Positions 1-48,953 of a stretch of DNA of 48,953 nt are shown in pieces. Made by a program: the position numbers and the translations under genes. The notes beneath the pieces were generated by a model that was not told where the DNA came from, made no database searches, and was given only the letters and a program-made list of their open reading frames with translations. Position 1 is the first letter of the stretch; every line of letters begins with the position of its first letter. This DNA is from an uncultured Clostridia bacterium (GTDB lineage: Bacteria > Bacillota > Clostridia > Oscillospirales > Acutalibacteraceae), in assembly GCA_946627725.1 (NCBI GenBank), contig CAMOVW010000002.1, forward strand, positions 1 through 48,953, in the 5' to 3' direction.

Positions 1-1
1 C

Positions 2-526
2 GTATATGTGGACGATGTATATCAGCTTGCCTGTATCCTTGCCGGACGGGGCCATTCCCTGATGTTCGGCGGCGGCATGAACGGCCTGATGGGGGCTTCC
101 GCCCGTGGCTTTACGGACGGCGGCGGCCATATTATCGGCGTTGCGCCCCGGTTTTTCGATCAGCCCGGCGTGCTCTACGGGCAGTGCGATGAATTTGTTT
201 TTACGGATTCCATGCGGGACCGTAAGAAATATATGGAAGACAATTCCGACGCCTTTATCGTTGTGCCCGGCGGTATCGGTACTTATGAGGAGTTTTTTGA
301 GGTGCTTACGCTCAAATCGCTGGGCCGCCACGGAAAGCCCATTGTGCTCTATAATATCAACGGGTTTTACGATAACCTTGTGCGTCTGATCGAAGAAGGG
401 GACGAGAAGGGCTTTATCAGTACCGTTGTTCACTCCCTTTATGAGTGTACCGACGACCCCGACGAGGTGATCCGTTACATCGAAGCGGGCGATATGGATA
501 CCGGCGATGCAAAAATCTACGGCTGA
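2..526 (+). CDS. LOG-family nucleotide 5'-monophosphate phosphoribohydrolase (5' end cut by window)
   Basis: The reading frame is open to the left edge, so the N-terminus (normally a short beta-strand with the first glycine loop) is missing; the GTG at 8 is probably internal. The visible part carries the LOG/TIGR00730 signatures: a glycine-rich FGGGMNGLMG loop, an MRDRKKYM segment supplying the family arginine, and PGGIGTYEE with the catalytic glutamate. Members of this Rossmann-fold family hydrolyse the N-glycosidic bond of nucleoside monophosphates (AMP or cytokinin ribotides); bacterial members are often misnamed lysine decarboxylases. The physiological substrate here cannot be told from sequence. 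The next gene starts 15 bp downstream, so the two are probably co-transcribed. Confidence 0.9.
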   Translation, partial: VYVDDVYQLACILAGRGHSLMFGGGMNGLMGASARGFTDGGGHIIGVAPRFFDQPGVLYGQCDEFVFTDSMRDRKKYMEDNSDAFIVVPGGIGTYEEFFEVLTLKSLGRHGKPIVLYNINGFYDNLVRLIEEGDEKGFISTVVHSLYECTDDPDEVIRYIEAGDMDTGDAKIYG

Positions 527-541
527 AAAAGAGGGGACGGT

Positions 542-883
542 ATGATACAGATCTTCGGTACCAAAAAGAATGCGGATACCCGCAAGGCGGAGCGCTTTTT
601 CAAAGAGCGGGGCGTAAAATATCAGTTTGTGGACCTGAACGAAAAGGGCCTCAGCAAAGGGGAGCTGCAAAGTGTGGCGCAGGCCTGCGGCGGTATCGAC
701 GCGCTGCCGGATCCCTCCTGCAAAGACCGTGATCTGCTCACCCTGATCGGCTTTCTTGTGCCGGAACAAAGATTTGAAAAGATCCTCGAAAACCAGCACC
801 TTCTAAAGCAGCCCATCGTGCGAAACGGCAAACAGGCCGCCGTGGGCTGTCAGCCGGAAAAGTGGAAGGAATGGACCAAGTAA
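542..883 (+). CDS. ArsC/Spx-family thioredoxin-fold protein lacking the active-site cysteine
   Basis: 113 residues, the usual size of ArsC/YffB/Spx-type proteins. The N-terminal strand-loop-helix reads IFGTKKNADTRKAERFF, where relatives carry C-x-x-C or at least one cysteine (as in NCDTCKKA); here these positions are Ala and Arg. The C-terminal LKQPIVRNGKQAAVG matches the family 'kRPiv..gk..vG' block containing the cis-proline. Cysteines remain elsewhere, but not at the catalytic site. It is therefore unlikely to be an arsenate or disulfide reductase; a protein-binding role is possible but unproven. It sits just after the LOG gene, has a G-rich RBS (agaggggac) and ends at a strong hairpin terminator. 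Confidence 0.85.
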   Translation: MIQIFGTKKNADTRKAERFFKERGVKYQFVDLNEKGLSKGELQSVAQACGGIDALPDPSCKDRDLLTLIGFLVPEQRFEKILENQHLLKQPIVRNGKQAAVGCQPEKWKEWTK

Positions 884-884
884 G

Positions 885-913
885 AAAAAAAACACCGTCG
901 CCGGTGTTTTTTT
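885..913. terminator. Bidirectional hairpin terminator between convergent genes
   Basis: An A-run, the stem aacaccg/cggtgtt around a short loop, then a T-run. It is symmetric, so it can end both the plus-strand ArsC-like gene and the minus-strand operon finishing with folE. Confidence 0.85.
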
Positions 914-928
914 CATTTAACGGGGTAT

Positions 929-1489
929 TTATTTGTCGCTGATCAGCGCCAGCGCTTCGGCGCGGGTGCGGGCGTCGGAGCGGATCACGCCCCGCATGGC
1001 GGAGGTGCGGGTCAGCGCGCCGGCGGCGCGGGCGCCGCGCATGGTCATGCACAGGTGTTCCGCCTCCACGATCACCGCCACGCCTTTGGGCGACAGGTTA
1101 TCGCACAAAAAATCGGCGATCTGGGCGGTAAGCCGCTCCTGCAGCTGGGGCCGCCGGGCGAAGTTATCCACAATGCGCGCCAGTTTTGAAAGGCCGATCA
1201 CCTGTCCCCCGGCGGGGATATACACGATATGCGCCTTGCCCACAAAGGGCAGCAGATGGTGTTCGCACATGGAATACAGCGGTATATCCCGCACTACAAC
1301 CATCTCGTCGTTGTTTTCTTCGTTAAACAGCTTGATAAAAGACTTCGGGTCCTTCTCCAGGCCGGAAAAGATCTCGGCGTACATATTCGCCACCCGCTTC
1401 GGGGTTTCAACCAACCCTTCCCGTTCCGGGTCTTCGCCGATGGCGATCAGTATTTCGCGTACCGCCGCTTCAATTCTCTGTTTATCCAT
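929..1489 (-). CDS. folE: GTP cyclohydrolase I
   Basis: 186 residues, full length for bacterial FolE. It converts GTP to 7,8-dihydroneopterin triphosphate, the first step of folate synthesis. Zinc ligands are visible: Cys75 and His78 in MCEHHLLPF and Cys147 in EHLCM. Other family blocks include [10 protein letters not shown] near the N-terminus, [22 protein letters not shown], and the C-terminal [14 protein letters not shown] substrate region. It is the last gene of a minus-strand cluster, 12 bp behind the dockerin-SpoIID gene, so it may be transcribed with sortase genes although its function is unrelated. No other folate gene is in the window. Confidence 0.97.
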
Positions 1490-1501
1490 AGTTTGGCTCC
1501 C

Positions 1502-2707
1502 TTACGGCGTATATACAATGGTAAACGCCGCCGTTTTCAGATCCAGCACCTTATAATTGAACTGTGAGATGCCGTTGAGTACCTTGTTGCCGATGCGGAT
1601 CGAGGTCACGTAACCCCGGTTTTCGTCGATACAGCCGTCGTGGGAGAGGATCTCAAGCCAATCGGCCGGGTCAGAAGAGAGAACCACGCCGGAATCCCAA
1701 TCCATAATATACTCCCGCATTGTTGCGGAGGAGCAGGTATAGGTGGTTATGAAATTGCGGTTGTTCATCTCAAAGGGGGAGGGGACCGAAACCGGATATT
1801 CGCCCCAGAACCAGCCCTCCTCGGCGCTCAGGGTCCTGCCCGCGGACATATCGAAGTACGCCGCCTGAATCGCCTCGTTGCTGCCGTCGTTTTCCATCGC
1901 GAGATATTTGCCCATCACTTCCGCCGCCGCCTTTTTTACAATGGAGGGCAGATTGGAATAACCCGTGTAAGAGGGCAAACCTACCTGATAATAATTACGC
2001 ACGTTGAAATTGAAGTATTTCAGAAGTGAGAGCACCGCAATGCCCTGCGCCTTCTGGGCTTCGTAAGGGGATTCGTCGCCGATCTCCATATAGATGATGC
2101 GCGCCAGAAGCTGCTCGGTGTCGTAATACCCGGCGGAGCTGGTGGAGGTAGAGGGGTAGTATACGGTTTCAGGGTAATCGTAGTCGGTTACGATACGGGA
2201 GCCGGGGAAGTAGTGCGCCAGAATATCCTCGCAGGTAAAGCCCACTTCTCCCATGGCGATCGCGCCCTGCTGGGGCAGGCCCACGCCGTCGCCGTTGCCG
2301 TATTCAATAAACGTAAAGGTATCGTGCCCCGCGTTGATCACCGGATCTTTGGGCGGGGTACAGGCCAGTTTGCTCCAGAGCGCGGCGTTTTTATCCGGGT
2401 TCGCTTCCACGGTCTTGCCGCCGAAATCCTCCAGCTTTACGCCGGCGCGCAGAATCAGACGCGCGTCCGCCGCGTTTACGGCGCCGTTGCCGTCCACATC
2501 GCCGATGCGGACCAGATCTTCGGTGCTCTTATCCAGCCCCACGGCAAGGCGCAGCGCGGTGCGCGCGTCCGAGGCGGTGATGTTTCCGTCGTTATCCAGA
2601 TCGCCCAGCAGTACCGTTGCGGCAGAGGCGGGCAGCGCCATGCTCATTACAAAAAGCGCCGTAAGCAAAAAGGGAATGATTCTTTGAAGTGCGGAATGAT
2701 GTTTCAT
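1502..2707 (-). CDS. Secreted dockerin protein with circularly permuted SpoIID/LytB domain
   Basis: 401 residues. Residues 1-30 are a signal peptide ending in ALPASAA. Residues 35-90 hold two type I dockerin calcium-binding repeats (GDLDNDGNITASDA and GDVDGNGAVNAADA). The rest matches SpoIID/LytB, a peptidoglycan lytic transglycosylase family, but in rotated order. The block that normally ends the domain (GVGLPQQGAIAMGEVG...ILAHYFPGS, residues 141-170) comes first. It is followed by the normally N-terminal block YMEIGDESPYEAQKAQGIAV (206-224, with Glu208 in place of the catalytic Glu), then SAGRTLSAEE...W...PV (288-308), and finally the VTSIRIGNKVLNG...LDLKTAAFTI strand region (368-397). The domain assignment is from motifs; activity is inferred. 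The dockerin implies binding to a cohesin that is not in this window. It lies 8 bp downstream of the CinA-like gene. Confidence 0.8.
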   Translation of the reverse strand: MKHHSALQRIIPFLLTALFVMSMALPASAATVLLGDLDNDGNITASDARTALRLAVGLDKSTEDLVRIGDVDGNGAVNAADARLILRAGVKLEDFGGKTVEANPDKNAALWSKLACTPPKDPVINAGHDTFTFIEYGNGDGVGLPQQGAIAMGEVGFTCEDILAHYFPGSRIVTDYDYPETVYYPSTSTSSAGYYDTEQLLARIIYMEIGDESPYEAQKAQGIAVLSLLKYFNFNVRNYYQVGLPSYTGYSNLPSIVKKAAAEVMGKYLAMENDGSNEAIQAAYFDMSAGRTLSAEEGWFWGEYPVSVPSPFEMNNRNFITTYTCSSATMREYIMDWDSGVVLSSDPADWLEILSHDGCIDENRGYVTSIRIGNKVLNGISQFNYKVLDLKTAAFTIVYTP

Positions 2708-2715
2708 AATATCGT

Positions 2716-3984
2716 TTACTCCCAGATCACGGTTTCCGTTTGATCGGTCACGGTATAAAACGGTATGCCGTCGCCGGTCACGGCGGCTTCGGTGGTCTCT
2801 TTTTCTTCAAACAGCTTACCTACCAGGGGGATGCGCTCCATCGTTAAACGCGCAGAGTAGGCCCAATCCTTCAGCGTGTAAGCGTTGCGATGGAAATAGT
2901 ATCCGCCGCCCGCGCCGATCAGTAATATCAGCGCCAGCACCGCGGCGATCGCGCTTTTGTATTTGCTTATGATTTTGCGCTCTTTCTCCTGTTTTGCGGC
3001 GTCGGCCTGTCTTACCACGGCCATGCCGGCGTCGTTATCCATAATACGGCACAGCAGCTTGCACAGCTCGCCGCAGCAGCGGAACAGAAAATCGCCGGTA
3101 TCCTCGCCGAAAAAGGAGTGTATCTCCCGCACGGTGGTCTCGGAATCGTTGGTAACGGCAACATAAACGGTTTTCGGGGCGTTGGGGTCGTCCCCCACGT
3201 AATAAGCGTTGCTTAATGCGATACCGTAAGGCACGCCAACAAATTCCGCCGCTGTGATGGAAAGATTCACCACATACTCGTTCGGGGGCGTGATCCCTCT
3301 TTTTTCCGCTTTTGTGCCGATAAGGATCCGCTGCGACAGCTCCGGTACGTGGGCTGCGTATTGTTTGAAGATCGCCGCGGTTTTTGTGCCTGCCAGCGCG
3401 ATCTTCACGCCCTCTCGCTTTGCCGAAGCGGCCAGCTGCTGCGCATCGTAGTACTGCAGCGGTTCCATGTTGATGTTTGCGCCGAAGTTATCGTTGAGGT
3501 ATGGGATCACCTGTGTGGTGAGCAGCACCCGGGTGCGGTCGCCGGAATAGGGCAGCAGCAGAACCGTCTGATGCCCGCGTTTGCTTGAAAATCCCGCGTA
3601 TAGGCCGTCCTTGAGTACAAATACGGTGGAATCCACCGCCACGCCGGAGTGGCATACGTTGAAATAGGCGGAATCCAGATCTCTGGAGGAGGCGGATTTC
3701 AGCGCAACGCTCAGCAGGGCTTCATCCACGGTAAGGGTGAGCCCCAGCGCCTTGCAAAGGATGTCTTTGGTGTCGGCAAACTTTTTGAGGTCGGCGAAAA
3801 AGATCACCGTGTCGGAATCCGAAAAAGCCTTTCCGATCGAAACGGTTGCGTCTTTCAGCGTGGAAAAATGCTGAAGGGCATGGTTATCCGTCAGCACGTT
3901 TGAGAAGGTCCGCTGTAAGATCTCGTCAAAGTTCTGTTCGGCGTTGGGTGTGCTGCCGTCCAGAAAAAATAATCTCGCTTTCAT
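2716..3984 (-). CDS. Membrane-anchored degenerate CinA-like protein
   Basis: 422 residues. Residues 1-165 follow the layout of the CinA N-terminal (MoaB/Mog-like) domain: SDTVIFFADLKKFADTKDILCKALGL matches the 'GGLGPT.DD.T' region, and LLLPYSGDRTRVLL...VIPYL matches the 'LPG.P.E....v.PyL' end. Residues 180-312 resemble the CinA C-terminal NMN-deamidase domain (VPYGIALSNAYYVGDDPNAPKTVYVAVT matches 'ga.iGIa.TGiaGP....pvGtVyiA'). However, the AESCTGG motif is replaced by AGTKTAA (198-204). A basic stretch is followed by one membrane helix (344-363) and an outer tail of about 60 residues. Loss of the catalytic motif argues for a structural or sensory role. The homology is by eye and distant. It sits in a tight minus-strand cluster between a sortase and the dockerin-SpoIID protein. 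Confidence 0.6.
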   Translation of the reverse strand: MKARLFFLDGSTPNAEQNFDEILQRTFSNVLTDNHALQHFSTLKDATVSIGKAFSDSDTVIFFADLKKFADTKDILCKALGLTLTVDEALLSVALKSASSRDLDSAYFNVCHSGVAVDSTVFVLKDGLYAGFSSKRGHQTVLLLPYSGDRTRVLLTTQVIPYLNDNFGANINMEPLQYYDAQQLAASAKREGVKIALAGTKTAAIFKQYAAHVPELSQRILIGTKAEKRGITPPNEYVVNLSITAAEFVGVPYGIALSNAYYVGDDPNAPKTVYVAVTNDSETTVREIHSFFGEDTGDFLFRCCGELCKLLCRIMDNDAGMAVVRQADAAKQEKERKIISKYKSAIAAVLALILLIGAGGGYYFHRNAYTLKDWAYSARLTMERIPLVGKLFEEKETTEAAVTGDGIPFYTVTDQTETVIWE

Positions 3985-4028
3985 ACTCTTTCCCTTTCCG
4001 TATGGTTTACGCCGCGCAAATAAAAGCG

Positions 4029-6461
4029 TCAGTTGACTTCTTCATCATTTTCGTTATAGTAATCCGGCTCATCCGGCGGGGTATAATCGTTTTCGCTTTC
4101 CGTGTCGCGGTAAGCAGAGGCGTCCTCTTGTGTGGGGGTGTAATCACGGTATTCCGTCGGCGCGGCGGTGGTGTAATCGTTGTAGCTCCGCTCTGTTGTG
4201 CGGGTGGTTTCGTAAGAAGCGGTCGTTCTCTCGGTTGCGCTCTGCGCGGCGGTAACTGCGGTGGTTGCGGTGGCGGCGGTGGTCGCAGCGGCTCTGCCGC
4301 CGGTGTAATATGCCGCAGGGAAGATGGCGTTGGCGTCGTAATATACCTGATTCTTATCGATCTCTTCGCTCTCGCCCTCGCGCAGCTGCCGCGCCACGAT
4401 CACCAGACGGCCGCTGTCGAAAATGCTGCGGTAGCAGGTATACAGCATCAGGGTCTTATCCCCCGGCTGTACGTCCACGCCGGTGTGTATCATGGAGCGC
4501 GCCTGGATCTGCGCCATTTTGGCCATGAACGCGTTGTCGCTCTCAAAGGTGGGGTAAAGATAATCGAACACATAGCCGTTGTCGTCTTCCGAGTTTGCGT
4601 TGGTAAGCATCACGGCAAAAATCTTCCATTTGGTGGTTTCGTAAAGCGTATCCAGCGTGATCACGGGCGCGTTCAGATAGCCGTCAACCTTCATATATTC
4701 TTCCAGACGGTTGAATATCAGGTGGTCGTGGGTGTTGTGGCCGTAGATGATGGTGTTCTTGCTCAGACCTTCTTTACCCATTGTGCAGTCCGATTTTACG
4801 TAGGGGTTGCCGTAACGGCTGTATTTGCCGTAAATGTTGCGGTAAAGATAATAATCGTCGCTGTCGGTTTGCAGCAGCACGGTGCTGATTTTGGTGTTGG
4901 GTATATGGAGCCAGCCCACCACGTCTTTGCTGGTGGCGTAAAGCTCGGCAAATTTGATGTTCATTCCCTCGGGGAAATCCACGTCAGGGTATTTCGCCCG
5001 CAGCTTTGCCCAGGCCTCGTCCAGCTCGTAATCGGGGATGTTGCTCAGATCTATCATGGATTGCTCCCCGTTTCTTACTTCGCGGATCCTTGCAAGATAG
5101 TTGTTCAGATAGATCGCCAGATAGATCAGCCCGCATATCAGCGCAAGGAAGGATATATCCATGATCACCTTGCGGAATTTTTCTTTGCCGGAATCGTCTT
5201 TGTTCGGCAGGTTTTTATGGAAAAACTTTCGCGCGCCCTCTTTTGAGAAGTGGGTTTTCATAAAGAACGAGAATTTCTCGCCCCGGGTTTTCGTAATGGT
5301 TTTTTCCTGCGCGGTGCTCATGGCGCGCATGCGGCGCACGGTGGCTTCGTCCAGCTTCTCCGCAAGAGGGGAGGCCTTCAGGATCTCGGCTGCGCCGGCC
5401 GCTGCGGCGGTGCTGTAGGTTGCGGCGGGGGTGTAGGCGCCCTTTTGCGCAGGTGGGGGATTCTTTGCGATGTTTGCCTCCATCTGCGCTATTTTGCGCT
5501 GCTTTTCTTCCAAAAGCTGCAGCGAGCGCAGTTTTGCTTCGGTTTCCTGCGCTTCCTTGGCCTTTTGTTCCTTGCGGCGCTGGGCCTTTTCCACCGTGTC
5601 TTTCCAGCGTTCTTTAAAAAGCTCGTCGCTGTCGAAATCGCTTGAGAAAGCTTCAAGCACGGCGTTGTCTACCGAACGCTGTTTTTCGGGCGTAAGCCCT
5701 CTGTTTTCGGGTTCGGGCTGCTTTTCCGGCTTTGGGAAATTCGCCGTCTGGCCGGGCTGCGGGGCAAAATTACGGGGCATCTGGGGTTTCGGCTCCTGCT
5801 GTATTCCTTTGAAATCCATAGTATTATCCTTTATCGGCGGTTGAAATGATGGCTGCGGTGTTTTTTTCGGCTGCGCCGGGATTTTTCTTGCGGAACGGGG
5901 CGGTTTATCCGCTCTTGCCGGCTGTTTTTTCTCCCGCGGTTCATCCGCCCTCGAAAAATGAAATTCGTTCGCGTAGGGCGGCGGCTGCCGCTGCGGCTCA
6001 TCACGGTAATACTTGCCGCGCTTTGCGGCCTCTTCCTTCGCCTGATCTTCCCAATCCGCGTCGAATACCACCCGCTCGCCGCTTTCTCCTACCCCCTGCG
6101 AGGGGTAAACCACGCTGCCGTCGTAGGCGAATTCCGGATGCACGGCCTCAGGCGTCTGCATGGATACCGCACCGCGCACGCTGGGCGCCATTTTGCGGGC
6201 GATGCGCTTTTCCATCGCCCTCTGGTTCGCCACCGCCGCATCCGCCTCTGCGGAATAATCTCTGCGGGGAAATACGCCGGTATTGTCGTCCGGCGCGTAT
6301 TCGGCGTTATATTTTGAAAACATATCGGTGTAATCGGAGCTGTAATCTCCGGTTCCGCCGATGATCTCGCCGATGATATCATCCACGTTGCGCTCCGCGC
6401 CTTTGGTTACGGAATCCCGCAGCGCGTCGGCAGTGGTTTGTTTTTCGTCTTTTGTATCCAT
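4029..6461 (-). CDS. Class B sortase with long cytoplasmic Pro-rich/coiled N-terminus
   Basis: 810 residues, more than three times a normal class B sortase. Residues 1-430 are predicted cytoplasmic: charged, then Pro/Gln-rich, then a Lys/Glu/Ala-rich coiled-coil-like stretch (about 275-335). One membrane helix spans 434-454. The sortase beta-barrel occupies about 490-695, with catalytic His575 (YGHNTH), Cys676 (TLMLYTC) and Arg685 (GRLVIVAR), so it should be an active transpeptidase on the outer face. The last 110 residues are Thr/Ala- then Asp/Glu/Tyr-rich and form a disordered tail. A second sortase gene lies immediately upstream, with the CinA-like gene downstream. No protein with a clear sortase-sorting signal was found in the window, so the substrate is unknown. 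Confidence 0.9.
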   Translation of the reverse strand: MDTKDEKQTTADALRDSVTKGAERNVDDIIGEIIGGTGDYSSDYTDMFSKYNAEYAPDDNTGVFPRRDYSAEADAAVANQRAMEKRIARKMAPSVRGAVSMQTPEAVHPEFAYDGSVVYPSQGVGESGERVVFDADWEDQAKEEAAKRGKYYRDEPQRQPPPYANEFHFSRADEPREKKQPARADKPPRSARKIPAQPKKTPQPSFQPPIKDNTMDFKGIQQEPKPQMPRNFAPQPGQTANFPKPEKQPEPENRGLTPEKQRSVDNAVLEAFSSDFDSDELFKERWKDTVEKAQRRKEQKAKEAQETEAKLRSLQLLEEKQRKIAQMEANIAKNPPPAQKGAYTPAATYSTAAAAGAAEILKASPLAEKLDEATVRRMRAMSTAQEKTITKTRGEKFSFFMKTHFSKEGARKFFHKNLPNKDDSGKEKFRKVIMDISFLALICGLIYLAIYLNNYLARIREVRNGEQSMIDLSNIPDYELDEAWAKLRAKYPDVDFPEGMNIKFAELYATSKDVVGWLHIPNTKISTVLLQTDSDDYYLYRNIYGKYSRYGNPYVKSDCTMGKEGLSKNTIIYGHNTHDHLIFNRLEEYMKVDGYLNAPVITLDTLYETTKWKIFAVMLTNANSEDDNGYVFDYLYPTFESDNAFMAKMAQIQARSMIHTGVDVQPGDKTLMLYTCYRSIFDSGRLVIVARQLREGESEEIDKNQVYYDANAIFPAAYYTGGRAAATTAATATTAVTAAQSATERTTASYETTRTTERSYNDYTTAAPTEYRDYTPTQEDASAYRDTESENDYTPPDEPDYYNENDEEVN

Positions 6462-6484
6462 TCTTCCCCTCCGGAAAAAGTGAT

Positions 6485-7570
6485 TCAGTATTCAATGAAC
6501 ACGGGTACGTTTACATAAGGATTCGCAATGCCCTGCTGGGTGTACCACAGCTGGGGCATGCGGCGGTTCTCGTTCTGGTAGGCAAGGGAGGTGTCTACGG
6601 TTTCATCTTCCCCATCCCGTACAAGCCTGGCCATCACCACGCAGCGCATCTCAACGTATTCCGTAAGATTCATCATATAGGTACAGGTGGAAAGGCACAG
6701 CAGCTTATCCGTGGGCAGAATATCCACGGCGGGGTTTACGATCCAGCTGCGGCGCATGATCTCCTGCGTAAAGCCGGGCATTTCCGCGTCCGAGATATAG
6801 GGCGACCAGTAATAAAAAACGTGTCCGTTGTCGTCCTGCGGTTCCGTGTTGGTGATAAAGCAGGCAAAAATCTTCCACTTATAGTTATCGTACAGGGTGT
6901 TCATCTCGATCAGCGGATACTGCTTATAAAACGCTACGTCCTCGTAGTTTTCCAGCGGGGCGAAAATGCAGTCGTCCGTGGTAAGATGATGGCCGTAAAT
7001 GATGGTCACCTTTGAGAGCGCGTCTCTGCCTTTCCCTACGGAATTGCGGAAGTCCATCCAGATGGAACCTCTGTGGTCGCTTTCCAGATAAAAATTCGCG
7101 CGCTCGTATTTTGTGTTGTCTTCCGCCTGTATCACGGGGAAATCGATGCAGGTGCCGTTCACCCGGATCCAGCCGATCACGTCTTCGTTTGCGGAATACA
7201 GCGCTTTGAAGGAATCCTGTATCCCGTCCGGGAATTTTACGCCCCGTATGGACGGCGTAAGCGTTGGGCTGATGGCGGAGGCGGGCTGATAATAGTCGGT
7301 TTCCGGATTCGGCGGCGCGGTGGCTTTCGAGGCATCGTAGCTGTTCCAGCGGCCGGTGCGGTGCAGCAGCACGGCGATCACGATCAGCACGGCGATATTC
7401 AGCGCCGAAACCGCCGTAATATAGATCTTATCGCCCTTGGTGGCTCTGCCCGCCTGTTCTTTTTTCAGATCTTTCAGGTCTTCTTTTGAGTTGTAGAGCC
7501 CGTCGAGATACGCGCTGTTTTCCTGCGCGGGGGCGTCGGGCGAGGTATGTTTTTTGGTAGGGTGCGGCAA
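6485..7570 (-). CDS. Class B sortase (TTG start)
   Basis: 361 residues from a TTG codon at 7570, chosen because GGAGGG lies 8 nt upstream and because the predicted promoter (7671-7699) overlaps any longer reading frame. Residues 1-48 are cytoplasmic and charged, 49-70 form the membrane anchor, and the sortase domain follows. Catalytic residues are His194 (IYGHHLT), Cys296 (LSTCTY) and Arg309. The family signature EDVIGWIRVNGTCIDFPVIQ and the KWKIFACFITN strand are clear. Class B sortases attach secreted proteins to peptidoglycan or build pili. It is the first gene of the minus-strand cluster, 23 bp before the 810-residue sortase; the pairing suggests two substrates or sequential roles. Confidence 0.92.
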   Translation of the reverse strand: MPHPTKKHTSPDAPAQENSAYLDGLYNSKEDLKDLKKEQAGRATKGDKIYITAVSALNIAVLIVIAVLLHRTGRWNSYDASKATAPPNPETDYYQPASAISPTLTPSIRGVKFPDGIQDSFKALYSANEDVIGWIRVNGTCIDFPVIQAEDNTKYERANFYLESDHRGSIWMDFRNSVGKGRDALSKVTIIYGHHLTTDDCIFAPLENYEDVAFYKQYPLIEMNTLYDNYKWKIFACFITNTEPQDDNGHVFYYWSPYISDAEMPGFTQEIMRRSWIVNPAVDILPTDKLLCLSTCTYMMNLTEYVEMRCVVMARLVRDGEDETVDTSLAYQNENRRMPQLWYTQQGIANPYVNVPVFIEY

Positions 7571-7607
7571 AAAAAGATCCCTCCGATTGCAGTGATTATT
7601 TTGCGTT

Positions 7608-7626
7608 ATCCGGCGTCGCCGGATAA
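7608..7626 (-). other. Perfect hairpin in the leader of the sortase operon
   Basis: An 8-bp perfect stem (TATCCGGC/GCCGGATA) with a 3-nt loop lies in the predicted 5' UTR (about 7571-7664) of the first sortase gene, with no following T-run. It could affect mRNA stability or be a protein or RNA regulatory site. I could not match the leader to a known riboswitch class. Confidence 0.5.
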
Positions 7627-7670
7627 AAATCGGTAACACAAAGAAACCGCCGGCGGCGGCCTTCGGTTTT

Positions 7671-7699
7671 ATGATAACATAAAAAAACCGCCGGTACAA
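7671..7699 (-). promoter_or_regulatory. Sigma-A-type promoter of the sortase operon
   Basis: On the minus strand TTGTAC and TATCAT are separated by 17 nt, giving a transcript start near 7664 and a leader of about 90 nt before the TTG start codon at 7570. Confidence 0.6.
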
Positions 7700-7792
7700 G
7701 TGTTAATTAAAAACAATGTTAGAAAATAAAGCTTAAATAAACTTAAATTTTAATTAATTTGTCATTAATACATAAATTTGATTATTTTTTTC

Positions 7793-7821
7793 TTTACTAC
7801 GCGAGAAAATGCTGTTATAAT
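7793..7821 (+). promoter_or_regulatory. Promoter of the apbE-rnf operon
   Basis: TTTACT (7793-7798), 17-nt spacer, TATAAT (7816-7821), with an extended -10 TG just upstream. It is correctly placed for the apbE start at 7859 and diverges from the sortase promoter. The AT-rich stretch 7690-7800 between the two promoters is the most AT-rich part of this region. Confidence 0.75.
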
Positions 7822-7858
7822 AAAACCGATCATGTCCGCGCGAAAGGAGAAAACAAAA

Positions 7859-8908
7859 ATGTTCCGTGCAGACCGGGCGCGCGTCGCTTCGGCGGCGGCT
7901 GCCGTTATCGTGTGTATCGTGTTCCTGTTTTCCGCCTGCGGCGCCGAGAGCGCTTCCGGTTCTTCTTTCGCCATGGGCAGCGTGCTTACCGCCCGCATCT
8001 ACGCGGACGCCGACGCCGCCCAGCCCGTACTGAACGATATTTACAGCGGCGTTAACGCGCTGGACCGTCTGATTTCCGCAACGGACGAACAGTCTGAAAT
8101 TTCCCGCCTCAACGCTTCCGGCAGCGGGGTTTGCAGCGAAGATACGCTGCGGGTACTCAGCGATAGCCTTGCGCTGTGCCGCGCGCTGAACGGCAGGCTC
8201 GATATCACGCTCGGCGCCGTTACTTCGCTCTGGGGCTTTGCAGGGGATGCGCCCCGCCTTCCCGCGGCGGAAGAGATCTCCGCCGCCCTGCAAACCAAAG
8301 GCCCCGATAAAGTACAGATCAAAAACGATACCGTAACCCTGGGCGGGGGACAGAAGCTGGATCCCGGCGCGGTGGGCAAGGGCGCCGGCTGCGACGTCGC
8401 CTGCGGCGTGCTGAAAAACGCCGGCCTGCCCGCGGTGATCTCTTTCGGCGGCACGGTGCTGCTTTACGGGCAAAAACCCGGCGGCAGCTGGAGCGTGGGC
8501 CTGCGCGATCCCTTCGGCGGGCAGCAGGATTATTTCGCCACCCTCTCCTTCGCCCCCGAAACGGGCGACAGCGCCGTATTCATCTCCACCTCGGGCAGTT
8601 ACGAAAAAACCTTTACCGAAAACGGCAAAACCTATCACCATATCCTCGATCCCGATACCGGCTATCCGGTGGAAACGGATCTTATCGCCGTAACCGCGGT
8701 GGGGGAAAACGGCCTTACGGCGGATGCGCTCTCTACGGCGCTGTTCGTAAACGGCCTGAACGAGACCTCCCTCGGCTGGATAAATTCCCATCTTACAGGC
8801 GCGGCGTTTGTGTTTTCCGACGGCCGCGTGTACGTCACACCCGGGCTGCGGGACGCGTTCTCGCTTACCGACGAAGCGCGTTTTACTTTAACCGAGAACT
8901 ATGATTGA
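7859..8908 (+). CDS. apbE: FAD:protein FMN transferase, lipoprotein ApbE
   Basis: 349 residues from the ATG at 7859, preceded by AAAGGAG; in-frame ATGs upstream lack an RBS. Signal peptide with lipobox LFSAC (Cys27), so it is anchored on the outer face. ApbE motifs include the DPGAVGKGAGCDVA region, GGTVLLYG and HHILDPDTGYPV. The enzyme transfers FMN from FAD to a threonine of target proteins. Here the obvious targets are RnfD and RnfG, encoded downstream, whose acceptor motifs are intact. It is the first gene of the Rnf operon, and its stop codon overlaps the next gene by 8 nt. Confidence 0.95.
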   Translation: MFRADRARVASAAAAVIVCIVFLFSACGAESASGSSFAMGSVLTARIYADADAAQPVLNDIYSGVNALDRLISATDEQSEISRLNASGSGVCSEDTLRVLSDSLALCRALNGRLDITLGAVTSLWGFAGDAPRLPAAEEISAALQTKGPDKVQIKNDTVTLGGGQKLDPGAVGKGAGCDVACGVLKNAGLPAVISFGGTVLLYGQKPGGSWSVGLRDPFGGQQDYFATLSFAPETGDSAVFISTSGSYEKTFTENGKTYHHILDPDTGYPVETDLIAVTAVGENGLTADALSTALFVNGLNETSLGWINSHLTGAAFVFSDGRVYVTPGLRDAFSLTDEARFTLTENYD

Positions 8909-9278
8909 CCGAATCAAACCGAAAAAGGCGGATCTGATCCTGATCCTTCTGCTGCTTGCCGCGGCGTTTTCGCTGCTGTTGGCGCGGGGGCGCGGCGACG
9001 CACTCACGGCGGAGATCACCGTAAACGGCGTATCCGAAAACAGTATCGATCTGCGCGCTGTGGAATCCCCCTATGATATCACGCTGCAAAACGGCGTGCG
9101 CCTGCATGTGGAGCCCGGCGGCATCTCCTTTGCCGAATCCGATTGCCGCGGCAAAGACTGTGTGCGCTGCGGCGTGCTGAAACGGGCCGGGCAGGCGGCC
9201 GCCTGCGTGCCCAATCAAACGCTGGTACTTCTTACCGGAAAACCGCAGAAAGGCGCGCCGGACGCGGTGAGTTACTGA
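8901..9278 (+). CDS. NusG domain II-containing small membrane protein
   Basis: 125 residues. An N-terminal membrane anchor (about 12-28) is followed by a beta-rich outer domain: AEITVNGVSENSIDL, then a conserved Cys cluster (SDCRGKDCVRCG) and ACVPNQTLVLL. This is the NusG-domain-II family found beside Gx transporters and ApbE/Rnf genes in Clostridia. Its function is unknown; accessory redox or flavin-related roles have been guessed from neighbourhood only. It overlaps apbE by 8 nt, and the next gene starts 2 nt after its stop, which indicates tight co-expression. Confidence 0.85.
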   Translation: MIDRIKPKKADLILILLLLAAAFSLLLARGRGDALTAEITVNGVSENSIDLRAVESPYDITLQNGVRLHVEPGGISFAESDCRGKDCVRCGVLKRAGQAAACVPNQTLVLLTGKPQKGAPDAVSY

Positions 9279-9279
9279 T

Positions 9280-9843
9280 ATGAAGACTGAAAAGCCTGAA
9301 AAAACAAAAATCGCCGCCGCTTCCGCCGCGCACAGGATCGCGGTCACAGGGCTGCTGGCGGCGCTCACCCTCGCCCTGTCTTTTGTTGAGCGGACGATCT
9401 GCGCCGCATTGCCGCTGCCGCCCGGGGTCAGGCCCGGGCTTTCCAACGTGGCGGTCATGTTCTCCTGTATCGCGCTGGGGCTGCCCTTCGCGCTGGGTAT
9501 CATTGTGGTGAAAGCCGGGTTCGTAATGCTTGTTTCCGGCGTATCCGCAGGGGCGATCTCGGTATGCGGCGGCGTTCTGAGCGTACTCAGCGTGGCGTTG
9601 CTGGCGCGGCTTGCCAAAAAAAGGCTCAGCTATATCGGCATTTCCGTTGTCAGCGCCGTGCTGCATAACGCCGGGCAGCTGATTGCGGCGTCGTTTCTGG
9701 TGGGCAGCGCGCTGTACTTATGGATGGCGCCCGTGCTGCTGATCTCCGGCGTTGCCTTCGGCGCGGTAACGGGCATACTGCTGAACGCCGTATTGCCGGC
9801 GCTGCTGAAAATCGTACCCCATGTTAATAAAGATAAATTATAG
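9280..9843 (+). CDS. Gx transporter family integral membrane protein
   Basis: 187 residues with about five membrane helices, matching the Gx transporter family (formerly labelled heptaprenyl diphosphate synthase component I). The typical LPPGVRPGLSNVAVMFSCIALG block near residue 45 is present, as is the paired NusG-II gene just upstream. The substrate is unknown; it resembles ECF S-components in size and hydrophobicity. Its place between apbE and rnfC suggests a link to flavin or quinone supply for Rnf, but that is inference from location. Confidence 0.88.
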   Translation: MKTEKPEKTKIAAASAAHRIAVTGLLAALTLALSFVERTICAALPLPPGVRPGLSNVAVMFSCIALGLPFALGIIVVKAGFVMLVSGVSAGAISVCGGVLSVLSVALLARLAKKRLSYIGISVVSAVLHNAGQLIAASFLVGSALYLWMAPVLLISGVAFGAVTGILLNAVLPALLKIVPHVNKDKL

Positions 9844-9879
9844 TTACTATCAACTTTTATATGAACGGAGGAAAAACCT

Positions 9880-11229
9880 ATGGGCAGTAACCGACCGGAC
9901 GCCATCTTAAAGGCCGTAAAAAAAGGCCGCGGCGGCGTTTTCGTTTCCCATCACAAGCTCACGGCGGATATGGAAACCGTGAGAATGCCCGCTCCCGAGC
10001 GGGTAGTATTGCCGATGCTGCAGCATATCGGCGCGCCTTGTACCCCTACGGTAAAGAAGGGGGATACCGTTGCCGTAGGGCAGGTGATCGGCGATTCCGA
10101 TAAATTTCTGAGCGTACCCATCCACGCGTCCGTTTCCGGCACCGTGGAAAGCGTGGCGGACGTAAAGCTGGCAAACGGCACCATGGCCCCCGCCGTTACC
10201 ATTGTAAGCGACGGCGAGATGCGGCTGTGCGAAGATCTCACGCCCCCCGTGGTCAAAAACAAAGAAGACCTTGTTAAGGCGGTGCGGGCTTCCGGCCTGG
10301 TGGGCCTGGGCGGCGCGGGCTTCCCTTCGTTTGTAAAGCTCACCGTTTCGCCGGAAAAGCCCATCGATACGCTGGTGGTAAACGCCGCGGAATGCGAGCC
10401 CTATATCACCGTGGACTACCGCGAGTGCCTTGAAAATTCGTGGAACATCCTCAACGGCGTATATCTGCTGGCGGAGCTGCTGGAACTCAAGCGCGTTGTG
10501 ATCGCGGTGGAAGATAACAAGCCCGAAGCCATCAAGGTGCTCAAAAACATCGCGGATCAGGATATCGACCGGGGCAACGTGGTGCGGCTGATGACGCTGA
10601 AATCCCGTTATCCCCAAGGCGCGGAAAAAATGATGGTGCTCTCCGCCACCGGCAGGGAAGTGCCTGCCGGGGGCCTGCCCGCGGACGTTGGCTGCATCGT
10701 GATGAACGTGGGCAGCGTGGCTTTTGTAAACAGGTATATTACAACCGGCAAACCGCTGGTGAGCCGTTCCGTCACCGTAAGCGGCGACTGCATCAAAAAT
10801 CCCATGAACCTGCGCGTGCCCATCGGCACCTCCATGCAGGATATTGTGGATTACTGCGGCGGCTTTGTAAAGGAGCCGGCAAAGATCCTCTCCGGCGGCC
10901 CCATGATGGGCACCGCCATCACCGATCTGAACGTGCCGCTGTTAAAGAGCAACAACGCGGTGCTGGCCTTCTCGAAAAAGGCGGCGGGCTTCAAAAAAGA
11001 AACCCCCTGCATCCACTGCGGCCGCTGCCACGCCGCCTGCCCCATGGGGCTGATCCCCACTGATATCGAAAAATACGCGCTGCTGAAAGACGCCGACACG
11101 CTGAATAAGCTGGGAACCATGGTATGTATGGAATGCGGCAGCTGCGCCTATTCCTGCCCCGGCGGCAAACCGCTGGTGCAGTATATGAGACTTGCGAAAT
11201 CCGTAGTGAGAGAGGCGGCGAAAAAATAA
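9880..11229 (+). CDS. rnfC: Rnf complex subunit C
   Basis: 449 residues. RnfC is the peripheral NADH-binding subunit of the ferredoxin:NAD+ oxidoreductase. An N-terminal barrel-sandwich region (about 25-110) precedes the NADH/FMN-binding fold (GLVGLGGAGFPSFVK, VVNAAECEPYI), a SLBB-like segment, and two [4Fe-4S] motifs near the C-terminus: CIHCGRCHAACP and CMECGSCAYSCP. The start at 9880 has a GGAGG upstream. The stop codon overlaps the rnfD start (TAATG). At 449 residues it is the short form typical of Firmicutes, without the long Ala/Lys repeats of proteobacterial RnfC. Confidence 0.98.
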   Translation: MGSNRPDAILKAVKKGRGGVFVSHHKLTADMETVRMPAPERVVLPMLQHIGAPCTPTVKKGDTVAVGQVIGDSDKFLSVPIHASVSGTVESVADVKLANGTMAPAVTIVSDGEMRLCEDLTPPVVKNKEDLVKAVRASGLVGLGGAGFPSFVKLTVSPEKPIDTLVVNAAECEPYITVDYRECLENSWNILNGVYLLAELLELKRVVIAVEDNKPEAIKVLKNIADQDIDRGNVVRLMTLKSRYPQGAEKMMVLSATGREVPAGGLPADVGCIVMNVGSVAFVNRYITTGKPLVSRSVTVSGDCIKNPMNLRVPIGTSMQDIVDYCGGFVKEPAKILSGGPMMGTAITDLNVPLLKSNNAVLAFSKKAAGFKKETPCIHCGRCHAACPMGLIPTDIEKYALLKDADTLNKLGTMVCMECGSCAYSCPGGKPLVQYMRLAKSVVREAAKK

Positions 11230-12239
11230 TGGAAGAACAAAAACTCTTTACCGTGAGCGCGTCCCCGCATACGAAATCCCCCGTTACCGTGCAGGGCATC
11301 ATGCTGGACGTGATCATCGCGCTGATCCCCGCCGGTATCGCCGGCGTGGGCATCTTCGGCCTGCGCGCGCTGGCAGTGATCGCCGTTTGTGTGGCCAGCT
11401 GCGTCGGCTTTGAGGCCCTTTTTGTAAAACTGCTCAAAAAGCCCATGTCCATAGGCGATCTCAGCGCCGTGATCACCGGCCTGCTGCTGGCGTATAATCT
11501 GCCGGTGGAGATCCCGCTGTGGATGTGCGTGATCGGCTCTTTTGTGGCCATTGTGATCGTAAAGCAGCTGTTCGGCGGCATCGGGCAGAATTTTGCGAAC
11601 CCCGCCATCACCGCGCGTATCGTGCTGCTGGTCTCCTTTGCCTCCGCCATGACGAACTTTACCGCCCCCAAGGTGCTGGACGCGGTTTCCACCGCCACCC
11701 CGCTGGCAACCCTGGGCGCCATCGACCGTGCAGGGGATATCGGTTCTCAGATGATGGCCGGCGGTCTGCCGAGCCTCACCGCCATGGTCTTCGGCGTGCG
11801 CGCCGGGTGCATCGGCGAAACCTGCGCCGTTGCGCTGCTGCTGGGCTGCTGCTGGCTGCTTGTGCGCCGCGTGATCAGCCCCATCATCCCGCTGAGCTAT
11901 ATCGGTACGGTAGCCGTACTGATGCTGCTGTTTTCTCATTTTGATCTGTATTATACCGCATACGAGCTTCTCAGCGGCGGTTTGCTGCTGGGCGCCGTCT
12001 TCATGGCCACCGATTATTCTACCTCCCCCATCAATAAAAAGGGCAAGCTGGTGTTCGGTATCGGCTGCGGCGTGCTCACCACCGTGATCCGCCTGTTCTG
12101 CTCGCTGCCGGAGGGCGTATCCTATTCCATCCTTCTGATGAACGTGCTCTGCCCGCTTATTGAAAAGGTCACCGCGCCGAAGTACTTCGGTTTTGTGAAA
12201 AAGAAAAAAGAAAAGAAGGCAAAGGAGGGCGCTGCGTAA
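11229..12239 (+). CDS. rnfD: Rnf complex subunit D
   Basis: 336 residues, starting at the ATG that overlaps the rnfC stop. It is a multi-pass membrane subunit carrying covalent FMN; the acceptor threonine lies in the DAVSTATPLATLG segment. FANPAITARIV and GATDYSTSPI-like segments (ATDYSTSPINKKGKL) are conserved across RnfD/NqrB. A Lys-rich tail ends the protein. It forms part of the membrane path coupling electron flow to Na+ or H+ export. The stop overlaps the rnfG start by one base. Confidence 0.97.
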   Translation: MEEQKLFTVSASPHTKSPVTVQGIMLDVIIALIPAGIAGVGIFGLRALAVIAVCVASCVGFEALFVKLLKKPMSIGDLSAVITGLLLAYNLPVEIPLWMCVIGSFVAIVIVKQLFGGIGQNFANPAITARIVLLVSFASAMTNFTAPKVLDAVSTATPLATLGAIDRAGDIGSQMMAGGLPSLTAMVFGVRAGCIGETCAVALLLGCCWLLVRRVISPIIPLSYIGTVAVLMLLFSHFDLYYTAYELLSGGLLLGAVFMATDYSTSPINKKGKLVFGIGCGVLTTVIRLFCSLPEGVSYSILLMNVLCPLIEKVTAPKYFGFVKKKKEKKAKEGAA

Positions 12240-12805
12240 TGACGAAAAAAGACATTGGCGCGATCCTGAAAACGGCGATATCGCTGTTTCTGATCTGCGC
12301 CGTGGCCGCAGGCCTTGTGGCCCTTGTAAACACTGTGACCGCCGAAACCATTGAACTCAACGGCATTGAAGAAGCGAATAAAGCCAAAAGCGCCGTGCTC
12401 CCTGCCGCGGAAAGTTTTGAAGACGTTGCTCTGGCGGACGGCTCCACCGGCTTTGTGGGTAAAAACGCCGCGGGCGAGACCGTGGGTTACGTGTTCTCCT
12501 CCTCCGCCAACGGCTACGGCGGCAAGGTGGGTATTATGACCGGCTTTGATACGTCCGGCGCCGTTACCGGCGTGCAGATCCTCGATATTGAGGAAACGCC
12601 GGGCCTCGGCATGAAGGCGAAAGAAAGCGCCTTCCTCGATCAGTTCACCGGCAAAACGGATGAACTTAAAGTAACAAAAACCGGCGCGCCCGCAAACGAC
12701 GAGATCCAGGCGCTCACCAGCGCCACCATCACCTCCCGCGCCATGGTAAAGGCGGTAAACGCCGCGCGGCTGTATTTTGCGGAAGTAACGGGAAAGGGGG
12801 AATAA
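12239..12805 (+). CDS. rnfG: Rnf complex subunit G
   Basis: 188 residues: an N-terminal membrane anchor (about 13-33) and an outer FMN-binding domain. The FMN attachment motif is ALTSATITSRAM, with the phosphoester-linked threonine close to residue 163. The GYGGKVGIMTGFD and ETPGLGMKA blocks are diagnostic of RnfG/NqrC. Flavinylation would depend on the ApbE encoded in the same operon. It starts in a TAATG overlap with rnfD and ends 3 bp before rnfE. Confidence 0.97.
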   Translation: MTKKDIGAILKTAISLFLICAVAAGLVALVNTVTAETIELNGIEEANKAKSAVLPAAESFEDVALADGSTGFVGKNAAGETVGYVFSSSANGYGGKVGIMTGFDTSGAVTGVQILDIEETPGLGMKAKESAFLDQFTGKTDELKVTKTGAPANDEIQALTSATITSRAMVKAVNAARLYFAEVTGKGE

Positions 12806-12808
12806 GCA

Positions 12809-13591
12809 ATGGCTGAAAAGAAAAAAATCAGTTACGGCCATGAATTCACAAAAGGCCTGTTGAAAGAAAACCCCGTGCTGCGGCTGGTGCTGGGCACCTG
12901 CCCCACCCTTGCCACCTCCACCAGCGTGGTAAACGGCGTAGGTATGGGCATCGCCGCCACCATCGTGCTGGTGTGCTCCAATATCTGCATCTCCGCGCTG
13001 CGCAAGGTGATTCCCTCCAAAGCGCGCATCCCCGCGTATATCGTGATCATCGCGTCCTTCGTTACCATGGTGCAGATGCTGGTAAAGGCTTTTGTTCCCG
13101 CGCTGGATCAGAGCCTCGGCGTGTTCCTGCCCCTGATCGTGGTAAACTGCATCATCCTCGGCCGCGCCGAAGCGTTTGCCGGTAAAAATCCCGTGCTTGC
13201 CAGCGCCGTGGACGGCCTCGGCATGGGCATCGGCTTCACCGCCGCGCTGTTCTGCATGGGCACCGTGCGCGAGATTTTGGGCGCCGGTACTTTCCTCTCC
13301 GGCATTCAGACCATGATCGGCTCCTTTGTGGATCTGGGCAGCTTCAACGGCTTTGATTTTACCCCTATTCTTGAAAAACTCCACCTTGCGCCCATGACGC
13401 TGTTCATTCTGCCCGCCGGCGGCTTCTTTGTGTTCGGCGTGCTGATGGCCTGCGTCAACAAGATCGCCGAAGGCAAAGGCCTGAAAAAGGCGGATCAGCT
13501 GGGCTGCGCCGGCTGCCCCTACGCCGCCGCCTGCGGCAAAACCGAGGCTGCCTGCGCCAATGAAACGGAAAAGGAGGCCGCCGCGCAATGA
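12809..13591 (+). CDS. rnfE: Rnf complex subunit E
   Basis: 260 residues, hydrophobic, about six membrane helices. The family blocks FTKGLLKENPVLRLVLGTCPTLA-like N-terminus, LPLIVVNCIILGRAEAFA and DGLGMGIGFT are present; RnfE pairs with RnfA to hold the membrane iron centre. The C-terminus has a Cys-rich tail (CAGCPYAAACGKTEAAC, about 232-250) beyond the membrane core, seen in clostridial RnfE but absent from NqrD; it could bind a metal. The 3' end overlaps rnfA by 4 nt. Confidence 0.97.
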   Translation: MAEKKKISYGHEFTKGLLKENPVLRLVLGTCPTLATSTSVVNGVGMGIAATIVLVCSNICISALRKVIPSKARIPAYIVIIASFVTMVQMLVKAFVPALDQSLGVFLPLIVVNCIILGRAEAFAGKNPVLASAVDGLGMGIGFTAALFCMGTVREILGAGTFLSGIQTMIGSFVDLGSFNGFDFTPILEKLHLAPMTLFILPAGGFFVFGVLMACVNKIAEGKGLKKADQLGCAGCPYAAACGKTEAACANETEKEAAAQ

Positions 13592-14208
13592 AATTTTATA
13601 TCGCATTGCTCATCATGGGCATTCTCACTTCCAACTTTGTGCTTTCCAAGTTTTTGGGCATCTGCCCGTTTCTGGGCGTATCCAAAAAGCTGAACACCGC
13701 AGTGGGCATGAGCGCGGCAGTCATCTTTGTTATGCTGCTGGCCACCGCCGCCACCTTCCCGCTGAACAAGCTGCTTGAAAAATACGACCTCGGCTACCTG
13801 CAGACCATCGTGTTCATCCTTGTGATCGCCGCGCTGGTGCAGATCGTGGAGATCGTGATGAAGAAGTATATCAAGCCCCTGTATAACGCGCTGGGCATCT
13901 ACCTGCCCCTGATCACCACCAACTGCGCCGTGCTGGGCGTGGTGATCCTGAACATCGATAACATCGCCGAATACGCCTCGCAGGGCGTCACCTACGGCTT
14001 CGGCCACGCTATGGTGAACTCTTTCGCCGCGGGCGCGGGCTTTATGCTGGCCATGGTGATCTTCGCCGGCGTGCGCTCCAAGCTGGAAACCGCCGACGTG
14101 CCGAAATTTATGCAGGGCCTGCCCATCACGCTGGTGGCGGCCTCCATCGTATCCCTGAGCTTCCTGGGCTTTACCGGTCTGGTGGAAGGTCTCGGGCTGC
14201 TGGGCTGA
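13588..14208 (+). CDS. rnfA: Rnf complex subunit A
   Basis: 206 residues, six predicted membrane helices, with SNFVLSKFLGICPFLGVSKK at the start and LPLITTNCAVLGVV in the middle. These are the paired half-motifs that RnfA and RnfE/NqrD-E share with inverted topology. It overlaps rnfE by 4 nt (ATGA) and is followed 12 bp later by rnfB behind a GAGGAGGTG-type RBS. Confidence 0.97.
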   Translation: MKFYIALLIMGILTSNFVLSKFLGICPFLGVSKKLNTAVGMSAAVIFVMLLATAATFPLNKLLEKYDLGYLQTIVFILVIAALVQIVEIVMKKYIKPLYNALGIYLPLITTNCAVLGVVILNIDNIAEYASQGVTYGFGHAMVNSFAAGAGFMLAMVIFAGVRSKLETADVPKFMQGLPITLVAASIVSLSFLGFTGLVEGLGLLG

Positions 14209-14220
14209 GGAGGTGCGCTT

Positions 14221-15024
14221 ATGAATCAGATTTTAATTGCTGTGATCATCGTTGCCGGCATCGGCATCCTTGCCGGCGCGCTGCTGGCCATCCTCTCTAA
14301 AATCATGGCTGTGCCGGTGGATGAAAAGGCCGCCGCGCTGGAAGAGATTCTGCCCGGCGCAAACTGCGGCGCCTGCGGCTTTTCGGGCTGCTCCGGCTAT
14401 GCCGCGGCCCTCTCCGGCGGCAAGACCGAAAACACCGGCCTGTGCGCCCCCGGCGGCAACGAGGTGAGCGCCAAAATTGCCGAGATCATGGGCCTTGCGG
14501 CGGAGAATATCGAACCCATGACGGCCCTTGTGTTCTGCCACGGCAACAACGATAACGCCAAAAAGAAAATGGTGTATTCCGGCGTTGCCAGCTGCAAAAT
14601 GGCCACCCAGCTTTTCGGCGGCGATAAGGCCTGCATCTACGGCTGCCTCGGCCTTGGCGACTGCGTAAGCGAATGCCCCTACGACGCCATTCAGATCTGC
14701 AACGGCGCCGCTGTGGTAAATCCCACCCTGTGCCGCGCCTGCAAACGCTGCGTCAACGTATGCCCCAAACATATCATAGAGCTTGTTCCCAAATCTCACG
14801 CCACCGCCGCCGTGCTCTGCAAAAACCACGATAAGGGCGCCCTTACCCGTAAAGAATGCTCCGTGGGCTGCATCGGCTGTACCAAGTGCGTAAAGGCCTG
14901 CCCCAACGGCGCCATCAGCATGGATAAGAACGCCGCCGTGGTGGACCACGCCAAATGTACCGGCTGCGGCGCCTGCGTCGAAGGCTGCCCCACCGGCGCC
15001 ATCGGGCTGATCATGAAAGACTAA
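14221..15024 (+). CDS. rnfB: Rnf complex subunit B, polyferredoxin
   Basis: 267 residues. An N-terminal membrane helix (about 5-27) is followed by the Fe-S domain CGACGFSGCSGYA...C (about 45-75) and a polyferredoxin region. Cys motifs are centred on GDCVSECPYDAI, CRACKRCVNVCP, CIGCTKCVKACP and CTGCGACVEGCP. RnfB takes electrons from reduced ferredoxin and passes them into the complex. It is the last subunit gene, giving the order C-D-G-E-A-B. No terminator is visible before uxaC, 26 bp downstream. Confidence 0.97.
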   Translation: MNQILIAVIIVAGIGILAGALLAILSKIMAVPVDEKAAALEEILPGANCGACGFSGCSGYAAALSGGKTENTGLCAPGGNEVSAKIAEIMGLAAENIEPMTALVFCHGNNDNAKKKMVYSGVASCKMATQLFGGDKACIYGCLGLGDCVSECPYDAIQICNGAAVVNPTLCRACKRCVNVCPKHIIELVPKSHATAAVLCKNHDKGALTRKECSVGCIGCTKCVKACPNGAISMDKNAAVVDHAKCTGCGACVEGCPTGAIGLIMKD

Positions 15025-15050
15025 CTCCTCACTTCAGAAAGGATTTTCTT

Positions 15051-16448
15051 ATGAAAGCATTTATGGATGAAACCTTCCTGCTCTCCACCCCCACGGCGGA
15101 GCGGCTGTTTGCGGCCTGCAAAAACGAGCCGATTTTTGACTGGCACTGCCATCTCTCTCCCAAAGAGATCTACGAAAACAAAACCCCCCGCGATATCGCC
15201 GAGCTGTGGCTGGGCGGCGACCATTACAAATGGCGCGGTATGCGTGGCTGCGGCGTCAGCGAGGATTATATCACCGGCGATAAAACGCCCTACGAAAAGT
15301 TTATGGCATGGGCGAAATGCATGCCGAAGTTCATCGGCAACCCCCTGTACCACTGGACGCATCTGGAGCTGCAGCGCTATTTCGGCATAACTACGCCCTT
15401 AAACGAAAAAACGGCGGACGCCATCTGGAACGAGGCCAACGCAAAAATCGCCGCCGGCGGCTTCGAGCCCCGCGCCCTGATCGAAAGATCCAACGTGGCC
15501 TGCGTATGCACCACGGACGACCCCGCCGATACGCTGGAATACCACGCCCTGATCGCTTCTGACGATAGCTTTCACGTGCAGGTTCGCCCTGCCTTCCGCC
15601 CCGATAAGGCGCTGGCGATCGCCGCGCCCACCTTTCTGCCGTGGCTGGCGCAGCTGGAAAAGGTTTACGGCGCGCCCGTAAAAACCTACGCCGCACTGAA
15701 GGCCGCCTTGCTTTCCCGCATCGATTTCTTTGAAACCATGGGCTGCCGCGCCACCGACCACGCCTTTAACCCCGTGCCTTTCCGCCGGGCAACCGACGCC
15801 GAGCTTGAGGTGATCTTTGCCAAGGTGCTGGCAGGGGGATGCCTTTCCAAAGCCGAAGCAGAGAGCTACCAGACGGAGCTGCTGCGCTTCTTTGCCGCCG
15901 AATACAAAAAACGCGGCTGGGCTATGGAGCTGCACATGGGGGCCATGCGCAACAACAACCGCCGCATGTTTGAAAGCATCGGCCCCGATACCGGCTACGA
16001 TTCGCTGGCGGACGACATGATGGCCGAAAAGCTCTCGCGTCTGCTGGATTCGCTGGATTACGAGGGCAATCTGCCCAAAACCATTCTGTTCACCCTGAAC
16101 CCGAAGGATAACTACGTGCTGGGCTCCATGCTGGGCAACTTCCAGAACGACGAGGCCGCCTCCAAGATCCAGTTCGGCACCGCATGGTGGTTCAACGATA
16201 ATATCGACGGCATGCGGGCGCAGATCGCCGCCCTCGGCAACCTGGGCGTGCTGGCGAATTTCGTGGGCATGGTCACCGATTCCCGTTCCTTCCTCTCTTA
16301 CCCGCGGCACGAATATTTCCGCCGCATCCTGTGCGAGTTCATCGGCAATCTGGTGGAAAACGGCGAATATCCCGCCGATTTCGAAACGCTGGAGCAGACC
16401 GTAAAGGATATTTCTTTCGGCAACGCCAAAGCCTATTTCGGGATCTGA
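15051..16448 (+). CDS. uxaC: Uronate isomerase
   Basis: 465 residues from the ATG at 15051, with AGAAAGGA upstream. It interconverts D-glucuronate/D-fructuronate and D-galacturonate/D-tagaturonate, the first cytoplasmic step of hexuronate use. Amidohydrolase-like metal site: DWHCHLSPKEI near residue 28. Other family blocks are GDHYKWRGMR, ELHMGAMRNNNRRMF, TLNPKDNYVLGSM and the C-terminal SRSFLSYPRHEYFRR. No other uronate gene is nearby. It follows rnfB closely without a terminator, so it may be read through from the Rnf operon. Confidence 0.96.
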   Translation: MKAFMDETFLLSTPTAERLFAACKNEPIFDWHCHLSPKEIYENKTPRDIAELWLGGDHYKWRGMRGCGVSEDYITGDKTPYEKFMAWAKCMPKFIGNPLYHWTHLELQRYFGITTPLNEKTADAIWNEANAKIAAGGFEPRALIERSNVACVCTTDDPADTLEYHALIASDDSFHVQVRPAFRPDKALAIAAPTFLPWLAQLEKVYGAPVKTYAALKAALLSRIDFFETMGCRATDHAFNPVPFRRATDAELEVIFAKVLAGGCLSKAEAESYQTELLRFFAAEYKKRGWAMELHMGAMRNNNRRMFESIGPDTGYDSLADDMMAEKLSRLLDSLDYEGNLPKTILFTLNPKDNYVLGSMLGNFQNDEAASKIQFGTAWWFNDNIDGMRAQIAALGNLGVLANFVGMVTDSRSFLSYPRHEYFRRILCEFIGNLVENGEYPADFETLEQTVKDISFGNAKAYFGI

Positions 16449-16482
16449 ACCGCTTTTTAAGCTTAACTTAACGCCCTGCGGA

Positions 16483-16488
16483 TATAAT
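16483..16488 (+). promoter_or_regulatory. Probable -10 element upstream of the CBS-domain gene
   Basis: A perfect TATAAT lies about 33 bp before the ATG at 16521. The matching -35 is weak (AGCTTA region around 16460), so the promoter is only likely. Confidence 0.4.
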
Positions 16489-16520
16489 GGTGTTAACAAC
16501 GATCTTTCGGGAGAATACCA

Positions 16521-16934
16521 ATGAATATCATGCACTTTTTAACGCCCAAGGCGCAGGTGGAGTATATGTTTAAGGAATCCACCGTGCGGCAGGGGCTTGA
16601 AAAAATGCGGTACCACGGCTTTTCCGCGATCCCCGTGATCGATAAAGAGGGCAAATACGTGGGCACCGTAACCGAGGGTGATTTTCTGTGGGCGCTGTAC
16701 AACAACCAGCACCCCAGCCTGAAAAAGCTGGAAAACACCCCGCTCACCTCCATCATCCGGCGCAGCTGGACCGCCGTGAACGCCGGCGCGGATATGACCG
16801 AGATCATGAACACCGCCACAAAACAGAATTTTGTGCCCGTGGTTGACGACCGCGATATGTTTATCGGCATCATCACCAGAAAAGCCATCATGCAGCATCT
16901 GGCCACCATACGCACCGTTCTGGCGGAGGAATAA
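16521..16934 (+). CDS. Tandem CBS-domain protein
   Basis: 137 residues formed almost entirely of two CBS motifs: residues about 7-55 (VRQGLEKMRYHGFSAIPVIDKEGKYVGTVTEGDFL) and about 75-130 (MTEIMNTATKQNFVPVVDDRDMFIGIITRKAIM). Such stand-alone pairs bind adenosine nucleotides and regulate partners or sense energy state. No partner is evident; the gene stands alone between uxaC and a terminator. RBS CGGGAGAA precedes the start. Confidence 0.93.
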   Translation: MNIMHFLTPKAQVEYMFKESTVRQGLEKMRYHGFSAIPVIDKEGKYVGTVTEGDFLWALYNNQHPSLKKLENTPLTSIIRRSWTAVNAGADMTEIMNTATKQNFVPVVDDRDMFIGIITRKAIMQHLATIRTVLAEE

Positions 16935-16941
16935 AAGAAAG

Positions 16942-16990
16942 ATCCACTGTGTTATTCCCTTACGGGTGCACAGTGGATTTATTGTTTTTT
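16942..16990. terminator. Terminator, usable on both strands
   Basis: 10-bp perfect stem ATCCACTGTG/CACAGTGGAT with a 17-nt loop, followed on the plus strand by TTATTGTTTTTT. On the minus strand a shorter T-rich run (TCTTTCTTTT) follows, so it can also end the TIR gene cluster. Confidence 0.85.
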
Positions 16991-17010
16991 ACGGAAAACA
17001 GATGTTTATG

Positions 17011-18261
17011 TTATCGGTACATATTCACGCTGTTTTGGGTTTTGTTTTTCGCTTTCTGCTTTGCTTCCCGTACCCGGTCGACGATCATGCGCGCCATCAG
17101 GGGGACTGCGGTTACAAGAAAGATAATATCCTCCACCAGCAGGTGTTCTTGCCATTCAGTGCGGGTGCTTATGTGACTCATGTGGTCGATCCTGTCGAAC
17201 AGGTCGAAGGTCATTCCAAACAGGAAAACGCCCCAAATGACCATGAATACGATCCCGATGACGGGGGATTTACGCAGTTCTTCTTTTTTGATAAAAGACA
17301 CGATAAACGGAATGATGGGAAGCGCGCTCACGACCCAGTCGAGATGGTAGGTTGGGTCGTTGTTCACGTTCAGCAGTACGCCCAAAAAAATCAGCGGGAC
17401 GCAGATGATCATAACCTTTTCATACAGGTAAAGGGCTTTCCATGGATTTTTTTTCTTCTTTTTCGGCGGCGTGATGAAAGGCGCTGCGGGTACGGCGGCG
17501 GGCCCCGGCGTATACATATTCGGCTGCGGCTGCGCCATGGGGGGCGCGGGCTGCGCGGGGGTTATTGCCGCGGCGGGGTTCGGTTCCGGCTGCCGAAGGG
17601 GCGGCTCCGCGCGCATCGGCTCTCTTTGGTGCTGCGCGGGGGCGGCTTGCGGCGGAGCGGGTTCCTGTTTTTTCTGCGCTGCGGCAGGCGGCGCATAAGG
17701 CGGCGCTGCAGGCGGCTGCTGCGGGATCTGCTGCTTTTTTTCAGGCGCGGACGCGTTTACGGGTTCCGCCTTTTTTGCGGACGGTTCCGGCGCTGCGGCG
17801 GTAGGGGAGGGCTTTTTTTCGGGCGGCGCGTCGCGGAACCGATCAAGGTTGTTTGCGGAATACAGCGTATGGTAAAACGGTTCTTCCGCATTGTATTTGT
17901 ATCTGAAAACGGATTGCAGCCGGTTCATCCGCATGGCCATGCCCACCGGAAGAGTCACGTCCTCCAGATATACGATCAGCCGGTCCTTTTCCAGATCCCG
18001 GGCAAAATTCAGTTCGTCCTTGCAGTTGCCGGAGGCGATATAGTTGTTCGATACAAATGCGATCATATAGCCGCAGTCCACAACCTTCTGGGCGATGTAC
18101 TGATCCCATTCGGTGCCGGGGTCGATGCCCAGATCAAACCAGATCCGGTAGCCGTCCCGCTGCATGCGCGCGATGATCTTTTGTACGGCTTCCCCGTCGC
18201 GGTGAGAGTAGCTTACAAAAATATACGGATCCGTTCCTTTGTACGGTACAGGGCTCTGCAT
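17011..18261 (-). CDS. TIR-domain protein with Pro-rich linker and four-helix membrane domain (copy 1)
   Basis: 416 residues. Residues 11-140 are a TIR domain: YIFVSYSHRDGEAV (strand A/box 1), DLGIDPGTEWDQYI, CGYMIAFVSNNYI and NCKDELNFA, in which Glu83 aligns with the catalytic NADase glutamate of plant and bacterial TIRs. Residues 145-270 are a Pro/Ala/Glu/Lys-rich linker. The C-terminus has about four membrane helices (283-299, 308-324, 333-351, 376-394) and a basic tail. Predicted: a membrane-tethered TIR facing the cytoplasm, able to cleave NAD+ if active. It is the second of two tandem copies, 64 bp after copy 2. Function (defence, signalling or sensing) is not known. Confidence 0.85.
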   Translation of the reverse strand: MQSPVPYKGTDPYIFVSYSHRDGEAVQKIIARMQRDGYRIWFDLGIDPGTEWDQYIAQKVVDCGYMIAFVSNNYIASGNCKDELNFARDLEKDRLIVYLEDVTLPVGMAMRMNRLQSVFRYKYNAEEPFYHTLYSANNLDRFRDAPPEKKPSPTAAAPEPSAKKAEPVNASAPEKKQQIPQQPPAAPPYAPPAAAQKKQEPAPPQAAPAQHQREPMRAEPPLRQPEPNPAAAITPAQPAPPMAQPQPNMYTPGPAAVPAAPFITPPKKKKKNPWKALYLYEKVMIICVPLIFLGVLLNVNNDPTYHLDWVVSALPIIPFIVSFIKKEELRKSPVIGIVFMVIWGVFLFGMTFDLFDRIDHMSHISTRTEWQEHLLVEDIIFLVTAVPLMARMIVDRVREAKQKAKNKTQNSVNMYR

Positions 18262-18279
18262 GCGATCATTTCCTTTCTG
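17661..18279. repeat. Direct duplication, unit 1 (TIR and linker coding DNA)
   Basis: Matches 19210-19828 at a constant offset of 1549 bp. By direct line-by-line comparison 17661-18237 is identical (577 bp), and only 4 mismatches occur in 18238-18279, clustered between 18238 and 18255. Identity includes all synonymous sites. Confidence 0.95.
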
Positions 18280-18325
18280 TCCGATTTTGATGAATGAAGC
18301 ATTGTTGGTTTTGCCGTAAGCTGAT

Positions 18326-19810
18326 TCATACCTGTTCGCACATGATCATGAAAATGGTTTCGTCGGCGTTATATACAAACACCAAACGGTATAACGAGTT
18401 CGTATAGCAGATATATTGCTTGCCATCCGACGCGGTTCCGGTTTCGTATCCGTCGCCGAGCTGCTTTGTTACGGCGGATATTTCCATGCCCGGGGCAAAG
18501 CCGCAGATGGTTTCGCCGCTTTCAAATGCGGCGATACCGCTGTAGCTTTCCGTTTGCTGGCCATCCGCATAATTCCGATTCAGAAACAGGCTGCCTCCGT
18601 TGCCGGTATTGTACTTGTTCCACGCAGAGTATTGTCTTGAGAAGCCCGCGATGTAAATGGATTTGGAAATATCAAATGATGCGTCGGTGATCCACAGCAG
18701 TTCGTTCGCTTGGGATATATGAAGCGGAAATGATATGTCTTTTTCGTTTACCGTAATCTTTGTGTAATCAGAGAATGATTGCTTTGCTGTTGAATTATTT
18801 ATAGAGGAATTCGGAGTTGCACTGCCGATTGCCGATACTATAATAATAACAAAGATAACTGCGGCAAGAATGGGGATGAGATAGATATTATGCCATTTTG
18901 AGCGATTTTTCTGCTTGCCGTTGGCTGCGGCGGTATTCGCCGGAGGCTGTTTCAGATTGTTTGCGGTATAGTTTGCGCCGAACGGTTTTGTTTGTATCTG
19001 CCGGGGTTGCTGCGCAGGTTTTTTTTCGGGCGCGGCGCCGGCGATGGGGGTTGCCGTATACATATTCTGCTGCGGCTGCGCCATGGGGGGCGCGGGCTTC
19101 GTGGGGGTTCTTGCCGCGGCGGGGTTCGGTTCCGGCTGCCGAAGGGGCGGCTCCGTGCGCATCGGCTCCCTCGGGTATTGCGCGGGGGCGGCATGCGGCG
19201 GCGGGGCGGGTTCCTGTTTTTTCTGCGCTGCGGCAGGCGGCGCATAAGGCGGCGCTGCAGGCGGCTGCTGCGGGATCTGCTGCTTTTTTTCAGGCGCGGA
19301 CGCGTTTACGGGTTCCGCCTTTTTTGCGGACGGTTCCGGCGCTGCGGCGGTAGGGGAGGGCTTTTTTTCGGGCGGCGCGTCGCGGAACCGATCAAGGTTG
19401 TTTGCGGAATACAGCGTATGGTAAAACGGTTCTTCCGCATTGTATTTGTATCTGAAAACGGATTGCAGCCGGTTCATCCGCATGGCCATGCCCACCGGAA
19501 GAGTCACGTCCTCCAGATATACGATCAGCCGGTCCTTTTCCAGATCCCGGGCAAAATTCAGTTCGTCCTTGCAGTTGCCGGAGGCGATATAGTTGTTCGA
19601 TACAAATGCGATCATATAGCCGCAGTCCACAACCTTCTGGGCGATGTACTGATCCCATTCGGTGCCGGGGTCGATGCCCAGATCAAACCAGATCCGGTAG
19701 CCGTCCCGCTGCATGCGCGCGATGATCTTTTGTACGGCTTCCCCGTCGCGGTGAGAGTAGCTTACAAAAATATACGGATCCGTTCCCTTATACGGTACCG
19801 GGTTCTGCAT
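18326..19810 (-). CDS. TIR-domain protein with single membrane helix and outer domain (copy 2)
   Basis: 494 residues. Residues 1-204 differ from copy 1 at only one position (Asn3 versus Ser3), so the TIR domain and catalytic-type Glu83 are the same. The Pro-rich linker continues but diverges, with one extra residue near 205 and a longer QPRQIQTKPFG segment. One membrane helix (309-328) is followed by a 165-residue outer domain with no recognised family; it contains Tyr/Gly-rich beta-like segments (ISFPLHISQANELLWITD, FAPGMEISAVTKQLGDGYETG). The FAPGMEISAVTKQLG part is faintly like SH3/beta-lactamase-inhibitor-type repeats, but this is weak. It lies 24 bp downstream of the SGNH lipoprotein gene and is probably co-transcribed with it. 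Confidence 0.85.
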   Translation of the reverse strand: MQNPVPYKGTDPYIFVSYSHRDGEAVQKIIARMQRDGYRIWFDLGIDPGTEWDQYIAQKVVDCGYMIAFVSNNYIASGNCKDELNFARDLEKDRLIVYLEDVTLPVGMAMRMNRLQSVFRYKYNAEEPFYHTLYSANNLDRFRDAPPEKKPSPTAAAPEPSAKKAEPVNASAPEKKQQIPQQPPAAPPYAPPAAAQKKQEPAPPPHAAPAQYPREPMRTEPPLRQPEPNPAAARTPTKPAPPMAQPQQNMYTATPIAGAAPEKKPAQQPRQIQTKPFGANYTANNLKQPPANTAAANGKQKNRSKWHNIYLIPILAAVIFVIIIVSAIGSATPNSSINNSTAKQSFSDYTKITVNEKDISFPLHISQANELLWITDASFDISKSIYIAGFSRQYSAWNKYNTGNGGSLFLNRNYADGQQTESYSGIAAFESGETICGFAPGMEISAVTKQLGDGYETGTASDGKQYICYTNSLYRLVFVYNADETIFMIMCEQV

Positions 19811-19828
19811 GCGATCATTTCCTTTCTG
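19210..19828. repeat. Direct duplication, unit 2 (TIR and linker coding DNA)
   Basis: Partner of 17661-18279. Similarity ends abruptly a few bases upstream of each gene's RBS (CAGAAAGGAAATGATCGC in both), so the RBS is shared but the upstream DNA is not. Confidence 0.95.
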
Positions 19829-19834
19829 CTTTAA

Positions 19835-20689
19835 TTAAAATGTGATCCTGCGCAGACGTATGGCAAGATTGCGGAAGAATTCTACAATGCGCTCCAGTAT
19901 AGAAGAACCGTTTCCGGTTTCCACCCAGTTATCGGGCTGCACCTCTACCGTGATCTCTGCGGTTTCGGCAAGCCCCAGCGTGTACAGCTTCTCCTGTACG
20001 GTTTTTGCAATCAGCAGGTTCCCTTCGGCGTTGGGGTGGATGGTATCCACCGCGATCAGGCCGCTTTTGCCCGCGAAGGCCGCCGCCACGTCCACGATTT
20101 CGATCTCGCCGGGGTGGTTCTCGGCGTAATCGGTGAAAACGGCGTTCAGCCTTGCAATGCCCTCGGCGTATACGCTGCCGAGCAGGGGCGCGGATTCAAT
20201 GGGGTTATACAGCGTCTGCATCAGTATCACGGCGTCTTTGTTGTATCTGCGTATCGTGGCTACGGCGGTATCAAAATTCTGCCGCACGTTTTCCACTACG
20301 TCGTCGATCGCGCCGTAATTGCCGACCAGCCCCTGTGCCGCAAGGGCGGGCAGGTTGCCCTTCAGAAAATCGTTGCCGCCGATGGTTACGCTGATGATAT
20401 CGGCCTCTTTGATGTGGCCGATCACGTCCTTTTCCGCCATGCGGCGCAGCAGCTTTGCCGTGGTGTGGCCGTTTACCGCGTCGTTATAGTAGAGAAAACC
20501 GTTGGTGTTGGCGATGATGCGCCCGTAATTGGCCTCCTTCGGGTTCTGTATCCCGGCGCCCACGCCGATGGAATCCCCCAGCACCAGATAGGTTTTCGCT
20601 CTTTCCGCGGCGCAGGAGGTGATACTCAGCGCGCAGAGCAGCGTCAGTACGCTGAGCAGCACGCATACGGTTTTTTTGAATTTTCGCAT
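19835..20689 (-). CDS. SGNH/GDSL hydrolase lipoprotein
   Basis: 284 residues. Signal peptide with a lipobox-like SITSC (Cys26). SGNH blocks: GDSIGVG with nucleophile Ser40, NGHTTAKLL (block II region), GGND at 104-107, and DTIHPN near 216, giving the catalytic Asp-His. An outer-surface esterase or deacetylase is expected, possibly acting on wall or dietary polysaccharide esters; the substrate is unknown. The tail is unusual: an amphipathic basic segment FFRNLAIRLRR just before the stop. GGAGGAC RBS. It is the first gene of the minus-strand TIR cluster. Confidence 0.92.
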   Translation of the reverse strand: MRKFKKTVCVLLSVLTLLCALSITSCAAERAKTYLVLGDSIGVGAGIQNPKEANYGRIIANTNGFLYYNDAVNGHTTAKLLRRMAEKDVIGHIKEADIISVTIGGNDFLKGNLPALAAQGLVGNYGAIDDVVENVRQNFDTAVATIRRYNKDAVILMQTLYNPIESAPLLGSVYAEGIARLNAVFTDYAENHPGEIEIVDVAAAFAGKSGLIAVDTIHPNAEGNLLIAKTVQEKLYTLGLAETAEITVEVQPDNWVETGNGSSILERIVEFFRNLAIRLRRITF

Positions 20690-20787
20690 TTATTTTGTCC
20701 TCCGGTTTTTTGCTGGACTTTTCGGTTTTTGTATGCTACACTGATATTATACGGGAGAATACTTATTGAAAGAAAAGGGGAAGAATC
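20690..20787. promoter_or_regulatory. Divergent promoter region (SGNH-TIR operon and zinc-ribbon gene)
   Basis: Plus strand: TGGACT (20714-20719), 17 nt, TACACT (20737-20742), preceded by TATGC. Minus strand: a perfect TATAAT (20746-20751 read in reverse) with only a weak -35. The two -10 boxes nearly touch, so transcription in the two directions may compete. Confidence 0.55.
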
Positions 20788-22302
20788 ATGCTTTGCAGAT
20801 ATTGCGGTAATCAGAACGATAACAAAAGTACGGTATGCGCTTTTTGCGGCAGAGCGCTTTATGACGCCGACGCCACGGCGGCGGGCGCATTTTCCTATCC
20901 CGCCGGAAACAATGCGCCGGGGTACGCGCAGGGTGCAGATCCGCAGTATGCGAATCCGCAGCCCGGTTACGGTCCGCCTGCAAACGGGCAGTACGTAAAC
21001 CCGTATCTGGCGCAGCCGCAGGACCCGCAATCGGATGCCACCGTGGTGATGCGCGGCCCGTACGGGCAGCAGCCTGGTTACGGTTCGCCTGCAAACGGGC
21101 AGTACGTAAATCCGTATCCGGCGCAGCGGCAGGGTCCGCAATCGGACGCCGCGGCAATGCGCGGCCCGTATGGGCAGCCTGCAAACGGGCAATACGTAAA
21201 TCCGTATCCGGCGCAGCCGCAGGATATGCAATCGGACGCCACCGTGGTGATGCGCGGCGCCTACGGGCAGCAGCCCGGTTACGGTCAGCCGGTAAATCCG
21301 CAGCCCGGGTTTGCGCAGCCCGGTTACCCGCAGGGCCAAACGGCCGACCCGAAGAAAAAGAAAAACGGTTCTTCAAAAATGATCGTGGGCATTGCTGCAG
21401 GCGTTGCTGCAGCGCTTGTGATCCTCTCTCTGCTGGGTATTTTTGTGATTTATCCCAGGCTGGTTGAAAACAATTACGAGCTTGAAGACGTACAGCTGTA
21501 TGTAGGCGAGAGCTACGATTTCGGCGTAAGTAAGGCTTCTCTCATCACTTCGGACGGCGGCGTGGCGTCGATTGAGGGCTCTTCGGTCAACGCGCTGTCG
21601 CCGGGCGTTGTTACGATAACGTCAAAATATCTGTTTTCTTCGGACAGCTGCACCGTTACCGTGTCGGAAGAAACCGTATCCCTGACAAAACCGGCGGATA
21701 CGACCCTTGCCGCGGGCGGCGTGATCACAATAGAGGCAACCATCGACGGCCCCTCCGACGTTTCGGATCTGACCTGGGAAGTGGACAATGAAAAGGTGGC
21801 TTCGGTGGATGCGACCGGTAAACTGAGTGCCCATTCGCCGGGCAGCGTTACCGTTACCGCATCCCTGCCGGGCGGCGGCAGCGATACCTGCCGCTTTACC
21901 GTTACCGCGCCGGAGGTCAACCAGAAAAACGGTTTTGTGAAAACGCCTTCGGGCAGTAAGATCGCTCCGGTCACCGTTCACGCATCGTCGGACAGATCCG
22001 CTTTTGTGTATTTCAAATCGCTCAGCGATGCTTCAAAGGATTTCTCACTGTTTATCGGCAAGGGAACCACGGTCAACGTGGATGTGCCGGTCGGCAAATA
22101 TGAGATGTATTACGCCAGCGGCGCGGTATGGTACGGTACCGAATTCAAATTCGGTGCGGATACGGTTTACAAAACCACCGACGAGGTGTTCAATTTCTAT
22201 ACCTCCGGCAATTACGCTTACGGTACCGAGCTCACGCTCTATACGGTTTCCGGCGGAAATCTCAGCACAAAAGAGATCGACGGTTCCGATTTCCCGGATT
22301 AA
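20788..22302 (+). CDS. Zinc-ribbon membrane protein with Tyr/Gly/Pro repeats and bacterial Ig-like (BIG2) domain
   Basis: 504 residues. Residues 3-20 are a zinc ribbon (CRYC...CAFC). Residues 50-185 are a low-complexity linker with three repeats containing NGQYVNPY (starts near 66, 103 and 133) followed by QSDATVVMRG. One membrane helix at 197-222. The outer part begins with BIG2-like strands (YELEDVQLYVGESYDF, KVASVDATGKLSAHSPGSVTVTAS) up to about residue 375. It ends with a beta-rich domain of unknown family (GTTVNVDVPVGKYEMYYASG...WYGTEF). The function is unknown. The layout (cytoplasmic module, Pro-rich linker, helix, outer domain) parallels the neighbouring TIR proteins. A strong terminator follows. 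Confidence 0.85.
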   Translation: MLCRYCGNQNDNKSTVCAFCGRALYDADATAAGAFSYPAGNNAPGYAQGADPQYANPQPGYGPPANGQYVNPYLAQPQDPQSDATVVMRGPYGQQPGYGSPANGQYVNPYPAQRQGPQSDAAAMRGPYGQPANGQYVNPYPAQPQDMQSDATVVMRGAYGQQPGYGQPVNPQPGFAQPGYPQGQTADPKKKKNGSSKMIVGIAAGVAAALVILSLLGIFVIYPRLVENNYELEDVQLYVGESYDFGVSKASLITSDGGVASIEGSSVNALSPGVVTITSKYLFSSDSCTVTVSEETVSLTKPADTTLAAGGVITIEATIDGPSDVSDLTWEVDNEKVASVDATGKLSAHSPGSVTVTASLPGGGSDTCRFTVTAPEVNQKNGFVKTPSGSKIAPVTVHASSDRSAFVYFKSLSDASKDFSLFIGKGTTVNVDVPVGKYEMYYASGAVWYGTEFKFGADTVYKTTDEVFNFYTSGNYAYGTELTLYTVSGGNLSTKEIDGSDFPD

Positions 22303-22318
22303 ACGGTTCTTTAATCAT

Positions 22319-22347
22319 AAAGGCTGCCGCAGCGGCAGCCTTTTTTC
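22319..22347. terminator. Hairpin terminator between convergent genes
   Basis: AAAGGCTGCCGC/GCGGCAGCCTTTTTT: a nearly loop-free GC stem with a T-run. It ends the zinc-ribbon gene and, with its A-run, probably also the GH3 gene from the other side. Confidence 0.85.
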
Positions 22348-22380
22348 GGCGTCGCGCAAAACCTTTGCGATGCTGTCCGA

Positions 22381-24825
22381 TCAGATGGAGCTCATGAGCG
22401 GGCCGATGCCCTTCACGGCTTCGCCGATGCCGCCCACGATCTTGCCGATGCCCTTCATGGTGCCCTCGCCGTTCAGAATCTGGCAAAGGCCCTGGGCCAT
22501 ATCTTCGGTGAATACGCCCATGCTCATGCTGATAAAGCAGCGGATCGGGATCTGCAGCGCCATGCTCGTCATCATCTTCTCCTGCGCCGGGTTGCCCTTG
22601 GAAAGGGCGCGGAACAGGTTCACCAGCATGGCGTTGATCTTCTTGCCCGCCGGGGTGCCGTCCGCCTCTTCCAGAGAGGAATTTACGGTGATGCGGGGGT
22701 TATCCTCATCCTGATAGGGGATGGGCTTGCCAAGCAGGGCGGTAAAGGCCTCGTCCGTTACCTCCTGCACGTTGCCGGCGTAGTAAACCGGGGCTGCTTC
22801 ACGCAGATCGGGCATCTCCACCTCGCCGGCGGTGGAATCCACCTGCACGGCGGCGGTGAGCAGAATATTGCGGCTGGAGGCGCCCACCATGATCTCAAAC
22901 TTGCCGCTCTCCACGTGCCAATCGTGGATGTTCACGTTATAGTAAGCGAAGGCGCGTTTATCCAGCGTAAGGGTGACAGCGGTCTCTTCGCCGGGGGCGA
23001 GGAACACCTTTTTGAAGCCCTTCAGCTCCTTTTCGGGGCGGAAGACGGTGCTCTCCACGTCCTTTACGTACAGCTGGGCGATCTCCGCGCCCGCCACGCT
23101 GCCGGTGTTCTTTACCTTAAAGGATACGGTAAGGGTATCGGTATCCTTGATCTTTTTCTTTGAAAGCTTTAATCCGCTGTATTGGAAGGTGGTGTAGGAG
23201 AGGCCGTGCCCGAAGGGATAGCGCACGTCCAGCCCCGCCTTGTCGTAATAGCGGTAGCCGATGTAGATGCTCTCGCGGTATTCCACGCTGCGGCGGGTAC
23301 CGGGGAAGTTATAGTAAGCGGGGTTGTCGCTGAATTTTACGGGGTAAGTCTCCGCCAGCTTGCCGCTGGGGTTCACCTTGCCGTAGAGCAGGTTCGTTAC
23401 CGCCGCGCCGCCGGCCTCGCCGCCGAGGTAGGCGTTGAGGATGGCCTTCGCCTTGGGCTCCCACGCCATTTCTACCGGCGCGCCGCCGCACAGCACCACC
23501 ACGGTATTCTTATTCGCGGCGGATACGGCGTTCACAAGGTCCACGTGGCTGCGGGGGATGGAGAGATTTTCGCGGTCGAAGCCCTCGGATTCATATTCCT
23601 CCGTCAGGCCGATGAATACCACCGCCACGTCGGTGTGCCGGGCACATTCCACAGCCTCCTGCAGCAGGCGCAGGTCGGTCACGTCCTTCCGCTTGTCGTA
23701 ACCGCGGCAGTATACGATATTCTTACCTGCGGAAAGCATCGCGTCCAGCGCGTTGTCCACGTTTTTGGCGTTGATCTGGCTGGAGCCCGCCCCCTGATAG
23801 CGGGGGTTCTTGGCCATTTCGCCGATCAGGCACACGCGGGCGTCGTCCTTCAGCGGCAGAATGCCGTCTTCGTTTTTCAGCAGCACCATGGCGTTCTCCG
23901 CGATCTCGCGGGCGATCTCGTGGTGAGCTTCTTTATCGTATTCGCAGTCCGTAAGGCTGTCGCCCGCGTTCAGAATCAGCTCGATCAGCTCATCCACGCG
24001 GGCGTCCAGCGCTTCTTCGCTCAGTTCGCCGCTGTTTACGGCCTCCACCAGCTTTTTCGCGCCAAGGCCGTTGGAGCCGGGCATTTCCAGATTCTGCCCC
24101 GCGGCAATGCCCTTGGAGATCTCGTTCTCCGCGCCCCAGTCGGTCACCACCACGCCGTCAAAGCCCCAATCTTTGCGGAGCACGTCGGTCAGCAGCCACT
24201 TGTTTTCGGCGCAGTAATCGCCGTTCAGCCGGTTATAGGCGTTCATCACCGTCCAGGGCTTGCCCTCTTTTACGGCGATCTCAAACCCGGCGAGGTAGAT
24301 CTCCCGCAGGGTGCGCTCATCCGCTACGGTGTCTATGGTCATGCGGCGGGTCTCCTGGTTGTTCGCCGCAAAATGCTTCAGCGAGGTGCCCACGCCCTTG
24401 CTCTGCACGCCCTTGATGAACGCCGCGGCGATCTTGCCCGCAAGGTAGGGGTCCTCTGAAAAATACTCAAAATTTCTGCCGCACACGGGGCTGCGCTTCA
24501 TGTTCGCGCCGGGGCCCAGCAAAACGGAGATCTTTTCCGCAAGGCACTCCTCGCCCAGCGTCTGCCCCATTTTATACAGCAGGTCCTCGTCCCAGCTGCA
24601 TGCGGTAAGGGAGGCGGTAGGAAAGGCCACGGCGGGCACGCTGCCCATCACGTCGGTCTTCTCTTTTTTATCGTTGTGCTTTCTGAGCCCGTGAGGGCCG
24701 TCGGAAACCATAATGCTGCCCATCTGCAGCCGGTCGATGCCGTGCAGATGCCAGTAATCCTTGCCGGAGCAGAGCATAGCTTTCTCTTCCAGCGTAAGCT
24801 GCGCAATCAGTTCGGGGTGCTTCAT
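22381..24825 (-). CDS. Glycoside hydrolase family 3 (beta-glucosidase-like)
   Basis: 814 residues from the ATG at 24825, chosen because GGAGG lies 8 nt upstream; an ATG five codons earlier overlaps that RBS. It is cytoplasmic (no signal peptide). GH3 N-terminal barrel: MVSDGPHGLR, SLKHFAANNQETRR and nucleophile Asp in VVTDWGAENE. The (alpha/beta)6 sandwich includes GAGSSQINAKNVDNAL and GGAPVEMAW. A fibronectin III-like domain follows (YTTFQYSGLKLSKKKI...VKNTGSVAGAEIAQLYV). The last 130 residues are a helical extension seen in gut Firmicutes homologues. The exact glycoside is unknown. It is monocistronic, with its own promoter. Confidence 0.93.
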   Translation of the reverse strand: MKHPELIAQLTLEEKAMLCSGKDYWHLHGIDRLQMGSIMVSDGPHGLRKHNDKKEKTDVMGSVPAVAFPTASLTACSWDEDLLYKMGQTLGEECLAEKISVLLGPGANMKRSPVCGRNFEYFSEDPYLAGKIAAAFIKGVQSKGVGTSLKHFAANNQETRRMTIDTVADERTLREIYLAGFEIAVKEGKPWTVMNAYNRLNGDYCAENKWLLTDVLRKDWGFDGVVVTDWGAENEISKGIAAGQNLEMPGSNGLGAKKLVEAVNSGELSEEALDARVDELIELILNAGDSLTDCEYDKEAHHEIAREIAENAMVLLKNEDGILPLKDDARVCLIGEMAKNPRYQGAGSSQINAKNVDNALDAMLSAGKNIVYCRGYDKRKDVTDLRLLQEAVECARHTDVAVVFIGLTEEYESEGFDRENLSIPRSHVDLVNAVSAANKNTVVVLCGGAPVEMAWEPKAKAILNAYLGGEAGGAAVTNLLYGKVNPSGKLAETYPVKFSDNPAYYNFPGTRRSVEYRESIYIGYRYYDKAGLDVRYPFGHGLSYTTFQYSGLKLSKKKIKDTDTLTVSFKVKNTGSVAGAEIAQLYVKDVESTVFRPEKELKGFKKVFLAPGEETAVTLTLDKRAFAYYNVNIHDWHVESGKFEIMVGASSRNILLTAAVQVDSTAGEVEMPDLREAAPVYYAGNVQEVTDEAFTALLGKPIPYQDEDNPRITVNSSLEEADGTPAGKKINAMLVNLFRALSKGNPAQEKMMTSMALQIPIRCFISMSMGVFTEDMAQGLCQILNGEGTMKGIGKIVGGIGEAVKGIGPLMSSI

Positions 24826-24858
24826 CGTAAAGTCCTCCATCTTTTAATATACTTTTCT

Positions 24859-24887
24859 ATTATAAACGATAAAAAAGGAAAATGCAA
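24859..24887 (-). promoter_or_regulatory. Promoter of the GH3 gene
   Basis: Minus strand TTGCAT, 17-nt spacer, perfect TATAAT, placed about 34 bp before the ATG at 24825. Confidence 0.7.
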
Positions 24888-25053
24888 TATAGGAATTGGA
24901 ATGACATCAAATTCAATAAGGGATGTTTTCCGCAGGTCGCCCTGGATTTATCTTTGTTGGTTTGTTAAAAAACTGATATACTGAAATGCGGGGGGATATC
25001 TGCATCGATCCCGCGGAAAGGAAACGGGCCGCGGCGTTTTTCGGAAACGGCTA

Positions 25054-25082
25054 TTGACAAAGCCTGCGCCGCATGCTACACT
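25054..25082 (+). promoter_or_regulatory. Promoter of the OmpA-like lipoprotein gene
   Basis: Consensus TTGACA (25054-25059), 17-nt spacer ending ATGC, TACACT (25077-25082). The rest of the 290-bp gap 24826-25115 shows only the divergent GH3 promoter and nothing else recognisable. Confidence 0.75.
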
Positions 25083-25115
25083 CATTTCAATGATAAAAGA
25101 GGGGGTTGCTTTTTT

Positions 25116-26699
25116 ATGACGTTCAAAAAGATTATCGCGCTGATGCTGGCGCTGATCCTTACATCTCTCGTATTCGCTGCCTGCGGAAAACAAACCGCCG
25201 TGCCGGGGAACAGCAGTCAGAGCGGAGGTAAAGAAACCTCTTCCGGGGCAGATGATATTGTGATCCGCGGCGACGAAGGCCCGAGCAACGTCGGCACACC
25301 CGACAAAACGCTGGATCCCAAATCGGTATACGCTTCGCTGTCTTATGTGCCCGAAATGTTTTACGGTGACTATCAGCTTCCGGGAAAGAAAGAAGACGTA
25401 CAGAAGAAGGCCGCCGCGCTGCCTCTTGTTGACTTCAAGGATGATTACAGCGAACAGATCACGCTGATTCCCCACAGGATCAGAGCGGGCGATAATAGCT
25501 TCAACCATATCATCAACTATATCCGGGAGTATCATTGGCTTGAAGCTCAGTTCCTGAACGAAAAGCAGAATCTGAAGACCGTAATCTGCGCCTATTCGGT
25601 GGAAGGGCATACGCTGACGCTGCGCCCCATCACGTATTGGAAGTATATTGAGGAAGAAAACAAGGGCGTTTACGAGTTCAGCGACGAAACCTTTACTTAC
25701 GAATTCTCTTTCTCCGGCACAACGCTTACGCTCTCGAAAGACGGAAGCTCGCTTACGCTTGACGCCGCTCTGGATGCGTACGGAGAAAAGCCTTATATCC
25801 ACATGGAAGGATATCTCTCCGGCGACGAGGCTGCCGGAAATATCAGCGGCATGCGCATCAGATGGAATCCCACCGAGAAGAACGACGCCTCTTTCAGTAA
25901 TACGATGCTGCTTGAAGACGGCAGCGCAAAAGTTTTCCATAACGGGGTGGTTTCTCTCAGCAAAGACGGCCTTATGACCCTTACGGTACAGGTGGATGAT
26001 GCCGGAACCGTAAAGACGGTACAGTATATGTATTTCTATTGCTGCAACGACGGGTTTATTCTGACGGACGGCAATACGAATTATTACTATAATAATAAGT
26101 ATTCTTCCGGAAAAATGACAAACCGGCTGGCGGGCTCCATTAAGCCCGAAGAACGTGAAAAGATGGAAGATCTGGATGAGGCGCAGCTGACCGTGCTGCT
26201 GGAAAAGAAGGAAGACCTTCTTGACGAGCTCACAGCCGCCTTCTCCGACGCCGGCATTCAGGTTGACGTTAACCGTGAGAATGGCGAGCTTGCCATGGAC
26301 GCTACGGTTCTGTTCGGCGGCGATTCCGCCGTGCTCACGCAGGAAGGCAAAGATTTCCTCAATAAGTTCATCGCAGCTTACGCAAAGATCGCCTGCAGTG
26401 AAAAATACCGCGATTTCATCCGTTCAACGGCGGTGGAGGGCCACATCGCCCCCGTGACCGGCGTCACCTACGAAGGCGGTTTGCCTCTCAGCGAGGAGCG
26501 CGCCGGCAACGTACTGAATTACTGCCTGTCTGCCGACGCCGGTCTCAGCGCCGACGAAGTCAGCATCCTCAAAGAGAAACTCTTCCCCGTAGGCTTCTCA
26601 AATCTGCGCCCCGTAATGAAAGCGGACGGCACACCGGATATGGAGGCCTCCCGCCGCGTATCCTTCCGCTTCCTCATCAATCTGGACGCGCTGAACTGA
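25116..26699 (+). CDS. Lipoprotein with C-terminal OmpA-like domain
   Basis: 527 residues. Signal peptide and lipobox VFAAC (Cys23). A Ser/Gly-rich spacer is followed by a large beta-rich middle region (about 95-340) of no known family. The C-terminal 150 residues look like an OmpA/MotB peptidoglycan-associating domain: ATVLFGGDSAVLTQEGKDFLNKF (the 'F..gsa.L...g...L' start), VEGHIAP, LSEERAGNVLNYCL and ASRRVSFRF. In OmpA domains these positions bind the meso-DAP peptide stem, which fits the DAP-type wall implied by dapL/dapF. It is probably tethered to the membrane and in contact with peptidoglycan. The exact role is unknown. Confidence 0.75.
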   Translation: MTFKKIIALMLALILTSLVFAACGKQTAVPGNSSQSGGKETSSGADDIVIRGDEGPSNVGTPDKTLDPKSVYASLSYVPEMFYGDYQLPGKKEDVQKKAAALPLVDFKDDYSEQITLIPHRIRAGDNSFNHIINYIREYHWLEAQFLNEKQNLKTVICAYSVEGHTLTLRPITYWKYIEEENKGVYEFSDETFTYEFSFSGTTLTLSKDGSSLTLDAALDAYGEKPYIHMEGYLSGDEAAGNISGMRIRWNPTEKNDASFSNTMLLEDGSAKVFHNGVVSLSKDGLMTLTVQVDDAGTVKTVQYMYFYCCNDGFILTDGNTNYYYNNKYSSGKMTNRLAGSIKPEEREKMEDLDEAQLTVLLEKKEDLLDELTAAFSDAGIQVDVNRENGELAMDATVLFGGDSAVLTQEGKDFLNKFIAAYAKIACSEKYRDFIRSTAVEGHIAPVTGVTYEGGLPLSEERAGNVLNYCLSADAGLSADEVSILKEKLFPVGFSNLRPVMKADGTPDMEASRRVSFRFLINLDALN

Positions 26700-26722
26700 A
26701 CGCGCCTGAGAATATAAGAACG

Positions 26723-26758
26723 AACACCCCGCGCTCACTCCGGGCGCGGGGTGTTTTC
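26723..26758 (+). terminator. Terminator of the OmpA-like lipoprotein gene
   Basis: 12-bp stem AACACCCCGCGC/GCGCGGGGTGTT with a 9-nt loop followed by TTCTC; the T-run is short but the stem is very strong. Confidence 0.75.
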
Positions 26759-26795
26759 TCAAATCCGCATCGGTCGCGGGGCTTTTCCGCGGTTT

Positions 26796-26810
26796 TGTGT
26801 ATCATACACA
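26796..26810. promoter_or_regulatory. Inverted repeat, possible operator upstream of the aconitase X operon
   Basis: TGTGTATCATACACA is a perfect 7-bp inverted repeat about a single centre base, about 60 bp upstream of the -35 of the acnX promoter. It resembles dimeric-repressor sites in shape only; no regulator gene is adjacent. Confidence 0.35.
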
Positions 26811-26869
26811 TGGAGAGTGTTATCCTTTATACCGCCGGAAAAGAAAAAACGCAAGACAGTCAATTGCAG

Positions 26870-26898
26870 TTGATTTTTGCTTTTTCGTATGCTATATT
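26870..26898 (+). promoter_or_regulatory. Promoter of the aconitase X operon
   Basis: TTGATT (26870-26875), 17-nt spacer ending TATGC, TATATT (26893-26898). Gives a leader of about 32 nt before the TTG start. Confidence 0.7.
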
Positions 26899-26936
26899 GA
26901 TACCGTAACAAAAAACGGAAAGAGGAGGTTTTTGTT

Positions 26937-28208
26937 TTGGAACTCACAAAGGAGCAGCAGGCGCTGCTGGACGGTGAAAAAGGGCCTACCATGGCCAAGG
27001 TGATGAAAACCCTTGTGCAGTACGGCGAGGTGTTCGGCGCGGAAAAAATGGTGCCGGTCACCGGCGAATACGGCCATCTGGTGCTCAGCTTCGGCCTTAC
27101 TTTCTTGGGGCCGGTGTTCGATCTGTATCAGAAGCTGATCGACGATGGCTGCCTTGCGGGGCAGAAATTCACCTGCGACCCCCGGCCTTACGATAAAAAC
27201 GTACCCCAGAACGCGCTGCAGAAAACCGTGGCAAAGTTTGTTTTCGGCAAGCAGGCCAGATATGAGGAGCAGCTGAAAAAGCTGGGCATTCTGAACGACG
27301 ATTCTTACACCTGCACCTGCTATCTGGATGAGATCGGCAACACCCCCAAAGAGGGCGACGTGCTCTCATGGGCGGAATCCAGCGCCGTGGTATACGCCAA
27401 CAGCGTGCTGGGCGCCCGGTGCAACCGCAATTCCGGTATCATAGAGCTGTTCGGCTCCGTGGCGGGCTACGTGCCCTATTTCGGCTTTCTTACGGACGAT
27501 GGCCGTAAGGCGGATTGGATCGTGGAGCTGAAAACCTCCAGGCTGCCGGACGCGCAGATCTTGGGCTCCGCCATCGGCATGAAGGTGATGGAAGACGTAC
27601 CCTACGTGAAGGGGCTGGATCAATATCTCGGCACAGAGCTCACCGACGCGGCAAAAACCTACCTGAAGGATTTCGGCGCGGCTACCGCCTCCAACGGCGC
27701 GGTGGGGCTGTACCATATCGAAAACCTCACCCCCGAGGCGAAGAAACAGGGCGAAAGCCTGATCCGCGAAAACGCGAAGGTTTACGTGATCGACGACGCC
27801 GAGCTGCAGCGGGTGAAAGAGGGCTATCCCTGCGTTTGGAAAGACCTGAACGCCGCCCCCAAGATGTGCTTCCTCGGCTGCCCGCATATGACGCTGGAGC
27901 AGCTCATCGACTGGACGAAGAAGATCGAGGCGGGGCTGAAGGAATCCGGCAACAGCAAAGTGACCGTACCCACCGTGTTCACCACCAGCGTGGGCGTGAT
28001 GAAAAAGTTCAACCAGACCGTGTACGCCGGCCGCCTTGCGAAAACCGGCGTGATCGTGAGCTATATCTGCCCGCTGATGTTTATGGATACCCCCTTGGGG
28101 CAGCACGAGCCGGTGATCACCAGCTCCAACAAGCTGCGCACTTACACCACCGCCCGGTTCTACGATAACGACGAGATCCTAAGCATCATCACAAAGGGGG
28201 AGAAATAA
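26937..28208 (+). CDS. Aconitase X catalytic (large) subunit, TTG start
   Basis: 423 residues, starting at TTG 26937 with AGGAGG 8 nt upstream. It matches the AcnX large-subunit family (formerly DUF521): GARCNRNSGIIELFGSVAGYVPYFG, AATASNGAVGLYHIENLTPEA and FLGCPHMTLEQL, the latter containing a conserved Cys near the iron-sulfur site. Characterised AcnX enzymes dehydrate substrates such as cis-3-hydroxy-L-proline (bacteria) or mevalonate 5-phosphate (archaea). The substrate here cannot be assigned: no proline racemase, transporter or isoprenoid gene adjoins. It forms a two-gene operon with the small subunit 1 nt downstream. Confidence 0.93.
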   Translation: MELTKEQQALLDGEKGPTMAKVMKTLVQYGEVFGAEKMVPVTGEYGHLVLSFGLTFLGPVFDLYQKLIDDGCLAGQKFTCDPRPYDKNVPQNALQKTVAKFVFGKQARYEEQLKKLGILNDDSYTCTCYLDEIGNTPKEGDVLSWAESSAVVYANSVLGARCNRNSGIIELFGSVAGYVPYFGFLTDDGRKADWIVELKTSRLPDAQILGSAIGMKVMEDVPYVKGLDQYLGTELTDAAKTYLKDFGAATASNGAVGLYHIENLTPEAKKQGESLIRENAKVYVIDDAELQRVKEGYPCVWKDLNAAPKMCFLGCPHMTLEQLIDWTKKIEAGLKESGNSKVTVPTVFTTSVGVMKKFNQTVYAGRLAKTGVIVSYICPLMFMDTPLGQHEPVITSSNKLRTYTTARFYDNDEILSIITKGEK

Positions 28209-28209
28209 A

Positions 28210-28650
28210 ATGAGAGAGTTCAAAGGACGTGTGATCGCCGCGGGCGAAGTTACCGCCGAGGCCGTGGTAACGCGGCAGGGCTTCAATACGCTGGCCAGCA
28301 TGCAGATGATGTTCATTCAGAGCAAAACCAAATGCGTGGACCAATCGAACCCCGATATCTATAAAAAAATCTTAATGGGTAAGGCCCTCTGCCTGCCCCA
28401 GACCATCGGCTCCACCACCGGCGGCATGTTCCTGTATTCCGCCGTGCAGAGCGGCAAGGCCCCGGCCTGCCTGCTGTTTTCCAAAGAGATCGATTCCCTC
28501 GCCGCCGCCGGCGCCGTGCTGGCGGACGTATGGAGCGAAAACGCCAAAATGCCCACCGTGGACCGCCTCGGCGACGAATTCTTAGAATATGTGCAGGATG
28601 GCGATACCATCACCGTAAAACCCGACGGCACCGTGATCGTGAACAGATAA
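28210..28650 (+). CDS. Aconitase X swivel (small) subunit
   Basis: 146 residues, the DUF126/AcnX swivel-domain family. It corresponds to the mobile domain 4 of classical aconitase and completes the active site of the large subunit. Recognisable blocks are GRVIAAGEVTAEAVVT at the start, LMGKALCLPQTIGSTTGGMFL, KAPACLLFSKEID and GDTITVKPDGTVIV at the end. The catalytic Ser is expected in the GSTTGG loop. It starts almost at the stop of the large subunit, as in other split AcnX systems, and is followed by a terminator. Confidence 0.92.
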   Translation: MREFKGRVIAAGEVTAEAVVTRQGFNTLASMQMMFIQSKTKCVDQSNPDIYKKILMGKALCLPQTIGSTTGGMFLYSAVQSGKAPACLLFSKEIDSLAAAGAVLADVWSENAKMPTVDRLGDEFLEYVQDGDTITVKPDGTVIVNR

Positions 28651-28659
28651 AAAAGCGAA

Positions 28660-28693
28660 GGGATCCCCGAACCGCAGGGGATCCCGTTTTTTT
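28660..28693 (+). terminator. Terminator of the aconitase X operon
   Basis: 9-bp perfect stem GGGATCCCC/GGGGATCCC, 8-nt loop, then GTTTTTTT. Confidence 0.9.
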
Positions 28694-28761
28694 AATAAAT
28701 TACGCAAACATCCGTTAAGAACCTTTTTTATGAAGAACTGAAAAAGAGGAGGCGCGGCGGT

Positions 28762-29700
28762 ATGATCATCAACACGGGCCAGCGCACGGATATCCCGGCG
28801 TTTTATGCCGAATGGTTTGCCAACCGGCTCAGAGCCGGTTTTGTGTGCGTACGCAATCCATACGACCCGCGGCAGGTGAGCCGTTACCGGCTGGACCCTG
28901 CCGTAGTGGACGCGATCGGCTTCTGCACGAAGAATCCCGCGCCCATGTTTCCCTATATGGATCTGCTGCGGTCTTACGGCCAGTATTGGTTCGTTTCCCT
29001 TACGCCCTACGGCAGAGATATCGAACCCAACGTGCCCGATAAACACCGGCTGATCGAGGATTTTCGACGGCTTTCCGCCATTGTGGGCAAAAACGCGATG
29101 GGCTGGCGGTACGATCCGATTCTTGTTTCGGAAAAATACACGCCCGAATACCATCTGCGGGCCTTCGGCAAAATCGCCGCGGCGCTGGAGGGCTGTACCG
29201 AAACGGCCGTGATCAGCTTTATCGATCTGTATCCGAAGGTGCGGCGAAACTTCCCCCAAGCGCGGGAGGTGGACGGGGATACCCGCCTTGCGCTGGGCAA
29301 AGAGATGATACAGATCGCAGCCGCCCACGGCATGACGGTGAAGCCCTGCGCGGAAGGGGATGAGCTTGCCCCCTTCGGGGCGGATTGCGGCGGCTGTATG
29401 CGGATCTCGGATTACGAAAAAGCCATCGGCAAGCGCCTTGCCGCGCCGAAACGGAAGGGCGCCCGGGCGGCGTGCGCCTGTTATCTTTCCTGCGATATCG
29501 GCGCTTACGATACCTGCCGGCACCTGTGCCGCTACTGCTATGCCAACGCCGAACCCGCAAGGGTGCTTGCCAACGCCCGGCTGCACGACCCCGCGTCGCC
29601 GTTTTTGATCGGCAGCTACGAACCGGACGATCGCATCCACGACGTCCCGCAAGCCTCCTGGGCAACAGCGCAGGCGGATCTCTTTTTCGATGATTTTTGA
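28762..29700 (+). CDS. DUF1848 protein with C-terminal CX3CX2C iron-sulfur-like motif
   Basis: 312 residues matching DUF1848. Early blocks: NTGQRTDIPAFYAEWFANRL, GFCTKNPAPM and WRYDPILV. The C-terminal third is Cys-rich: C209/C212 (CGGC), C238, C240, C244 and then C252-x3-C256-x2-C259 followed by Tyr. That is the spacing of the radical SAM [4Fe-4S] loop, but placed at the end and not near the N-terminus. The family's similarity to the radical SAM cluster is known; its reaction is not. GAGGAGG RBS 9 nt before the ATG. It stands alone between two terminators. Confidence 0.88.
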   Translation: MIINTGQRTDIPAFYAEWFANRLRAGFVCVRNPYDPRQVSRYRLDPAVVDAIGFCTKNPAPMFPYMDLLRSYGQYWFVSLTPYGRDIEPNVPDKHRLIEDFRRLSAIVGKNAMGWRYDPILVSEKYTPEYHLRAFGKIAAALEGCTETAVISFIDLYPKVRRNFPQAREVDGDTRLALGKEMIQIAAAHGMTVKPCAEGDELAPFGADCGGCMRISDYEKAIGKRLAAPKRKGARAACACYLSCDIGAYDTCRHLCRYCYANAEPARVLANARLHDPASPFLIGSYEPDDRIHDVPQASWATAQADLFFDDF

Positions 29701-29706
29701 AAGAAC

Positions 29707-29745
29707 CGGAGAACCGGCGCAAACGCTGCCGATCCTCCGTTTTTT
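29707..29745. terminator. Terminator after the DUF1848 gene
   Basis: Imperfect 12-bp stem CGGAGAACCGGC/GCCGATCCTCCG (two mismatches) followed by TTTTTT. It overlaps the end of the convergent esterase gene by a couple of bases. Confidence 0.65.
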
Positions 29746-30712
29746 ATGCTTCCCCGAGGTATTCCCGGGTGAAAATATCGTATTGTTCCAGCAGAAAACG
29801 GTTCGCCTGTCTGGCAACGGAAGCATAGGGGGCAAGCATGTCAAAGCCGTGATACGCGCCGGGGTATTCCCGCAATGCGGTGGGGACCCCGGTTTTCTTG
29901 AGCCGGTCGAAGAAGGTGAGCGTTTCTTCGTAAAAGGGCTCCGCCGTGCCCACCACGGTTATGGCGGGCGGCAATCCGGCAAGTTCCGTCTGCCGCGCGG
30001 GTGCGGCGTAGGGCGAAACGCCTTCGCCCCCGGCTTTGCCGTTCAGGTAGATATTCCATGCCGCCCGGTTGGCGTTTGTATCCCACACCGGGGCGGTGTT
30101 GTTTTTTGAGGTGCCCGTGGGGCGGTCGTCCAGCATGGGGTACAGGGGCATCTGAAAGCCGATTTCGCTTGTGCCTTTATCGCGGGCGTACATGCATAGC
30201 CCGGTGGTCAGGCCGCCCCCGGCGCTTTCGCCGCCCACCATGATCTTCGGCAGGTCGATCCCGAGAGAAGCCCGGTTTTCAAGCATCCAGAGGTAAGCCG
30301 TATAGGCGTCCTCCGGCGCCGCGGGAAAGGGTTTTTCTACCGAGAGCGTATAATCCGGCGCCACAACCACGCAGTTGCGGTGTATGATCAGCTGCCTTGC
30401 GAAGGAAAGCGCCGCTGTCTCCGGCGCGGCGATGGAGTAACCGCCGCCGTGGAGCCACAATACGCCCGCTGTTTTGCCGCCGGGCTTGCGGCCGTCGAAA
30501 ACGCACACCCGCATTCCCGTGCCATCCGGCCGGGGGATCGTCCGCTTTTCGCAGTGCAGCCGTTTCAGCTTCAGAAGGGACAGAAATCCTGCGCTCACCG
30601 GCCCCCAGAAGCGCTGTTTCTTTTCGCTGCCCATCAGGTTTACCGCTTTGATCACGGCGCCCTCAAGGCGCAGCTGTTTGTCAATATTATCCATCTTATT
30701 CACATTATCCAT
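29744..30712 (-). CDS. Alpha/beta hydrolase, hormone-sensitive-lipase (Aes-like) esterase
   Basis: 322 residues. Oxyanion-hole motif LHGGGYSI, nucleophile elbow GGESAGGGL, and a C-terminal His in GAYHGFDML place it in the HSL/Aes family of cytoplasmic carboxylesterases. The substrate is unknown. Its start ATG lies inside the last codons of sbcC (ATGGATAA, 8-nt overlap), so translation is coupled to sbcC. This is an odd partner for a DNA-repair nuclease and may only reflect dense packing. A second ATG at 30694 is possible but has no better RBS. Confidence 0.9.
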   Translation of the reverse strand: MDNVNKMDNIDKQLRLEGAVIKAVNLMGSEKKQRFWGPVSAGFLSLLKLKRLHCEKRTIPRPDGTGMRVCVFDGRKPGGKTAGVLWLHGGGYSIAAPETAALSFARQLIIHRNCVVVAPDYTLSVEKPFPAAPEDAYTAYLWMLENRASLGIDLPKIMVGGESAGGGLTTGLCMYARDKGTSEIGFQMPLYPMLDDRPTGTSKNNTAPVWDTNANRAAWNIYLNGKAGGEGVSPYAAPARQTELAGLPPAITVVGTAEPFYEETLTFFDRLKKTGVPTALREYPGAYHGFDMLAPYASVARQANRFLLEQYDIFTREYLGEA

Positions 30713-33362
30713 ACTGAATATAGCTGCCTTCGGCGGTTTTTATAACCTCCAGCTGGGTGGGGATGTTCTCTTCCAGCACCTGCACGTGGCTGATGATGCC
30801 GATCATGCCGCTGCTGCGGCGCACGCTTTCCAATACGGCGAGGGCGTCCTGAATGGATTCTTCGCTCAGCGTGCCGAAGCCCTCGTCGATAAACAGGGTA
30901 TCGATCTGCACACCTGCGTTCTGCGCCACGGCGGACATGCCGATGGAAAGCGCCAACGATACCAGAAACTTTTCACCGCCGGAGAGCATTCCCACGCTTC
31001 TGCCTGCGGGATCCGCCGAGCGGTTATCCAGCACCCGCAGTTCCAGCCCCCGCTGGTTGCCCACGCCCTTTTCATCGGAGCGGAACAGCCGGTATCTGCC
31101 GCCGTGCACCTTCTCCAGCATCCGGTTGGCTTCGCCGATCACCTGATTGAACATGATCGCCAATACGTACCGCTGCAGCCCGATGCCGGTATCGCCGCGC
31201 AGCTGCTTTGCAAAGGACAGGTCGCTTTCCGCCTGATTGACGTTCTTTTGGTAATGCGCCTCCAGCGCCTCCAGACGGGCGTACCGCTCGGTGAGCCGGG
31301 CGATCTCTTTTTTCGTCTCCGCGTCCTTTTTGTTGAAATTCGCCGCTTCCCGGTTGATCTCCTCCTGCCGGGCGGCGAATTTTTCCGTATCCGGCTGGGT
31401 TTTGCCCTGCAGTTCCCGCTGCTTTCCTTCCGTAAGGCGGGCGTTTTCCTTTACCTCCGTTTCATAGCGCACGATCTCCCCGTGCAGAGCGGCCCGCTGC
31501 TCCGGCGTGCGGAACTGCGCCTTTGCCGCGGCAAGATCCGTATAGCCCCTTTCTTTCAGGCCATCTTCCAGAGCGGCCCGGGCGCCCGCAAGCGTTTGCC
31601 CTGCGGCGGCTTCTTCCTGCTGTGCGCTTTGCAGGTTTGCGCCGGCCTCGCTCAGCCGGTTCCGTGCCGTTTGCAGACCGGTGCGCAGCGCTTCCAGCCG
31701 GGTTTCATACGTTTGGATCTGCCCCTTGAAGGCGGTTATCTTTTGCTCCAGCGTCTGCAGATCCGGCGCCCCCGGCAGAAGCTGTTCCCGTGCGCCGGCA
31801 AGGGCTGTTTCCGCCTTTTCGAGCGTGCCGCGTTGGGCGTTCATCTGCGTTTCTTTTTCTTTTCGGTCGGTTTCCGCCTGTTCTCTGCGCTGTTCCGCCA
31901 TGTTCCACCGGCGGCGGGCCTGTTCGGCGGCGGCTTCGCTGCTGTCTGCCTGCGCTTTGCTTACGCTGCCGGCGGCGCGGGCTGCGGGGGAGGGGTGCGT
32001 AAGGCTACCGCATACGGGGCAGGGGACGCCGTTTTTCAGCTCCCCGGCGATCTCGCCGTAAATACCTGCATAGTAGCGGTTGCGCGTCTCTTTGGCAGCG
32101 GCGTCGGCCTCGTCAAAGCTCTGTTTTGCCTGTTTCGCTTCTTCTGTGGCGTTTACCGCGGCTTTTGCGGCCTTTTCCGCCGTGGCTTTTGCTGCGGCAA
32201 ACCGCGCTGCGGCTTCGCTGCGCGCGGCGGTCAGCCGGTCGAGGTTTTGGTATATCTCCCGTTTCGCCTCGTATGCGCCGATCTGCTCCCGCAGCTTATC
32301 CACGGGGGAATCCTGCGAGAGCTGTTCAAGGTTCCGCGCGGCGGTCTTGGCTTCCTGTTCCGCCAGCGGCAGCGCGAGGCGGGCTTTTTCCAGCGCCTTT
32401 TGCCGGGCGGCATATATTGTCTGCGCCTGTTCATACGCTTCCGCCGCCGGTCGCAGCGCCTCCGCCTTTTCGGCGTTAACGTACTGCGTTTGTTTTGTTT
32501 CGATGCTTGCCCGCCGGGCCTGCAGCGTTTCTTTGCGGCGCAGCAGCTCGCGCAGGGGACGGAATTGCTCCGCCAGCCGGATATCGGCGTTCAGCGCCTC
32601 CTGCCGCGCCGCGCCGTTGAATGCGGTATGCGCCTCGGCTGCGGCGGCCTGCTCCCGCGTAAGGGTTTCGATGCGAGTTTTCATGGCGGGCAGATCCGGC
32701 AGATCCTCTTCCTGCAGGCGGCGTTTTACGTCTCTTGCTTCTTCGTCCAGTTTGCTTTTAACGGCGGCGGCGTTGTCCACAAAGCGCTGGGCGTAGCGCT
32801 TCCAGCGCTCGGTGCCGAAGATCTTTTCAAGGATCTGCTCTTTATCTTTTGAAGACGCCACCAGAAAGGTTTCAAACTGCCCCTGGGGCAGCAGCACCAC
32901 CTGCCGGAACTGCTCTTTCGTAAGCCCCAGCAGCTCCACGGCCTTATTGGTCAGGTCGTCCTTTTTCGGGTTCTCAAAAAACGGGATAATATTGCCCTCG
33001 GGCGTGTATTCGCCGCATTCGAAATGGGCCGCAAGATTCACGCGCTTGGGCTGCAGGCTGCGTTTGAAATAATAGGTTTTGCCCCGCACGGAGAAGCGGA
33101 ACGCCACGTAGGTGGCCAGATCCGCCGGCGCCTGGTTGCAGCGCCACTCTTCCAGATCGTTCCGCACGTTGCTTTTCGCGTCCCCCACGCCGCTGGCGCC
33201 GCCGTACAGGGCGATGGTGATAGCGTCGAAAATGGAGGTCTTTCCGCTGCCGGTCTGCCCGCGGATCAGAAAAATACCGTTTCCGGATAGCTTTTCAAAG
33301 TCCACGGTCTGTTTTTCCACATAGGGCCCGAAGGCCTGCATTTCAAGCAAGATCGGTTTCAT
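30705..33362 (-). CDS. sbcC: Exonuclease SbcCD ATPase subunit
   Basis: 885 residues. N-terminal half-ATPase with Walker A GQTGSGKTS; long Ala/Glu/Lys/Arg-rich coiled coils on both sides of a zinc hook CPVCGSLTHPSPAA near the centre; C-terminal half-ATPase with the ABC signature LSGGEKFLVSLALSIGMS and Walker B TLFIDEGFGTLSEES. With SbcD it forms the Mre11-Rad50-type nuclease that cleaves hairpins and protein-blocked DNA ends. It overlaps sbcD by 4 nt. SbcCD attacks long palindromes, which is relevant to the palindromic element at 47000-47325. Confidence 0.97.
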   Translation of the reverse strand: MKPILLEMQAFGPYVEKQTVDFEKLSGNGIFLIRGQTGSGKTSIFDAITIALYGGASGVGDAKSNVRNDLEEWRCNQAPADLATYVAFRFSVRGKTYYFKRSLQPKRVNLAAHFECGEYTPEGNIIPFFENPKKDDLTNKAVELLGLTKEQFRQVVLLPQGQFETFLVASSKDKEQILEKIFGTERWKRYAQRFVDNAAAVKSKLDEEARDVKRRLQEEDLPDLPAMKTRIETLTREQAAAAEAHTAFNGAARQEALNADIRLAEQFRPLRELLRRKETLQARRASIETKQTQYVNAEKAEALRPAAEAYEQAQTIYAARQKALEKARLALPLAEQEAKTAARNLEQLSQDSPVDKLREQIGAYEAKREIYQNLDRLTAARSEAAARFAAAKATAEKAAKAAVNATEEAKQAKQSFDEADAAAKETRNRYYAGIYGEIAGELKNGVPCPVCGSLTHPSPAARAAGSVSKAQADSSEAAAEQARRRWNMAEQRREQAETDRKEKETQMNAQRGTLEKAETALAGAREQLLPGAPDLQTLEQKITAFKGQIQTYETRLEALRTGLQTARNRLSEAGANLQSAQQEEAAAGQTLAGARAALEDGLKERGYTDLAAAKAQFRTPEQRAALHGEIVRYETEVKENARLTEGKQRELQGKTQPDTEKFAARQEEINREAANFNKKDAETKKEIARLTERYARLEALEAHYQKNVNQAESDLSFAKQLRGDTGIGLQRYVLAIMFNQVIGEANRMLEKVHGGRYRLFRSDEKGVGNQRGLELRVLDNRSADPAGRSVGMLSGGEKFLVSLALSIGMSAVAQNAGVQIDTLFIDEGFGTLSEESIQDALAVLESVRRSSGMIGIISHVQVLEENIPTQLEVIKTAEGSYIQYG

Positions 33363-34501
33363 ACGGCTGCCTCCTCTTCTTCCGTTTCCGCCACGGCCCG
33401 ACGGAACAGCTCCAGCAGATGCTCCTCCGGCGGGCGCTTGATCACGCTCTGATAAAAATGGCTGAATATGGCCGCTGGATCCGTTTCCAGCGTCCGGAAT
33501 TCCGCCGCGCTCATCGTAACCGAGGCGGTTTCGTTGGCAAACGCCCGGTAAGAGATATCCATGCAGTTGGGGTAAATTGCCCGCAGCGCGGTCTGCGCTT
33601 CCAGCCCCAGAAAGCTGTCGGTGCAGTCCAGCCGCACGTAACCGGTGCGCACTTCGGGGGGAACGTCCGCCGCCGTCAGCTCTTCCAGCGTACCGCAGAG
33701 CGTGGTGCGGCGGTGCAGCAGTTTCAGCGGAACGATCTCCTTCGTCATGTCGGCGGTATCCAGTATTGTAACGCTCTTCTCCTGCGTTTCTTCTTTGCCG
33801 AAGGCGTAGGGCATGGGGGTTCCGCAGTAGCGCACGGTATCGTTCACATCCTGTGGCTTGTGGATATGCCCCAGCGCAACGTAATCAAATCCCTCAAAAG
33901 CGCCGGCGGATACCTGCGCGGCAAAGCCGATCTCGGCGCTGCGGTCGCTGAGAGAGGTTTCGGCGTTGGTGATAAAAGCGTGGGCCACGGCGATATGCTT
34001 TTTGCCCGGAGTGAACCTCTCCCGCATGGCGGCGGTTACAATGCGGTAAGCGTCGTCAAGGCTGCCTACGTTGTCTTTTTCTTCCGTAAAAACGCTTTTC
34101 ACCTTTTCTTCGGTGATCCACGGCAGCAGAAAAACCTCCGCGTCGTCAAATACCACGGGCGAAACGTCCCGTGTAAGCGCGCCGCGGATGTGCAGCCCCG
34201 TCCCCTCCAGAAGGGCGCTGCAGCTGGCGAGCCGGTCGGCGCCGTCGTGGTTGCCGGCGATCATCAGCACCGGCGTGCCCAGTTCAAGGCAGATGCGCCG
34301 CATGGCGCCGTCGTACAGCCGGATGGCCTCCGCCGAGGCCACCGCCCGGTCGTAAACGTCCCCGGCCAGAAGAACGGCGTCGATCTGCTTTTCTTTGATG
34401 ATATCGCAGATCTGATCGATAAAATACTGTTGGTCTTCCTGCAGGCTGCGTTCCGTATCCGTTCGCCCAAGGTGCCAGTCCGACGTATGCAAAAACCGCA
34501 T
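33359..34501 (-). CDS. sbcD: Exonuclease SbcCD nuclease subunit
   Basis: 380 residues. Calcineurin-like phosphoesterase motifs in order: HTSDWHLGR at the N-terminus, AGDVYDRA, GNHDGADRL, and ALGHIHKPQ for the metal-binding histidines. The C-terminal capping domain is present. It acts as the Mn2+-dependent nuclease partner of SbcC. An operon with sbcC (4-nt overlap). The MmcQ/YjbR-EVE gene ends 27 bp upstream of its start. Confidence 0.97.
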   Translation of the reverse strand: MRFLHTSDWHLGRTDTERSLQEDQQYFIDQICDIIKEKQIDAVLLAGDVYDRAVASAEAIRLYDGAMRRICLELGTPVLMIAGNHDGADRLASCSALLEGTGLHIRGALTRDVSPVVFDDAEVFLLPWITEEKVKSVFTEEKDNVGSLDDAYRIVTAAMRERFTPGKKHIAVAHAFITNAETSLSDRSAEIGFAAQVSAGAFEGFDYVALGHIHKPQDVNDTVRYCGTPMPYAFGKEETQEKSVTILDTADMTKEIVPLKLLHRRTTLCGTLEELTAADVPPEVRTGYVRLDCTDSFLGLEAQTALRAIYPNCMDISYRAFANETASVTMSAAEFRTLETDPAAIFSHFYQSVIKRPPEEHLLELFRRAVAETEEEEAAV

Positions 34502-34528
34502 AATGCTATCTCTCCTCTTTGTTCGTTT

Positions 34529-35287
34529 TCAGTCTTGTTCCAGCGCGTGCAGCAATGGCTCGGGCACGCCTCTGGGGCCCCGCACGCCGTAAATGCCGTA
34601 GGTCTCACGCAGGTTTGCAAGCGGAAACCTGTCCGCCGGGTAGCGCCGCTCCAGCCGGATCTTCATCAGCACGCGGATCGTAAGGCTGCCGTCCGTATAG
34701 TGGTAGGGAATATCGGTTTCGGTAACCTTGCAGCGGAACAGTATGGCGGAAACCGGCGCGCCCACGTACATATAAACGGTGTCGCCGGTTTTTACGCCCT
34801 TGCCCTGCTTCCAATCGATCTCATCCGCCGTATCGAAGGCGCGTATAATATCGTAATATGCGGGGTTTGATGGGATCAGCCATGCCTTCGGCGGGCGCAG
34901 CGCCTGCAGCGTCGCTTTTGAGGCGGTGGTGAGGTAGCTCTCCCGCAGGCAGGAGGCGATATCCTCAAAGGGTACCGAGCCGTCCAGCAGAATGCTGATC
35001 CAGTTCCCCCGGCTGATATGGTAGGCGGGCAGAAAGCCGGGCCTGCGCATCATCAGATCCGCCCACAGAGGGTCGTTCATCTTTACGTTCAATACGTTTA
35101 CCCGGTCTTCTCCCTGCAGACCCAGCCGGTTCCGGGGCACGTCCATCACCAGCGCAAACCATTTTTCGTTGTCCGCGTGGCGGAACACCGCGTAATCCGG
35201 ATATCGCTCCCAAAGGTATTCCGGCGCGGCGCCGTAGGTGTTTTTGATGTGATCGAAAAGCAGCGGCGTAAGCGTTTTATTCTGCAT
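34529..35287 (-). CDS. MmcQ/YjbR-family domain fused to an EVE/PUA-like domain
   Basis: 252 residues with two domains. Residues 1-125 match MmcQ/YjbR: YPDYAVFRHADNEKWFALVMDV, RVNVLNVKMNDPLWADLM, LPAYHISRGNWISILLDG and the ESYLTT end. Residues 134-240 look like an EVE/PUA-type domain: AWLIPSNPAYYDII, DEIDWKQGKGVKTGDTVYMYVGAPVSAILFRCKV and YGIRGPRG-like end. MmcQ/YjbR proteins have a fold related to DNA-binding proteins; EVE domains read modified bases. Together they suggest nucleic-acid binding, though the function is untested. It lies just upstream of sbcDC on the same strand, possibly in one transcript. Confidence 0.8.
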   Translation of the reverse strand: MQNKTLTPLLFDHIKNTYGAAPEYLWERYPDYAVFRHADNEKWFALVMDVPRNRLGLQGEDRVNVLNVKMNDPLWADLMMRRPGFLPAYHISRGNWISILLDGSVPFEDIASCLRESYLTTASKATLQALRPPKAWLIPSNPAYYDIIRAFDTADEIDWKQGKGVKTGDTVYMYVGAPVSAILFRCKVTETDIPYHYTDGSLTIRVLMKIRLERRYPADRFPLANLRETYGIYGVRGPRGVPEPLLHALEQD

Positions 35288-35304
35288 AGCGTTTCCTTTC
35301 CTTA

Positions 35305-37416
35305 TCAGTGAAGCAGCGAATCAAACTCCCACAGGGAGGTAAAACGGTTTGTAAAGATCCATTTGCCGTTTTGAAATGCAAGGGTATTGCTTGCGGTATA
35401 TGTGCTGCCGCCCGGAGAATATACCGTGATGGAAAATGCGCAGGCGGTATCGGTTTGCGAGGTGATCTGAAGGTCATATCTTTCCGGGCCGATATCGCCG
35501 CCCTCTCCCGAGCCGATCACCGCGTACAAGCGGCCGTCGCGCATGGTATAGAGGTGTTTGATCATATCGGCGTAGATTTCTTCCGCAAACATGTCTGCCG
35601 CCGCCGCGCTGATCTGGTCCGTGGTGGTATACTCGCTGCTTTTCACCGGAAGATATTCCATACCGTCCTGTTCGATCGCTTCGCTGTAAGCATCCACAAG
35701 GGCCGGGCCGTGTTCCAGCCAGCCGATATAAAAGGTGTTCGCTTTGTTGAATAATGCCAGAACGTCATCCTCGGTCAGCAGGGCTGCGGAGGGCTGTTCC
35801 TCTGCGCCGTCCTCCTGCGCGGGGGACGTCTCTCTGTCGGACCGATAGAGGATGGTTGCTTTGCCGGTTGCGCCGTCCTTTTCTATCAGTGCGCATTTCA
35901 TGAAACGGTACAGCTGCCGCCAGCCGTTCCAACCGGCAAAATTGCCGTAGCTTATAAGCGTATAGGTTTTGCCGTTTACTTTTTCACAGTATTCCGTTTT
36001 CAGAACGCCGGTTTCGTTGCTGAAATCTCCCAGCTCCGCGTCGCTGAAGTCGGCGTAATCCGCCCTCTCAAGCGCATGGATATGACGCAGATCGGAGAGG
36101 TGATCGCCGTATACGCGGGAGGCCTCGTCTGTAACCTCGATTTTACTTTCAATATAGTCGCCGGAATCCTTTACCGCTCTCCCTGTGATTTCGGCAGCGT
36201 CGAGCGTGGCAAGATCCACCCGCATGATCCTTGCGGATTGGGTAACTCTGCCGCTGCCTGCGATATGCTCGTAAATATAGAACAGCGTATTGTAAGCGAT
36301 CAGCGGGGTATCAACGGTGATATATCCATCGATATGCGGATAAGAGGAATTCCTGGTTTCGGCAATGGATTGCAGCGATATCGCTTTTTCCGTGCGGACG
36401 TCTCTCAGCGTCTCGCCGCTGCCGCTGACTTCAAAAATGACCTCTTCCTCTTCAAAAGACGCGCCGGTTTCACAGTTTTCCCGGCGGTAGAAGAAAACGG
36501 AAGTATCGCCGCAGATCAGAAAAGTCTCTTTGGAAAGAAGCTTTTTTGTAAAGGTTTCCGTATCAAAGCCGGATACGCCGTTGTTGTACGAATCTTTTTC
36601 CTGTATGATCAGATGCTTTCCGCCGTCGATCATACCCAACAGGGTTCCCTCCCCGTGGTCTTTCACGTCGCTGCCGTCCGGCGCGCAGGATTTGATATTG
36701 TAATACGAAACATATTGCTGACCTTGGGGCAGCTCCTGATAAAAGATACGGCCGCCTGCGGCGCATAATTCGCCCGCGCCGTTCGCGGTGAGGATCACGG
36801 TTTCTTTGCCGTTCGGATCTCTGCGGATCAGCGCATTCTGCGCGGCTGCATTGTATGCGTAATATCCGCCGGTCGCTTCTTCGGAAGAAAACGAATCGCT
36901 GTTGTATTTCCAGTAATAAATACCGCCCCGGGATGAGATCACGTTGCCGAACGCGCCGTCGTTGGATCGGGTAAGGCTGATATGTTCGTCCAGCTTCTGT
37001 TCTTTTCCGGCGTTTACCGTAACCGGTTCCTTCCACTCAAAGGGCGCATAGCCGCCCGCATATACGGTAACGGTATAGGTTCCTATGGGCACGATCGCCT
37101 CAAAATAACCGTTTTCATCCGTGGTAACGTCGGTATCGAGCGCGATTCCGGTGGCGGTGTCGATAAATACAACCTGCGCGTTTACGATGACGCCTACCTC
37201 ATTTTTGTTGTCGCTTACCAGAAAAGAGCCGCTGTCCGCTGCGTACCCGGAGATTTTTCCGGTTTCCTTGTCCGAAAATGCCGATTCTGCGGGGTTGCTT
37301 TTGTCAGATGAACCGCTGCGGGAAAGGATCACCGCCAGCACCGCACCCGCAACGCAGAGAACGGCAGCGATCGCCACGATCAGCAGCGCTGTTTTTTGTT
37401 TCTTTGTGTAAGTCAT
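35305..37416 (-). CDS. Membrane-anchored protein with carboxypeptidase-regulatory-like domain
   Basis: 703 residues from the ATG at 37416 (AAGGGAGA 7 nt upstream); an earlier in-frame ATG lacks an RBS. A short basic N-terminus and a membrane helix (about 8-30) anchor an outer part. Residues about 60-145 form a carboxypeptidase-regulatory-like or CnaB-like beta domain (VIVNAQVVFIDTATG...TTDENGYFEAIVPIGTYTVTVYAGGYAPFEW). The next 400 residues contain repeated 'GG.IYY/RIFYQE' strands resembling propeller-like DUF5050 proteins. The C-terminal 150 residues are helical, then beta (SEYTTTDQISAAAADMFAEEIY...SYTASNTLAFQNGKWIF-like). The function is unknown. It follows the GNAT gene by 33 bp. Confidence 0.75.
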   Translation of the reverse strand: MTYTKKQKTALLIVAIAAVLCVAGAVLAVILSRSGSSDKSNPAESAFSDKETGKISGYAADSGSFLVSDNKNEVGVIVNAQVVFIDTATGIALDTDVTTDENGYFEAIVPIGTYTVTVYAGGYAPFEWKEPVTVNAGKEQKLDEHISLTRSNDGAFGNVISSRGGIYYWKYNSDSFSSEEATGGYYAYNAAAQNALIRRDPNGKETVILTANGAGELCAAGGRIFYQELPQGQQYVSYYNIKSCAPDGSDVKDHGEGTLLGMIDGGKHLIIQEKDSYNNGVSGFDTETFTKKLLSKETFLICGDTSVFFYRRENCETGASFEEEEVIFEVSGSGETLRDVRTEKAISLQSIAETRNSSYPHIDGYITVDTPLIAYNTLFYIYEHIAGSGRVTQSARIMRVDLATLDAAEITGRAVKDSGDYIESKIEVTDEASRVYGDHLSDLRHIHALERADYADFSDAELGDFSNETGVLKTEYCEKVNGKTYTLISYGNFAGWNGWRQLYRFMKCALIEKDGATGKATILYRSDRETSPAQEDGAEEQPSAALLTEDDVLALFNKANTFYIGWLEHGPALVDAYSEAIEQDGMEYLPVKSSEYTTTDQISAAAADMFAEEIYADMIKHLYTMRDGRLYAVIGSGEGGDIGPERYDLQITSQTDTACAFSITVYSPGGSTYTASNTLAFQNGKWIFTNRFTSLWEFDSLLH

Positions 37417-37449
37417 AAACGATCTCCCTTCAATGTGATTCGCGTTCAT

Positions 37450-37926
37450 TTAATTGCGTTGAAGCGTGAATTCCATCTGCGTTTCTTTGGGGCGCATGCC
37501 CATTTTTTCGTAAAAACCGCGGGCGGCGTTGTTGCCCTCCCACACGTTCAGGGTGACGTCCCGGCAGCCCAGCCGCCGCGCCTCGTCGCAGGCGAAGCGG
37601 AAAAGCTGTTCGCCGATATGCCTGCCCCGCACGGCTTCATCCACGCAGAAATCGTCGATAAACAGGCTTTTGCCCGGCTGCATGGTGGTGGAAAAGGGCT
37701 GCTCGCGGATCATGCAGATCAGATACCCCACCGCCGTATCGTTTTCGTCCGTCGCCACGTAAACGGGGGCGGCGTCGTCCCCGAAGCGTTCGATCAGGTC
37801 CCGTTCCGTATATTTGGTGGTGCCGGAAATAAAGATATCCGGCCGTATCGCCGCGTGGATCTCCAGAACCTGCCCCAGCATACGCAGCATCTGCGGCACG
37901 TCTTTTTCCTCTGCTCTGCGGATCAT
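37450..37926 (-). CDS. GNAT-family N-acetyltransferase
   Basis: 158 residues, a single GNAT domain. Motif A is in SLFIDDFCVDEAVRGRHIGEQLFRFACDEARRLGC (acetyl-CoA loop RGRHIG), then VTLNVWEGNNAARGFYEKMGMRPKETQMEF (motif B). It probably acetylates a small amine or a protein N-terminus; the substrate is unknown. AAAGGGGGC RBS. It is the first gene of a minus-strand run with its own promoter. Confidence 0.92.
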   Translation of the reverse strand: MIRRAEEKDVPQMLRMLGQVLEIHAAIRPDIFISGTTKYTERDLIERFGDDAAPVYVATDENDTAVGYLICMIREQPFSTTMQPGKSLFIDDFCVDEAVRGRHIGEQLFRFACDEARRLGCRDVTLNVWEGNNAARGFYEKMGMRPKETQMEFTLQRN

Positions 37927-37963
37927 AAGAAAGCCCCCTTTGAAATGCGTTTTGGTTTATTTT

Positions 37964-37991
37964 ATCATATCTTCTTTATGTATGCAATCAA
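37964..37991 (-). promoter_or_regulatory. Promoter of the GNAT gene, abutting the dapL terminator
   Basis: Minus strand TTGATT, 16-nt spacer, TATGAT, about 40 bp before the ATG at 37926. The -35 starts in the T-run of the upstream dapL terminator. Confidence 0.6.
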
Positions 37992-38025
37992 AAAAAACAG
38001 ACGCGGAACACGCTGTCCGCGTCTG
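37990..38025 (-). terminator. Terminator of the gdhA-dapL block
   Basis: 10-bp perfect stem CAGACGCGGA/TCCGCGTCTG with an 8-nt loop, followed on the minus strand by an uninterrupted run of T. It lies directly after the dapL stop. Confidence 0.9.
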
Positions 38026-38031
38026 AGATGT

Positions 38032-39216
38032 TTATTTCAGCAGTGTTTTCAGTCGTCGCGCCGCTTCCTCTGTATCCGCCGGGTCGGCGAAGGTGGAAAA
38101 CCGGAAGAAGCCTTCTCCGCATTTGCCGAAGCCCTCGCCGGGAGTGCCAACCACCTGAACCTCGTTCAGCAGGTAAGAGAAGAATTCCCAGCTGCCCATG
38201 CCGCCGGGGCATTTCAGCCAGACGTAGGGCGCGTTTTTGCCGCCGGTGTACCATATGCCGCACGCGTCCAGCGCCTCGGTCAGTATCTTTGCGTTTTGCT
38301 TGTAAACGCCGATCTGGGCTTTTACCTGTTCCTGCCCCGCCGTGGTGAACACCGCCGCGCCGGCGCGCTGCAGCAGATAAGAAACGCCGTTGGTTTTGGT
38401 TGTGCGGTTGCGCACCCACATGGCGTTCAGGTTCATCCCGCCCCGGGTCAGCGTTTTCGGTATCACGGTATACCCCAGCCGTGTGCCGGTGAAGCCGGCG
38501 GTTTTTGAAAGGGAGCAGATCTCAATGGCGCAGGTTTTTGCGCCCTCCAGCTCAAAAATACTGTGGGGCAGCGCAGGGTCTTCAATGTACGCTTCATAGG
38601 CGGCGTCGAATAAAATCACAGCGCCGGTGCGGTTGGCGTAATCCACCCACGCCTGCAGGCCGGGACGGTCGTATACCGCGCCGGTGGGGTTGTTGGGGGA
38701 GCACAGGTAGACGAACCCCGCTTGCCCGTCTTCCGGCGGCGCGGGCAGAAAACCGTTTTCTTCGCCGGAGGGCAGATGGATGATATTGCGGCCACCGATC
38801 ACACAGGCGTCCACGTAGGCGGGGTAAGCGGGCTCGATCACCAGCGCGGCGTTTTCACGGGCGAACAGATCCGTAATATCGCCCAGCTCGTCGCTGGCGC
38901 CGGAGGATACGAAAACCTCGTCCGCATTCAGCGTTACGCCTCTTTCCGCGTAGTGGGCGGCAACGGACTCCCGCAGGAACGCCGCGCCGCATTCCGGCAT
39001 ATACCCGTGAAAGGAGCTTTGGTTCGCCTGTTCCTCCACGGCGGCGTGCAGCGCCCCGATCACGGCGGGGCACAGGGGGAGCGATACGTCCCCGATGCCC
39101 ATGCGGTACAGCTTCTGCCCCGGGTGCGCCTGCAGGTAAGCCTGCGTCTTTTTGGCGATCCCGGCGAATAAATAGGAATCCTTCAGTTCCGCGTAGTGGA
39201 CGTTTGGCTGCATCAT
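38032..39216 (-). CDS. dapL: LL-diaminopimelate aminotransferase
   Basis: 394 residues. PLP-dependent class I aminotransferase with the DapL signature: YLFAGIAKKTQAY at the N-terminus, RMGIGDVSLPLCP, SPNNPTGAVY, and the PLP-lysine segment SLSKTAGFTGTRLGY. It makes LL-DAP directly from tetrahydrodipicolinate and glutamate, bypassing acylated intermediates. Paired with dapF (4-nt ATGA overlap), it gives meso-DAP for lysine and peptidoglycan. It is the last gene of the block before the terminator, and it uses glutamate supplied by the gdhA and glutamine enzymes upstream. Confidence 0.96.
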   Translation of the reverse strand: MMQPNVHYAELKDSYLFAGIAKKTQAYLQAHPGQKLYRMGIGDVSLPLCPAVIGALHAAVEEQANQSSFHGYMPECGAAFLRESVAAHYAERGVTLNADEVFVSSGASDELGDITDLFARENAALVIEPAYPAYVDACVIGGRNIIHLPSGEENGFLPAPPEDGQAGFVYLCSPNNPTGAVYDRPGLQAWVDYANRTGAVILFDAAYEAYIEDPALPHSIFELEGAKTCAIEICSLSKTAGFTGTRLGYTVIPKTLTRGGMNLNAMWVRNRTTKTNGVSYLLQRAGAAVFTTAGQEQVKAQIGVYKQNAKILTEALDACGIWYTGGKNAPYVWLKCPGGMGSWEFFSYLLNEVQVVGTPGEGFGKCGEGFFRFSTFADPADTEEAARRLKTLLK

Positions 39217-40004
39217 AGGTCTGTTTCCCCCTCGTAAACGGCGGCCGCGGGGCCCGTCATCGTAATATTATAATCGTTATCCGCCCTGATCAGCAGCGTG
39301 CCGCCGTCCAGCACAACCTTTACGGTGCCGCCGGAGGGGCACAGGCCTCTTTTTACCGCCGCGGCAACGGTGGCGCAGGAGCCGGTGCCGCAGGCCATGG
39401 TAACGCCGCTGCCCCGCTCCCACACGCGCATGCGGATCTCGTCCGTACCGCGGATCTCGGCAAATTCCGCGTTTACGCCGCCGGGAAAATCGGGATGGCG
39501 TTCTATGGCAGGGCCGAGGGTCTGCAACGGCACGGCCTGTGCGTTATCGGTAAAAAACACCGCGTGGGGATTGCCCACGTTCACCGGCGTATAGGTCAGC
39601 GTCTGCCCGCATACGGTAAGCAGCTTCTCTTCCCCCGCCGCGGCTTTGCCCATCTCTACCGAAACAAGCGCCGTTTTGCCCTCTTTTATCTGCAGACGCA
39701 GCGTTTTTACGCCGGAGAGGGTCTCTATTTTCAGTTCCGTTTTATCGGTATAGCCCTTGTCGAAAACGTATTTGCCCACGCAGCGGATCCCGTTGCCGCA
39801 CATCATGGCTTCGCTGCCGTCCGCGTTGAAGATCCGCATTTTGAAATCGGCCGTCTGCGAGGGGCCGATAAAGATCATACCGTCCGCCCCCGCGCCGAAA
39901 TGCCGGTCCGAAAGCCTTTGCGAAAGCGCGGCGATATCCGCCGGCGGTTCGCCGTAAACGTATAAATAATCGTTGCCGAGCCCGTGCATCTTTGTGAAAC
40001 GCAT
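39213..40004 (-). CDS. dapF: Diaminopimelate epimerase
   Basis: 263 residues. The two catalytic cysteines are visible in MMCGNGIRCVGKYV and ACGTGSCATVAAA. KMHGLGNDYLYV starts the protein and NPHAVFF marks the domain junction. It converts LL-DAP to meso-DAP. It overlaps dapL by 4 nt and begins 2 nt after the pyrG stop, so the three genes are almost certainly one transcript. Confidence 0.97.
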   Translation of the reverse strand: MRFTKMHGLGNDYLYVYGEPPADIAALSQRLSDRHFGAGADGMIFIGPSQTADFKMRIFNADGSEAMMCGNGIRCVGKYVFDKGYTDKTELKIETLSGVKTLRLQIKEGKTALVSVEMGKAAAGEEKLLTVCGQTLTYTPVNVGNPHAVFFTDNAQAVPLQTLGPAIERHPDFPGGVNAEFAEIRGTDEIRMRVWERGSGVTMACGTGSCATVAAAVKRGLCPSGGTVKVVLDGGTLLIRADNDYNITMTGPAAAVYEGETDL

Positions 40005-40006
40005 AT

Positions 40007-43224
<3,218 letters not shown>

Positions 43225-43249
43225 GGTTTTTTCTTCCTTTCGTCAGCCG

Positions 43250-45337
43250 TTATACGCCGAACAGCAGCTGGGCGTAGGTGGGGAAGGGCCAGCGCGCTTT
43301 GTCGGTGCATTTCTCCGCTTCGTCGCAGCAGCGGCGCAGGGCTTCCATTGCGGGCAGAACGCTGTCGCGTATCGCCGCGGCCTCGGCGATCACGTCCGTT
43401 TCCGGCAGGCTGCCCACGCGCTCCCGCAGCGCTTCGGTATTTTCCGCGATCTCGTCCGTTAAGGCGGAAAGCTTCTGTACCAGCGCCGTTTCGTATCTGC
43501 AGGGCAGCGCGGGTGAAAGCGCCTGTTTTTTTGCCGCGTTTTCGGCAATGGCGGCCGTAAAGCCCTCCGCCGCGGGCAGGATCTGCGTTTTTGCCATGTC
43601 TGCCATGGCGCGCGCTTCGATCAAAACGGTTTTAACGTAGTTTTCAAGCATGATCTCGCAGCGGGAATGCAGCTCTTCTTCGGTAAACACACCCAGCGAA
43701 ATGAGCATGTCCGCGTTCTTCCGATCCAGCAGGTGGGGCATGCAGTCCGCCGTAGTGCGATAATTGCAAAGCCCACGTTTCCCGGCTTCCCCGATCCAGG
43801 CGCTGTCGTACCCGTTGCCGTTGAATATGATGCGTTTGTGATCCCGTATCGTATTTCTGATCGTCTGGTGCAGGGCGGCTTCAAAATCCGCCGCGCCCTC
43901 CAGGCGGTCGGCATAGATCTTCAGCGATTGGGCCACGGCCGCGTTGAGCATGATGTTGGCGCAGGCGATGGAATTGGAGGAGCCCAGCATGCGGAATTCA
44001 AATTTGTTGCCTGTAAACGCAAAGGGGGAGGTTCGGTTGCGGTCGGTATTGTCACGGTTGAATTTCGGCAGCACGTCCACCCCCAGCTTCATCTGTGTTT
44101 TTTGTGCGCCGCGGTAAGGCGTATCGTTTGCGATCGCCTCCAGCACCGCGTTCAGCTCGTCGCCGAGAAAAACGGATACCACGGCGGGCGGCGCTTCGTT
44201 TGCGCCAAGGCGGTGGTCGTTGCCTGCCGTTGCCACGGAAATACGGAGCAGATCCTGATAATCGTCTGCCGCCTTGATCACCGCGCACAGGAACAGCAAA
44301 AACTGTGCGTTTTCATAAGGCGTTTCACCGGGGGAAAGCAGATTCTGCCCCGCATCCGTGGCAATGGACCAGTTGTTATGCTTGCCGCTTCCGTTCACCC
44401 CGGCAAAGGGCTTTTCGTGCAGCAGGCAAACAAGGCCGTGTTTCAGCGCCACCTTCTGCATGATCTCCATGGTCAGCTGGTTCTGGTCGGTGGCGAGGTT
44501 GGCGGTTGTGTAGATCGGCGCAAGCTCATGCTGGGCGGGGGCTACCTCGTTATGCTCGGTTTTTGCCAAAATGCCCAGCTGCCAGAGCTCGTTGTTCAGC
44601 TCTTCCATAAACGCCGCTACCCGGGGCTTGATCACGCCGAAATAGTGGTCGTCCATTTCCTGCCCCTTGGGGGCGGGCGCGCCGAACAGGGTGCGGCCTG
44701 TAAGGCGCAGGTCAAGGCGCTGATCGTACAGCTTTTTATCCACAAGAAAGTATTCCTGCTCCGGGCCCACGTTGGCGCGCACGGCCCTTGCCTCGGTGTT
44801 GCCGAACAGCCGCAATATGCGCAGCGCCTGTGTATTCAGCGCCTCCATAGAGCGCAGCAGGGGCGTTTTTTTATCCAGTGCCTGACCGCCGTAAGCGCAG
44901 AACGCCGTGGGGATACAAAGGGTTTTGCCCTTGATAAAAGCATAGCTCGTCGGGTCCCATGCCGTATAGCCGCGGGCTTCAAAGGTGGCCCTCAGACCGC
45001 CGGAGGGGAAGGATGAGGCGTCCGGCTCGCCCCTGATCAGCTCTTTGCCCGAAAACTCCATGATCACACCGCCGTCCGGGGCGGGGGCGATAAAGCTGTC
45101 GTGCTTTTCGGCGGTGACGCCGGTAAGCGGCTGAAACCAGTGGGTGTAGTGGGTTGCGCCTTTGGCCACGGCCCAGTTCTTCATCGCTTCGGCCACCGCG
45201 TCGGCCACGTTCTGGTTCAGCGCTTTTCCTTCGTCTATCGTTTGTTTCAGCGAGGCGTAAACCCCGGCGGGCAGCGCGGCACGCATCGCGCGGTCGTCAA
45301 ATACCATACTGCCGAATACTTCCGGAACCGTTTTCAT
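43250..45337 (-). CDS. glnN: Glutamine synthetase type III
   Basis: 695 residues, the length of GSIII and about 250 longer than GSI. GSIII features: the N-terminal [17 protein letters not shown] segment, [66 protein letters not shown] for the substrate loop, and the [21 protein letters not shown]-type ATP/metal region. It forms glutamine from glutamate and ammonium with ATP. It follows gdhA by 47 bp with no terminator. A different GS (type I) is encoded divergently at 47469. Confidence 0.97.
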
Positions 45338-45384
45338 ACCGCATCATCCTTTCTTTTGTTTTTTTTGTTTCGGAATACGTTTTT

Positions 45385-46915
<1,531 letters not shown>

Positions 46916-47086
46916 CCCCTATTTTCAGATTCGTTAAATTTTTGACAAATCTCCACAAAAATGTAAACCATCTGTGGGAAAAAATCGGTAAAATGCAGTT
47001 TGTCGCGCCGCAGGCGCGACAGCCGTTCGCCGTTTGCCGTTCGCCGTTCGCAAGAATCACAGCTTCCGCAATAAAGCTGCCACCCC

Positions 47087-47112
47087 GGTAGCGCGGTTCC
47101 TCAGAACCGCCC
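47087..47112 (+). repeat. 26-bp terminal inverted repeat, left arm
   Basis: Perfect complement of 47202-47227; begins GGTAGCGCGGTTCC. The interval between arms is 89 nt. Confidence 0.95.
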
Positions 47113-47201
47113 CGCCGTAAGGCGGTTCCTAAGCAAAGATATTATTGAAAAGGTCGGTTTCCGTAGTCAGGAAACCAAATGACAATAAGGAATCGCATTG
47201 C

Positions 47202-47227
47202 GGGCGGTTCTGAGGAACCGCGCTACC
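47202..47227 (-). repeat. 26-bp terminal inverted repeat, right arm
   Basis: Perfect complement of 47087-47112; ends GGAACCGCGCTACC. Confidence 0.95.
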
Positions 47228-47373
47228 ATTCTATCGCTCCGCGTTATGGAACCCAACCAAAATGCGGATACTCAGATATATGCGAACGGCGAACGGCGTT
47301 TATCGCGCAAACAGCGCGATAAATAATAATTTGAATCCTCCCCAAAAAATCATAGCGTCCCAAATAATTTTGC

Positions 47374-47402
47374 TTGATTCCTGCGGCGGATTCGGTTATG
47401 AT
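47374..47402 (+). promoter_or_regulatory. Promoter of glnA
   Basis: TTGATT (47374-47379), 17-nt spacer, TATGAT (47397-47402). The leader of about 60 nt contains a GC-rich hairpin CGCCGG/CCGGCG (about 47430-47445) just before the RBS, which could modulate translation. Confidence 0.65.
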
Positions 47403-47468
47403 AGTTATATCATGCTTCATATCCCGTGCGCCGGCGGGCCGGCGGAGGGAAAAAGGGAGGTTTATGCT

Positions 47469-48683
47469 TTGGAATACTCACAAAATGAGATCCTGCAGTA
47501 TATGAAAGAGGAGGACGTGAAATTCATCCGTCTTGCGTTCTGCGACGTTTTCGGCAGGCAGAAGAACATCTCCGTAATGCCGGAGGAGCTGCCCCGGGCG
47601 TTCCGGTACGGCGTCGCTTTTGACGCGTCTTCCATTGCGGGCTTCGGCGACGAGACCCGCAGCGACCTGTTTCTGCATCCGGAGCCCGAAACCATCACCG
47701 CGCTGCCGTGGCGGCCGGAGCACGGGCGGGTGGTGCGTATGAACGCCTCCGTCACTTACCCGGACGGCGCTCCCTTTGAGGCGGATACCCGCGGCCTGTT
47801 GAAAAAGACCGTGGCCGAGGCGGCAGAGAAGGGCTATGCCTTCTCGTTCGGCGCAGAGCAGGAATTTTATCTGTTTCGGCTGGATGAAAACGGTGAACCC
47901 ACAAAAACCCCCTGCGACAACGCCGGGTATATGGATATCGCGCCGGAGGATAAAGGTGAAAACGTGCGCAGGGAGGTCTGCCTTACGCTGGAGCAGATGG
48001 GTCTCCGGCCCGAGAGCAGCCACCATGAAGAGGGCCCCGGCCAGAACGAGATCGATTTTCGCTATGCGGACGCGCTGAAGGCGGCGGACCAGGCGATGAT
48101 CTTTCAAACCGCGGTAAAAACCGTGGCGCACCGCAACGGCTATCATGCGGATTTTTCCGCCAAGCCCCTGCCGAACGCCCCCGGCAACGGTTTTCATATC
48201 AATATGTCGATGCAGCCGGAGAACGATCCCGCCCTGTTTTCCGCCATGATCGCCGGGGTGCTTGCCCAGGTGAACGCCATGACCGCCTTTTTGAACCCCA
48301 CCGAAAATTCTTACTTGCGGCTGGGCAGCAACAAGGCGCCGGGGTATGTGAGCTGGTCCCATGAAAACCGCAGCCAGCTGATCCGCATACCGGCCGCGGC
48401 AGGGGAGTACCGCCGCATGGAGCTGCGTTCGCCGGATCCCATGGCCAACCCCTACCTCGCTTTTACGCTGATGATCCGCGCCGCCCTTTACGGTATCGAA
48501 AACCGCCTTCCCCTGCCCCCCGCGGCGGATCTGAACCTGTTTACCGCCGATAATACCACCCTTGCGCGTTTTCGGAAATTGCCCGGCACGCTGCGGGAGG
48601 CCCGCGCCGCCGCAGCCGCCTCCGATTTCATCCGTGATTGCCTTCCCCCGGCGGTGTTGAAAGCGTTCACCGCGCAGGGTTAA
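47469..48683 (+). CDS. glnA: Glutamine synthetase type I (TTG start)
   Basis: 404 residues from TTG 47469, with GGGAGG 8 nt upstream; longer versions would overlap the promoter and have no RBS. GSI motifs: MKEEDVKFIRLAFCDVFGRQKNISV, FDASSIAGFG (usually FDGSSI), FGAEQEFYLFRLDENG, GPGQNEIDFRYADAL, GNGFHINMS and ENSYLRLGSNKAPGYVSWSHENRSQLIRIP, then MELRSPDPMANPYLAFTLM. No adenylylation Tyr region is seen. It is about 40 residues shorter than Clostridium GlnA. It assimilates ammonium alongside the divergent gdhA/glnN. The regulator gene follows 61 bp downstream. Confidence 0.93.
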   Translation: MEYSQNEILQYMKEEDVKFIRLAFCDVFGRQKNISVMPEELPRAFRYGVAFDASSIAGFGDETRSDLFLHPEPETITALPWRPEHGRVVRMNASVTYPDGAPFEADTRGLLKKTVAEAAEKGYAFSFGAEQEFYLFRLDENGEPTKTPCDNAGYMDIAPEDKGENVRREVCLTLEQMGLRPESSHHEEGPGQNEIDFRYADALKAADQAMIFQTAVKTVAHRNGYHADFSAKPLPNAPGNGFHINMSMQPENDPALFSAMIAGVLAQVNAMTAFLNPTENSYLRLGSNKAPGYVSWSHENRSQLIRIPAAAGEYRRMELRSPDPMANPYLAFTLMIRAALYGIENRLPLPPAADLNLFTADNTTLARFRKLPGTLREARAAAAASDFIRDCLPPAVLKAFTAQG

Positions 48684-48744
48684 CAAACAATAATTTGCAA
48701 AGAACAATGATCGGTATTCCGTTCGGAAAGGAGGGGGATGTCTG

Positions 48745-48953
48745 ATGCCGCTGATCGAGCGCAGGTATACCGTGCTTCTGGTTTCGGCTTCGCAGAATGT
48801 GAACGCGTCTCTGCGGGAGCTGCTTGCCGCCGCGCGCTGCGGGCGTGTGGATACGGCGTTGGACGTGAGCGCCGCGAAACGGAAATTTGCCGAACAGGCG
48901 TATGATTTCGTGATCGTGAATTCCCCTCTGCCCGACGATCCCGGCATCCGTTT
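48745..48953 (+). CDS. Response-regulator-like protein, probable ANTAR-type nitrogen antiterminator (3' end cut by window)
   Basis: 69 residues visible from the ATG at 48745, with AAAGGAGGGGG ahead of it. YTVLLVSASQNVNASLRELLAAARCG and YDFVIVNSPLPDDPGIR match the receiver-like domain of clostridial regulators found next to glnA. The phosphoacceptor Asp is replaced by Asn in VIVNSPLP, a pseudo-receiver. In that family the C-terminus is an ANTAR RNA-binding domain, but it lies outside the window, so the assignment rests on the N-terminus and on the glnA neighbourhood. It may act on RNA leaders such as that of gdhA. Confidence 0.65.
   Translation, partial: MPLIERRYTVLLVSASQNVNASLRELLAAARCGRVDTALDVSAAKRKFAEQAYDFVIVNSPLPDDPGIR

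Follow-up and report, generated by a model that had tools for sequence, protein, structure and literature searches.

Varied architectures are already known for bacterial TIR groups (PMC7075850), and the TIR_2 domains of gut bacteria include active NADases (PMC9092222). For SpbK, clustering has been shown to drive both bacterial TIR NADase activity and phage defence (PMC12847820). How a TIR head came to sit on a new body has usually been inferred from distant comparisons. Here, we describe a locus at which a recent event of this kind appears to have been caught at the DNA level, and relatives in which older ones may be traced.

The window is the whole stretch of DNA that was analyzed, 48,953 nucleotides from an uncultured Clostridia bacterium of the Acutalibacteraceae (contig CAMOVW010000002.1). 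Exactly where a preliminary description of this DNA had placed them, it contains two adjacent, same-strand open reading frames for TIR proteins, with TIR2 preceding TIR1 in the order of transcription. The features of the locus are as follows.

17011–18261, minus strand: TIR1, 416 aa, with an N-terminal TIR_2 head, a Pro/Ala/Gln-rich linker, about four membrane helices, and a basic C-terminus (open reading frame; PF13676, 1e-19; hydrophobic segments; AlphaFold2)
18326–19810, minus strand: TIR2, 494 aa, with head and linker as in TIR1, one membrane helix, and a C-terminal outer domain of ~160 aa (open reading frame; PF13676, 1.3e-19; one hydrophobic segment)
17657–18237, minus strand: TIR1 copy of a 581-bp core, identical to the TIR2 copy (longest common substring, permutation)
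19206–19786, minus strand: TIR2 copy of the core, identical to the TIR1 copy (longest common substring, permutation)
17509–17656, minus strand: TIR1 linker to codon 251, diverged from but homologous to its TIR2 counterpart at 19055–19205 (12 base differences and a one-codon indel)
17014–17463, minus strand: TIR1 membrane tail, an orphan with no convincing homolog in 150 family genomes; GC about 0.48
18329–18886, minus strand: orphan tail of TIR2, made up of the membrane helix and outer domain, with no convincing homolog in 394 order genomes; GC about 0.46
18262–18325, minus strand: intergenic stretch of 64 nt from the TIR2 stop to the TIR1 start, whose last bases carry the same ribosome-binding site as TIR2
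19835–20689, minus strand: GDSL/SGNH hydrolase gene, 24 nt upstream of TIR2 and probably co-transcribed
16942–16991, no strand assigned: inverted repeat ATCCACTGTG/CACAGTGGAT with a T-run after it, read directly from the sequence; a likely terminator separating TIR1 from the convergent CBS gene

A scan for promoter and terminator patterns gave matches no commoner than in shuffles.

The TIR head and the two membrane bodies

Both proteins score well above the PF13676 (TIR_2) gathering score of 28, at 71.7 and 71.3 bits, and the domain is present in all 35 proteins that we aligned. Eight residues (F15, S17, Y18, W41, D43, G45, W52, and E83) are invariant among these relatives, with Glu83 occupying the position of the catalytic glutamate of TIR NADases. 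Modeled by AlphaFold2 from 35 sequences, residues 1–140 adopt a TIR fold with pLDDT mostly >90, while the TIR1 tail appears as long helices of low confidence. The head model matches TIR structures including SARM1, AbTir, and SPARTA, and the closest solved sequence is Cat1, a CRISPR-associated TIR. Since Glu83 is invariant and the predicted head folds as a TIR domain, an NADase head is plausible.

The preliminary description had named a four-helix body and a single-helix body with an outer domain. The hydrophobic segments agree, with four and a basic end in TIR1 and one followed by about 160 residues in TIR2. Both tails have a GC content of 0.46–0.48, compared with 0.572 for the window. Weak matches to the TIR1 tail all fell on helices of UppP (NCBIfam E 0.0035); UppP being a near-universal protein, we took them as chance hydrophobic similarity. 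The TIR2 tail matched best within an HtrA-type protease, a match that we did not find convincing. A single-sequence model of the TIR2 outer domain was uninformative (pLDDT 41). Elsewhere in the window, positions 20788–22302 encode a protein with the build plan of the TIR genes and another head: a zinc-ribbon-like start, a repeat-rich Pro/Gln linker, a hydrophobic segment, and a Big_2 domain. Its linker repeats are in tandem, and the closest genus genome (G024) has no such gene between GH3 and GDSL.

The identical core and its edges

An identical stretch of 577 bp had been reported for the two genes; the identity holds, while the length measured here is 581 bp, with the two copies spaced 1549 nt start-to-start. 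Across 753 aligned coding bases, the genes differ at 16, and the longest identical run is the 581-bp core. In 20,000 shuffles, the longest identical run was 365 bp, and none reached 581 bp.

At the 5′ edge, TIR1 and TIR2 share the ribosome-binding site and start (GCAGAAAGGAAATGATCGCATGCAGA) and then differ in codons 3, 4, 7, and 8, with three of the four differences synonymous. At the 3′ edge, codons 202–251 (50 linker codons) carry 12 base differences and a one-codon indel, a divergence of about 8%. Past ...NMYT, no similarity between the tails proper is detectable. Thus, the earlier view that the outer halves are unrelated stands for the tails; the linker beyond the core, described there as diverged, is homologous. 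Synonymous changes affect 6 of the 58 flank codons and none of the 193 core codons (Fisher p = 1.2e-4). Four-fold sites alone give a weaker contrast, with 2 of 32 in the flanks against 0 of 92 in the core (p = 0.065). The pattern fits gene conversion: a tract identical even at synonymous sites, between diverged homologous edges. Protein-level selection does not explain silent identity in the core beside silent changes at the gene start.

Ordinary short reads do not span the core, and the genome is a draft of 404 contigs, so the full identity of the two copies is partly the assembler's inference, and a few true differences could have been smoothed out. The tandem itself is credible because unique sequence joins the TIR2 tail to the TIR1 start.

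Swapping of related heads onto unrelated bodies

The bacterium's own genome has seven TIR matches. Among 26 genus genomes, no other member has a head closer than about 44%; better matches (60–63%) occur in other families of gut Clostridia. In a tree, the pair falls within a supported clade (98/98) that also takes in heads from Oscillospiraceae, Lachnospiraceae, and Erysipelotrichaceae and leaves out the TIRs of the same genus. Strong head matches were found in 12 of 295 order genomes, and in 1 of 21 and 1 of 22 genomes of the best-match families. Sequence comparison thus depicts a patchy TIR family that has probably spread horizontally, with horizontal gain as the simplest reading of the pair's origin. 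Phage, plasmid, and viral collections held no close relative of the pair. One phage record, an unannotated contig from human faeces (MT836178.1, 8062–8427), encodes a TIR head 35% identical to that of TIR2.

Conserved pairing in relatives, on which the preliminary description had counted, did not emerge: none of the 26 genus genomes has this pair, and other genes occupy the site in the closest one. This genome, G024, reads CBS, GDSL, GDSL, GH3 there, with no TIR genes. In place of the window's TIR pair and single GDSL gene, this locus (L071, G024:C96) carries two GDSL hydrolase copies, with 78% and 70% DNA identity to the window gene. The interval is no clean empty site, as a second GDSL gene stands there. 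The same arrangement rules out the GDSL hydrolase as an obligate TIR partner, G024 having GDSL and a second copy without TIRs. What does recur elsewhere is the tandem TIR-membrane array with non-identical heads.

Swapped C-termini, the other expectation for relatives, were found. In many pairs, heads 60–70% identical precede tails without detectable similarity, and the Pfam domains on the 35 relatives include MORN, Sel1, TM2, TPR, Pkinase, FtsZ, RCC1, and FHA. Between a TIR-membrane-outer domain protein of the same genome (L003) and a TIR-TM2-repeats protein of a sister genome (L010), the heads are 83% identical, and 368 bp of head are the sole DNA match between 9.2 and 10.3 kb of compared sequence. 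This shows that swapping of related heads onto unrelated bodies is a wider habit of this gut Bacillota TIR subfamily. The loci are L079 (G000:C125) and L078 (G024:C312), in sister genomes; apart from this 368-bp head, neither they nor their proteins are related.

Tandem TIR-membrane arrays were found at four further loci (L025, L031, L032, and L035). Paralogous heads in other arrays are 60–74% alike, with one pair at 89%, so head identity is not needed for function. As the heads of these four arrays stay distinct, general concerted evolution of heads in all arrays is ruled out. In tail trees of L031, L032, and L035, L031_4043 and L035a are strongly joined (90% DNA identity) and other groupings are rejected. 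The heads of this set are about equally distant (82–88%), and no grouping is rejected. Four-fold site differences number 14/49 (head) and 29/53 (tail) for L031_389 and L035a, and 18/51 (head) and 25/127 (tail) for L031_4043 and L035a, such that head and tail distances run in opposite directions in the two comparisons. The set supports an older head exchange, for which the tail tree is the only decisive element, in genomes that are drafts here too. Three observations on individual genes accompany these surveys. Two TIR-membrane-outer units share one 1187-aa frame at L035:2193–5753 and are separate genes in L031 and L032, reflecting either a real fusion or a sequencing indel; a TIR head at L040:3811–4241 spans two frames and may belong to a frameshifted or degraded gene; and L005 (G000:C296), in the bacterium's own genome, has its TIR on the C-terminal side, and the region in front of it, at the N-terminus, resembles CRISPR-associated sensor proteins when judged by eye.

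The pair is best read as older tandem paralogs that recently underwent gene conversion or an equivalent replacement of the head. The synonymous-site contrast and the recurrent head/tail exchange in relatives lend good support to the preliminary proposal of a conversion or recent domain swap. An older duplication would have spanned everything from the ribosome-binding site through the TIR head to the linker, with a different membrane body attached to each copy. Judging from the pattern of differences, one copy would subsequently have had 581 bp or more overwritten from the other, in either direction, by conversion or by homologous recombination replacing the head, leaving one identical head on two bodies. 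No ortholog of the pair, and hence no pre-homogenization outgroup, occurs among the 26 genus genomes.

One might instead suppose a very recent duplication of head and linker onto which the linker and tail of a related gene were then joined, the core being identical simply because it is young. Unrelated tails of lower GC and the frequency of tail exchange in this family would fit, and the end product resembles conversion of an existing neighbor's head. Yet the core has diverged edges on both sides, including three synonymous changes in codons 4–8 directly after an identical ribosome-binding site. The supposition therefore requires two exchange points, in practice a conversion tract, and we regard it as rather unlikely. 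Less likely still is an effect of assembly, in which two diverged or strain-variant heads collapsed to one consensus that was printed twice. Assemblers commonly smooth small bubbles, and both the 404 contigs and a repeat beyond ordinary read length give room for it. Against this, the assembly kept the two linkers, 8% divergent, and the two differing gene starts apart, the joint between the copies is unique, and collapse could mask a few differences but hardly a divergence of 8–17%. Conversion between older paralogs is accordingly the reading that we carry forward, and what is new is a recent head-homogenization event seen at the DNA level, fitting a recurrent habit of head swapping.

Proposed working and comparison with known systems

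We propose, with SpbK and the gut TIR_2 NADases as leads by analogy, that the cytoplasmic TIR head is an NADase kept inactive at the membrane. Each body would sense its own stimulus or cluster; stacked heads would then cleave NAD+ or produce an ADP-ribose signal. With a common head, the two receptors could feed one output and might co-assemble. The proposal infers enzyme activity, topology, co-assembly, stimulus, and purpose alike; as to purpose, an alarm for phage attack or envelope damage stands at about even chances. Taken whole, from tandem paralogs and a later overwritten tract to membrane NADase receptors with an alarm role, the account seems to us on balance probable.

A defence role, as the preliminary description had suggested, is plausible, although the window holds no known defence partner. 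The surrounding genes are metabolic (Rnf, glucuronate isomerase, CTP synthase, glutamine synthetase), and neighbors of TIR genes in relatives are mostly housekeeping genes with a few scattered PADLOC matches. Neither the window nor the relatives' loci look like defence islands, and genomic location lends the idea no support. Two candidate matches were discarded on inspection, a ZorB-like one being a lipoprotein-like MotB/OmpA-type protein and an LmuB/DndD-like one an SbcC-type ATPase. Near another TIR gene, the open reading frame at L027:7436–8626 may be the ADP-ribosylglycohydrolase seen among the scanned neighbor proteins; if so, it is a possible handler of the TIR product.

It is highly improbable that the pair belongs to a named system, whether Thoeris, a CBASS or Pycsar TIR effector, or a type III CRISPR TIR. 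Such membership would account for Cat1 as best solved match and for the weak matches to ThsB, ThcB4, and SAVED-TIR models. The PADLOC and NCBIfam defence models match the heads only weakly, far under the NCBIfam cut-offs: ThcB4 reaches 20.7 bits against 220, and PADLOC ThsB matches some 80 residues with E 3.9e-6. We recognized no ThsA, CD-NTase, cyclase, or CRISPR gene in the window, no ThsA or other signal-activated effector appeared among 30 scanned window ORFs, and TIR1 and TIR2 lack SAVED, CARF, and cNMP sensor domains. A more serious contender, albeit a doubtful one, is that the heads are non-enzymatic scaffolds recruiting partners for ordinary envelope or cell-cycle regulation. Housekeeping neighborhoods, regulatory bodies on related heads (FHA, kinase, FtsZ, TM2), and the many gut TIR-domain strains listed without an in vitro NADase product (PMC9092222) favor scaffolding, whereas the glutamate invariant in 35 relatives and a patchy spread unlike that of core regulation point back to the membrane NADase that we propose.

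The head looks like a swappable alarm module. A further extension, which we hold unlikely as it stands, is a modular receptor family: recombination at the DNA level would repeatedly copy one TIR head onto exchangeable sensor bodies, and tandem copies would stay identical so that different receptors join a single mixed TIR signaling complex. In that case, the 581-bp direct repeat would also allow the pair to collapse or re-expand, changing which body is made. With this natural pair, one can ask if receptors that differ in their sensors but not in their heads form a common complex with a common output. The pair also suggests that gut Clostridia harbor many membrane TIR receptors that await study.

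Among known systems, Toll-like receptors provide an analogy only: they too are membrane receptors with a cytoplasmic TIR and an outer domain, but the TIR of the pair is N-terminal, the opposite order, and no LRR ectodomain was found. Thoeris ThsB and ThcB4 share a weak TIR-domain model match, far under the NCBIfam cut-off, and the pair has no ThsA-type partner. Cat1 (CRISPR-associated TIR 1, PDB 9mud) has a TIR head whose conserved C-x-D-E-L glutamate segment aligns with ours; it is tied to CRISPR, whereas this pair has membrane bodies and no recognized CRISPR genes. The gut commensal TIR_2 NADases (PMC9092222), likened here by Pfam family, come from gut Clostridia such as Coprococcus and Roseburia, and several have measured ADPR or cADPR-type products; they are not shown to be tandem, membrane-anchored, or head-identical. 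SpbK of Bacillus subtilis (PMC12847820) is activated by a phage portal protein, unlike the pair, in which the body is a membrane anchor, in TIR2 with an outer domain and in TIR1 without. SpbK is nonetheless a Bacillota TIR protein whose TIR clustering leads to NADase activity and defence, the mechanism that we propose for the pair.
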